The position numbers and the translations under genes were made by a program. Under the pieces are notes generated by a model. The model was not told where the DNA came from, did no database searches, and worked only from the letters and a program-made list of their open reading frames with translations. This document shows positions 1 through 64,000 of a stretch of 64,000 nucleotides of DNA, piece by piece. The stretch lies in contig NC_052399.1 in NCBI RefSeq assembly GCF_009389715.1, forward strand, positions 23,135,146 through 23,199,145, given 5' to 3'. The number at the start of each line of letters is the position of its first letter. Position 1 is the stretch's first letter. This DNA is from Phoenix dactylifera. Taxonomy: Eukaryota > Streptophyta > Magnoliopsida > Arecales > Arecaceae.

Positions 1-22
1 TCACAAACCAAACACATCCTTA
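1..22. mobile_element. right end of a Tourist-like MITE cut by the window edge
   Basis: The first bases, ending in CAAACCAAACACATCC and followed by TTA, match the right termini of the two complete Tourist-like elements at 48509 and 56614 (CAAACCAAACGAGC then TTA). Only this end lies in the window, so the identification rests on about 19 bases. Confidence 0.35.
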
Positions 23-659
23 ATTTTTTTTGTATTGGACTTTATATAGAAAATCCAAGGATAATTAGCAGATTGATTACACTTGAATAACCTTTTCCAC
101 CATCCAAATAGGTCCTTGGTCCAAATAGTTCCTCATTAACTTCATCTTGTTCTCAAATTGTGCAATGTGACAGTTGATCTTTATATGCATTTGTTTCATG
201 TCCGAAATCGAAATCGTAATCGGAATCGAAATAGAAATAGAATTTGAATAATAGGAGAGAGTACAAACTAGATTTTGAAAAATTGCAGCAATTTTCGTTT
301 CCTTCGGAATCAGAATGACAATAGGACTCTTCCATTAACAAAATGGCTAGAATGAGAATCATTCATTTCTATTTGTATTTTAGAATCTAACTCCTCCTAA
401 CCAAACATGTCATTTATGATTGACCAGTCATGAACAATGGTAGCAAGCCATAAAGCTCTGGCCCTTATTTTGCTGCTAGTCAATCATTGTTACTAGTGTC
501 AACCGCAGAAGTTGGAAGACATGTGAAAGATTCTCTTTTATTTTGTTGTTGAAGAAAGAGAAAGGAGGAGGAAGGGACGAGCCCACCCCCGTGTAGCAGC
601 CCCTACTGGGCCCCCACCCCGCCAGGAGAATATTCAATACGGACAGAAATGACCATGTG
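23..659. other. intergenic, no gene seen
   Basis: AT-rich sequence with short degenerate repeats of the AATCGAAATCG kind around 205-245. Short open frames here have no recognisable domain. The CCTAACCAAACATG motif near 396-411 again resembles a MITE end, but no matching left end was found. Confidence 0.5.
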
Positions 660-931
660 TTGGACACTCCGGCCAGTTTTACTCATACCTTCTCCACCCG
701 TGGGCCCGGTTCGGATAATACTTCTCTAAGATTCGGCACGAATCCTCCGTGTGAGTATGTCACACCTGGCACCACCGAGGCAACCAGCAGACCAGTAGCC
801 CTTCCAAACCCTGTGTCCGAACAGGAAGCATCCGGTCTTCACAATTTAATCGATGCCCGTACGTTTCGAACTCAGAATCATTTGGTTGAAAGTAAGGCCC
901 CGTTCCACTGAGCTACCACCTCAATGGCGGT
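660..931 (-). mobile_element. tRNA-derived SINE candidate
   Basis: Read on the minus strand, 915-904 is TAGCTCAGTGGA, a perfect internal A box. About 30 bases further, 873-863 is GAGTTCGAAAC, close to the B box consensus. That spacing is what RNA polymerase III promoters of tRNAs and tRNA-derived SINEs use. The flanking sequence does not fold as a full tRNA, so a SINE or tRNA relic is preferred. The 3' limit near 660 is a guess and no target duplication was found. Confidence 0.4.
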
Positions 932-1895
932 GAAAGATTCTCTTTAGGCTAGTTAGATTTCTTACCATTATTTGCGGCCTCAACATATTTTAGATAATTT
1001 TTGTCCCCTTTGAAAAAATTGATTAGCAGCACACTTATCGGAGTGTTGTATATTGTTTCGTGTCTGGTTGTTGGCTCATGCCTATTGGATAATTTGGTTG
1101 TGCATAACCATGGCTGCTGTCACTTGAGGTTCTTTTCATAGAATGATATTTAAACTACAAGCTCTGCATGCGCACCCAGGAATTGGATATCCGTGCTCAA
1201 GCTATTGGGACGGTTTTGTTGATATAAAATTCTGAGCTGATTACAAGTTGCGTTCAATCGTGCTAGTTATGTTAGTGTTAATATAAAAAAACAGCAGGTT
1301 GCATTAGTGCCATCCCCTTGCATAAGACTTGTTATGTGGTAGTCGTAATTTCCCTAGTCACCCAAAGAAAATAGGCCATTAATGATAAGAAAAAAAGTAA
1401 TGATTGAAAGGACAGAACATTTCGACTTTGGCACAGTCGCTGTTTTAGCTGTTTACTGCAGGGCCAAATGGCGTTTTAGAAAGTCACTCATCTGTAAGCG
1501 CACGCTCTTCCCTTTCGTTTTCGCCTTTCGCTGTCCTGAGTCATCCTCTTGCTATTGTTCATTATTTTTAGAGGGGATGGTTTGGTGTTGGTTTGTGGCT
1601 GATGGGTGAGCTGAAGAGATTCCTTGGCATCTAGCTATTTATCTATTGGTTCTCGTGGTTGACCCACTATTTTATTTCATATGGTTTCGTCAGACAACAG
1701 GGGCAGTTAACCCCCTACTCTGGTTTCGTAACCAGAGGACCGGCAGTGTCGTCAAGTTTGCCGACTGTTGAATTTTCTTATTAGAAGAGATCTATACCTT
1801 TTGGCAAAAGGAGAACATCCTCCCTAAGCTCAACTTCTATGGTTTTTAGAATGCAAGTCTCCAAAATACAGGTTACATAGATTGCTCTTTGGTAT
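932..1895. other. intergenic, no gene seen
   Basis: Mixed-composition sequence with no recognisable coding frame, RNA gene or terminal repeat. Confidence 0.5.
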
Positions 1896-2113
1896 TGTTT
1901 TTTTTTTTTTTTGTTTGCTGAAGTAGATATATCATATATGTCGGATGCAAATATATTCAAAAAAATTAAAAGATAACAAATGCTAGAGAGCACTGGGTAA
2001 TCTCCTCTCTCCTAGTCATAGAGTTTTTTCTGAATAGTTAGCCACATACAAGGTTACCCAATCTGCTATCTTGTTAGCCTCACGATACACGTGCTTCACC
2101 TGCACAGTCTATT
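1896..2113 (-). mobile_element. LINE 3' end with RNase H tail
   Basis: On the minus strand the segment starts with a reading frame VKHVYREANKIADW, the conserved C-terminal helix of the RNase H domain carried by plant L1-type LINEs. It continues through a short 3' UTR to a poly(A) tract, seen as a T run at about 1897-1912. It is a 5'-truncated copy. The same tail recurs at 21350-21535. Confidence 0.7.
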
Positions 2114-2746
2114 GTTTTTTTTTCGATTGCAAGAGAAACTGGATCTTTGCAAAACCTAATTTTGATTTTTTTATTAAAAAATTATTTTTAATCATTGAAA
2201 TTTGTTATTTTTTCTGATAAATTACCTTGCGACCCACAAGCTGCCTCAAAATATTTTACAGTCAGATGGGTTCTGGTCTACTATGGCTTTCACCCGACGA
2301 CTTTCCGATGGTCGCCCGCCCTGTCATTGACCTCTATAGTAATTCAATGATACCATTGGGGTTCTTTGCCAAGAATCGATAGAATGGTGATCTCACACTG
2401 ATTGCATTTATACCTAACTTTAAAGTTGAACCATATCTCTCGCCTAATGTGGATCTCAAACTGGATCTCGTCCTAATAAATCCAAGGTTGAAGTAAAATA
2501 AAATAAAGAATAACATTTCCAGTAGCATTTATAATATTTCTTTTAATCTAAGAGCCGTAATTTAAGGTAGTTATCTATCTGCGACTCGTAGCTTTATTTG
2601 CCCTCTCCGCTCCATATTTATGAGTTTTATCTCATTATTTTCTGGCTTGCGCCTTTAGGACTTCCATAATATGGTCTCTGGGTATAGAACTGCAAACTGG
2701 AGGAGAGGTGGTTGAATCTCTCTCTCTCTAGACAAAGGGTAGATTG
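2114..2746. promoter_or_regulatory. 5' flank and leader of the PP2C gene
   Basis: No gene. The last part is the probable promoter and leader of the phosphatase gene, with a pyrimidine CT run at 2718-2731 just before the start codon. A CATATTTATG stretch near 2612 is a weak TATA candidate. The transcription start cannot be fixed by eye. Confidence 0.35.
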
Positions 2747-4625
2747 ATGGGGATCTGTCTTTCTTCTGAACCGTTGGAGAAACAAGAGAGTGACGAGAAC
2801 ATTGTGTGTGTAGTGGAAGAGGACGAATTTGGTTATGGCGAGGGGGAAGTGAGGATGCTCGCTTCCCTATATTCTCGGCAAGGGAAGAAGGGTCCAAACC
2901 AAGATGCTGCCATCCTCTGCACGGTATGTGACTTCGTATAATTCAGATCAAAAGCGTGCTTTTATTGTTTGAATAGATTGGATTACATGAATCACAAGCT
3001 TCATATATATTTTTTGGTTGGTGTTCGCATTCTTTGTTTAGATTGTTCTCGAAAGAAGGGAACAAAAGCTTCATTTTAGATAAAAACTTTCGTCTTTGAT
3101 CCGAAGTTGTATAGCTATGTGGTTTCTGTTTTCTTGGCCGGGGTGGGGGGAGGGAGTTGAAGGAACAAAAGCTTCATTTTAGATAAAAAATTGCAGACTT
3201 GCTTTTTCTAGTTCCACTTGATCTTTTTCTTTTCTCGGATGATCATTTGGATAAAATTCCAATTACAGAAAAGATCCTTGGATGTTAAGCCCTTAAAAGA
3301 AGAAAAATTCCCTGTAGAGGACCGTAAACCCAGGATCCTCTAAATACAATAGACTATTTATGCAATTCTCTCCTCTGCTGTTTAATTCACTTATAAACCG
3401 CTTAGAAGATATATTATTAGAGTTTTAACGAGGACTGAGTTCCTATTTCCTTCCCTCAAATTTAAAAGGGTTATGGAATGGAGGAAGGAGTATTCTGTGG
3501 AGTGTTTGATGGGCATGGGAGGAACGGTCACATTGTCAGCAGGCTAGTCAGAGACTACCTTCCTTCCTTGCTTCTCAGACAACGCAACGCCCTTCTGCTC
3601 GCCGAGGAAGAGTCTGATGACTCCAGTGATGGCACTGATGCAAGCTCGGTGGATGCTGATGATTCCTCCCTCTCATCGCCTGAGACGTTTGATGAGTGGA
3701 AAGCGGTTTTCATTCAGGCTTTTAGAGTCATGGACAAGGAACTCAAACTCCAACCTAACTTGGACTTCTCCTTTAGTGGAACAACAGCAGTGTCCATCAT
3801 TAAACAGGTATAATACGGGCGTGGCTTAGTTATGTTGAAGAATTTCTCTACATGTTCTTAATCTGATAACAGGGAAAGGATTTAATTATCGCCAACCTTG
3901 GAGATTCAAGGGCGATCATGGGAACCATCTCTGAAGAGGGTCGCCATGAGGCCATGCAGCTTACGACCGATCTGAAGCCCTGTGTTCCTAGTAAGCAGTC
4001 TCTTCTCCCTGTATCAAACTGAAGGCTGAACCTATATTAATTATATCAAATTGGTTGTGCAGAAGAAGCCGCGCGAATAAGGAAGAACAATGGCCGAATC
4101 TTTGCACTGAAGGATGAGCCACACACCCAGCGTGTATGGTTACCAAATGATAACTACCCGGGGCTTGCCATGGCTCGTGCTTTCGGAGACTTCCAGCTGA
4201 AGGACTATGGCGTAATCTCCATCCCTCAGGTCTCGTACCGCCGCCTATCAGAAAGAGACCAATTCATAGTTCTAGCAACTGATGGGGTAATGATGCAAGC
4301 TTTCTTTCAAAACCATCAAGATTCAGCTGACCTTTCTTTCCTTAATGGTTATCTCTGACTTCGTTCTATGTATGATGTTGTTGGGCTGAAGGTATGGGAT
4401 GTCCTCAGCAATGAACGAGTCGTATCGATCGTGTGGTCCGCAGAGAGCAAAGAGGACGCATCAAAAGCATTGGTAGAAGCAGCGGTTCGTGCATGGAGAT
4501 CCAAGTTTCCTACTTCCAAGGTGGATGATTGCTCTGCTGCTTGCCTCTTCCTGCAAGATAGGTGGCAGGGCCTAATGATTCCAAGGGTCAAGAAGGCTTC
4601 GAACTTCTGCGCTTTTGGTGCCTAG
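2747..4625 (+). CDS. protein phosphatase 2C, clade-E type, 5 exons, 363 aa
   Basis: Serine/threonine phosphatase of the metal-dependent PPM/PP2C family. Exons: 2747-2923, 3469-3807, 3873-3990, 4063-4286, 4392-4625; all junctions are GT/AG and the frame is continuous. The start MGICLS carries Gly2, Cys4 and Ser6, the pattern for N-myristoylation plus palmitoylation, so plasma-membrane attachment is expected. The catalytic core is complete: QD at 52-53, the metal-binding FDGHG at 72-76, SGTTAV at 162-167, NLGDSRA at 180-186, GLAMARAFGD, ATDGVWD around residues 283-289, and the C-terminal DDCS at 331-334. A nonconserved acidic Ser/Asp insert follows the FDGHG region. It resembles Arabidopsis clade-E PP2Cs such as those starting MGICxSSE. 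An in-frame TTG lies just upstream, but the ATG at 2747 is the sensible start. Confidence 0.93.
3059..3189 (+). repeat. 30-bp direct repeat in PP2C intron 1
   Basis: GGAACAAAAGCTTCATTTTA followed by GATAAAAA occurs at about 3059-3086 and again at 3162-3189, nearly identical. It lies within intron 1 and looks like a local duplication without coding effect. Confidence 0.7.
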
Positions 4626-6006
4626 AATGGCTCATCAAATGCATATGGTGTACAAGGAAACAAACAACAGATGCATAGTAGTATGAGGTTGAAAAATGCT
4701 TCATCTCCCACAAAACCTCCCCAAAACTTGTTCGATTCATAGTTTCTTTAATGCCAGTAAATCTCACTTGGAAATTATAGCCATCCAATCTTTAATAGAA
4801 TGCCTGCTATCATAGTGTGATATCCATGTTTAAGCAGGAAATGTGTCTCTTTTTGCGCCCAGTAGAAGATAACATTAACTATTTCTTTAAGTTAGATACA
4901 ATATTTTTCTCTGAAGAAAAAAAATATTAGATATGGTATTTACATTGCAGAGAAAGAAAAAAGAAGAAAAATTACTTATTTGATGTTTTGAATGATTCGG
5001 TAAATGATAACTGAACAACTACTTTAATTCAAGAATAACTTGAAAATTAACATAAATTTAAATTTATAACTTGAAACAGGGTTTTTTTTTTCAAAAGCAC
5101 AGCTAGAAAGTAGATGCCTCTTGACATCAAGGCCTCACTTTCTATGATGGCAGGTTTTCTTCATGTTTATTGGGACGAGACAATTCAACCATACCCAAAC
5201 AGAGTCATAAATTTGCTTATGTTCTTGCGATATTCTTTTTTGAGGAACACGTTCTTGTGATATATCAGGGGAAAATAGAGCACTGGTAGAATTCTATGCA
5301 TTACAATAATAGACAAGAAATAAGCAAATTAAGCACTCAATGCAAAAGACTAGAAGAAATGTTGTCCACTGGATGGAGCTATCCAGAGATCCCTTTGAAC
5401 TTGAAGATAGAAACTATCATCAAACCAACTCAAACAACTAGAAAATTAAAACTATGGGTCGCCCATTGGCTCATGATTGCTCAATGATACGTGATTAAGA
5501 TTCCTCATAGCATTCATGATCTCATAATTTATCCAATATCTTCTACCCTGCTTTCATGCTCTCATGGTCATGCATTGAGTAGGTATGAGGAGGATCGGAT
5601 CATGGCAAACCAGAAGATGATCATGAACGTGGAATGCATGTACCTGTTTTTCCTCCATAATGATGTATCTAACACCCTCTGGCCTTCTGATATGTCATCT
5701 CATGTCTATTGATGCAAGCAATGGCCTTTTTATTCAGCAACAATATTGCTAAGAGATGCCAATAGGCAGCCATACAAAGATCCATCTTGTCGGTTTTTCT
5801 CTTGACGTCAAGGCAAAATCTGATAACTAGCAAACGATTATAAGTTGAGAAGCACTGATAAGAGGGGAGAAAGAATGAGATACGAGAGAGCAAGAAATCT
5901 TGTTATTAAGCGCAAAGAATGAGATGAAAGCACATGAAATCCATGAAATGCCAAAATCTTTTTTTTCCTTTTATTTCTTCTATTTTCTTGGAAATCTTGT
6001 TATTAA
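4626..6006. other. PP2C 3' region and intergenic
   Basis: The first 150-200 bases are the likely 3' UTR of the phosphatase gene. The rest is AT-rich. Two short similar stretches, near 5111-5130 (TTGACATCAAGGC) and 5798-5813 (TTGACGTCAAGGC), may be remains of the same element. No gene is seen. Confidence 0.45.
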
Positions 6007-6271
6007 GGACTTGTTTGGAAAATTTAGCAGGATTGGGCTGGATTTTCTATAGGAATCGGGATTCTTAGCCTGCTCAGCTCGTTTTCTTCTAAAAGCCCTG
6101 TTGGACTGCAGGGATAGAAGAAGAGAAGATCCATGGAGATCTTTTTCTTCCTCTCACAAGACTTGGTCTGGAGAAGGATTGGGTTGATACGAGCCTTACT
6201 TAAATAGACTGTGTAATCCATGATCCTATGGAAAATCCAGCCCGATCCTGCTATATTTTCTAAACAGGCCC
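6007..6271. mobile_element. MITE with long TIRs and TAA duplication (PIF/Harbinger-like)
   Basis: The left end GGACTTGTTTGGAAAATTTA and the reverse complement of the right end GGGCCTGTTTAGAAAATATA match for about 50 bases, continuing through AGCAGGATYGGGCTGGATTT. The direct 3-bp repeat TAA flanks the element (6004-6006 and 6272-6274). Length (265 bp), TIRs and a TWA duplication fit Tourist/Stowaway-size elements mobilised by PIF/Harbinger transposases. No coding capacity. Confidence 0.75.
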
Positions 6272-7789
6272 TAAGCACTAAGTTCTGCCACTACGGTCAG
6301 TAAAATCAAGTTATTTTCGCTCATGAGAGGATGAAATTCAACTGATTTCTTCTATGAATAACCCCTCCACCAAGTTCACAGGTCAAAATCCTTTCAGTCA
6401 CAGCCACTGCCAGTGTTTGCCGGCCAGTTTTTTGCTCCATGCATTGTATGCAACTCTTTTTTGGGCACATCCTAATTTTAGTATTGCTAGCTCATGAAGC
6501 TAGACACCTGGCTTCACTACAACTTCTGAAAAGATATTATTCATCTCTTGAGCATTCCCTTGGAAGAGATTCAATTCAGTACATAGGTATACTGAGAATG
6601 GTATACGGAAGGTGAGGACGTTGTTGAAGCTATTGGAAGTGAGGTGGATTGATATGCTGAGATTCAGAACATTGTCTGTTGACATTGAAGCACAAAATCC
6701 AGAAGAGATGTCAATATCCAATTTGTGTGGCTAACAGAGACTCACCATTTCCTTCTTATTGGTTGTTCACCAAATTAGTCACAAGTCATGTGTTCGAGAG
6801 GCTTCAATTTCATTTCTATGAGACCATTTGTCGATACATTGGTTGCTGAATATTATATTGGAAAACTATGCTTTGCAGAGCAAGCACAAGAAGCTATGAT
6901 CATTTACAAAAGAAAATAATAATTGGGGTTTGGGAATCATTGAAGAGTTAGTTCAAACAATAAAGTAGCTCAGATTAATTTGGTCATTTACTCAACAAAC
7001 TTTACTAAACGAACTCAAGAATTCCTGGTTTCAGTAATGGCATTCTTTATTACTTGGTGCTCCCCCTTTAAAAGCTAATTACCTTAATATTTAGATTAAA
7101 ATAAAATATATACACTGTATTATATAAATATAAAAATAATACTGTAACATAATACTAATATAATATTACACTGAACAATAATATCTCATTCATGCATTAT
7201 AATAATCTTATACTATATTAATAACAATAAATGTAATACTTTATATTAAAGTATTGTATTATAATTATTTACTAATAATAGATACATTATGTTATGTTCT
7301 GTTACATTATATCATATAATATTATATTAATAATAATAATATATTACATTATAATAATATTATACTAAGTAATAATAATTTAATGTGTAATAATATGTAA
7401 TGTTACGTTATACTATGCCATATTATACTATGTTACTATCATTATTATATCATAATAATAACCATATTTTAAGAGCATATATTATTATATACTTATAATA
7501 TTATATTATTATATTATTCAAAATAAATAATTTGTAAAATAAGAATATTTTATAACAATAATTTTTAATTGTACAAAGAATTAAAAAATTGAAAGCACTC
7601 TACAATATCTTTTATTATGATTTTGTCATGCTAAAAGCACTTTCTTAATTTTATTACCAACCAAATGCTAAAATTTTGTGACACTTTAGAAGTATAGTTA
7701 CCAAACACCAAATACTTTTTGTTAAAAGCTCTACTGGCAAAAGCTCTACTTCTAAAAGCTTTACTGTCAATAATGGGATAATGGAACAG
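6272..7789. other. intergenic, very AT-rich block
   Basis: From about 7080 to 7530 the sequence is almost pure A/T with TAATAATAT words. After it, 7600-7770 contains AAAGCACT, ACCAACCAAATGC and AAAGCTCTAC motifs like those at ends of plant MITEs, but the matching left end was not found. No gene seen. Confidence 0.45.
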
Positions 7790-8075
7790 GTAGTCATGCA
7801 TTACATTGGCTGGGACACCCTCTTATCTCCTAAGCAACAAGGGGGTCTTGCTCTTAGAAATTTGCATTGGCTCAAGCATGCTTTGATCGATGGGGAGGCA
7901 TGCGAAGAATTCCCTCTGGGTCAAGTTGGTGCTAAAGGAGTATGGCCTACATGAACCACGAACAAACCTATCCCACAGTCAATCCTCATGCAGTTGGAAA
8001 GCGGTGGTAAATAGTTTCAAGGACAGAAGAGAATGTGCTTAATCGTAGGTAATGGTGAATCCACACACACTGTTA
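7790..8075 (+). mobile_element. LINE reverse transcriptase C-terminal fragment
   Basis: The plus-strand frame reads WDTLLSPKQQGGLALRNLH, matching the WDxLCxPKxxGGLGIRNL motif just C-terminal to the reverse transcriptase of plant LINEs. Weak similarity continues into the linker (WKAVV...VGNGES). Degenerate and isolated, with no ends visible. Confidence 0.6.
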
Positions 8076-8898
8076 ATAGTCCTAGAAATTTTGACAACAC
8101 CTATTTTTGAGTATTAACAAAGGAAGCAAGTCGTTTCCTATTTTTATTAATAAAAAATACAATAATTTACAAAGGTCGACAATATCTATTGTTTATAAAT
8201 GTCCTCTTGTTAATTTGCATTATAACCTTGATACTATGGTCTCTCATTTTATTACTAACCATGATTGGAATACTGCACCAATTTGAAACAGGTAATTAGT
8301 GATGACAATGAATAGCAGATCCCTTGACTATCTCCCTTGCTAATTCTGTGGATTGCTTTGATTTGAGGGATACCAGGTCTACTAGGCTAATTATCTTGTA
8401 CAAAGTTTTCCATTCTATATGTGCACCGAAATTGTTATATTTAGCCATCATTAAAGTTCTTTACTTAATATACAATATATATTAATGATATTGGTATCAA
8501 TTTGTACGATGATCATTAAAGCTTGTTGCGCAATATATCATAAAAATTTAGCTATTTAAGTCTTCTGTTTATTATAATTTATTATAAGATCGAGTTGAAT
8601 ATTATAATGATTGTGGTTGGTAGGCGGTCACACGGTGTAGAGTTCTTATCACAACAATAACCACAACAGTAACAACAATTTAGTAATAACAATAACAGCA
8701 ACAACAATGAAAATAATAATGATGGTGATGACAAGTCATGAAATACCATGTAAATTTCATAGACTAATTAGCCAGTGATTGCATGGGTAGGACAAGAAGA
8801 GGAGAGAAACGCATGATGAATAAAAGTTCTATGATCTTAACAATATAAATGCCCCATATTTTAATTCACTTTAACCATTGCTTGAAGTAAAAAGGTCT

Positions 8899-9456
8899 TC
8901 ATTTCCCAAGTAAAAGCGCAATATCCATGCTAATTTGACAGAGTTCGCTCATAATCACATTTCTTTCGGTTAATGGAGATTTGATTTTAGGTGGGGAAGA
9001 ATTGTTGAAAGCTTCCTCGCATGCTGCAGCCTCGTCAGATGCAGTCCCTACCTCAGTCTGAAGGTCATCGTACTTCTTTGAAGCCAGGGACCGGAGAGCT
9101 ATCCGAACAACGTCAATTGCACTTTCGTAATTTTTAGCACATCTAATAAGGCATTTCTTTAGGTTGAGATCACCTGTGTCATTGAACATCCTAGAGACGG
9201 TCTTGAAAGAAGCTGAAGCATAGTCCAAAGAATTCCGTAGTGATATGTTGGTGAGCTGATATAGATCAGCCTTGTAGCTATCAGGATCAGATGACAAAGT
9301 TGAGACACACAGTTCGAAATACTTGGTTGCTTTGCATGCCTGTTGAATCAAATCTGAGACTTCTAGGGGGGTCTCCAATGGATAAGAGAAGCCTGTGGAA
9401 AGAGGAAGATAGAGAAAAAGTATCAAAACAAGAGGGGATGCCATCAGTACTTTCAT
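8899..9456 (-). CDS. pectin methylesterase inhibitor (PMEI/invertase-inhibitor family), 185 aa
   Basis: Intronless gene for a secreted inhibitor of cell-wall pectin methylesterase or invertase; the two cannot be told apart by eye. The start is the ATG at 9456; the frame opens four codons upstream at a TTG, which is unlikely to be used. Residues 1-22 are a hydrophobic signal peptide (MKVLMASPLVLILFLYL). Six cysteines lie at 41, 50, 102, 106, 146 and 173. C41-C50 matches the first PMEI disulphide and C102 or C106 with C146 the second. The TASDEAAACEEAF segment around 138-150 is the typical conserved helix. Length is normal for the family. It lies inside a locally duplicated block. Confidence 0.88.
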   Translation of the reverse strand: MKVLMASPLVLILFLYLPLSTGFSYPLETPLEVSDLIQQACKATKYFELCVSTLSSDPDSYKADLYQLTNISLRNSLDYASASFKTVSRMFNDTGDLNLKKCLIRCAKNYESAIDVVRIALRSLASKKYDDLQTEVGTASDEAAACEEAFNNSSPPKIKSPLTERNVIMSELCQISMDIALLLGK

Positions 9457-9525
9457 TGATCTCTCCAAGGACTAGGATGAAGATCTACATTTCTATTACA
9501 TATATTTAAAGGAGAATCTCGGTTT

Positions 9526-9533
9526 GTATAAAG
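9526..9533 (-). promoter_or_regulatory. TATA box candidate for PMEI
   Basis: On the minus strand TTTATACA lies about 70 bases before the ATG. A second A/T-rich candidate (TTTAAATATATG) is nearer, at about 9500-9511, but leaves little room for a leader. Confidence 0.4.
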
Positions 9534-10222
9534 TTTTCCCTTCATCATATAGATGCCAACATTAATAATTTCAGTAATCATTAAAGTTCATTGCTACGGT
9601 GTTAATGCGCACAATCATCATTAAAGCGTGTTGCTTAATGTGAAATAGAAATTTGACTATTTAAGCTTTATATTTATTATAATTTATTACATCATCAATA
9701 TTGTTTTAAAAAAATAGTTGGAAAAGGGAAAAAAAATTGTACCTTTTAATGACGAGATTTTCTACCCAGATCTCATCTTGTGCAAAATTTTCATTTACTA
9801 TATACATGTTGAAATTATTAATATATCTAGTAATTATTAAAGTTCATTTCTTAATATACAATATATATTAATGATACTGGTATGCATGTGCATGATCATT
9901 ATTAAGGCTCATTGCTTAATATGCAATAGAAATTTGGCTATGTATTTAAACCTTCTATTTATTTTAATTTATTACATAGTCAATATTGCTTTGGAAAAAT
10001 AGTTGGAAAAAGAAGAAAAATTGAACCTTGTATCTCACACTATTCTAGTATTAATGATGAGAGCTTCTACATAAATTTTTCCATTCCATGCTCATGCCAA
10101 AATTATTAATGTATTTAATCATCATAAAAGTTTTTTACTTAATATACAATATATACTAATGATATTGGCATTAATATATACTATTATCATTAAAGTTCAT
10201 TGTTTAATATGCAACAGATTTA

Positions 10223-10310
10223 TATAGAAAGATAGAGAAAAAGCATCAAGACAAGAGGGGATGCCATCAGTACTTTCATCTCTCCGAGGACTAGGATGAA
10301 GTCCTGAATG
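10223..10310 (-). pseudogene. truncated PMEI copy (5' end only)
   Basis: The minus strand from 10279 reads MKVLMASPLVLMLFLYLSI then a stop. This copies the signal peptide of the gene at 8899-9456 with few differences, and the leader GGACTAGGATGAAG is shared too. After codon 17 the similarity ends and the AT-rich repeat unit begins, so the copy lost its whole mature domain. Its own upstream side has TTTATATATCAAGG near 10350. Confidence 0.8.
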
Positions 10311-10612
10311 TTAAAGATGAGATGGCCTAGGTGAATAAGCATGGCAGGGTTTATATATCAAGGGGGACATGGAGGTCCATCTCTGGGATGCTTTGTTGAC
10401 CGGATATTTCATTCTTGTCCCTGCTTCCAGTGATGGCCTTATATCAATCATAAAAGTAGTACTTTTTTCCCTCAAATACTACTACTGTTGAACAACATTC
10501 AAGTCATCATCCAACTTGTTACAAACCATTGTAAAACCATAGCACAAACCTACTTATCAAATGCTACTTTATTTATCTTCCATCAACCAGCACCAACTTT
10601 ACTGTGGTTTGT

Positions 10613-11185
10613 CTAAACCTTGCAGCTTTCACTGGGTGGATCCCAGATAGCCGGAAGGAGAAACTTCCGGTCACCGGGAGCATAAACATTAGAACTTGCA
10701 TGGCTTTTGCTATCGTTCATCAACTTCCCAGGGTATCCTGGGTAGGCCCCCGGGCCGAAGAACCCGGCGCATGCTGTTGAAGCCTCCGATGGTACAGCTG
10801 GTAGTACCCATCGTGGAATGGGTTTGTGGCGGCCCTTGCAATGAGTACTTCCGCCGCGTTCATGACCATCCCATCCACGCCAGCTCCGTTCGAAGCCACC
10901 AGTGGCGGCGCCGGTGGTCCGTTGGGCGCCTGGGCGAACGGCCATGCGCATAAGCCTGGGCACTGGACGCCGGGGTCGCCGACATGGGCCGTGATGGCAT
11001 ATATTTTTGCCCGGAGACAGCAAAACCGTGCCGTTGAAGCCGCATGAACCCATGCAGAACTGCTCGACAGTGACGTCGGAGGCTGTGAGGACCAAGTAAA
11101 TCCCGCTGGGGTCGAAGGGGAAGATGTTTTTGGCCACGGAAGTTATCATCAAGTTGGCTAAATTGACCCGGTTGAGAGATTCATC
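10613..11185 (-). pseudogene. EXORDIUM-like (phosphate-induced protein 1) pseudogene
   Basis: EXO/EXL proteins are secreted, brassinosteroid-linked cell-wall growth factors. The minus strand shows family blocks in order: FPFDPSGIYLVLTASDV, QFCMGSCGFNG, AHVGDPGVQCPGLCAWPF, NGAGVDGMVMNAAEVL, CAGFFGPGAYPGYPGKLM, KFLLPAIWDP. The central blocks are in a different frame from the outer ones, so there are two frame changes, one near 11010 and one near 10785. The N-terminal half with the signal peptide is missing. Either a decayed gene copy or two base errors in the assembly. It is GC-rich in the middle, unlike its surroundings. Similarity stops near 11185. Confidence 0.82.
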
Positions 11186-11289
11186 CCAGTGGCAAATGGA
11201 GCTAAGAAATGTCTTGAAAAGCATAGTGTCCCAGAAGTAGAAGAAGAGAATGTCAAAAGTATGGTCTTTGTGGCCGACAGTCAACATAT

Positions 11290-11900
11290 CATTGATCCAA
11301 CATCTCAGGCGGCTTCAACTCAACAAATGAAGAATTGCATGAATTAAAGACTTCCACATTAGCAAAAGACACTATGAAGGATTCAAGCCAAATGAATCAC
11401 GAAGAGCTGTTAGATGCAACAGAACCAACAATAGATAGCCAACATACTATCAATCTAGTACCCTAGCCTAGTTTGACCAATATTGAGCTCAACAAGATAG
11501 CACCGGTTGAAGAAGAGGGCGAGCAACGGAGAAATTCACCAACTAAAGAAGACACTTTGTCTTCAAAGAAAACGAATCTAATGTATAAAAGGAGATTGAA
11601 GTACGAGAAGTCAATGCTGATCTAGCTCTTTATGTAGATATATTAAAGGCTGTTGCATCTTACTCATGATGATTTATTAAGAGCTGAATTTTTCAAGCCG
11701 AGGAAATTGATGCAATCGAAAAATCCTATGTCTATTATATGCCTAAACCAAGGGGTCATTCATCCAAAAGGAGGTCTCCTAAAGGTGACTTATGGGACAG
11801 AAGACCACCAAAATTTAAAAGAATCGCATGGTTACACTGAAAGATATGTTCCAATAAGATGAAAGGCCAATTTCTTAAGTTTCATACTACAATCAATCTT
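11290..11900 (+). pseudogene. unrecognised coding-like relic
   Basis: The plus strand has polar, protein-like stretches interrupted by stops and frame changes: NEELHELKTSTLAKDTMKDS near 11320-11380, EEEGEQRRNSPTKEDTLSSK near 11510-11570, and SYVYYMPKPRGHSSKRRS near 11725-11780 followed by WDRRPPKFKRIAW. Charge pattern and codon flow look like a former gene, perhaps a processed copy, but I do not recognise the family. The frame at 11653-11862 is probably a shadow. Confidence 0.25.
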
Positions 11901-12787
11901 TCGGTAAGATGGGACAAGCTCTGGAAGACAAGGATAATAAGCATTTCTTTAAGGAAGCATACAAGGTGGCCCCATTGGTTTCGATTGGAAGTTGGATGAG
12001 GTGGATATGGTCAATTTATCGAATACATGATAAAAAATCTATAAAAATGCCATTCTTTGTACCATTGGTTTAAGGTTGGTTTTCCCTTATTTTTAACTAG
12101 ATTTGAGGCTTTCGGAATTTTTATCGGGTAATTAGTGGTTGAGATGCTGGGCAAGAAATTGACACCCTCTGCTTTCACTACTCACGTTACGCCAGAAGAC
12201 TGTAGACATTCTTTTCACGGCTTCTTGGTAAAAATTCAGCAACAGAATTTTGATAACTTCTACTTACATTATGTGAGCCTGGATATTACAACTTTTTTTT
12301 ATTAAAAATATGTAACCCATCTATATTTAATGAGATTTTGATGGCATAAAAATAAAATGAGGATGAAATGCTAAGTATTCCTTCCATTTATTTTTGTTTT
12401 TTGTATAGATAACATGAGTCTATCTGCCGTTGGAATTGACAATTGGACTGTGTTACGGTGTTTTCATTTAACTTTATAGCAAGACATTAACATCATATCT
12501 TTGCTGATATGAGCTTTCGGTAGGTTAGAAAGCAATTTCTGTTCCTCTAAAGTATTTTTAGATGGAATAGAAATATTTAATAAAAAAATTAAAAAATTAT
12601 TTTAGTTTTATCAGAAAACTAAAATAGGACCAAAAAAATTTATAATAAAATATTATAATTATCGATTATGTTAATAATATATTACTAAATATAGGAAGGT
12701 CTCTGGGTACCTGCGGCGCTTGGTAGCAGAGCACGTCGTCTGGCGAGGGACCGACCACCGAGGGCACGCCCACCCCCGCACATAGCC
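11901..12787. other. intergenic and 5' flank of the F-box gene
   Basis: AT-rich until about 12690, then sharply GC-rich over the last 100 bases before the start codon, the usual picture for a monocot GC-rich first exon and leader. No TATA box is obvious. Confidence 0.45.
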
Positions 12788-15700
12788 ATGGAGGACCTCC
12801 CTCCTCCCCTTCTTCTGGATATATTGAATCGGCTCAGCGATTCCGCCGACGTCGCCAGGTGCCGGCTCGTCTCCAGGACCCTCCGGTCCCTCTCCTACCA
12901 GGTCTCCTCCGTTAACGTCCTCTGCTCTCGCGACCGATTCCTCCGATCCCGCGCGCCCGAGACCCGGGACCGCACCCTCCCCTTCAAATCCCTCGTCGCC
13001 AACCTAGTCTCCCTCCACTCGGCCGCCCTCGACTCCCTCTCTATCGGCGTCGAGAGGCCCTCCGCCGCCGGCGCCGCCTGGGAGGAGGACGACTTCGACG
13101 ACGCCGACGATCTCCACCTTACCGCAGTAGGTTTCCTGTCCCGGTGGCTGCCCCTCGTGGGCGGAAGGCTGAGGTCGCTCTCCATCTCGGATTTCTGGAT
13201 CCAGTCCTGCTGGCGCCGATCCGGGGCGCTGGGTCTCATCTCCGATCTCTGTGAGCCTTCTTGAACCTTGCTTATCTCTTACTTTCTTACGATGGCTAAT
13301 TATTTCCAGAAATTGCTTTCCGATGATTTTTTTCATCGATCAAGATAAATGGCTAATTAAAGAAAACAAAGAGGAAGAAGAAAGAGGGGCAGATTTGGAA
13401 AAAAGAAACGAACGTCAGAATTTTAAGCTCTCTTTACCTAGAATTGCCTAGAAAACCGAAAACAGCCTGGGAAGGCACATGTTTTCTGATTCGATTGGGT
13501 GTAATCGTACCCGTATTATATGAAATGCCCGCTTTAGCGGAAAAAAAAGGCACATGTTTAACATAAAAGAACCAAATTGGACTCAAACCGACGAATATTA
13601 AGAATCGAAGAAAAAGAAAAAAAGAAAAGAAAGGGGAGCTTTTTTTTGTGTGTAATGCATGTTGAACTCAAGCAAGCCTTCTTTCCCAGTTTGTAGCAAA
13701 ATTGTTACTTATTATGTTGGCTTTATCCTCCTGATACAGACTAGGATTATCGTAGTTTAGATGCAAAAGAGAGCTTGCTTTATAATTATAATCATCTATC
13801 CTTTTCCCAACTATTTGAGGTTGAATCTTTGTTTCCCAAGTATTCCTATCCGGACCACTTCTGATGTTATTTCAAGTTTCTCCATATTCTTTCTCTAACT
13901 TCCATCCATTTTAATTAAGGTTTTCTCTTCCGTTCTCATCTCCTCATCTAAAATTAATCTAATAGCTATTAGTCTATCACTATGTACAATCTTTCTGTCA
14001 TTTCTTCATCTATCTATCTCAATTATCATCCTTACCTAGATACAATAGTTTACTTCTATCCCTACTTCGAACATTTACTGTCCCTTCATTTAGTTTATTG
14101 TAAGAAAACAATATTGATTCTGCTACATGTCATCATATCCATGAGTTTTCTGCTTTTTTTCTTTTGAAGTTTCGATATTTCAAGTGGCAAATCTTTTTTT
14201 TTCTTTTGTAGGGTAATCTTTGCATGATGTAATTTTTCTTGTCTTCTTATCACTCTATCTGACTGCCACTGTACAAGGTTAAAACTAGAAGACCCCCTAA
14301 TCTTGAATAATCTTTGCTCATTTGTTATTAGAAACTGCTTATATTATAGCACATTGGTTATAGGTAATACCTTGACAACCCTTGCTCATTTGTTATTACA
14401 TTCGGTTTGCGTTGCAACATGGTTTTTTTACGGATAAAGACATGGTCTGCCGTACCGCCTCATACCAGACGGTACGGTACGGGAGAAAAAACCAGCATAG
14501 AACTTAACTTCAAGTCGGGACTAGCTTTGTACAGCCCCGTACCGAGGTGTACCGACCTATACCGAGGTGCGTACCGACCCGTATCGAGGCGTACTAACCT
14601 GTATCGAGGCATGCCGAGATAAAATTTAAGAAAAATTGTTAGAGAGCTATTTCGGTACAAGGATGTATTGTACTAAACCAATACGATACATTGCGGACTT
14701 TGGATAAAGACCCAGCAAACCCTAGTCCACTTCTCGTAACAATTGGGTCAAGTTGTGGCGTATTGCATGGTACAATGGATGCTCTAATATTTAACATGCG
14801 TATTAAATTTGGATCTGTTTCATAGTTTTTGACATATATTTTATGAGTTGCTAGCAACTTGATGTCAACCTTCTACTTTTCTCATCTGGGCTTGGGTCTA
14901 GCAACAGGGATGTCAAGCTTACGTGATACTACAAATTGGATTTAAGCTTAAGTTTCGACATTTCTGTTGATTGTTACATTTTTCCTGGTTAAACATAAAC
15001 ACGTACTACATTGCCGCATAATAGATGACTAATGGATAGTTGATGTGTTCTGATAGGTTTTTGGTGGAAAAAGGGTGACATGTAGAGTTTTGAAAAAGAT
15101 GTTCGTTTTGAATGATCAACTCCTGCGGGTTTCCTTGCATTAGAAATAGTGGTGGTTCTAACCTTGATAATATAGTGTAATGTTTTAACACCAGATTAAG
15201 AATGCAAGCTTAGCAGTTGAGTAATGGGAATTTCACAAGACAAAATGCTTCTGTGCTAATTCCTATGGTAAAGATAAGAGCTTCTAAAGGTGATGATATC
15301 CTTCTCAACTGAGTCAAAAAAGCTGGATTGAGGACAGAACCAATAATTTAAGTTAAATATTGTGAGTTGTGACCTAAATGCAGTAAATTTCTTATCTTGC
15401 ATTCAGATAAAGTTCCTTTATTCATTGCAATGGAAAGGTTTCTCCTTTTGGATATGCATGTCCTTTCTTGGGTGGATAAAAACTGTCAATCATCTTAGCT
15501 TGGTCTTCTGAACACTCTAAGCATGTGCTGAGGTATCTGCAGGATAGCTGGGACACCAAGGTCTAAGGGAAAAGTTCTCATGCTAAACTTTATTTCACCC
15601 TTTGTACGCCTATACAAGTATACATCAATCCCTTCTGTAGTTTTTCTAAAAGAGAGTCTTATGTTGCATAGGTAAACTAAATGTTGGTTGAAGGGAAGAA

Positions 15701-18700
15701 TATTTTATATATTTTTTATCTTGGCATGTCGTCTGATTATAAGGCTCACCGACATCCTTGTTAGAAGTGTCAATGGACCAGAGATTAGTCATTTGGTGTA
15801 AGCCTGGAAGTTTTGGTTCTCTATATATAAAGTGTTCAAGTCAAGTTTGGATACTTGGTGGTTTCCCATAATTGAAATTTTAATGTGCGTATATCAGGTG
15901 CATTGATTTGATAATCAGTTCATCATTGCTCAATAAAATATAATACAGGTCTACCAGAAAAACAATATGAAAGAATTAATTGTGATGGGCTTGTGTTTTA
16001 AGGAAGACTTCTTGAAGGACAATTCTTTTTTGTTTTTTTAAGAAAAAGGATATATATGCATGGCACAAAAAAGTGATATGCCCTTTGGGGACCTTTGATA
16101 TTCATGAAGGAATTTTCATTTGATTGACGTGATACATAAACATGATCTAAATTGTTGTTCTGACTATGCCAATTTAACAATTACACTAAATTAGTGGGTA
16201 AACATAATTCTAACATAGCGTTTCTAGGCCATCATAAATTGGTGCATGGTCCCATTGGATGCTTCTAATATGTACCAGAGACATTGCTCATTGAGTTACC
16301 CAAAATTGTGTATAGTGTTAACTAATATGGACTCTTGAATTTCCAATCATGGTCCTAGAAAGTTTGTGCTTGTAACAAAATTCTTAAGTTCAATTCTTAA
16401 CCTGCAATGTAATCAACATCTGATCACATCATGAGTTGACCTTATAGGTGGATTCTGTAAATATGTCTTGTGTTGGAAACTACGATTTGCTGGAAATATG
16501 CGTGATTTGGGGCTGACATTTGTGCATGACGAATGTTTTTGTTGATATGGCATCATCTTTGCCAACATGTGGATTTTTGTAAGTAGCATCACTGGCTTTC
16601 TGATGGATGTGATTTTTCTAGAAGTAGACTCATTCAATAGTTGTATATGGTAGGTAAAACAAAAAAGGCATTATTTGGGGCTCTTGATGGATCTAGCAAA
16701 TATTTTTCACCAAAAGTCTAAAACTTGTTTCAGTGTTTTAACTAGTGGTAATGATGTCTTATGATGATCAAGATGATGATATTCTGAGCAGCAATTGTAT
16801 TTGATGTTTATGAAAGAATCACTTTTGCCCCTTACGTCCTTGGATGAGATACAGAAATTAGTTGCAGAACTCATATTTCCGACTGCTAATCATATAAGAA
16901 TATGGATATTCATGATTAATGATATATTTAACCCGATTCATGCATGTACTTGTAATACTCCCCTAGTCTCGTATCCATGTTGCACTGACAGTGTCCGTTT
17001 CAGCCAAAACATAGTTTGAAATTGATGATATTACTTGTTCAATCAACTTCCGACTGTAACAGATGAGTTTTAACTATAGTGGCGTTACCCTAATCCAATT
17101 AGTAATGGTTTATTTTCATTATCTGCTTTGTTGATAGATAAGGATGCAGCAACTGTTGCTTGTTGGGTCCCCAAATTGGCGATTAAGAACCTCCAAACCT
17201 TGCCTAGAGACAAATTGTACCGAACCCTTGGATAGCCATGGATTAAAAATAATGGTTTATTTATGTTCAAGAATTGTGGGATGAAAGAACCTGCAAATTT
17301 ATTAATAAAAATTTGAGAGCAAAGCTGGTATTATACAAGAGGAGGACATGGAGATCCCATAACACCACCATAACCATGAGTAACAAATCAACATTTTATT
17401 CACAAATCAACAGAAATGGTTGATATGCTTGAATTAACATGATATTTTCCAAAGGAAAGATCTTATGAAACAGTATAATGCTGCTTTGGCACCTACATGC
17501 TGAATAGGTACTTTTGAGGTGCCATTTCTGCATTTTGATTTGTGGTAGACTAGGGTTCGCGCCATGCAACAATCTTACAAAAGAATTTTACTTCTAGGCA
17601 ATGCAACAACCTGCTCCTGCATATTTTTATTTAAATTTATTCTATATGTTGCATTGAGTATTCATTTTTCTATTCAGAAAATTAGATTTTCCTTATTTTT
17701 TGCTATAATATATTTTTGAGAGGAGAAATAGCAAATTTTTCTTTTTTTTTGGAACCATTATAACTACTACTAGAGCTCTGGATATATCATAAAAGAGATG
17801 CTCCAACACGGCAGCATTGTAATTTAGATTTTTTCCCCAACATTACTATATCTTGATCTAGAGATTTGTAATTGCAGGTTACAACCTTGTTAATTTGGAA
17901 GTGAGAAATGCTTGGCTATCAGTTGAGGGGCTCAAGCCAATGCAGAAACTAACCACTCTGACAATGGAATTTATAAGACTAGATGATGAGGACCTTGAGA
18001 AAGTGAACAAGTGCTTTCCTTCCCTTGAAGTTCTTAATTTGATTGGGGTTGGCGGTCTTAAGGAGCCCAAGATTTGTCTCTCAAAGTTAAGGATCTGTTG
18101 TTGGACAGTTTCGAACTTCCCACTCTCTTTAACCATCCAAGCACCTAACTTGGTTGAGCTTCAGTTGAAATGTGTTGAACCAAAGGTTCTTCATCTGTGC
18201 GCACCATCGCTAACTAATTTCAGTCTTATATTAAAAAGGCCTAGTGGTCTCATCAAAGTGGAAAGGTTTCTTAACCTCAGGTCACTTAGTATAGAATCTT
18301 TGGATATACGCAGCCTGGCAGAAGTGCTTTTGAGCAGCAAAACTGTTAAGAAGCTAGAGCTTGAGGCACCCAGATGCACCAAAGCTGATGAGTCATCAAA
18401 TACTATCAGCTTTATTGATCTGATGAGTGCCTTCCCTAATATGGATGAACTAAATTTGGGCCCCGGGGTTTGGTATGAACTCCAAAAAACTTGTGGCCTT
18501 GGGGACCTTCGCATTTCATGCGAATTGGGGAGCTTGAAGAAATTGACAGTACGGCTGCCACTCCTGGAATGTGATACTGCTCTTCTGTTCTTCATCCTGA
18601 ATCATTGTAGCCCTTGCTGTGAGGTGGCAATTCTTATTCATGCGGATGCTGAATCTGCCACCAGAGAATGTATTAGTTCCAAGTGTACCAGCAATTTCCC

Positions 18701-18764
18701 AAAGATCAGATGGAAATGGGGTATGTGGAAAGAATCCTTCAAAGATACATACTTGGATTTGTGA
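12788..18764 (+). CDS. F-box/LRR-repeat protein, At4g29420-like, 2 exons, 449 aa
   Basis: Substrate-recruiting subunit of an SCF E3 ubiquitin ligase by family. Exons 12788-13250 and 17878-18764 join inside a Cys codon, giving LISDLCYNLVNLEVRNAWLS. Residues 1-40 are the F-box (MEDLPPPLLLDILNRLSDSA, with the ARCRLVSRTLRSLS helix). The rest is leucine-rich: SLSISDFWIQSCWRRS, EFIRLDDEDLEKVN, LNLIGVGGLKEP, WTVSNFPLSL, ending in RWKWGMWKES. These blocks match, in order, Arabidopsis At4g29420 as I remember it, a low-copy conserved gene of unknown substrate. The 4627-base intron holds a hAT-like MITE at 14441. Exon 1 is strongly GC-rich, exon 2 AT-leaning. Confidence 0.93.
14433..14710. mobile_element. 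hAT-like MITE in the F-box intron, with 8-bp target duplication
   Basis: The element is 14441-14702 (262 bp), flanked by the perfect 8-bp direct repeat GATAAAGA (14433-14440, 14703-14710). Ends are CATGGTCTGC and, inverted, CAAAGTCCGC. The interior is rich in GTACCG and holds about 3.5 tandem units of ~20 bp (ATACCGAGGTGCGTACCGAC and variants) at 14548-14618. The 8-bp duplication and CA...TG ends suit hAT. No coding capacity. Confidence 0.8.
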
Positions 18765-19124
18765 TTGCAACTTCTCATATCCATCCTATGTGATTGATTG
18801 CCTTCGGATAATGAGGGCATTTTTTCTGTGTTAGAAGCCTGTAATGCATATAGTAACTGTTCATAAATATGTTCCTTAATCCTGAGCAGCTTTTGTTTGG
18901 TTTTATGTTCAAGTTGGGTCTATGTACAATTACACTTAAAAAGCTTTATTGATTGGCGAGTGGAGCCATAAAATGTCTGCTGGGCATGGTAACATAAACC
19001 TATCGGCATGTTGCCCTTGGGGAATAAATCCGGCCATTGGGCCTCCCTCTCAGATGCTTGGGCCCTGAGAGGCCATGTCAACTGCATCTGTTGTTGTACG
19101 TGCCTTGTGGCTTTCGCTTTCTTT
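18765..19124. other. 3' UTR of the F-box gene and spacer
   Basis: Probable 3' UTR with an ATAAATATG stretch near 18863, then unremarkable spacer up to a LINE end. Confidence 0.4.
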
Positions 19125-19335
19125 TTCTTTTTCTTAGGTGGGTGGATCATACCATATGAGTATGGATGCATACAATAAAATCAGAAAACAAAATACTTCG
19201 GAGTGCCAGAGGCAGCTCTCCATCTCCAGCTCACAGGATACTATCCGAGTGAATGGCTACATAAGCAGCTATCTAGTCCGCGGCCTCATTAGCTTCACGG
19301 AAGACATGCTTGGAAACCTCCTCCATTCCTCATCA
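19125..19335 (-). mobile_element. LINE 3' end with RNase H tail
   Basis: Minus strand reads HVFREANEAAD then IAAYVAIHSDSIL and LPLALRSILFSDFIGCIHT, the RNase H C-terminus and terminal peptide of a plant LINE. T-rich sequence at 19120-19137 is the tail region. 5' truncated. Confidence 0.65.
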
Positions 19336-21349
19336 TTGTCTAGATATTTCGGAGCAAATGGTGGATGCAACCATTGCCCCTTGGATTCTTTTGGATCTAG
19401 CTGATGACCGTAGCTAAGGCCGCGTTTTTTTGATAGACAATCTAACCTGTCTACATACCTTGATGTGGCTTTATGTGGTTTTCTGGAGATGGACAGACAA
19501 GCTAGCCTTTCTCCATACCTGCAAAGCGGTAGTAGTGCAGGAGTAAACAAAATTGCCTCCAAATGTACGTACGCACTCATATTGCGTTCCGATCAATGCG
19601 TGGTCTCCCTGGACATTATTCACTGTAGAGGGACCAACAAGTTGTTGGTTGTCAGACCTGTACGATGCTGAATAAAAAAATTAACCAAGAACGATTAGCT
19701 ACGATAGCAAACATCATATCACAAAAGTTAAAAGAACACTTATGAAGGGCATCTTTAACATACTCATCAAATCGAAACACCAACACCCATACTTCATTAA
19801 TCAATGACAAACCATGATATAATCATATTTTGCCATCAATGTTTATGACTGGTTATTTCTTTAAATTTTTATGCAGTTGAATTGGGTTATTTTGGGGTCA
19901 TTTTCACATCGAAAAATGGGCCCATCCAATCTTTTTTGCAGCCTTTCACTTTAAAAGTTAGGGTTGGCACGTGGTCATAATTTAAGGTGATAATTTGTAT
20001 TGTCAAAAATTATAGTAGATGTGTTTTTTTTTAAAGGATATATGAAAACTCTTTTATATGCTAGAGCACAAGATTTAAAAGTATCAGAATCTTAAATTCA
20101 GCGTGTATCCCAGGTACTAGAATAAGAACCAAGATAGTTACATAATTTAGTTCAAGACACGAAACATCTCCTATCTAGGAAACCCCAAACCCTAAATTTA
20201 GATTTTTTTTAATTTATTTTTAATCAAATGATATTTCTTAGTTATTCACGCTCAACATGTCTGTCTTTAGGGAGACACATCAGCTGTGGATTTGCAAGGC
20301 CTCCCTCTCAAACTTTGAATCCTTCTCTTCGGCTTCTCGATATTCTCAAGTAAACATTGATTGTCCTTTCAGGTTACTCATGTTGTCATGAAGTGATAGC
20401 AGGACAATTGTAGGGAGGAGAGGAAGGGAGAAAGAAAAAAAGAAAAGGAGGGAGAAGAAGAAGAAGAGAAAAGAAGGCTATTTCATTTAATCATTCAATA
20501 ACCTTAATCAAGTGCATGAACTTATATATATAGGACCACAAAATAACAAAAAGGCTCCTACAAAGAAAACAATTTCATAAAAGCCCTAAAATGACAATAT
20601 AGAAACAAGCCCAATCAACATAAAATAAAATAAAATAATATAAAATTAATTCAAAATAAATCAAGCTGGTTGAACCATGCTCCTGCGGTGACCGTAGACC
20701 CGAGTGACAGGTGACCTGGTATTGGTGTCCGCACTATGAAGCCAACATAGACTTTCTTTTGTTTGACTCTTTGAGATGTATTCGGTCTGAGTAAATCTAA
20801 ATTCTTGGGTTACCCTTAATAAAAATGCCTCAATGTTTATCATGGAGATTTGGAGGAGAGGAGGTGAAAATGAGTGATGGGTAGACATGTTCACAAGCTG
20901 GGCAGCCGGTCTACTTGCGTCCAAAGCCTTTTGAGCGGGCTCTTGCATTATTTATTTATATTTGATATTTTTATAAATTTAATTGATAACTGTTGTTGAT
21001 ACGGGAGCTTCATGACAAATCATAGAATTAAATATTTTTGTTATTGTATAGAAAATTTAAAAGTAACCATAAAGTATGAGGAATGGCCCGATGCCTGAAG
21101 GCCGAATAAGGACCTGGCTTGGGCCTACAAGGTAGGCCTGAAGGCTGGGTCAGCCCGGGATTGGGCCTAACGGTATAGTATTAATATTTGGTCAAACTGG
21201 GTCTGATCCGGCCATCCCGGCCCGGTTTTCCATCACAAGCATTCTTTCAAGTGGTTCAGCTTCAGAGGCCTAACTTCGGACTAACCAGCAGCCTGTGTCC
21301 ACTCCACCGTCTTTTAGAGAATCATTTCCCGCGCCAACCATCAATTATT
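19336..21349. other. intergenic with polypurine tract and possible old LTR piece
   Basis: No gene. A nearly pure purine tract runs at 20408-20478. On the minus strand CTATATATATAAG (near 20523-20535) lies some 50 bases before that tract, an arrangement seen in R/U5 regions of plant LTRs, but no ends or duplications were found. A GGCCTGAAGGCC-rich patch at 21090-21180 is another likely transposon relic. Confidence 0.35.
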
Positions 21350-21535
21350 ATTATTATTATTTTTTGCTGAAACGGATGTATTATATATGTTGGGTACAAA
21401 TACATCCAAAAAAAGTCAAAAGATAACGAGTTTCAGAGTGCACTGGATAAATTCCTCTCCCCTAACAACAGGGTGTTCCTAGAGTAGTTAGCCACATAAG
21501 AGGCTACCCAATTTTCTGCCCCGTTAGCCTATTAT
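21350..21535 (-). mobile_element. LINE 3' end, same family as 1896-2113
   Basis: From the A/T-rich tail (TTATTATTATTATTTTTTGC on plus) through GGTACAAATACATCCAAAAA to TAGCCACATAAGAGGCTACC, this follows the copy at 1896-2113 closely, with the same order of words. It stops soon after the GTTAGCC word that encodes the REAN motif. Confidence 0.7.
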
Positions 21536-23163
21536 AGCTTGGATGTTCCCAGGCAGGGGGCGGTATACGCAAAGTTTCATGGCGCAAACAAAGCTTTATT
21601 CATTTTGGAAATTCTGTCCGTGTGCGTCGGTTTGTGTATAGCGTCATATAACGACGCAATGGACGGACGTGATTATATTATGTTTGGCTTAACTGACGAC
21701 CTATAACACCGACGTAGTTTAAACCGTACGCCTGCTTTATAGAAGATCCCATACAACAGCTGTCATTCTAAGAGGACCTCGTGACGTTTCTTCGGACAGA
21801 GAGGGAGAGGAGACGGGAGACGGAGAAGGCGGCCTCATAGTGGGAGATGATGGATCTTGGTGCTCGACGACTGGTTCATCAATCTAGGGTTTCAATCTAA
21901 TGCCGGCGCTCCATCCCTTCGCCCGTGTCATTCCTCCATTCTTTCTTTGTTCTGTTTATTATTCCTCTTTACCAGTTTCTTCGCCTGGCTATGGTTCCGA
22001 TCGAATGCCGGAGGGTTTCACATGCTTGCATGGGGTTTCGTTTCTTGTTTCACTTTTATTTCTTGTTTTCTTGGACTCTTCGTCCCATAACTTTCTCTCT
22101 CTTGATGGAAATTCGGTTTCTTGATCGACTGTTGCAGGGCTCATAGTCCTTGTGTAACGGGTGCTGTGTTGATACCCTTAATTCTTAAACAACTAGATGA
22201 TGAGGAAGAGAGGATCTTGACCCGGTGCAGGTTCACATCACGCTAACTGGAAATAACCGTGCTGAAATGTCGAAACAGATTAATTTTTTCTTCCAAGTAT
22301 AGCATAACCTAATCAGAACTTCTCGCAATTAGTTATTTAATTAATTATCGTCCCTTCAAGAAAGTCTAACTTGGTAACGAGTGGCTTGCTGTAGGGACAT
22401 GTTTTAAATGGAGTTTCATATGGTACTTGCTTTTGGCCTATACATATTCAAGCTCTCAGATATTACTCCTACTCAAGTTCTGAAGGATCCGACACCATTC
22501 TTTTGAACAAGCGTGTTCATAAGATATGCAAATTGGCCATATCAAAAAGAAGTAAAGAAATATAAAGTTTCATGGTGCTACCAAAACGCATGGCATGCTT
22601 CATGCAATAATATTAGGGAACAGGGATTTACAGCTGAAATAGTAGCATTCGCAAACAAGCAGCACGCAGAATAGAACTACGACACATGTCGCGGTGCCAC
22701 TTAGCTGTACATGGCTGTGGTATGTTGGTGTCCGAACGAGAACATATAACATCACCCCATTTGCAAAACTTTAATCCGTTTGTTGAAATGACCATGGAAG
22801 CAATGCTCTATAAAAGTTTTATAATATTTTTTACTAAAACCATTCAAAACAAAAAGGAAAGGGAAACACTTGAAAAAAAATTGGTGTGCTAGAAATGTAT
22901 GATGAATAGCGAACCGACGTGCCTGCTGGCATTTTTTATTTTTTTTGGGGTAAAAATTAAATTTATGACATCCATAAAAATTTGAAAATAAAATATTTGA
23001 TAATTCAGAAGAAATATCTGATGCAGACTAAGTTGACCTCCTGTTCCGTGCTATCTAATATTCCCTCTGTAGCTCTCTTTCCGGCCTCCTGCCAACCCAA
23101 AGAAGTATCGACTAACTGGTGATGTTATCTTCAACTTTGGAACTCATGAAATCAAACAAACCC

Positions 23164-23215
<52 letters not shown>

Positions 23216-24251
23216 CATACATACATACATTCGTAAAATGAAGCAACAAACATATCCATATTTAAATTAATGCCACAGTTCCCTAGCAGTACATAAGAGC
23301 AAAACAAACATTGTTGAGAAGATCTATGGCACCATCTGAAGCCCCCACCATATGATGGCATAGCTGCGAAGTACATTGGAACCCACGTTCTTGTCTACAT
23401 GCGACCAAACCAGTTCATCAGAAAGGATCTAGGCCAGTCCAGCGACATTGTTTGAGAAAATTTGGTTGCACCAGAGACGATAGGAGTACAACAGCTGACC
23501 ACAACATGATGTTGAATCACAAGAAATGGTGACGAAGCAGCAATACTTCGCATTCGTGACCATGAACAAAATACCCAATATCATGGTGAAACAGAATCAT
23601 AAATAGAAAAAATCGAGCATGGTGACTGTTACAGTACCTGACATAAAATACAAGAGCACAGAAAAGTGCAAAGCTCGCCCACTTATTTCGACATTTCAAT
23701 GAATTAAACACCCATGACGATCAAATGTCAAATATTTGAAGCATAAGCTAACTGCAAAGAGGTTATAATCCAAAGATCCAGAAGAGGCTTGTGTTTCAGT
23801 AAATAAGAAATATGGTTAGCACTGAAGGAATAAAGAGTAATAATGATAATTCACAAGCCTATATACTGGACAAGAATGCTAGCGCCCACGCCCTTGCATG
23901 GCATGATTAGCAAAACAACATCCCCACTGGGAAACTCAAGATATAGGCCCTCAAAACTACCTTTTTGTATTAGTTGTAGGAGAAAGACAATCACATCATG
24001 GGAACTAGAAAGCAACGGTGATTAAAGATGTCGATCTTTTCCCTAAAAGAATCAGAACAAAGCTTCTTCATGGATCCGGACAGCCTCTTCTGGCCCGGGT
24101 ATGAAACACGTGTCAATCAATGGCAATGGCACACCCTCCCGCACCTTCTTGCTGGTTGCATGTGAAAGCTCAAATGCCTTCACGAGAAGCCAACCAATTT
24201 TTTTTTTTTGAAAAAAATGGCAAACAAGATCATCCCATTCTCAGGCCATCT
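21536..24251. other. intergenic; possible transcript start near 21750-22140; PP2A-B 3' flank
   Basis: Around 21750-21900 the sequence resembles a plant leader: GCTTTATAGA, purine-rich GAGAGGGAGAGGAGACGGGAG, then ATGATGGATCTTGGTG and a CTAGGGTTTC motif. The frame from that ATG closes after 17 codons and no downstream exon could be recognised, so this may be a truncated gene or noncoding RNA. The last 300 bases are the likely 3' UTR of the PP2A gene. No other gene seen. Confidence 0.3.
23165..23230. repeat. (AT)n then (ACAT)n microsatellite
   Basis: An AT dinucleotide run of about 22 units (23165-23209) passes directly into ACAT units up to about 23230. It is likely to be length-polymorphic. 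Confidence 0.95.
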
Positions 24252-27200
24252 TCATGCATAATACATATACAAGCTATTTGCAGCAGCACAGGCAATTGAA
24301 TTTTCAGTTGGGTGCCACGCTAAATGAAGCAACTTGGTTGTGAAATCGTGCGCGTTTCCATTGGCATCAACTCCTGGGGTTTCTCCTGTGGCAGATCCAT
24401 GCACTAATGAATAATAAATATAGCAGAACAGTGAAATGCTTTCTAAGACTTCACAAAGCAAAGTACTAGGCTTGTAAATAGAAAATTTAGCTGCTATAGT
24501 TGCGTCCAAGTCCTAACCTCTTCTGACAACACGTGTCAAACTGCCCAGAGATCTTGCAGGCCTTGCAGGGTTTTGAACTTGTCGCCTACATGAAATTGAC
24601 AGCAACCAATGAAGAGAAGATCAGACAAATTGGATCCTATGATTATTGAAACCCCTCGAGACAACAAAATTTTTGATGAAAAAATGTTATCTCAAATATA
24701 GAATTGATTAGTATACTGCACAATATACAACAAGGTTACGGTACATTACCACTAGTGCATGAGTTTCAAATATTGCCAGAACACAGGATTAGTTACCAAG
24801 CCACCAATGCATTTGTAAAAAAACAAGCAGTAAATAATTTTTCAAAATTCTACAGAAATAATTAAACAATTTTCTTTCTAGCATCTTTTCCCAAACTTGT
24901 TTCTCATTCTGGTACTACAATAAGGTATCAGAATAGAACACTTATTTGACTGAAAAACTTCACTGAAATGTCCGTAAATGGCATAATGCATGCTGCACCA
25001 ATAGCATCCCTTTAACACAACATTCATACCAGCTCTCTATGAATCATATGACATAAAGTCAAACACCATAATACTGGAATGGTTATGCCCATCCGAATTT
25101 AAATGTTCCTAATGTACAGCCTCTCCCCCCTGATTTAAGTGACGCTTTCACAATAGAGCAATGCCAGAAATTTAAGGTTGTAAATTGTACATTCTGCTCC
25201 ATATCCTCTTGTCAACTGTCCTTGCCTGTAATTCTTGCATAATATACTGGCATGCATAATGAACTGGAACAAACCCTCGTTACTTGATTCACACTGGCTG
25301 AAAGTAAAGTACTTCCATTTCTCAATGTATTTTTAATTATTTATTTTACTGCCACCATATTGCCAAAATCTCAGTGTTATGTAATAAACATCAACCAATA
25401 CATAAGACATGAGTCTTGTTCAGCAAGACAATTAAAAATTCAATACATTGGAACCTTCATTAGCATTATCTTTTCTACTTCCTTGAGGTGATAAATTAGT
25501 TGAAAATTATCATCACCAGCCTAATCATACCTCATTGGATTTCTGCTAGCTTCCAGAGTTGTTGCTTCAGTACTTCCAGGAACACAGCCAAATATACGAA
25601 ATAGATTACTGGAGTTGAAGAAACAGATGTAACATTGTCAGAGGTTAAAACATGCAAACTAAAGTTTTTGTTTTTTGCACTTGACTGGGTGGACAGTTGA
25701 CCGGAAGATAACTTCGATTCGCCCGGCCTTGGAGAGAAGCTCTAACCACCACTGGATATAGAACCGTTGCTGGTGGAACCGGAAAAGCGCTGGCGCCTTC
25801 TTTTGAAGGTGTCATCAAAAATAAGGTCAACAGTAGAAAAGTTGGAAAGCATACCTATAAGAACCAGTTGCTACCCGCAGTCCATCTCCACTCAAACAGC
25901 ACTCAAATTTGTCGAAAATTGAGTCATTCTCGTATAAATCACACAGCTGCAACAGATTAGAACTATATTAACCAGGCGCTGCCCAGAGCATGTTATCAAC
26001 GAAGAAATGTGGCATTAAGTTTTTTTTTAAATCAAAATATCTAAATGGGAGAAAATTCACCCTTGGCCTTAAATATTCATGGACCTGGAAAGTTGTGACA
26101 GGACCTGAATCCATGCGTATATCCCATAGCTGATAACCACAAGCAAAACACATGAGAAGCAAGGAAAAAGCAATGCAAGAAACATGACAAACAGACTTCA
26201 TTATTCCCCTGAAAGTATATGAAGAAAGGATATCCCTGTATCTAAAAGATTCCTTTGTTTCATGCTAAACATATCAGAGCCTCACCATGTTCATAAGAAC
26301 TACCCCAGACATATTGATATAATGTCAAATTACGTAAGAACTGCACCGATTCCAGAGAGTCAAAGTAGTATTCTTCATGTTGCAAGTGTGTGCAGACTAG
26401 CAACAAAGTGCTATAAACAATGATTTGGTTATAGCCATTAGGATGGCCTTTACATGATACTATCACTGTCTCAAGAATTTTGCAACACTTTTTATATTGA
26501 CCACAGGTATATATAATTATAAAAATCCTCAACCACATTTAATAATCATATGCCATTGCATGCCATTATAATGGATATTGTAAGACATTAGTTCATAATG
26601 TTTCCAAAATATATTGTCTTGATAGCATCCTATTTAACATTATTAATAGGCCATAACAGTAACAAACCATCGCTGCTATATAGCAATAATGGAACTTCAA
26701 AAACCAAATCCTATGGTGGATACATCATGAGAACTCTTCGATTGTCTCAAGACTATTCAAAGTTCAATCAGACTAGTGTGAATTTTAACAAGTAAATTAT
26801 GTCCTTCAGTGTGTCAAAGAAGAGGAGTCATATTTCGAGTTAGTTTAAGAATAAATTAGGCTGTCAGAGCTATAATTCCATATCTTTTATTCAGGTTGGG
26901 TTTCGAAATATTTACATGTGCAAGTATAAAAGCAATTATTCTTATTCAGAATTTAATGAAAGCAATTATTCTTATTCAGAATTTAATAAAATCTTAGAGA
27001 GTTCTTGATTTTCACCTGGACAGGACTCCATGACAGAGCCACAACACCAACTTTCTTAGGTGATAACTCTAGAAAACTGGCAGTGACAACAACACCACGA
27101 AATCCTTCAACAATAATAAAAGGATGGTAATTGAAACCAACATTGTAGACCAGTTTTACTCAAAATACAAGACCGCTAGAACACCACGGCAACACTATTG

Positions 27201-30200
27201 TCTGTCCTAAGCTTCGAAAACCCAGAGATTCTTAAAATACCAAGCCTTTTGTGATCTAATAGATAAATCCAGAGCCCTAACTGCATCAATTTGGGTATGA
27301 GAGCAACTAAGCATCCTTCTACGGCAAAATTTGATATAATGATATAGAAGTCCCCTTCCAGCACCAGTCAATCTCTAGAAGAAATCTCTGGTTTTAATTT
27401 CCACCTACATCATACCCTTCTGCTGGATGCATCTTATCATGTATATCAAAGTTTCAATCAATCTTCATGGGGGTATGGGGAGGGGGTTTACAATTTTTGG
27501 TGACACCTAGCAAACAATAGATGACGGATAGGTTGATGATTACATGTTTACTCAAAACTTTTGTTTGTGTAGCTAGAATCCTCAGAATTGCATTTTTATC
27601 AAAAACAGGCAGAGGAATGCAAGAAACAAAAAACTTGTAGAAAGATAAGAATGATTAACCTTAAGAGTCATATAATCACGACTAAGGATGTGCCTTCCAT
27701 GCTTTGCAAATTTTATATCCGAAATTGAGGCAACAATCTCGGTAAATGAGTTCCTTGGACCAGGTTCTGCATGTTCCTCAAACCTGTGTGGAAGGATATG
27801 TCACTAGCTAATGCAACAAAATATATGCAAATCAAAAATTTTGAATAAAATACTAGTGTGGAAAGAAAGTTATTATTAAAGATGTGGAGTATAAGATCAT
27901 CTAGTAACATGAAGAACTAAGTATAAGAATATTACTTACAACATAGAATGGTTGTCACATAATGCTGACTGTCGCAAATCAATAAGCCGGATGGAACCCC
28001 TTGAGCTACTGTATGCTAGCATGTTACAGTGTGATGGATGGAACTCAGCAGATGTTATCACCTCTGAAAATGTAAGTAATGTTACAATCTAGAACATTTA
28101 TAATCACTTAAAAGCAAAAGATAACATAGAGAATGCAAAAGCCAACCATCCATACAAACTGCTACTTAAACATCACATAATTAAGGACAAGAATCTAACA
28201 ACAAGAAAAAGAATTTCCTTTTTTCATAAAGAAAAGAAAAGGAATTTCCATGTCATGCAAATATATTAATAACAAGCAGAATAACTGTTTAGAGTTGTAC
28301 AAGAAGAATTAGGGTAATGATGCTACAAAATATGAAGAAAATATATTCCATATACAAGAAACATAGTAAACATGAATAATCTGGCATCAAACACCAAACA
28401 ATATTTGAGGACATCCATGACAGTTAGTTTCAAAAGGCAATATTCAAAACACCTGATATCACCATCTCTATTTTTTTTGCCTTCTGAATGAATTACACAA
28501 AGTGAATAAGTGGGAATTAATCAGATTATCCTCATTTTTCTAGCAGACACCATGCTTCCAAGTTAAGAAAAAACCTTGTCTGGACAGAAATGTTGTATGA
28601 TGAAGCAAAATAAAGTTCATAACTTCATATCTTACGAGAAAAATTACAATGTGTAAAACAGCAGTCCACTATTTCTGCTTGAATAAAGCATATCTTCAAA
28701 GCAGGGACTGCTGAACCGAGTCGGTTCGCCATTAGAAAACGGTTCTGGCCATCTAGGGGCCGGAGCTAGCTGGAATCGGACGATTCCGTCTGATTCGACT
28801 CGAATTCAGCCCCCTGTGGGGGTTGCACAACGGGCTACCACAGCCCGCTGTGGCAATTATGGCTTCTGATTATGCTGATAATCCGGATATCTACGAGAGA
28901 TATCACCACTCGACCCGATTTTAGATATTATTATGTATGTTTGTTGAACTTCAAAAGTATGTAATTGATTATATCTTGATTTGAAAATATTTTATGTTGT
29001 TCATTTTATGATTTATTTTTTTTTAAAGCAATAAGATGCATCATCTAGCTTAAATCGGGATCATAGAAACATCGAAAAACATCAAATTAGACTTAAATTT
29101 ATAGAAAAAGTTCGAAAAGAGAGAAAACTCCCAAAAAAAAAATAGGGTGTGCCGATGCGTAAACCGGCACGCCCAACTGGTTCGGTTCGGTCCAAACCGG
29201 TGCCGAACCGTACCGAGTGCCGACCAGTACGGCACCCAGTACCGGTTCAGCGATCCTTGCTTCAAAGTTAGTCTAAGTTTTCCTTCAGAATGAAAACATA
29301 TTCTGAATGTTCTGAATGTTAAACATATATACTGAAGAAACATAAATACAAATATTATAACCTGTAAGGACAATTTTGATGTATGAAAGGGTTTCCAATG
29401 TTCATCATACTAGCACAGAGCATTTCTGCTTGATAGGGATTCCTTCTTTATAAAAAAAAATGTTTTTGGAACTAAAATAAAGCTCGAAACACTAGACATA
29501 TGACTGATTTTCAAGCCATGATTTCAAGAAATGGGTTACAACATTTGGAAAGCAGAAAAAGGAAGCCCATATGCATGGTGTTCTACTACGTCCACTCAAT
29601 TAGGAGTGCTTAATATTCACCTCAGACAGGCACTGAGGCAGGGGGAAAGATGAATCACATGTAAAGGCATGTTCAATAGATCCACATTTAACAAAAAGTA
29701 GATGACCACTGAAATTCTGGTTCTGTGGAGAATTTGCAGGAAGAGGTTGAATTTTGCACCCATGCAAAATTCAAGTAGAGCAACTAACTCCTGGGCATGG
29801 ATTTTCCTCTCAATTACAGTGTTTCTATTGTATCTTAACTGATATAACTTTCACTACATATAGGCATTATTTGGTAAGCTGCATTAAATCTCATAACCCG
29901 AGCAATTGTGGATGCGAGTTTGCTTAAGGCCAGCTTGCTTGAAAAAAGGCACTTTCTGTTTGGAAGACCTTGCTTTAACTTAGAAGTAATGCTATTTAAG
30001 GCAAAAATTTCAGGTTGATAAATACCAGCTGGAAAAGCTGCCTTCATATAGAGAGACTAAACCAATTTGCTGCAACTCACTTCATAAACATCTGACATAG
30101 TCAACCAACAGTATACAGAACATCATTCTAGTTTCTGCTGTAAAGAAATAACTCACTCAATCAATAGTTCCTTTGAGATTCAAAAACTAGATGGGCTTCA

Positions 30201-33200
30201 TTGGTCCCATACACTCAACTAAGAGATACATGTGAGAGCACCATATTGCTCAACTTTGTGCTTTTTAGTAAGAAAATTTCTAAGCTTCAAAAAAATGTTC
30301 GAGTGGTAAACTAATTATCACTTATTTTAGACCCTTATCATAGAAAGATGCTATACCAGTTAGGTCCTCCATATTTGCAGGCTTCACATCAACAATGTTA
30401 AAACTCTGGTTGCTAATTTCCAAATTCCAAAGATTTATGCGCAGATCATCTGCTGATATAAATGTCTCACCATCACTGGTAAAAAGGGAAAAGATAAAAA
30501 GAACATCAGTGGTTGGTTGATTAACAGAACAAAGACAACAAAATAACAAGCAGTGGACCAGAACAGCTAATATATAAACATAAGACAGAAAAACTGTGCT
30601 CCTGTCCTCCATATACCTCAAAGAGTTACAGATTGAACTCGGCATACCGAAAAGTACCTCATTACAACCAAATATACGAAATAAATAATAGAAGCACCGC
30701 AAAGAACCATCAAATAATAAACCATGCAAATTTAAGATATATTAGAGCGGGAATGTGAAATGCACATGAAAATTATGTACAGAGGTGATCATCCAATACA
30801 ATGGTGGAAAGTGATACATATGGTTGTGAATTGTGATCCTCCCATACAATTAAAAGATTTTTATTTTTATCTAACCTGATAATTGTACTCTTAATTTTGA
30901 GAGGTGCACTTCCCTTGTTTCTAATCCCCAGCGCACAACTGAACTAAGTGGGGTGTATTTTATCTCATTCAGGAGCCATTATAGCAGAAAGAGATATGGA
31001 ATGAATCACTGAGCCACATGCATGAAATTCTGGAGTTTGAGTTTTATAGTAGAATAGAAAATCATCAAGTTATAACTTATAACCCAACTGCCAGTCAGAT
31101 AAGGATTACCAAGAAACTACGGACGAGAAAATGAGTCTACAATCACCATATACGCATTCATATATGATATGCAAGTTGACTTGTATCATAACCCACATGA
31201 TCATCTTAAAATTGTACTTCAGTTATTTTGATTCGAGACGCTCGCAATTTGAAAACTATCAACTTCTACTGTTCTATTTTTGCTAGCAAAAGCATGAAGC
31301 AGCTTCCTGTAGTTAGATCAGGTGTAAAATTGAATATAAAACAAGGGCTCTTAAAGATTAAGAATTCATCTAGTCATGGAACTTCATGAAAGAATTGGAC
31401 TGACGGGTAACTGGATAAGAGGTGCTCACCAATCAAGAGGTAAAAAACATGCAAAAATAAGCATTGTCTAGCAACCATATGTTCATGAGGACATCTAAAA
31501 TACAACAGAAGTTTGTCAAATCAATCGATATAAGGTGAGAGCAAACAGTCTGTAAGCTATTTCCTTGAATTAGATCATCGAGTGGGTTACGTACTCATAT
31601 TACACCATCAAGAGACCAATATGTTCAATAAAGACCTTGGGCATATACAATTGAATAATCTGGGGCCAGTTAAGCATGATCACACCAACTTGATGGTGGA
31701 TTTTCTTATTCTGTTATACCTTTTCTGCCACTCTTCATTGCATACCACAGTTACTCACATGTTTATTCCTCCCCTGCCACCCTTTAGTGTTATTAAGGCA
31801 ATCCCTAGTTTTGCAATGCAGTATTTTACTCCACATACATAGTGCTGTGCCGTGGTCAAAAAAAAAACCAAATACTTGTAATAGCGAATGCAGATCAAGT
31901 GGCAGAACAATGTGATGCTGGTAGTTCCTAAGTAAACATATAACTACCAAAGTCTGCACCAAAAAAATTATCCAGGACACAGAAAAGGGAATCATAAGTG
32001 TAAGGAAAGGATTCAACTGATCCCAGCAAAGAGAGAACAAAGTGGCAAAATAGGGTGAACAGAAAACATACCAAACATAAAACAAGTTGAACAATGTGAA
32101 GAACTGTGATACATTAATGGGAATTGATACGAACACACCTGTTATTTGAAATAGAGTTGATGTGATAATCATGAGCATGAGCATATACCCTTCGACATCT
32201 AGCAACAAGGTTTGTCTCTTGGCTCGTCACCTGTACAGATAAAACCAAATGTTGGTCATTTATATTAAAAAGAGAAGGAATAACAGTGGGAACCAAAGTA
32301 GGAATGGATCCAGGTGCATCAGATGAACATGTATATTATCATGTATCTTTTGTGTACTCATGGGTGGGTTATACTTCATGTGTGTACACACACAAGTAGG
32401 CAGGGATATGTACAATTACCACAGGCAAATGTAGCGATGGAAAACCTCCAGGAGGGAATGAGAAGTCACCACTCAGATAGTTGAAGGGCCTTTCAGAACA
32501 TCCACCATTTGGAAGAAACACACTGGAACTATCTGAACTTGAGCTAGCAATGCTACCATTTCCTAAAGGTTGTGAGGCATCCATATGCATCTCAGAAATT
32601 CTTTTCACCTTCTTTTCCTGGACCTATAAGGATTCAAATATAAGCAACAAAATTATCAGTTCACTTAGAAAATTGCCAGCATAGCCTGGTACCAGAAGCA
32701 AAAGGTCAAAGATGAGTGATGGAATTTATACAAAAAAATCCAAAAATATATGATCCCTAAATAGCAATGATGATAGGATAACCAGAAAAAGCATTTCAAA
32801 GCAACTTCTATAAAATAATGTGCTTCTTAAATCAAATCTATTTTGGTCTATATAAGCATAGCAATTTTTATAATTTTAAATAAGTCATAGGATGTCATGT
32901 GACTTCCAATGAAATTGATAATCTATTAAAGCAGAGACCTAAAGGCATGATGAAGCAAACATCTTTCATTTACAATATGACCAACCAGTATTATACAACT
33001 ACAATATGTGGCGTTTAGCTTTCATTCTGCAGTTAGATTTGATATTATTTGCTCATCAATTATTTTTTCATTAAAATACTTATGCTTTCTTATCAAAATA
33101 ACCATACAAGAAGATAAATCTGTGCCACATATAAGGAAATTCAGATATCCAAAGATAATGGAAAATATAGCTACTTGTAAATCAACTACTGCCCTACTGC

Positions 33201-36200
33201 CAAATGACGAACATTTACAAAAACGAAAAAACCTGAAAAGTAATAGAGGATATTGGACCAGTACCAACCGGGACTTTAAACCCTTGCTAACAATAAAGTT
33301 TGAGGCAATATTCTTAAAATCCATTTACAGATGCATGAACCATCACCGGACCTGTATCTGACCAAATTCAAGAAAATAGCACATCCTCCAAAGAAGATGC
33401 AATGACCATGTTATTTACAGTTGTTATTATTAGAGAGAGAGAGAGAGAGAGAGAGAGAAATGCAGGGAGTTACAGCTAAAATCCCACCAACAACATGTAA
33501 TCAATGAGAAAGAGTAATACGCCATGCCTATAGGAACAACCAACAAAATTAAATTTAAAGGCTTGACATGGAAATGAAAGGACACAAGGAAATATAGTTG
33601 TTGGTAAATTATATTGTTTTGATATAAACAAGAAGTAAAGGAGTGCATCTACAAAATTCAGTGAGAGCAATACGAAGATACCAGCAGAAGGATTGACATG
33701 GGAAAATAACAGTCAACGATCAGATTTTATTGTAAAGAGACACCATAGTATGTTTTGACTATCTGTTTTTTTGCAGGCCACTGTCCCTAATAAGTTGAAT
33801 GCCAAAAAGATTGGCATGGTCCATGCTTGCAGAAAGAACATCAAGCCTACCTTCCAAAATTTGATTGTCTTGTCATTAGTAGAAAGAAGAAAAAGAGCAC
33901 CATTGACCGTTTGGCACCACCTAATCTTGTTGATCTTCTCCTCTATTTCCAAGCTTTTAAGATAGTCAAACTGAAGCACAAAGATAGAACAAGTCCACAT
34001 AAGAGAATTGATCAACATAAACAGTGACATTTTCACCAGTAAGTATCCAGAAGAAACTACCTCAGGTTCATGGCTTTGAAACTCTGTTTGGTAGCGAAAC
34101 TCAGGATGCCTGCTAATTGGATAATCTTGCCGATCAAGATCCCTTCGAGATCCATGCTACAAATTGCATAACAGCATACTGTGAAACTTTGAAGGAAAAG
34201 CACAACCACAACAATTGTAGAAGAAAGTATGGTGTTTGACATACATCCCTAACATCTGTCCTTTCAAATAGAACCACACGCCCTCCTCGATCTCCAGTAG
34301 CAAGATGGTCTCCAGATTTATCAAATTCTATTGCTGATATAATATCAACTGCCAAAAAAAAATAGGGGTCATCGAGAAAGTGAACAAGAAAGCAAGAATG
34401 CAAACCTGCCAGAAGCCATAATTTACAACTTATAGATACTGGGAAATGTACAAAGAAACATCATTAACTGAGATATCAAGTGGACTAGCAACAAAATGGA
34501 CAAGTTCCAACTAACTATAGAGATGTGATCATCAAAATAATAATTCGGGGAAAAAAGTTAGCATGCACTATATATTTCACAAGTGGAGTAGTTTTAAACA
34601 AAATTAAGCACAACCAACCAAATAGCCTGGTTCGAATTATGACTGTCCATAAAAAGTCATAGCACCACCTTTCCATCTGACATATACGTTCAGAGGCTCT
34701 GCCGAAGTCGTGGCAGGGTACCTTTGGACAGAAGAGGGGCATATAATGAACCTTGACAGATAGTTGAAAAAAAAAAAAAAAGCAAGACCTACATTCTTGG
34801 GTTTTTATTAAAAAAATAAAGAAGAAGAAGAAGGTCATGAGAATGGAAGCGTCTCTTGAGGCTTCTAATAGATTATGCATAGGCCTAGATGAAAAGGGAA
34901 GAATGCAAGTGATATAGAGAACCATGTTCATCTTTAATCAAATAAAAAGCAAAATAAAATTCATCCAAACAAGCCCTAACTAGGGAAAAAAAGACAATAA
35001 CAACGCTAATGCACATTCTCGAGTACCCATCAAATTCCATAATTCTTGAAGAAATAGCTCGCAAGATTATGATATGATGTATTGAAAGTTCAATCATATC
35101 AACAAACAAATATCTTCAATTGCACTTGGTACAGTGGACAAGATCATGAAGCCTACAAAATTGCCAAATCTATGGAAGGGGGAGAAAAACACAAGGATAT
35201 CAAATTTTAAAAAGAAAGGTAAACTTATGAGTTCAAGCAAACTCATAGACATGCCATGAGACTTTGAAGAGACTAGTTCAACAAAGAATAAGTCAAGAGT
35301 AACATTATGAACCCATATCCCAATAACTATCATTAAAACAACCATGCAACAGTATATCCCATTCTTACTAAGAACACATTTTACCAGATATGTTTCCAAA
35401 AGCAGAACTGAGATGCTAGCAGTCCACAATATATTGAAGAAAGCAAATTTAGTAGCTTATTGAAAACAAGAAATATAAATTCCAATTGTGCTGTTTGAAA
35501 TTTAATCATACTATTTTGAAATATTACAAGAGGCATATGATGTGTTTAGAAATTACACGGAGCTTCTCCACTGACAAGATGGTGTTGGTTACAAGATGGA
35601 GGTATAAACACTTCAAGCATATAAACACATAATGATTTGCCACAGCATTTTACTTCAATGAGATGCTGGAAAATAAACACCTAAGATGCGAACAATGCGG
35701 GTAGAGAAGGATGTGATTTTTTTGAACTCTGGTCTGAATACTAATCTGCTCCAGCTAACCCATTAAAATTACAGCATTGGGTCTCATTATAACTGAGTAA
35801 AGTAAACTGGTTTAAGAAGTATAAAATACAACTGGCTTGACATCAAACTGTTTCATGCTCACCAGAAATCAAGCAAAAGGCATAAATTTTAGTTGCACAT
35901 GTGAACAATATTCAAAAAAGAGAATTGATGAACATTATGAATGCTAATATCCACAGACTGGGTTCAATCTAAGCCAGAGTTGATGATTTGACTAGGGAGA
36001 AGAAAGCATAATTAACAGAAATGCAGAATCCTTGGCCTGAAAGTTGATTGGAATTAAAAGCATATAAAGTTAATGACAGATATGGGTCAATCAAGATATC
36101 TTTTTACAGCAAGCTCCATGATGGCCTTAATGGCTATCTAGAAATAATGATGGGAATTCGAACCCATGATAGAATCTGCCGATTTATTAACAAACCAATG

Positions 36201-36970
36201 TCTTAAGCCCATCTCAGTAGCTCCGATTCCTCCGACCTCTTTTCATGTGAGAAGTTTTCGACTCTCTTTATCGCCAGCCAAGAAGTAAACTAAAGCTGTC
36301 ATTAAAGGAAACAGGATGACTACCAACAGGTTGACTTATATACTAACAGGTTTACTTATATATTCTGATGAGATGATCGCATGCCAGAACCATGCACAAA
36401 AAAAAGGGGGAAAAACTAACTATTTCAGTGGTGAAACAGATGATCGCTAGATGATTACAGTGGAAACAAACATCAGCCAATGTCAACTCGCATAGCTCGC
36501 ATAGAAACAGTTTTCATACTATCGATTCCACCCAAGTTTCAATCTTTTTCTATAGAAGTGCAGTAATGCATTAGTCCACATCAATTTAATCAAGATTTCT
36601 TCCTTCTCTAATAAACCCCAAAACGGATGTCGTAAATATTTATCAAAAAATGTAACATCAAATTCAGAAGAAAAAAAAAGAACAACCGATTAGAAAACAA
36701 CCAACGACCGCAGTACCAGAACTAAGGGATTCCAACCAAAATAGTTGAAAATTTTTTCCAGAGAACCCTAAGCTCCAGTCCCGACCATCAAGAACCACAA
36801 GGCGTTCTAAATTGAGTAGATCTTGAATGGATTGAAAGCATAAACACCGTACCTTCTTGGACCTCCTCTCCGGCCGTCCGTTCACCGAAGACCTGCGAGA
36901 ATTTCCATTCCAAGGTCTGCGGCGGGGACGCCGCGGACCGCCCGGCCTCCTCCGCTCCATTCCCGTTCAT
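24252..36970 (-). CDS. PP2A 55 kDa regulatory subunit B (B55, WD40), 14 exons, 513 aa
   Basis: B-type regulatory subunit that targets the PP2A core enzyme to substrates. Exons 5' to 3': 36970-36853, 34348-34245, 34156-34061, 33970-33851, 32623-32420, 32230-32139, 30475-30357, 28063-27940, 27783-27660, 26129-26061, 25946-25855, 25608-25531, 24585-24518, 24385-24252. All frames join, giving 513 residues, the length I recall for Arabidopsis ATB-alpha. Diagnostic blocks: [121 protein letters not shown], ending [11 protein letters not shown]. Together they form the seven-bladed propeller. A Ser-rich variable loop lies in exon 5. The final exon has a second possible acceptor (24403), adding six in-frame residues. 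Introns carry a hAT-like MITE. Confidence 0.96.
26931..26990. repeat. 30-bp tandem duplication in a PP2A-B intron
   Basis: AGCAATTATTCTTATTCAGA plus ATTTAATGAA occurs twice head to tail (26931-26960, 26961-26990) with one or no difference, a recent local slip. Confidence 0.85.
28694..29267. mobile_element. hAT-like MITE in the PP2A-B intron, with 8-bp target duplication
   Basis: The element is 28702-29259 (558 bp), flanked by the perfect 8-bp repeat CTTCAAAG (28694-28701, 29260-29267). Its left end CAGGGACTGCTGAACCG and inverted right end CAAGGATCGCTGAACCG match at 13 of 17 positions. CAGGG start and 8-bp duplication are hAT hallmarks. The right part has GGTTCGGTTCGG and GTACCG motifs shared with the elements at 14441 and 46874. 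It lies in the intron between exons 7 and 8 and has no coding frame. Confidence 0.88.
30652..30692 (-). other. partial copy of PP2A-B exon 12 within an upstream intron
   Basis: CCAAATATACGAAATA and TACCTCATT (plus strand) both occur in exon 12 and its donor (25525-25608), about 55 bases further apart there. On the minus strand the copy would read LFRIFGC followed by AATGAG/GTA, as in exon 12. It looks like an exon fragment with an internal deletion, sitting between exons 6 and 7. Probably not spliced, since no acceptor adjoins it. Confidence 0.45.
33432..33458. repeat. (GA)n microsatellite in an intron
   Basis: About 13 GA units in the PP2A-B intron between exons 4 and 5. Confidence 0.95.
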
Positions 36971-37258
36971 CCTCCCACCAGAATTCCAGCAAGATCGGCA
37001 CAGGAACCCACCGGCATAAACGATCCGACGGAGATCGCGGGGAGATCAACGGTCGGGGCCGCTCCACAATGGAATCACAGAGAGGCCGTTTCCGGATTCC
37101 ACCATCGGACGAGGGTTTCCGCAAGATGAGGACCGAGACGACAGTCAGATACGACGGAGGAGAAAAAAGAAATGTGCAATAGCTCTCTCTCTCTCTCTCT
37201 CTCTCTCTCCCCCCTCCCTCTTCTTTCGCCCTAGCGAGAGAGGCGTCTTTTCTTCCCC

Positions 37259-37294
<36 letters not shown>

Positions 37295-37300
37295 AGTAAT
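36971..37300 (-). promoter_or_regulatory. PP2A-B leader and core promoter with GA repeats
   Basis: Read on the minus strand, CTTTAAAAG (37296-37288) is a TATA-like box followed at once by a GA run (37290-37261) and a second GA run (37209-37183), then a GC-rich leader to the ATG at 36970. GA-rich leaders are common in plant housekeeping genes and bind BPC/GAGA factors; that role here is inference. Confidence 0.5.
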
Positions 37301-39575
37301 TTAATCATAAAGCCTCTGCCTCTCTCACCTAGTCCTAGTGGGGAATATAAGGTGGATTTCTGGTGGACCGGAGTTCATGTGGAATGGGCTCCCAAGTGCC
37401 AGGGATGCATATGGAATGGGCTCGAACCAGCCCACGTAATCATAAAGCTCGGCCTAGTTTCTATCACTCCCTCTCCTCCTCCTCTACAATGTAGCCATAT
37501 ATATTTGTTTTGATCCTCGTGCACGATACGGTCCCCACTCAACCACTAATAATTTTGTAATATATAAAAAAAAAACTAGATGGATCACCGTTCAACCATA
37601 AATCAGAAAGGATCCCCATTAAGAATATCAATGGGATGGATTCTGTGCGGTTAGTTTGAGTGGGGAACGGATCCAAAATTCATAACCGCCCCTGAAACCG
37701 AAACCGGAGCCAAACAAATTTTAAATAAAAACAAATAATCCAAACAAATCAAAATCAAAAAATGCTAAGTTTTTTATTCATTTGAAATTTTTCATATATA
37801 AATAAATAAATTGAAGATATCATCCATAATCTTTATAATATAATCTATAAGCTAACCAAATTTATAATATAATATTTTGAATTTAAATAAAATATAAAGG
37901 ATATCGAGGGTATTAAAATACGTTCGGTTTTGATTTTGATTTAGAGTTTGGTGTCAGATTCAACTTCAAAATGAGAAACCATTAAAAATATAATTGAAAC
38001 TGACATTGAAACTAGCTCTACGTAATTTTAGTTCGGCTTCACTGTTTGGTTCGGAGGTAAAGAGATAAAATATTTAAATATCCATCGCTGTTGACATTCG
38101 TGATCTCTACTTATGGAGGCATTAAGTTTTGCCGAGGTTTGAAAAATATTATAGAAACTTGCCAAGTCAGACCGTAGACTCAAGGCATTTATTGGTTCTA
38201 AGTAGCCAATGGTTTCCCAATTTGTATACATGGGAGACACAAGTCAGAGCTCGTGTTTCGCATGTTTAACTCGGAAGTAATAGGTAGAGGCTCGTTTGAT
38301 TATCATAGAGTATCTAACAAACATCACTCCTGAGCCAAATCCAGGAGAGATTCAAGATAATTTTATAACAGCTTCAGGATTGATCAATGAAAACCAACAC
38401 ATGAATCTTTTCCAAAAACAAATGTTTCCTGAAATTCTTAGGCTTAAATAAGCTCTCCTCCATTGGTTTTAACTTTGTCAGAAGAAAGATAATTGTACAT
38501 ATAGGTATCAAATGACATGGGCGTATACTGAAAAACACAAATAGATGCTGACTAATGTGGATAAATTTGCTAGAAGATTTGTAGTCTTTACATCACAATT
38601 ACTTGGGTTTTACATAACATAGTGTTGTCAATTAACTATAGGCACATATGTTTTAAATAACAAAGTGTCACGGCATGTTTTGTTTATTAATTGTGGGGAC
38701 ATTGAGGCAAATCACAACGTGTTGGTTAGAAGAAGAATATGAAGCTCCATGGAAAGTTTAGACGACAGAAAAAAAAAAAGGAGGAGAAAACACCATAATC
38801 AACAACGGAATTAGCCACGTAATCTGCCAGTCTCTCTGCCTTGGCAGATGCCGGCGGCTCTTTTTTGTTCCCACATAGGAGGGCTGATTAGACGCAAATA
38901 TGATACTATAGGAAACTTTGGAAACCTCTGGTTAACCCTTGCATGGGAAATATTCGAGCTAGACTATATTTTTTGTGCTGCGATGGATGACTTATATGTA
39001 TGGATACATCAAAAAAATAATAAGTCTCGAAATATTTTAGGCAACTTCTTCTTTCCGACGCACAAAGCTCCAGAGTGATAGCAGAAAATAAAAATTCGAA
39101 TTTCTATTTCCACCGATGTCTACTATGTGGGTTCACCTCTAAAGATCTTCACATGCGGGCTCAAGAGAGAGCAAAGCAAAAGCGACTGATTGAGGTTCTT
39201 TTTGCTTTCTACAAAAACAGCCTTGGAATGGTTGGGGCATTGATCAGCTAACCTCTTTTCTTTCTTTCTTTCTACAAGTGAGTGGACGTTTTTATTATCC
39301 TTAGTAAAATCAAGTCCACTGCGTAGACATTCATAAACTGTTCTACCGTAGTTCTTTGCGGATAATCTCCATTCTTGTTTCATAGTACATCTCCATAGGG
39401 GAAGCAATCACATATGAGGCTACTTAATCCATGGCTCCATTAGTCTTTTTATAAACACGCTCGGTCTGGAAGGCAATGTTGACGCTAACTATTAGTTGGT
39501 TTTTTTTTTTTCCATGGGCAATATTTAAGCAAGATCCGGTCTCGGTTTGCCGAGACTAGTTCAAATGTAATTTAA
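37301..39575. other. intergenic with weak transposon traces
   Basis: No gene. GTTCGGTTTTGATTTTGATT near 37923 and GGTTCGG near 38048 resemble interiors of hAT-like elements, but no ends were found. Short minus-strand frames at 38028 and 39123 show no known motif. A perfect inverted repeat TCTCGGCAAACCGAGA sits at about 39540-39555. Confidence 0.4.
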
Positions 39576-39917
39576 TCAAATTAAGAACCCAAGATTAAAT
39601 ACAGTCAGACCTAGAGAGGCGTAGTTAAGCCCTACGGGTGCATCAGTTGAACCACGTATAGCTTCACTATCTGCGTCATTCATCCATCCCCCGTTTCGGG
39701 ATATCTCGAATTTGGCGAGAGAATGTGTCTTCTTTTCAAATAACCTATCCATCGAAGGCAGGCGGAGCGGTGGATAGGATGGCTTTCTTCGTAGCTGACC
39801 ATTCTGATGGAGTTCTTTGGATTGGTGAGGTGCAGATGCTAGAAGTTTTTTTTGAGCGTATTGTCTTCTGATTTTGTTGAATATAAACCAATAAAGTCCC
39901 TGAATTAATTTGCTCAT
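39576..39917 (-). CDS. unrecognised ORF, 113 codons, doubtful
   Basis: The frame from the ATG at 39917 begins MSKLIQGLYWFIFNKIRRQY and ends GLTVFNLGFLI. It is not obviously low complexity: a basic N-terminal half and a mixed C-terminal half. I recognise no family, signal or membrane anchor. It overlaps the upstream flank of the divergent gene at 40200, so it could be an antisense frame, an organelle-derived insert or a real small gene. Confidence 0.2.
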   Translation of the reverse strand: MSKLIQGLYWFIFNKIRRQYAQKKLLASAPHQSKELHQNGQLRRKPSYPPLRLPSMDRLFEKKTHSLAKFEISRNGGWMNDADSEAIRGSTDAPVGLNYASLGLTVFNLGFLI

Positions 39918-40199
39918 GTCTCTAGGACTCGACCTCCCGTTCCGGCCATGGCCGCCTCGTCTCCGTTCACGAACAAACGGCGGTATCGGTGGCCCCGGCG
40001 ACGGCACTGGTGGGGGTGGGAAGGCGGCGGCTGGATCGCGGGAACTGAGGAGAGAACGGAAGAGCAGAGGGGGAAGTTGGGGCGGATATCCGATGGTTGG
40101 GCGTGGAGGGTCTCCCGTGTTTCGCGACCCACTGCGGTTGGCTGGAGGTTTTCGCTGTGCTAATTAGGGTAAAGCCAGTTTTCCCTTCCAAGGCATCCC

Positions 40200-40372
40200 C
40201 CTCCAAACGTAAATAAGGCACCGATCCTCCCTGCCTTCCCTTTTCTTTTCTGTTCCAGAGGAGAGAAGAAAAGGGAAGAAAATGTGGGAGTCGAAAAATA
40301 AGAAAAGAGATCTTTTTTCTCCACTTTCTACCATGCCATTGTTCAATTAGCTCTTAATCATCCTCTGTCGAG
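40200..40372 (+). other. inferred 5' UTR exon with a 22-aa upstream ORF
   Basis: Pyrimidine- and purine-rich leader-like sequence ends at AG/GTAAAT (donor after 40372). With an acceptor TACAG at 42225-42229 it would splice to the coding exon whose ATG is at 42274. A small frame, ATG at 40282 to TAG at 40350 (MWESKNKKRDLFSPLS...), lies inside the leader and could lower translation of the main frame. No TATA box is convincing. Confidence 0.4.
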
Positions 40373-42273
40373 GTAAATTTCATCGCTCTACATGAATTCT
40401 TTTTTTTCCCCCCTTCCCCAGGCAAGAAATCAGCCCTTTCCCCCCCTTTCTTTGGTTTAGCTCTGCATGCGATATTGATGAGTATCCAGAAAAATTTTAT
40501 GTTTTGCGTTGTGTACGAAATTGGTCTCTTCATAATGTTATTAGCTTTAGTCTGTCACGATACTCTTCAGCTAAGATTGAAATATCAGTGTTTTACATTT
40601 TCAAGGTAAATTTCGATTTAAAAAATTTTGGGGAAATGAAGATTAGCTCAATCCCAATAGTTTTATTGATTAATACTGAAATTATCTGCCACGAGAGCAA
40701 GGAATATAAAGGTCGGTCATGTTTTCAGGAGAGTTTAATTGAAATTTACAGAATTGGGAATGTGAAATATCAGGCTGACAAACCAAAATATTCTCAAAAG
40801 AAGCAGCTGGTAGATGCAATTAAAAATACGATTATAAGTCTCTGCATGCAAACTTTTTAGGACATGGAAAATAAATAATCTACAGTCTTAAACAACACAT
40901 CTCAAACCTCTTCTACCCGTATTTTTTGTTATATGCACCATCTTCATGCAAGCCGAGGAGCTCTGCTATCGAGTATATTGTTGTCTGGCTAGATTCGTGG
41001 TTTCCTGTAATTGCACCTAACTATTCGGCCGTAGTACACTGCTGTCCTGTTTTCTACAAACAATTCCACACTAATGTTAGGTCAGCTTTCTTAGAGTTTC
41101 ATAAATCAATTTTTGATTCTGGTGGTTGTGTCATTTAGGCACTTTGTTGTTGCAGGAAGTGTTTGTCAAAGGCAACTTTCTGGGTAGCTGCCACCAGTCC
41201 ATCCTCCAATTTGTTTGGCTTAATCCTTACCAGCCTGTTTGTTCCCATCATCATACCCTCTTCCACCTTAGGATACTGGTGACCTTTGACCAAATGCAAT
41301 CTGTTTTTAAGCATGAAATTTGTTTTAGGAAGTAACTCCCATTCTTCTGCATCACATCTTTATCAGATATTCTTCTCAATATCTTCATATGCTTGTAGTT
41401 GGGATGGTCCATGTGCTGTAAATAATTGGACTAGTTTTTCTGTTTATTGTCTTCAGTGCTTATAATCTTTTAGAGAAGCTTGGTAAGAACCATGTGCAGA
41501 AGCTTTTTCTTCTCTCAAATAATTAAGAGTTACGACGAACATTGTATGGCTAAAATGATTTGTCGAATGAATATGAAAGGCTGATGTAGGTGAAAAAAGA
41601 AACAGCTTAAAGATTTATATGGTGGATCTTTTTTTTAATTTTTAATATGATAACCATCTTTGCGAGTCAATTTTAAGATTTGTTTTCATTTATATAGAAG
41701 TATCGTTTATCAGATACTCTGCTCATTTAAGAAAACAAAAAGATGCAAAGAGTACAAACAAACATCATTTATGCGAATATCATGTTGCACTGAGATAATA
41801 TTCTCCTAATACTCCCAAAAACTTCTTAGAAGAAGTGTGGCGTTACCTCTTCGAAAGCCTATGTGGTTCCAAAAATTTTGCCAGTAAATGGGAGCTGGAT
41901 CCAAGTCATAGAAAATTCATAAGAGAACTTGGTTATCACTTACATTACCTCTTGTTGACTAGAAGCCTTACAAGCCTTCTGTTGGTGTTCTCTTTTCTGT
42001 TGGTGTTCTCTTTTCCTTGATTAGCTTATAGAGTTTTCTTGAACTTATTGTGTGTACTGCGAGCCACTTCTCTGTTTTTTATTGAATTTCTTTGTTGCTA
42101 TCACATTTATATAATGTAGGATTTTCTCTTATGGAGTAACTGTGGATCCTCTCCAGGAGGCATTATATTTTATATGTGGAGAATTTATAATATTTCATGT
42201 CTGAGATTTTTCTTCTTGATTCGGTACAGATCATCGGATAGTTTTTATCTGGACTTGATCCAGACATCATTAA

Positions 42274-43529
42274 ATGGATTCTGCACGGGGGAGTGCATAT
42301 ATAGAACATGCAAGCACACATCTTGAGACAGGAACTGTTAGAGGTGATGAACTGCCTAAGCCTGGAAATGAGCCCATAATCGATGAAGATGCACGATGCT
42401 CATCGTCCTCTTCCTCGGATACTTCATCGGAGGAAGATTTCTTCCAACTAGATGCAATTGAGCTAAGCAAGGCAACAGCAACACATGATGAGATGCCAGG
42501 CAACAACTTAAGGCCTCCTCAACATGGAGCAAATGCTCAGTCAGAAGCAGCAGTTATAGGCTCGGCTGGTAAACAGGAAGTGAAAAATATAAGTCAGGAT
42601 GAGAGTATGTTTGTTGGATCAGTACAGGCAGGTCAGGTGCCATCAGAAACACCATTCTATCCATATCCTAGTCCTGGATCAGATTATGTTGGAGCAAAAC
42701 AGCCCCCTCCGGTCCAGGTGATGGGGAAATCAGATGGTTTTGATCCCAACAGGATCCCATCTTCCATTTTCATGAGGACCAAGTCTACGGCACCCATGGA
42801 ATGGAGTGTGGCTTCTAATGAATCATTGTTCAGTATCCAAATGGGAAGGTCTGGAGACCTGACTGGCTTCTACAATGGCCAATGGGATGGTTATCCACCC
42901 ATTTCTCCTTTACCTGTCTCTAGTCCAGCGAAAAGTGCAGGCACAGGACTGGGTTTAGAGGAGCCCAGCGTGGCTGAAGCAGCAAATGCTGAGGCCATGA
43001 AGGATGTTTTAAGGGCAGCTGCAGAAGAAAAGGGCAACCCTTTGGCTGGGGGTATGCCTCATTGTGATAGCAAGCGTTCTGATAGCAGTGTTAACAGCTA
43101 CCGCTCTTTTGCATTTCCGATGTATGATCTCGTTCTCACATACTACTTCAGTTTACGTATTTATATATGCACATATACACATATATGTGTTATGTATAGT
43201 TTTGTGTACACTTTGATCCACAGATTAGGCAGCACGAAGTGGATCATTAATAAATCACAAGTTTTTAGCTACATATTTCAACTTTAGGTTGTACATGTTA
43301 AAGTGTGTGGTAACTTGAAGGAGTATTTTGGAGGAAAACTGATTATTTGGTAACTTACAGCTTGACAGATGGAAAAAACGAGTCCATAAAAGTTGAATCA
43401 GTGCATCAGCGTACACCAAAGGAGCAGCCAGGGCGACCTCAGCCACAGACTGAGTCTCCCAAAGCAGTTCCTGGTGCTGCACAAAACAAATGGTTTCCAT
43501 GCTTTTCCTGTTGCTCATTTTGTTGCTGA
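42274..43529 (+). CDS. Ser-rich plant protein with Cys-rich C-terminus, 2 coding exons, 338 aa
   Basis: Exons 42274-43121 and 43361-43529 join as SFAFP-I-LTDGKNES with GT/AG borders. Features seen: an acidic serine tract at about residues 43-56 (CSSSSSSDTSSEEDFFQL), a central MRTKSTAPMEWSVASNESLF segment, PPISPLPVSS, an Ala/Glu-rich stretch, then NSYRSFAFP and a hydrophobic Cys tail WFPCFSCCSFCC. The tail suggests palmitoylation or metal binding, which is inference. It resembles uncharacterised plant proteins with the same end block; I cannot name it. If the intron is retained, the frame continues for 55 unrelated residues. The ATG follows an inferred UTR splice at 42230. Confidence 0.75.
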
Positions 43530-45639
43530 GTGAGTATTTCAGCAATTTTCTTTCAGTTTTTTAATACAGTGTCTTTCTTATATGTGTGAGGTTTGAGTAG
43601 TTTTTGTTTAGCCATTTTACTAATTTTTGACTTGATTGGTTGGTTTCTCATATAATGATATAATTAAAGATGGGTGTCTCATATGTTGTTTTCCCATGAC
43701 AGTTTGAGTCTAAATTGTGAGAATTTCTTTTCAAGACTGGCTTTTATGCGATGATAATTTGTTTCCTTGGTTTGAATGCAGTTGAAACATAAATTGTTGA
43801 TATTCTAGATTCTCTTTTAAAGCTCACACACACTCTAGGATATGTTGACACAACTTTTGAGAATTTCGGGATACAACTTGGGAATTGCGTTTACAACAGA
43901 TTGGTATATTCCTACTTTAGTCTATATGGGTTCGCTCTCTTATTCTTTGAGGAACCTCAGAAGTTTGATGATCCAACAGAAAAATAAGCCAAGATTTCGA
44001 GTGGATCAGTGATCTAGATAGAATTTATAGAAGAGCTCTTCATTAATCACATCTGCTGATAATTTATAAAATACATACCTAATAGTATGTATGATATTTT
44101 CATTCTAAAGAATCAGTTATCTTCCTTAAACTTCTCTATTATTGGAAACATTATTCTATCTATATATCTCATCAGGAGTACCATTAGGATTATTTTCCTA
44201 GAATGCTCCAACGATTCGAAAATTATTGTTGATAGGAAATTATTGATAACAAAATCCTTAAACTATATAAAAGCGGCTTAAACTATAAGAAAATCCTTAA
44301 AAGGATGTCTTTGTAAACTTTCAAGTGAAAAGAAGATAGGTACTTCTAAACCAAGAGGCGGAGGTCAGATATAATATACTCGAAAAATTTAATAATGAGT
44401 TAACTGTTTTCAGGTCTTTTTAGATTTTAGATTTAAATTATCTCAATCAAAAATTGTTTGTAGCTACATGCATCTGCGCCTACATTCTAACTAGTTATAA
44501 AAAATTATTGATCTAAACTAATGCGAATTTCACAGATGAGTCCAGATTTGTGACTCTGAATTTTTAACATTTATTATTTAATAATATCATTGGTATATAG
44601 TTCACAGATTTGTCCTTAGGTTATGGATTAAACCTTGTTTTACCGAAAACTTTTTAAGTTGATATACATGGGAAAGCGTCCATTCAAAAAAAAGATATAC
44701 ATGGGAAAGCAAGAACCTCAAATGAAGCCTCAAATTACGAAAAGAAGTTTGTTGGTACGATGCATGCCTAAACTGTTAGACTAGTGGAGGCACTCACATG
44801 CTATTAGTATTCAAATGCTAATATAGAAAAGAAAATATCGACCCTGTTCTCTGCTAGATTAGCAGAAAGATGGGTTTTTTCTTTCTCGAAATGCCCCTTT
44901 CCATACTCCCCCACCCCCCACATTGCTGGGGCCCACTCTGCCGCCCCCACCTGCCAAGATGCCCAATCCACTCCTTCCACCCACCCTCAGCTGCTTCCCT
45001 TTTATCGTCAATCCATGTTGCCAGTGAGACCCGGTCTAATCGTCATCCTGGCAAAGGGGATCACACCTCTCTACCCCAGTATGCTGTATAGGAATTTCTA
45101 TGTGGTTTTGAATTACAGTAAGGTCTGCCCTTCTATTGCATGTAAGTGCTGCTTGGATGGGATGGCTTTTAAGAAGGACTACTTATAGAGGACCACCAGC
45201 ATGCAAAGAAATTTCTTCACAAGCCAGCCATACAAAAGATAGCTAAAATTGCTACCAAGAGCTACTTTTTCTATAGGATATGATTTTTTCATATAATGAG
45301 CCAAGCCTGAGAAGCCAAAGTTTGGCACACTGCAGTTTTCTAGGTTGTACATTTGCTGCTGCATTTTGCTTGCCTTCAACTTAATAATCAAGATCCATCA
45401 TAACATCCTACTAGACAAAGTTTGTAATTGCACAGGTTAGAATTGGTGAAGTGTTCAGCCTTGGCAATGGTGGTTTTAAGTTTTAACAATCACCTCATTG
45501 TTGGCAGTAGGGAGTTACATTTGTCTTATGATCTCCCATCCTTTTCTTGTCCTTTTCTTTCTTTCGGAAATTCAGTCGGAATATTACCTTCTATGTTCAA
45601 ACTCGGGATCTCTTCCTAGCACCTGCAATGAGGAGAGGA
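43530..45639. other. 3' UTR and intergenic
   Basis: Likely 3' UTR first, then AT-rich spacer. A short CCCCACCCCCCAC-rich patch at 44905-45000 resembles GGGCCCCCACCCCGCC near 607-625, perhaps parts of one repeat. A 14-base duplication ATATACATGGGAAAGC occurs at 44662 and 44695. No gene seen. Confidence 0.4.
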
Positions 45640-45830
45640 TTGCCAGCTAGCAGACGCAAGCCCATTGGCATGATCTCCTATATAACTTTTGGCATTTGCC
45701 TGCCTTTGTTGTTTTGAAAAATACAATGGGATGTCACTACCAGGGATCAAACCTGGACCTTTCCATAGTGAAGAGAGATGCCAACCAGCTGAGTTTAGGC
45801 TGGTTGGCTTGGCACGGCATTGTCTTGTAT
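45640..45830 (-). mobile_element. tRNA-derived SINE candidate
   Basis: On the minus strand AAACTCAGCTGG (45796-45785) fits the A box with two mismatches, and GGTTTGATCCC (45753-45743) fits the B box with one. The 31-base spacing is tRNA-like. The segment GGTTGGCATCTCTC and onward does not fold into a cloverleaf. Outer limits are estimates. Confidence 0.4.
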
Positions 45831-46873
45831 GGTTGTGGTTTTGTTTAAAGCTTGTATCTGACATGTCCTAGACCTGGCTTTAGTTTTTTTCATTTAACAA
45901 TAAATTTTATAAAATGATTTCGATGTAATAATATTTGGTTCATGTTGCAATTAGATTGTTTCTGCTGAATCCATATTGGCAGTTGAGCTGTGAGGGGACG
46001 TGCGAAGGTGGCGTTACGCCTTAATATCCTCAAAGCTACCAAAAAGGATGGAAGGAGACTCAGATCAGCTGCAAATGGAAGTATCGAAAGAGTAAATCCT
46101 TCGCCCTTGGGCAATGATGGCTACACTCAGGTGAGTTCTGCACAACTCATGTACACAGGCAGATGGCCTCCAGAGCGAGTTTTGGTTTCAGAGTTTCCTG
46201 CTTATCTGATCTGTGTAATTGTGGCTGATGCATCTAGTTGTTTGTTTCCTTGAGTACAGTGGCTTCGGGTGTTCACCCTCATATTTGCTGTCCAAAGCCA
46301 CAGTTGCACTATGAAAAAATATTTGCATGCTAGTTTTTGTGATCAACGAACTTTTTTTCTTTTGGCCTTTTTCTTCTACCATGCTAGAAGCAATTTTTAA
46401 TTAATATTTCCAAACTTTTATTTTTCAAAAAGTGCTTTTCTGCTTTAAAAGCCATAAAAGTGCCTTTTTAAAGCAATATCAAACACGTTGGGCAAGTTCT
46501 AGACTTGTAACAGGGTATCCAAAGAAATGCTAGATGTGCAAAGATAGTACTCTTTGGATAAACAATAAGCAAACAGATGCCACAACTTCAACGAAATATA
46601 CAAAATAGGTGCCTTTACCATAATCCACCAACCATATTACACCAAGTCGAGGGAGCTGATATTAAAATTTAACATTATTTTTGAGTCAAATCTTATTCTA
46701 AAAATTATTTAGCTCCATTTTCATACAATTATTTTTTGGGGTAAGCTAGCACAGCAAATGCACAAAAGTTGTGAGTTTGTTGGCGTGCATATGCACGAAC
46801 GCACGCTGATACTTTGAGTTTATGTGTTATTGGAAAATGACGTTTAGATAAAACATCTTGTGCTACTCTTATC
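45831..46873. other. spacer with one exon-like frame
   Basis: Between about 45985 and 46131 the plus strand has a polar open stretch (RAKVALRLNILKATKKDGRR, then NPSPLGNDGYTQ) that ends at CAG/GTGAGT, a good donor. No neighbouring exon fits it and I do not recognise the sequence; it may be an exon of an unseen or lost gene. Otherwise nothing is seen. Confidence 0.25.
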
Positions 46874-47537
46874 CAAGGTCCACCGTACCGGATCCGGTAG
46901 GCGTACCGGTTGCCTACCGGACCGGTACGGGCCGGTTCGTACCGTGCTCCGGGCGGTACAAACCGGGAAGCTCTTCCCCGCCGGAATCGGGGAAGAAGAA
47001 GAGAACCAGAGAGCGCGGGGAAGAGAGGGAGAGAGCCCACCTTCGGCCGCCATCGGAGAGCCGCGGAGGGGCGTTCGAGGCCGGTGGGGGGCGGCGGAGT
47101 CTGCGGGGGAGCTGCGGAGGCCGTGGCCGCGGCCGCGTCCACTGTTTCGAAAGAAACAGGGGATGCGGCCGCGTTTTTTAATTTAGGGATTTTAAGTGAA
47201 GTCGGCAAATCGGTTGCCGACTTCACTTAAAAATCCCCAAATTCTTTCGAAACAGTGATGCGGCCGCGGCCTCCGCAGCACCCCCGCGGGCTCCCCCGTC
47301 CCCTGCCAGGCTCCGCCGCCCCCCACCGGCCTCCGACGCCCCTCCGCGGCTCTCCGATGGCGGCCGAAGGTGGGCTCCCTCCCTCTCTTCCCCGCGCTCC
47401 CTTTTTTTCTCCTCGTCTTCTTCGTCTCTGGCAAGGAACCGGCCTGTACCGGTTTCCACGGCTCCGCCGTACCGATAGCTGGCCGAACCGGTTTGTACCG
47501 GCCGGTACGGGCCGGTTCGGCATACGCTGCTCTTATC
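46866..47537. mobile_element. fold-back hAT-like element with 8-bp target duplication
   Basis: The element is 46874-47529 (656 bp), flanked by the perfect 8-bp repeat CTCTTATC (46866-46873, 47530-47537). Ends CAAGGTCCACCGTACCGG and, inverted, CAGCGTATGCCGAACCGG share the GTACCG/CCGAACCGG theme of the elements at 14441 and 28702. The interior is a giant inverted repeat: 47191-47208 pairs perfectly with 47214-47231 across a 5-base loop. Outward, blocks such as ACTGTTTCGAAAGA, GAGGCCGGTGGGGGGCGG, CTTCGGCCGCCATCGGAGAG and GCGCGGGGAAGAGAGGGAG recur inverted on the other arm. Arms differ by small indels, including about 25 bases. The many long frames here are GC artefacts of the hairpin. Confidence 0.88.
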
Positions 47538-47984
47538 ACTCAAACTGTAAATCCAAACAAGTGTTGTTTAAATATCCATTTAGACACACAGGAAAGTCCT
47601 TCGACATAAAAAGGTTGTACCAATTGAGACTGACACAGATTTCCAAGTCGCAATTGAGGAGTTCAAATATTGTTAAACCTAGGTCATAGTTGTAAAGGTG
47701 TTACATACCACATAACATATACCGCCAAGAAAGCGCTCCAACATCAAAAGACCGTATTATTTTTGTTAAGCAAGACTGTATTATTTGAGATCAACAAAGA
47801 CATGATTCAAGAACATGATTGAATATATCTAGTATGTAATGGTCTAAATGAAAGCAGCCACCTTCTCCATAAGAAGTCCCAGTGCTCTCTAAATGAATGC
47901 GAAGGAATGCTTTTATAGACTCCAAAGCATTTAAAGAAGAAGCAGAAGAAGTAGCAGTGTTGTCATCTCAAACTTGATCTGGAG
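47538..47984. other. spacer, no gene seen
   Basis: AT-rich sequence without recognisable coding or structural elements. Confidence 0.5.
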
Positions 47985-48275
47985 TTGGAGTCGGGGACGC
48001 ACAGTTGAGAACCGACCGTTGATCCACGAGATACGTAGATTGCTGGGGGAGTGCGACTCCCACCTAGCCTTACACATCTACAGGGAGGCAAATAAGGCTG
48101 CTGACTGAATTGCTTTCTATGCGGTCCATCATTTCAGTGATTTTGTCTGAGTGGACAGTGGATCTATATCGAGATTTTTATGTAGCTTTTTATTTTCGGA
48201 TTTTGTTGGCCGTATTACACCCGCAGTGTGTGAGCTGCCGTTGTACCAAAAAAAAACTCACCAAAAAAAAAGAAA
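47985..48275 (+). mobile_element. LINE 3' end with RNase H tail
   Basis: Plus strand reads NRPLIHEIRRLLGECD, then LHIYREANKAAD and AFYAVHHFSDFV, the last helices of a LINE RNase H domain, followed by a short 3' UTR and A-rich tail (48247-48275). In-frame stops show decay. 5' truncated. Confidence 0.7.
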
Positions 48276-48505
48276 CTCGATTAGATAATAAAAGAGTTTC
48301 AAAACAATCTGTACTCTAGTGGTTCACATACGTCTATCATCTTGAAAGATCAAATTTAAAAAAAAAAAAAAGATTCACCGAATTGGCTCCGATTAAGCCC
48401 TTTGATATTTAAGTCGGAAAAGAAAAACTCTGAGGAAACAACAGAGGAACCAACAAGAAGACTAAAGAAAATAAAGATGGTTGAAAAAAGAGTTCCACTC
48501 TTTCT

Positions 48506-48994
48506 TTAGAGCTCGTTTGGTTCGCGGAAAGTATTTTTCTTTCTAAAAATATAATTCCTGAAAAATAGATTCATAGGAAGAGGATACCTAGGAAAGTACT
48601 TTTGGCATGTTTGGTTGACCATGGGAAAGTGACAAATTTCTAAGGTGCTTATGTTTGGTTGCCCATCCACTTTCCTGAAAAAGTTATGTATAATTTCTAT
48701 TATACCCTTAATAAAAATTAGGTTTTTAATACCTCTTTAATGCTTCTTTAATGCTGAATAATCTTTTTGGAAAAAAATAAAAATAGAGTGATTCCTATCT
48801 TATGGGAAAGTAACTTTTCTATGTTTTTCATGGGAAAGACTTTTCCATAAAATATGCAAATCATATTTCTATTAGAATACAATTTTTTCGTCTCTCTCTT
48901 TTAAAAACTCCAACCAAATAAAAGACATCCCATTATTTTTTTATTGATCATATTTTTTTTTTTCTTTTTTTCTCGCAAACCAAACGAGCCCTTA
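48506..48994. mobile_element. Tourist-like MITE, copy 1
   Basis: The element is 48509-48991 (483 bp), flanked by TTA (48506-48508, 48992-48994). Ends: GAGCTCGTTTGGTTCGCG and, inverted, GGGCTCGTTTGGTTTGCG. TTA duplication and TIRs fit PIF/Harbinger-mobilised Tourist elements. Interior words such as AAAGTACTTTTGGCATGTTT and GGTTGACCATG are shared with copy 2 at 56614. No coding capacity. Confidence 0.87.
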
Positions 48995-49309
48995 GTTGCT
49001 GCGCTTGTTTTATAGACACGGTTCTTCTTCCAATAGATCCAGATGTGAGCTTTCCTTATGCCATATGTCGCCATAAGTGGTTTATACATATATTATATTT
49101 TAATTGGAGGGGCGGATGGCGTATACCAAGTTAGTGACCTGCATTTTTTTTAAAAAAAAATGTCGAAAGATGATTGGTGCTAGTTTGGCATTTATCTTGC
49201 TTCATTAGATGTGCCAACTTAGGGCTGACCAGTGACCGGAAGCATCGACCAAACTTTCTAGAATTCGGGTAGCGTCTCAGCTCTGCGGTCCCAATTCTCG
49301 AATCTTGCA

Positions 49310-49720
49310 ATGGCCATCTGGAAATCGATGCTCCGGGCCGTTCCGGATGCCGAAACCCTAACCCTGTGGATCTCTCTGCTCGCCGGCCTGGTCCTCAGCA
49401 GCCTCTCGTACGAGGAGTACGACGGCGGCCTCGTCCCTACCGTCGCGATCTTCAGGGACCGGCCGGGGGTCTTCTACGTCTTGGTCCTCTCCCTCGTCTT
49501 CGCGGGCTCGGCCTCCGCCGGCGCGATCCTCCACCGCGGCAGCTTCCCTGGGTACGCCCGCCTCTGCCGGTGGGGCGGGGCGGCGTCAATGGCCGTTTCG
49601 GCCTCGGCGGCGACCTGGGCGGTGGCGCGGGCGTGCTGGTGGTGGGGCGCCGTGCTGTGCGCCGTGTGGGTCGCGCTCTACGCCGTCTTCGCTATTGGGA
49701 GGGCTTGGGAGGGCAACTGA
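49310..49720 (+). CDS. small multi-pass membrane protein, 136 aa, function unknown
   Basis: Intronless, strongly GC-rich frame starting at an ATG in good context (TTGCAATGGCC). Predicted hydrophobic segments by eye: about residues 18-33, 53-74, 88-107 and 109-129, suggesting four membrane spans with a short charged loop (YEEYDGG at 34-40) and a basic loop HRGSFPGYARLCRW at 75-88. GC-rich bias with strong third-position G/C supports true coding. The other long frame in the region (49366) is a shadow. I do not recognise a named family. Confidence 0.72.
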   Translation: MAIWKSMLRAVPDAETLTLWISLLAGLVLSSLSYEEYDGGLVPTVAIFRDRPGVFYVLVLSLVFAGSASAGAILHRGSFPGYARLCRWGGAASMAVSASAATWAVARACWWWGAVLCAVWVALYAVFAIGRAWEGN

Positions 49721-50756
49721 TGCCGGAGTCCGTGCGACTGCCATCCGTGGGAAGGCCCTATGTCTTGATGCTGGAGTTGGAGTGATGTGTTGCGGTTTCT
49801 GGGTGTTGTTTGTGCGGTTGGTTTTCCCCGCGTGTGAATCTAACCACAGATGTGTGTGTACTGGTTTCTTCTCTTAGGAAGAAGCAGGATTATGTTGTTG
49901 TAATGTAAGATACCTGACCATCATGTATACACTTGAATGTAATGAGTTTTAGAACTTATATGGTATGAGGTTTTAGAAAACAAGCTGATAGGCTGATATT
50001 ACGGCAATTTGGGGGCTACTTGATTGAAACCTTGGCACAAGATCACATCAAATTTTTCCATATCAGAACAGTGGATTTGATTCTGCTAAGACTTGGTTCT
50101 TCTGTTTAGCAGTCTGAAATCTGTAGTTAAAACATATTAAAGCAATCATTTTGACATCCTGCTATCATGACAAGGCTATCTTTTAGAATAGCTGGTTAGG
50201 GCTCTCTTGTCATGTCCTTGCTGTTTTTGTACTGGCTACATAAAGCCTTCGACAGGTGGACATGCATGATAGCTTCGCCTGCAGTTCTGTAAGCAGCATA
50301 AACTTTGTTCTTCTGTCGCACATTTTCATCATCATGAAATATATCAAAGAGAAAAACCCGGGTTAATGTGCATCCGTTATAGGATGTGAAATCAGTTTAG
50401 CGTGGAGTTTTCACCAGTAATATTATTCTAAGCAGGATAGTTTTGCTGTTACCGATCACTTTTGAGCTTGTGAGAATACTAGTTCCCTGGGAGAATTCTA
50501 AAGTTACAAGATTGTTTTCATGACTCTGTAGCTCTATTTCTTCTCAACAAGCTCAATCGTCCATTCCTCAAAATCACAACCAATTTGTACTTGAAAAATA
50601 AAGTGCTATAGAACCCCTCTGATCTTTGGCCTGGGAAGGCCCATAGGTATGGAAACTCAGCAGATAAAAGGTTCTTGTCATGTTTCTAGAATCAAGAACA
50701 TAACTTGTTGTATCTCGTGCCATGAATGAGAATTTCAGGGACAAAGGGATCCTGTC
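49721..50756. other. convergent intergenic region
   Basis: Contains the 3' UTR of the membrane protein gene (AATGTAATGAG near 49936) and the 3' UTR of the minus-strand gene ending at 50757. No further gene, repeat or RNA seen. Confidence 0.45.
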
Positions 50757-53700
50757 TCAAAGCTCACTTTTGGCAGTCCTTGGAGGTTTAGAAATCTTTT
50801 GCTTTCCCTGCCACCATTTCCTGATTGTTTGTGATACTATGTTCACATGCCTCTTAACCTGCTTCCCAGTCTCTGTAATTCCTTGTAGGATCCTCTGTTT
50901 CAGATCTTTCTTGGGAGGATCTTTATTTTTTAAAACTTTGCCCTGAAACCAAAACAAAAGGACAATGAATAAATGTTCAATAGCAGAAATAAACAGAGCC
51001 ATCTGCGGGGAGAACCGTGTTTTACCAATTTTGTAGGAAAGTCATCTTCATCGTCCTCCTCATCTTCATCAGCTTCTACATCGCCAAAATTGTTCATGTT
51101 CATCAAATCTTCTCTAGAATACATTTTCATGCTTGGTGCTCCTGGCATACCCTGACAATATATAGCAGCTTAAGAAACTTGGTCATGATAAAAAAAATAT
51201 CAAAGTGATCTGTTAACTCACTGAGGAAAGGTACCTCCATGGATCTCAAAATCTTTTCCATTTCAGCATCTTTAGATAGCTTTGAAAGAAAAGGTTCTCC
51301 AGGAATTCTATCCTGCAAAGAGTGATAAAAGAATAATTCTGAAGATGATAGAAAATGTCTTTATATTCATATTCTCCAAGCTATTGAAAAAAGAAAATGA
51401 AAATTTCAAATTAGTTATGCATTTTCCTACTGGCTGATCAATTCTCCGAGCATCCCTAAATAACCTAAGTATTCTCTTTCTATACAGTGATTCCTTAATG
51501 CATATCTCATAAAAACATCAAGTTTATTGCTTAGTTTACATGATCAGGACAGTAATTGTTGGATCAGTTACTAGCATTAACTAATGAAGAAAAGAGAAAA
51601 TTGTTAATGTGACAGAAATATAAATTTTTTAGTATCACCTCATATACATGTATTGAATCATCGGATAAGCTTCAAATTCATAAAACTGGCTGGAAATATT
51701 AGTTTTTTAATGTATATAGCATGTTACTCTAGTTGCCTAGATGAAGGCCTTTCAATACAATCTGTTTTTGATCAGAGCCTTGGATGCAATATCTATTTTC
51801 TTCTCTACAAGTGGCTTCAGGAATGGTCTGTCCTTCAAAGAAAAGGTAATGAGATAAAGAAAAATGAGAGAAATTACCTCTTAATTGTACCAAAGTACTG
51901 TTTAGCTTAGCATATATATCTTGCTTTTTCATCTCAAATGCTAAAGGATAGGAGGAATTTTCCAGAGTAAAATACTATTATGTGTGTACCATTTGTGCAT
52001 GTCATATATGACAACGTTCCATGCAGCAATCCATGCAGCAATCCATGCACCGCTAATTACCAATCTTTCACAATGTATAGACTAATAAACACATCTTATC
52101 CAATAATTTTGCAATAGGTCTATGAGTCCTTCATAGTTGTAATCCTATCAAAATGCTGTATTTGTTACCTTACATTTCATATGACCTACACTTTTTTTCG
52201 ATATTAAGATTAATCAATCATTTAAATAGAAGAAGAGGGTGGGAAAGCCAGTGATTCCCCTAATATAAGAAAAAAGATTACCTCAGGAATGGGTGGTGGC
52301 TTGACCGAGCATGCTTTGGAAATGTCATTGCAGAGAAATTTCACCAACAAATCAACTGAAGGCCTGGCTTTGAAGAAAAACTCAGCAACATCAGTATCTG
52401 CATAACCCATTACCTGCAAAGGATGCCATTGGACAAGAAATTAATGCATATAGCTCCGATGCATAAATGGATGTCATATATGGAGTCCAAATAATTATGA
52501 AAATGTAATGTCTTTCTTTCTTGACTAGTTGATTTTGACCAGATCTAATTATCATATTACAATAAAAAAGATTATTTTTTTAAAAAAAGCATAAGAGTCG
52601 ACTAAATTGAGTATTCATCAATTACGAGTCATGAACAGCTCCTTCTGAGAGGTACCTTCCATCTGCTGAGAACTGTTTTAGGTCTATATGACCATTCCAA
52701 GTACCGCAAATCATGGCTACACAGACTAGTCATTTAATTTCAGCTTATTCTGCTCTCTAAAATAATTACTTCTTCATTACACAAGCCAGGAGAAGTTAGG
52801 AGAGGCCCTAGAGCATTTCCTTTCCAAAGAAAATGATGTCAATGATCAGATTGACAGGCAATATTTATTTATAGCTATGCAGAGAAGAGGCAATAGTCAA
52901 AGGTCAAATGACGGGTCCATCTTTATATGTAAATATCAAGAGACAAAAGAACGGAGAAATGTAGAAGAAAATCCTTTTAAGTTTGTGAGGCATGAGTATA
53001 GCAGACCTCTTAATCGATCAGGATCATAATGCCTAGTGGCTCTAAGTTGAAGAAAAAGCATTTTTTTCCATGCAATTATTAGGTTTAAATGAATCATATA
53101 AGAATATCAAAAGCATAAATTTCAACAAACTATATCAGTTATTATGGATTATCCAAATATAAAAGAGTGCCTAAGTCTTATAATGCATGTTTGCCTCATT
53201 GGCTACAGGATTTGTTATGAAAACCAGATCATACAGATAAAAGCTCAAGAATTGAAATAAGGTTCATGTTTTATCCTTCTACTCAAAGGCGTGCTTCTGG
53301 TGTGAGAAGATCAAATACTTGACATCAAGATAAAATTAATCTACTATGAGACTTGTCATCTAGTAACTGTGCCACCATATCATGGCCTAGGACATAACTA
53401 GTTAAAAAACTAAAACCGCCTCTCAGTAATGTATGTGACATAATATGTTGTCAAAACCAAGCTAATGTCACTACTTAATGTGAAGTGAGTATGAAGAGAA
53501 TTGCAAGGCAAAAAAGCATTAGTCTTTCACCTCTTGACAAGCACGCTCAATGGTCTTACATTCTGAATTGCATTGCCCTTCAGTTCCCTGCTCAACGAGC
53601 TGCAGAAACGACAAAACTAATATGACAAAGCAATGCAAGAGTTGTTTCAGCAACAAAAATAGAATAAAGACATGATAACATAGTAACCTCTTTTGTTCCT

Positions 53701-56246
53701 CAAGTGGAATATTTTGTGAATAATATGAAGAACCGTGACATAAGAAAATCATTACCAATCACCTTATCCTATCTTTGGTGTTGACATTATAAATATTTCT
53801 TTGCCATTGGTTGCTATAAAAAGAACTACATTTATCCATTTTGAGTGCTTAAAAGATGTACATGAAGTCAAAATGTTGAAATGCCAACAGGGGGAACTAA
53901 AAAAGCAGTTTCCTTGTATCAAGAAGATAATAGAAAACAGATTGTCCAAAGAAAATATTAATAAATGGATCCTAAAGTGCACAATACCAAATTAGAAAAC
54001 AGAAGCATATTAATGCCATATGTTTAATAAATTGGGCATCTCTTAATATAGTCAATCACAAAAATATCAACCGCCTGAAGCATCAGGACCATATATTTTA
54101 AATGAATTTAAATTGAATAAAAGGAACGACACATCTCGAATAAATGAATTTATCCTTTGAAAACCCAGCTCTGTCTGTCTTTCACATATTAATCCCATGG
54201 TCACAACCTATATTCCTCTCCTTGTTATATGATCTAAACAAGCAATGCTCTGGAAATAGGAGAGACATTATTATGGTCCCTCTCTCTATAGTCTCTTCCT
54301 CTAACGAATTTCTTCCCACAGACCAACTTCCAGCACAAACTGATCACCACAATGTTTTGTGCATTTGTGTCTTGCTCATCTAATCTAAATCCTTTTCTGC
54401 TTTTTATCAAGACTAACAAATTCCATTCAAGATTACAAGCTGAGAACTCTTCTTCACTTTGAACCACTACAATCCCTGCTCCCAATGTCACCTCATATGC
54501 CTTTTTATCATAATGAGTGAAAAAAGGCCAACATGTACATTAACATGTGCTGTGGAGGATGTCTGAGTTAGCTCTCAAAAGTAATATCTGTCGTATTACC
54601 AGAAAAATTACAACATTTGTCCAAATGATGATCTAACTGCTAGTTCCAAAGTGCCTGAATGTTTCATCCAATCAACATGGCTATCAAATCTTTCCATGAT
54701 GCATGCCTTATAAAGCTCTCTTGTCCTACCCAAACCCAAAGATGACCCATTTGTAAAATTGGGATATTTCACAGAATATGCTCCATCAAACTGGCATAAA
54801 GAACTTTCTTTTTCCCCTTTCATTTGGATTCCAATCGATAAGTGTCAATGGTAATTCCCCCTCATTTCAAAAACAAGCAATAATCGGGGTTACAAGAAAG
54901 GATTTTCGTTTTTGAACAACATCAAGTGTGATATGCATTGTGAATTGGAACGATAATTGCCACCTCTTAATTGAATAAAATATCCTCACTATGTTCCTTA
55001 TTTTTGCAACGAAAAGCAGTTGACTGTGGCACAAAGAACTACAATTTCCACTTCTAAGTTGCAGGTCACATAGCTTAATTTTCAAACTCAGCCAAAATCT
55101 GAGAAATAACCTCATCTAAACCATTCATTTGATTGATGCATCTTTAACATCCTAAGTCCAGCAAATCTTCCTTCATGGTAAGAGCAAAAAAAGTTGCATT
55201 TGTACATATAGAGATGTCATGAAGTACTATCACAGACCTTCCCATAGCCATCAATAGTTATTAAAATGTGCCCGAACCACTTGTAAAAGCAACTGGAATC
55301 AACAGCGAAGAAACATCCACAACCTACTTGTCACTAGAATATAGTGTTATATGCATCTTTTATCTCATACACTAATCCAACCTCCCTATATCAATCTAAA
55401 ACCCCTTGCTTTTTATGAAAAACAACAGATAATTGTTTCAGAAAACAGAAGGTGAAGATACTTATAAGAAAATCTTTTTTTTTGGAGCTACACACAGTCA
55501 ATTTCAATGTCACTAAAAACATCTATTGAGTGTTTAGCCAAAGAAGTATCTCTGCATCTAGTTTTTCATGTTCAATAATTTCCACCCGGATGTAAGGTTT
55601 TTTTGCTGAGAAAAACGATCCTTTCTTTTAAAATCGTTGCAAATACAAAACTTCTCTAGGTAAAATTGCAGTTAATGGCGCAGGCGCGCAGCATATAGAC
55701 ATCATATGGACCATAATATCGTACTGATGTCAAGAATTTTTGAGTTCATAACGGCTAAAACTGTATTCCTACGTAAATTAGCTGAACTCGGTTCACAAAA
55801 ATGTTAACATTACCTCCAGTTTATCTCCTTTCTCAACAATATCGATGTGAAGGATCCAATCCGCCTGTTGCTTCTTCAAATTACAAACACTCTCCGCGAT
55901 CTCAATGATCTCAAACTCCGAAACCTAATCCCATTCCAAAACAATCCGAATCACGCCAGGAAACAATCGCAGACAATCCAACTCCAACCCAATAAGTTTG
56001 ATTGAAACCAAGAACGAGACAGAAAGAAGAGAATACTACCTTTTTAGGGGCGATCCGGGCCGCCTTCTTCCCGACCTGGTTGTAGATCTGGTGGGCGATC
56101 TTTTCACAGACCTGGCACCTTATGAAGGGAATGTCCTCTTTCCTCGCAGCCGAAGCTGGCTTCTTTGGCGAAGCGAGAGAGAATGGAAGAGAGGAGAAGA
56201 GAAGAAGAGCGGAGAGAGTGAAGAGACCTCGGGCGGGCCTCGCCAT
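50757..56246 (-). CDS. secretory-pathway protein with saposin-B/canopy-like Cys domain, 7 exons, 302 aa
   Basis: Exons 5' to 3': 56246-56040, 55924-55814, 53599-53531, 52413-52282, 51312-51235, 51151-51026, 50942-50757; every intron is phase 0 with GT/AG. Residues 1-25 form a signal peptide (FTLSALLLFSSLPFSLAS). Cysteines lie at 44, 47, 83, 116, 120, 127, 157 and 164, starting with RCQVCEKIAHQIYNQV, a pattern like saposin-B or canopy domains with paired disulphides. After PPPIPEDRIPGEPFLSKL come a Met-rich stretch, an acidic run (GDVEADEDEEDDEDD, 222-236) and a basic tail. It matches uncharacterised plant proteins annotated as saposin-B containing. There is no KDEL. ER lumen or secretion is inferred; substrate unknown. 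Confidence 0.88.
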
Positions 56247-56610
56247 GGCTCTCCGTCCTCCGCCTTCCGCCTTCCGCCTTCGAGGGCCGTTGCGGTTGAC
56301 TCGAATGCGGCTAATTGATGCCCGCTAGCTTCGGATTGTCGAGTCACTTGTAGACTTGGAGTGCAGTCTGATCGGGTCCGGTCGGGTCAAGTCTAGCTAC
56401 CTCCGGATCCTAACCCGCGGATTTGATATCCACATTTGGATCCAAATAGTTGGGAATTGGATCAAATCAGATGGGAATCGGATCCAATAACTAGAGTGAT
56501 CCATCTTTGGATCCATACCCAATCCTTGGGCTATGTGCCAAATCAAGTACCTAATGTGTCTGGGTTAGTATGGGTCCATTGACTTCCCTAGTATTATTAT
56601 TACTTCTTTT
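56247..56610. other. 5' flank of the saposin-like gene; GGATCC-rich relic
   Basis: The first ~100 bases are leader/promoter. From 56370 to 56560 the sequence is dense in GGGTCCGG, GGATCC and TTGGATCC words, typical of non-autonomous hAT remnants in plants, but no terminal repeats were found. Confidence 0.35.
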
Positions 56611-57086
56611 TTAGGGTTTGTTTGGTTCGCGGAAAACATTTTTTCTCATAGTCATAGGATATGATTTTTGGGAAGCAGATTTTTGAAAAGAGGATGTCCG
56701 AAAAAGTACTTTTGGCATGTTTGGTTGACCATGAAAAAGTGACAGATTTTCAGAGTGCTTATGTTTGGTTGATTATCCACTTTTCTGGAAAAGTTATGTG
56801 TAATTCCTATTATACCCTTAACAAAAATTAGGTCTTTAATGCTCGGTGATAGCGGAAGGGTTTTTTTTTTAAAAAAAAATATTTCGATTTTTGGCTCATA
56901 GAAAAGTAACTTTTACATGTTTCTCATGAAAAAGACTTTTCCATGAAATGTGGGAATCATATTCCCACGGAAATACAACTTTTCCGTTTTTTTTTAAAAA
57001 AAAACTCCAAACAAATAAGAGGCATCTCTTTATTTTTCCGTTGACCACACTTTTCCTCTTTTTTTCACAAACCAAACGAGCTCTTA
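56611..57086. mobile_element. Tourist-like MITE, copy 2
   Basis: The element is 56614-57083 (470 bp) with TTA at 56611-56613 and 57084-57086. Ends: GGGTTTGTTTGGTTCGCG and, inverted, GAGCTCGTTTGGTTTGTG. It aligns along its whole length with copy 1 at 48509 in the same orientation. Confidence 0.87.
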
Positions 57087-58004
57087 AGGTAAAGAGTAGT
57101 AGGGTGGTCGAAGTAGGTTGTATTTAAGACACTTAAAATTCTACACAAAAAAGCATTCTAAATTAAAGTATATGATTTGTATCCCCATGCGCTGCTATCA
57201 TTGGTGTGTCCTCAATGTTGACAAGGATTACAAATTAACCTACTACCACTAATTAATGCCTTTCTACCTTATTGGGGAATACTAAATTATAACTAGTAAC
57301 TCATATGGGTTGTCATGGCACGAATCTAAATAAAGGTGGAGTACTATATAAATCATAAATTTAATTTCATATTTGGCAAATTCCAGAAGTCGCCTAAAAC
57401 GACTAAGTTACTATAGAATGGTGAAATTTTAGTTCTATAGAATGAGTGATCACATATTAGATTGAGTTGTTTAATGATGGATAAGATAAGTTGGTTACCA
57501 TATTTGAGTGAAATCGGTTGGTTTTGTCCAATTAGTCTAGGGTTATGGGATTATGGGAATGATTATATGATGGTAGATAGGTTCTTGGACTTATGCAACT
57601 AAGTCTAGTTGTTTTTAGAAATTTAGGATTATGATTGGGTTGAAGCAAGAATAAGTTAGGTAAGATTAGGTATTGGGTTGAAGCAGGGTTGTGTTAGGTA
57701 TGATTAGGTCAAATTAAAGGGTAATTAGGTTGACTAGTTTTGATTGGTAGAAATTACTTGGTTAGTTGGCCCAAAGTCATCGCCTTGAGGGTTTGCCCTG
57801 TTTGTCTTCTTCTAGATGCTTGTTGGGATATCCATAGGAAAGTACTCTCACCATGATCTTGTCCCTAATTAACCTTCCCTGCCAAAAGAAACGTGCATCC
57901 AATAAGCCCAACTGACGAACATTCCAAAGTGATTTAATAGTACCTGTGGAGGCAGGGCAGTGTTACGCCAAGACTCTTCTTTGCTATAATCTCTTGCCAA
58001 GCTT
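57087..58004. other. intergenic, no gene seen
   Basis: AT-leaning sequence with simple TTAGGTTGA/GGTTGAAGCA direct repeats near 57635-57720. No coding frame or structured RNA recognised. Confidence 0.45.
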
Positions 58005-58890
58005 CCTTTTATTTTTTTTTCTATTTATTTATTTATAAAATGAATGGATCATACATATCTAGTATGGATATATCCAATAATATTAAAAAACATAGTATCA
58101 CGTAAGATGATTGAGATAACTAATAAATTGGTCTAATACACCCGTCCAAAGTGTTTCACTACAAGAGGCAACCTAGTTCGCAGGGTTGTTCGCTTCACGA
58201 TAGATATGTATGACTACTCATAAGACATACTTTTTCGAGCTCCTCCAAATATCATGCAGGAGCGGATGAACAACACCGGAACCTGTCTGACTCCGGATCA
58301 AGCTGATCACCATTGTTGAGTCACACTCGATAGCAATATGGTCAGCCCTCAAAACTTGCCTCGCATAGGTAATACCTGTCTAGATTGCTCTTAGCTCTAC
58401 TTCCAAAACTAAGACATCAAAAATCGGCATCTCTCACGCTGCGATCAGCCTAAAGTTCAGACCTTGGATCACAAATCTAACTCCACCTTTGCTGTCGTCG
58501 CCCATCACACTGCCATCGCAGTTGACCTTAAAGAAGTTTGAGGATGGGAGATCCCAAATGATATAAACCGACCGAATTGCTGCAGGAGTAAAAAAGGGGT
58601 TCTAAATGTCCCAAGCTATCTCAGTCTCTCTTGCTATCAAAGAAAAGAAGATCTCGGCAGCCTGCACTAGCACGTTCTCCAAGATAAGTCTCGCCACCTG
58701 TGTGATACCCTTAAAGAGGTAGATAGTCTTGATGAGCCAAATGTGATTGGCGATATAAGCGGCTCTGATGCACCACGACCTAGAGGACATGTTGCTAAGG
58801 CTCCTCTGCAAGGATTTCAGGAAGGTCCAAACGGATGTAGCCTACCGGAGAAATGCCGGGAAGAGACAAGCAAGATTCCACATCCCACTT
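58005..58890 (-). mobile_element. LINE fragment: RT-RNase H linker, RNase H, 3' end
   Basis: The longest LINE piece here. On the minus strand, in order: SLSNMSSRSWCIRAAYIANH with IWLIKTIYLFKG (linker between reverse transcriptase and RNase H), VNCDGSVMGDDSKGGVRFV (RNase H first strand with catalytic Asp), AIECDSTMVISLIRSG, SHTYREANN, then a 3' UTR ending in an A-rich tail (T-rich at 58005-58030 on plus). Frame is broken in places. The reverse transcriptase itself is missing. Confidence 0.82.
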
Positions 58891-61354
58891 GTTTCTTTAA
58901 ATAGAAGCATGGAATCCACAGTTTTCTTCGAGGGAAGCTGGACCACGGCAGTGTCTGAGCTTGCTTCATGTGATGAACAACGTGTCAGAAACTCTATCCC
59001 TGGGATTTTCCCTGGATCTACTTCATCTCCTCTCCGCGTGCATAATTAGATTGAAAGTGATGTAGATGAATCTAGGTTGGGAAGAAAATGGCTTGAGTGA
59101 ATGTGTTTGAAAAGCCATCTCAATATTCTTGACTTTATACTCTCATAACCAAATTAATTGGCCAATTACTTTTCATAATTTCTAGAGTTTACAAGGCATT
59201 ATATTTACTCACAGTTTTCATGAATTAGTTAGTGAGTCAAATCACGAGAATGACAATATCATTTACTGTCGTTTATGTTGCTTTTATTATAGTTTTACAT
59301 GCCCTCATATAACAATGGATAATTTATTTGGTGGATCATTCATTATTATATGCTAAATTCAACTTTTTTCTTGTTTAATTATTTCTTGGATGCCACAAAG
59401 TTTGGCTTCAATGTGATTTATAAACTACATGTGTTAGCCAAATACTAGCAAAGGACATATGTAACCTATGTGAATTAGAGCTTATTTTAGGGAGAAAAAT
59501 ATGTGAATTAGATAAAGAGTATTAATGCTGTTTTTTAGAGCTTATTTTTGAATTTTAGAAGGAGTACAAATTGAGGATATGGATAGGTTGTGGATAGAGA
59601 TTTTTTTTTTTTTACAAAAATAGAGTCCAACTAATTTAGGATTTCTAAATGAAAACAAAGGGGTGGATGAATATTTAACTTCTTAATCATATTAAGAGCA
59701 TTCTAGTTATAAGATTTAACAAACAGAATATAAAATGAATTTTTTCTCTCTCCTTTAATAATATAATATAAATAAGCAATGCTGTAATAACTAGGAATAA
59801 GCAAGATACTACTTTTGTGATATTTTTTCTTTTGTAAATTAATATTATAAAATATCATCAAAAAAAGGGACAACAGAAAAAATATAAAGTTATAGATGAC
59901 CTGCTACTTATCACCACTCAATTCACCGCGAGATATGGAAATTGATCATAGGATGAGTGTAAGCGAAAACAACAGATACCATCAATTCCATCATCTTTGG
60001 AACTAGAAATAATTATTTATCATTAGCATGTGATCAATAGCTGTGCCCATGAAAAGAATCGGAATCGTTGCTTAATTTGATTACTACTTCATAAAATTGT
60101 TATGCAGTTTGCAAATTAGACATGCCTGTTTGAATAGCCATTGGTCAAAATTCTAGTATGTAGCTGATATGATAGGCTGCTTATGGATGACACCATTAAT
60201 AAGATAAACCTCATTTTAAGTGTGAGGCTGATGAGATGTTACCACTAATCATGAAAGTTAAGAGTTAACATTACATGACATAAGTCTAATTAACAATGGG
60301 CCGTCCCAGTAGGGCCCACTTCGCTAAAACTCTAGAAGCTGCGAAGTTTCAACCGGCCTCACCAACCCCCTTAGCATTGCTTGTTTGCTCTTTTTTTATT
60401 TTTATTTTTTTTTATATTCTCTAATCTTGGGTCAGTCGATGAGTGGGGCCCCTGCCTTCTCCATGGATCCTAGCAAACTTTGACACGCGGCTATGAACTT
60501 ATGGGCCCCACGAACTTGCCTAACTAAATATTATTGTCAATGGAAGCACGGAAATGGATCCATGGCGATTGATGGATTAACGAGAGCTATCTTCCAAGTT
60601 CCAAATGCTCGCGTAAGCTTTTGTACAAATTTTGGGTACGTCGCCAATAGTGCCATTTTACTCCCATCTCGTTCACCTTTTGTATGTAGTTAATCGTATC
60701 AAGATAAATGGATTTGGAAGGGCATCGTAAATGGCACATAAAGAGCCTACAACCAACCATGAAAGCTTTTGAAATATAACCATTTTCATTATGGGGTGAG
60801 TATGCAGAGGCTTTTATGTTTAAATTTTGATCCAGTGGACGATTTGCACCATTGAATGCTGTACACTATCTAATGACAGTCACCAGAAGATAGGCAACTA
60901 TCAACAATGATGCATTGTATAAGATAAGGAAGATGTTTTGTTTGATAACCATGTATTATAAAGGATTTGTGCTTCTAAATTTTGGTAGGCCTGCTTTGTC
61001 TTAGTCTAAATTCATGGTGATGGTATCCAGTTTGGCCAAGAACCAAGCTATATCTTGGATGTGCATGAAGAATATTCCACATGGATCTGGAATTTATTGT
61101 TGGAGCTGTTCCTACAAAGCCATATTGGCTGCTTAAGAAAAAAGAAAAAAAAAAAGACGACTCGAGCACGGTTCTTCTCTCATTACCGAACTATGCTTCA
61201 AGGGTCAAAGCCAAGGACAATTCCGCAAACTGCGATAGATGGGGCAATAGAGAGCTAGTTATATTAGGTGCTACTCCTAGCACCATCAACCTGTTATTTT
61301 TAAGCCATTCAAATTCCTAGCTAGTGCATGCACAAGCTTCAATATATTTAGTAA
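58891..61354. other. long intergenic stretch, no gene seen
   Basis: AT-rich from 59100 to 60290, then a more balanced patch 60290-60620 with GGGCCC words. No recognisable coding exon, RNA or terminal repeats. The 60493 and 61055-61081 frames lack any known motif. Confidence 0.45.
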
Positions 61355-61591
61355 TGTTGCTGGAAATTGGACCCAGGGGCGGCCGTCGGCTAAGAAGGTG
61401 GAGCTCCGGCGAGAGTCGGCGGGTGATGTTTCGTTGGTGGGCGGCGTCCTCCGTGGGGCCTGCAAAAAAGCCGGTGGTCGGATTTTCTGGCGCCGGCCCT
61501 CCAATGCCTAAGTCAGAGAGGGCAAATGTATAAGAAAAAATATATGTCCAGAGTTTCAGCGTCCAGCCCCCTCTAAGATGGGAAGGTTCCC

Positions 61592-61600
61592 CTTTTATAG
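61592..61600 (-). promoter_or_regulatory. TATA box of the solo LTR
   Basis: CTATAAAAGG on the minus strand, within the LTR and in the orientation expected for its own promoter. Confidence 0.55.
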
Positions 61601-61797
61601 AGGGGTACTGAATTACCTGTGATATGACGGGGCGAAGTTATCGTATGATTGAGCATGTCGTATGAATTAATGTACGATCGTGAGAATTAATACCTTGTCG
61701 TAGGAGATCAGGCCGGAGCGAAGGAGTTGTCATGGCTGATCGGACGCAGCCGAGCAGATATGCCATGGAGGGCTTGGGATTCGTGGATAGCTGGAGT

Positions 61798-61941
61798 CAT
61801 GCGTATCGATTGTTGAGTAAGCCGGAGGTCTGCAGAGACCATGCGCATCAATTATTGAGTAAGTCGGAGGTCTGCAGAGACCATGCGCATTAATTGTTGA
61901 GTAAGCCGGAAGTCTACAGAGACCATGCGCATTAATTGTTA
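61798..61941. repeat. 42-bp tandem repeat, ~3.4 units, in the LTR
   Basis: Units begin with CATGCGYATC at 61798, 61840, 61882 and 61924 (partial). Each contains TTGAGTAAGYCGGARGTCTRC and differs by a few bases. Period 42 keeps frame, which explains the repetitive open frame on the minus strand. A second set of short GAGGTCGGGCGC units follows at 62025-62105. Confidence 0.93.
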
Positions 61942-62160
61942 GCGGCGGCGGTGGGGCATGGCCTCTGGTCGAGCTGCAGAAGGATGTGACCGCGGAGGGC
62001 GGATGGTGAGGTTGGGCTTCCGAGGTCGAAAGCTCCGAGGTCAGGCGCCTGGTCGGGCGTCCGAGGTCGGGCGCTTGGTCGGGCATCCGAGGTCGGGCGC
62101 TTCTGATCACGTGCCGGCGATGTGCTCACGTATTTTGGGGCGATTTACATTCCCCCAACA

Positions 62161-63400
62161 AGCAACATCCTAGCAAAATTTAAATTTCTTTTTTAAAATT
62201 TAAAAGCTCAAATAATTTCTCAACATATCATCTTTCTAATTTTCATTTTTACGAACAATCAATCTGTCATGAATATGCTAAAACCATGGAGGACAAGTGA
62301 TTAAGATCGACAACTTCGTGAAAGACTCAACATCTTAAGAAGCCATGGTTGATCTGGGGATCAATCAAATATTATATACAAAGAAGAATCAATTCAAGAT
62401 GTGTGAGGATCCAATACTAACGTAGATACCTTTCAAGATGATTTAAGGAAAAACAAAGTCGATGGTCACGAGGATTATGCGTTCAAGATCTCCAAGTTGT
62501 CGCAACCGAAGTGTTTTTATAACTCCCCAATAGGTCACGAGTTTCTCCTTCTCCTCCTACTCCTCACATCCAAAAGATTTCTTTTTTTTTTTTTACTTTG
62601 AAGAGTCCTCCTCCTCGCTGTCCTATTTCAAGGTGGTTCCATGATTTGGGGTCATTAGGCTCCTTCCCATTTTAGCTCGACAAAAACGTGTGCTGTTTTA
62701 CCGTATCCCAGAATATCCAAACTCCTGCTCAAATCTTACCGCCGATAAAATTCATCATCATTTCACCTACCCCATTATATTGACCAAAACGCCCTTTTAT
62801 ATTTTTACCACCTTAATTTACTCGTCACGTAGGCCGCCGCAGCTACCTCAATTCCAGAGTACATTCTGAATTTATATATGATTTTATGATGTCACTACCA
62901 ACGGCACGGATGGCATGATCGCTCCATCGAGTGGACCCCATGTCTTCGCCTAACGCCGGTCTCGGCCGACTCTTCCGCGGTCCCGACTCAGGACAAAGAT
63001 GCGCGAAACAGTGCCACGCGTCCCGGGTCAAACCGGTGGCCCGGTTCCGGCTGATCCGGGTGGCAGGTCAAAACGGCGTGCCCGCCGAACCGGATGGGGT
63101 TGAGAGAGACGGAGGCTCGGTCACCAGGTCGGGAGTACTTGGGTCGCTATCGGGGGTGGGGTAGGGGGCCACTATCGTAAATTAGCTTCGAAAACTGTCG
63201 GTATGGTAACTCGCGTTTCCGTCACGAATGTTACCTCCGGTTAAGCCGTGCGGGAGAGACTCCCCCGGTGCCTGCTTGCGGGAGAACTGGAGTGTGTGAA
63301 ATCGAGAAGGGGAAAGAGAAAGCGAGAGAGAGAGAGAGAGAGCGTCGGTGGGGTTAACCGGGGTTAATTAGAGGGTCCGGCAGGAGAGGGGGGCGCTCGG
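62161..63400. other. intergenic and upstream region of the NDL gene
   Basis: AT-rich to about 62880, then GC-rich with a (GA)n run at 63325-63343 before the TATA box. GC-rich frames at 62931 are composition artefacts. No gene seen. Confidence 0.45.
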
Positions 63401-63408
63401 TATATAAG
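63401..63408 (+). promoter_or_regulatory. TATA box of the NDL gene
   Basis: TATATAAG lies 120 bases before the ATG at 63521, leaving room for a leader of roughly 90 bases rich in GAGAGACAGACAGAGAGAGG. Confidence 0.65.
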
Positions 63409-63520
63409 AGAGCGGGGATAGAGCTGGCTTCTTAGAAAAGCTGGTGGAGAGAGACAGACAGAGAGAGGAGGAGGAGGTTCGAGGAGGATTATCAGGGAAT
63501 CTTCTGGGCTTGGTCGAGTA

Positions 63521-63580
63521 ATGGGAGAATCGAGCAGCTCGGTGTCTGTTGATGTGGAGAGGATTTCGTTTGGGGGAAAG
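63521..63580 (+). CDS. first exon of an NDR/NDL (N-myc downregulated-like) gene, partial
   Basis: The 20-codon exon reads MGESSSSVSVDVERISFGGK and ends at AAG/GTTAGG in phase 0. Arabidopsis NDL1-3 begin with the same pattern (short Ser-rich start, VSVD, then GGK-E), so the next exon should begin with Glu and lead into the alpha/beta-hydrolase-like NDR domain. NDL proteins bind the G-protein beta subunit AGB1 and affect auxin transport and root branching. The rest lies beyond the window; 63581-64000 is intron, T-rich. The call rests on 20 residues. Confidence 0.7.
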
Positions 63581-64000
63581 GTTAGGGTTTCTTGATCTAT
63601 TGGGACACTTTCTTTTTTTTTTTTTGAATTTTTTTTGGATAATTGTTTTAAATCTTGGATCTGATGTTGTACTGCATTTGAATCGTCAGGTTTCTTTGAG
63701 TTTTTTTTTGTTGTTATATTTTTATTGTTTGGAGTATTTAATTGAAGGGAAAGTGTGAGGTCTGGTACCTGTTCTTAATGGTGTTATTGTTGATTTCTTT
63801 GGAGATCGAATGGGAACTATGCTGTTGATGGAGCCGTTGTTTATTATTTTTATTTTTATTTTTATTTTTTGCGTGTGACGATGGTGCGCCTATGCAGTGG
63901 TTTCTTTTTACTGTTGAAATTGGTTTCTTGAATTTTTTCCTCTTTTTTATCCGCATGTTTGTAACGGAGCTGCTCATGAGTTCTTTCTTTAATTTCCTTA

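Follow-up and report, generated by a model that had tools for sequence, protein, structure and literature searches.

The element and its setting

The window analysed here is a stretch of 64,000 nucleotides of Phoenix dactylifera contig NC_052399.1, with a GC content of 38.5%; its GC-rich exons and the style of its repeats are in keeping with a commelinid monocot, possibly a palm. A GC-rich element (GC 0.66), hereafter E1, lies in it between genes: in gene models that we drew ourselves from the open frames, a coding stretch stops 3.3 kb before E1 (43526), and the next ATG considered (49310) follows 1.8 kb after it. Exact 8-bp direct repeats abut E1 on both sides, as had been claimed in an earlier sequence-only reading of this DNA, and the related terminal repeats proposed in the same reading were found as well, since the two ends match at 11 of their first 17 positions. 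The features of the locus are:

46866..46873, no strand: left target-site duplication CTCTTATC, read directly from the sequence, with an exact copy at 47530-47537
46874..47529, no strand: focal element E1 (656 bp), too short to be autonomous, delimited by flush 8-bp repeats and family ends
46874..46979, + strand: left end of E1, CAAGGTCCACCGTACCGG plus TACCGG subterminal repeats, forming local hairpins in the + strand RNA fold
47011..47208, + strand: left arm, inverted repeat proper; includes a side hairpin (47131-47170); placed by alignment to the reverse-complemented right arm
47209..47213, + strand: 5-base loop
47214..47399, - strand: right arm, inverted repeat proper; includes a diverged tandem repeat with a 20-bp unit
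47433..47529, - strand: right end of E1 (inward CAGCGTATGCCGAACCGG) plus TACCGG subterminal repeats
47530..47537, no strand: right target-site duplication CTCTTATC

Pfam returned no family for seven translated stretches of the window, two of which were overlapping parts of E1. Being short, without a Pfam family in the two overlapping frames and bounded by inverted-repeat ends, E1 has the make-up of a MITE (short, non-coding, with inverted-repeat ends). One arm is open in some frames, with a possible start codon. Capture of a gene fragment was considered but is not our preferred reading, since Pfam was empty and the right arm consists of diverged tandem copies of a 20-bp unit.

Folding of E1

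The hairpin of E1 is real and far from chance, because its fold energies beat those of all shuffles and the two lowest-energy tiles of the window (425 tiles of 300 nt each) lie in or over it. RNA of the + strand folds at -522.3 kcal/mol (z -21.3), giving the low-energy long stem that the sequence-only reading had proposed to look for; the corresponding values are -516.0 kcal/mol (z -23.9) for RNA of the - strand and -305.2 kcal/mol (z -24.5) for DNA. In none of the three cases did any of 20 dinucleotide shuffles fold as well.

In the + strand RNA fold the main stem runs over 46980-47432 and comprises about 170-177 pairs; the long hairpin that had been predicted is present, although shorter than the few hundred base pairs then expected. 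The earlier description of the element as almost wholly an inverted repeat was overstated, as 177 of the 273 pairs span the centre, and the outermost 106 bases on the left and 97 on the right pair locally, bar a 3-bp helix (46877-46879 / 47471-47473). When RNA of the - strand is folded, 197 of 262 pairs span the centre and part of the outer bases pairs across, and some outer bases also pair across in the DNA fold. The inner perfect stem measures 19 bp (47190-47208 / 47214-47232) around a 5-base loop; the loop size had been read correctly, while the stem had been given as 18 bp within 47191-47231. Further inverted blocks had been noted outward, beyond 47000 and 47400, and arms of 130 nt with 86% complementarity are indeed found there (46997-47126 / 47284-47413). 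The left arm carries about 26 extra bases, which form its side hairpin, and the tandem repeat of the right arm occupies 47264-47356 with 4.6 copies.

Divergence of the arms

When the left half of E1 was aligned to the reverse complement of the right half, 247 of 290 ungapped columns were identical. The inverted repeat proper (about 47011-47208 / 47214-47399) has 161 identities in 173 aligned columns, gaps set aside, and a K2P distance of 0.073. By alignment columns, identity was 68/89 (columns 0-119), 18/28 (120-149), 86/90 (150-239) and 75/83 (240-365). The ends have diverged more than the inverted repeat, with 21/89 columns differing (0-119) versus 12/173 (150 on; P 0.0003), a test from which the 28 aligned columns at 120-149 were excluded; between the near-perfect block at 150-239 and the inner part there was no significant difference (P 0.24).

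The likeliest history would begin with a Ds-like element whose ends had already diverged from each other when one of its internal segments was duplicated in inverted orientation. That the inverted repeat is younger than the ends is a soft conclusion, because the outer alignment within the subrepeats is uncertain.

Related elements in the window

A scan of the window for CA...TG ends with flush 8-bp repeats gave a single hit, the element E3, and missed both E1 and a further candidate, E2, which was found by reading the sequence around the other GTACCG-rich places; 3 of 20 shuffles also gave one hit each, so the scan is not significant alone.

28702..29259, no strand: related element E3, 558 bp, with duplication CTTCAAAG at 28694-28701 and 29260-29267, from the scan and an out-of-sample end profile
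14441..14702, no strand: probable related element E2, 262 bp, with duplication GATAAAGA at 14433-14440 and 14703-14710

End profiles were then scored with one element left out at a time. Among 127,966 positions, 4 and 7 scored as high as the two ends of E1, and 6 and 10 as high as those of E3; E2 has a strong left end (5 positions) and a degenerate right end (2633), the latter being excluded from all facing-end profiles. Pairs of two facing ends with an exact flush 8-bp repeat recovered E1 from the profile without E1, and E3 from the profile without E3, at all three cut-offs, and E2 was not recovered from the profile without E2 at any of the three. As a register control, the profile without E1 at the middle cut-off yielded no pairs in 10 wrong registers versus 2 in the right one.

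The sequence-only reading had called for a second copy sharing the ends, and E3 provides one within the window, limited to the ends: its body is different and it is closed by a short terminal stem only (fold -197.7 kcal/mol, z -9.0). Consistently, blastn of E1 against the window gave matches only inside E1, whose body has no second copy there. E2 folds at -85.3 kcal/mol over its full length of 14441-14702, an energy without shuffle control; the stretch 14441-14682, which stops short of the right end, reached z -2.4, with 1 of 200 shuffles as good. The flanks of E2 match over 10 bases, so that its duplication can be read as up to 10. We regard E1 and E3 as a single end family, an assignment that is well supported, and E2 as a probable member of it.

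The distribution of the short repeats was also compared. Nine of the 10 occurrences of TACCGG in the window fall inside the three elements (eight in E1, one in E3, none in E2); when the elements were shuffled 2000 times, 0.7 fell there on average and never more than 6. Of the 49 occurrences of TACCG, 21 lie in the elements (11 in E1, eight in E2, two in E3).

Sequences of the arm, loop and ends were also sought in viral contigs by three exact-pattern scans, which returned 0, 0 and 2 stretches; the two matches look like chance, as the 400 bases read there contain no additional GTACCG. Within the window, a lone lookalike of the family end, CAACGACCGCAGTACCAG, occurs at 36702, where the 2 kb downstream contain no second copy of the flanking 8-mer AAAACAAC; it is probably a chance occurrence or a truncated element.

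Proposed assignment to the hAT superfamily

Elements of the hAT superfamily have the end consensus YARNG. In E1, E2 and E3 the 8-bp target-site duplication is exact, five of the six ends read CARNG and all six read CA..G; TACCGG stands as a subterminal repeat near both ends of E1 and occurs once in E3, E2 having TACCG instead. The hAT-like nature claimed in the sequence-only reading is supported by the flush duplications, the CA..G ends, the subterminal TACCGG and the finding of E3 by an out-of-sample profile. We conclude that E1 is very probably a non-autonomous hAT-like transposon, of MITE or Ds type, likely to have been placed by a hAT transposase from elsewhere. E1, E3 and E2 (656, 558 and 262 bp) are taken as non-autonomous because they are too short for an Ac-like transposase of ~800 aa. 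With regard to the target sites, the Hermes pattern nTnnnnAn (excerpts of PMC10368747) matches one of the three duplications (CTTCAAAG), and the duplication of Ds can be almost any 8 bp, as stated in the portion of PMC3260210 available to us. Points that weigh against the hAT reading are the limited agreement between the two ends of E1 (11 of 17 positions), the fit of the Hermes pattern to only one duplication, the failure to recover E2 out of sample and the chance-level outcome of the simple scan.

A hAT transposase supplied from elsewhere would recognise the ends and repeats of E1, and the inverted repeat of the body would travel as its passenger. A transcript crossing E1 would be expected to form a hairpin of ~170 bp, which Dicer-like enzymes may process into siRNAs, as is usual for the hairpins of MITEs according to published descriptions; we ascribe no dedicated function to this hairpin.

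Alternative explanations

The stem of E1 is long, stable and nearly perfect, and MITE hairpins have been documented as sources of 24-nt siRNAs or MIRNAs (excerpts of the reviews PMC10004981 and PMC12595863, and of PMC3086885), which speaks for a functional small-RNA locus, where the hairpin would be transcribed and kept by selection as a precursor of siRNAs or of a MIRNA, and the transposon would be merely its origin. We find this improbable, as the arm mismatches are symmetric, with 12 G-U and 12 A-C on the + strand (8 and 6 from column 120 on), and this equality indicates no preserved RNA pairing on either strand; selection at the RNA level was considered, and mismatch symmetry does not reveal it. 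Moreover, Rfam 15 gave no match at gathering score over the window, hence no known precursor family as would be expected of a plant MIRNA gene, and a permissive search of E1 alone produced 21 weak matches, all under the family gathering score, the best being MIR4240 (36 bits versus 200). The observed/expected CpG ratio is 1.11 in E1 versus 0.60 in the window, and thus carries no sign of long methylation-driven decay; the flanks have 0.34 and 0.70, and although TACCGG itself contains a CpG, the inverted repeat alone still reaches 1.01. Transitions in the arms show no clear excess at CpG columns (3/46 versus 4/125 elsewhere), and E1 sits between genes. Mismatch symmetry, CpG content and Rfam, all of them indirect signs, thus give no support to the source of siRNAs or young MIRNA suggested in the sequence-only reading. 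It is similarly doubtful that E1 is a hAT-like element now turning into a small-RNA gene, in which inverted duplication inside a GC-rich Ds-like element would have made the long hairpin, siRNAs would silence copies of its own body or a gene sharing that body, and the TACCGG ends would stay mobile; siRNAs from the stem would miss E2 and E3, because within the window the body is carried by E1 alone.

Elements of the Mutator type (MULEs) are known to have long inverted repeats rich in GC, with duplications of about 8-9 bp, and E1 could be read as one of them with long terminal inverted repeats. This is very unlikely, however: E1 and E3 have duplications of exactly 8 bp (that of E2 being readable up to 10), all six ends begin with CA..G, which MULE ends do not resemble, and the inverted repeat of E1 is internal, the extreme ends being the less similar part. 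Hairpins have been described as arising from inverted copies that lie next to each other (excerpts of PMC3086885), so E1 might instead be two transposons lying side by side in opposite orientation, or else a fold-back artefact of the assembly. Both are hardly credible, since one pair of duplications encloses the whole of E1, the family ends are absent from its centre, and 12 of 173 aligned arm columns differ, in addition to gaps, which would not be the case for an artefact from one molecule.

Comparison with known elements

Read as a hAT-like transposon, E1 is of a kind already known. Its family closely resembles Ac/Ds of maize, above all the Ds1 and Ds-like filler-DNA class, with 8-bp duplications, short imperfect ends and subterminal repeats. 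The available excerpt of PMC3260210 describes for Ac/Ds 8-bp TSDs, C/TAGGG ends, subterminal hexamers and many short derivatives with little but ends in common, and the members of the E1 family likewise have their ends but not their bodies in common; the left end of E3 starts CAGGGA, comparable to C/TAGGGATGAAA of Ac. The E1 family differs from Ac/Ds in its end sequence past the first bases and in its repeat, TACCGG rather than AAACGG, and E1 in its body of 66% GC with a long internal inverted repeat. Plant hAT-type MITEs, reported from almost every one of 207 plant genomes (excerpts of PMC12550479), are like E1 in size, in being non-coding and in their superfamily-type ends and duplication, whereas E1 stands apart by its strong, GC-rich hairpin. 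With the MITE-derived siRNA and MIRNA hairpins of plants (PMC10004981, in part) E1 has in common a palindromic transposon whose transcript would be self-complementary. Finally, Hermes, a hAT element of the housefly, has an 8-bp duplication, 17-bp imperfect ends and subterminal repeats bound by the Hermes transposase (excerpts of PMC10368747), but it is autonomous and from an animal, in addition to the difference in target pattern mentioned above.

A literature search met no description of the E1 end family, which may already be named in Repbase or plant TE libraries, and when four DNA words from the ends were used as queries, no title on plant transposons appeared among the matches listed. This work documents a hAT-like end family (CA..G...CYGWACCG, with TACCGG repeats) having two well supported members and a probable third in 64 kb, one of which, E1, has a body turned into a long hairpin. 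E1 is a structural case. Copies like it offer a way to study how Dicer substrates may be created by inverted duplication within transposons, and are useful as such because a low proportion of miRNA-like hairpins was reported for maize hAT elements in the part of PMC10760457 available to us.

Other repeats in the window

A second hairpin element, of 265 bp, lies at 6007-6271, with inverted ends GGACTTGTTTGG / GGGCCTGTTTAG and TAA repeats at 6004-6006 and 6272-6274; the fold of 6001-6290 reaches -128.7 kcal/mol, and in appearance it resembles a Tourist/PIF-Harbinger MITE. Several partly overlapping direct repeats of 75-90% identity occupy 8393-10301, near a 190-aa open frame (8899-9471). A dispersed direct repeat pair was found at 48499-48994 / 56605-57086 (75% identity over 507 aligned bases), and a tandem repeat with a 42-bp unit, 3.4 copies and 91% matches at 61798-61940.
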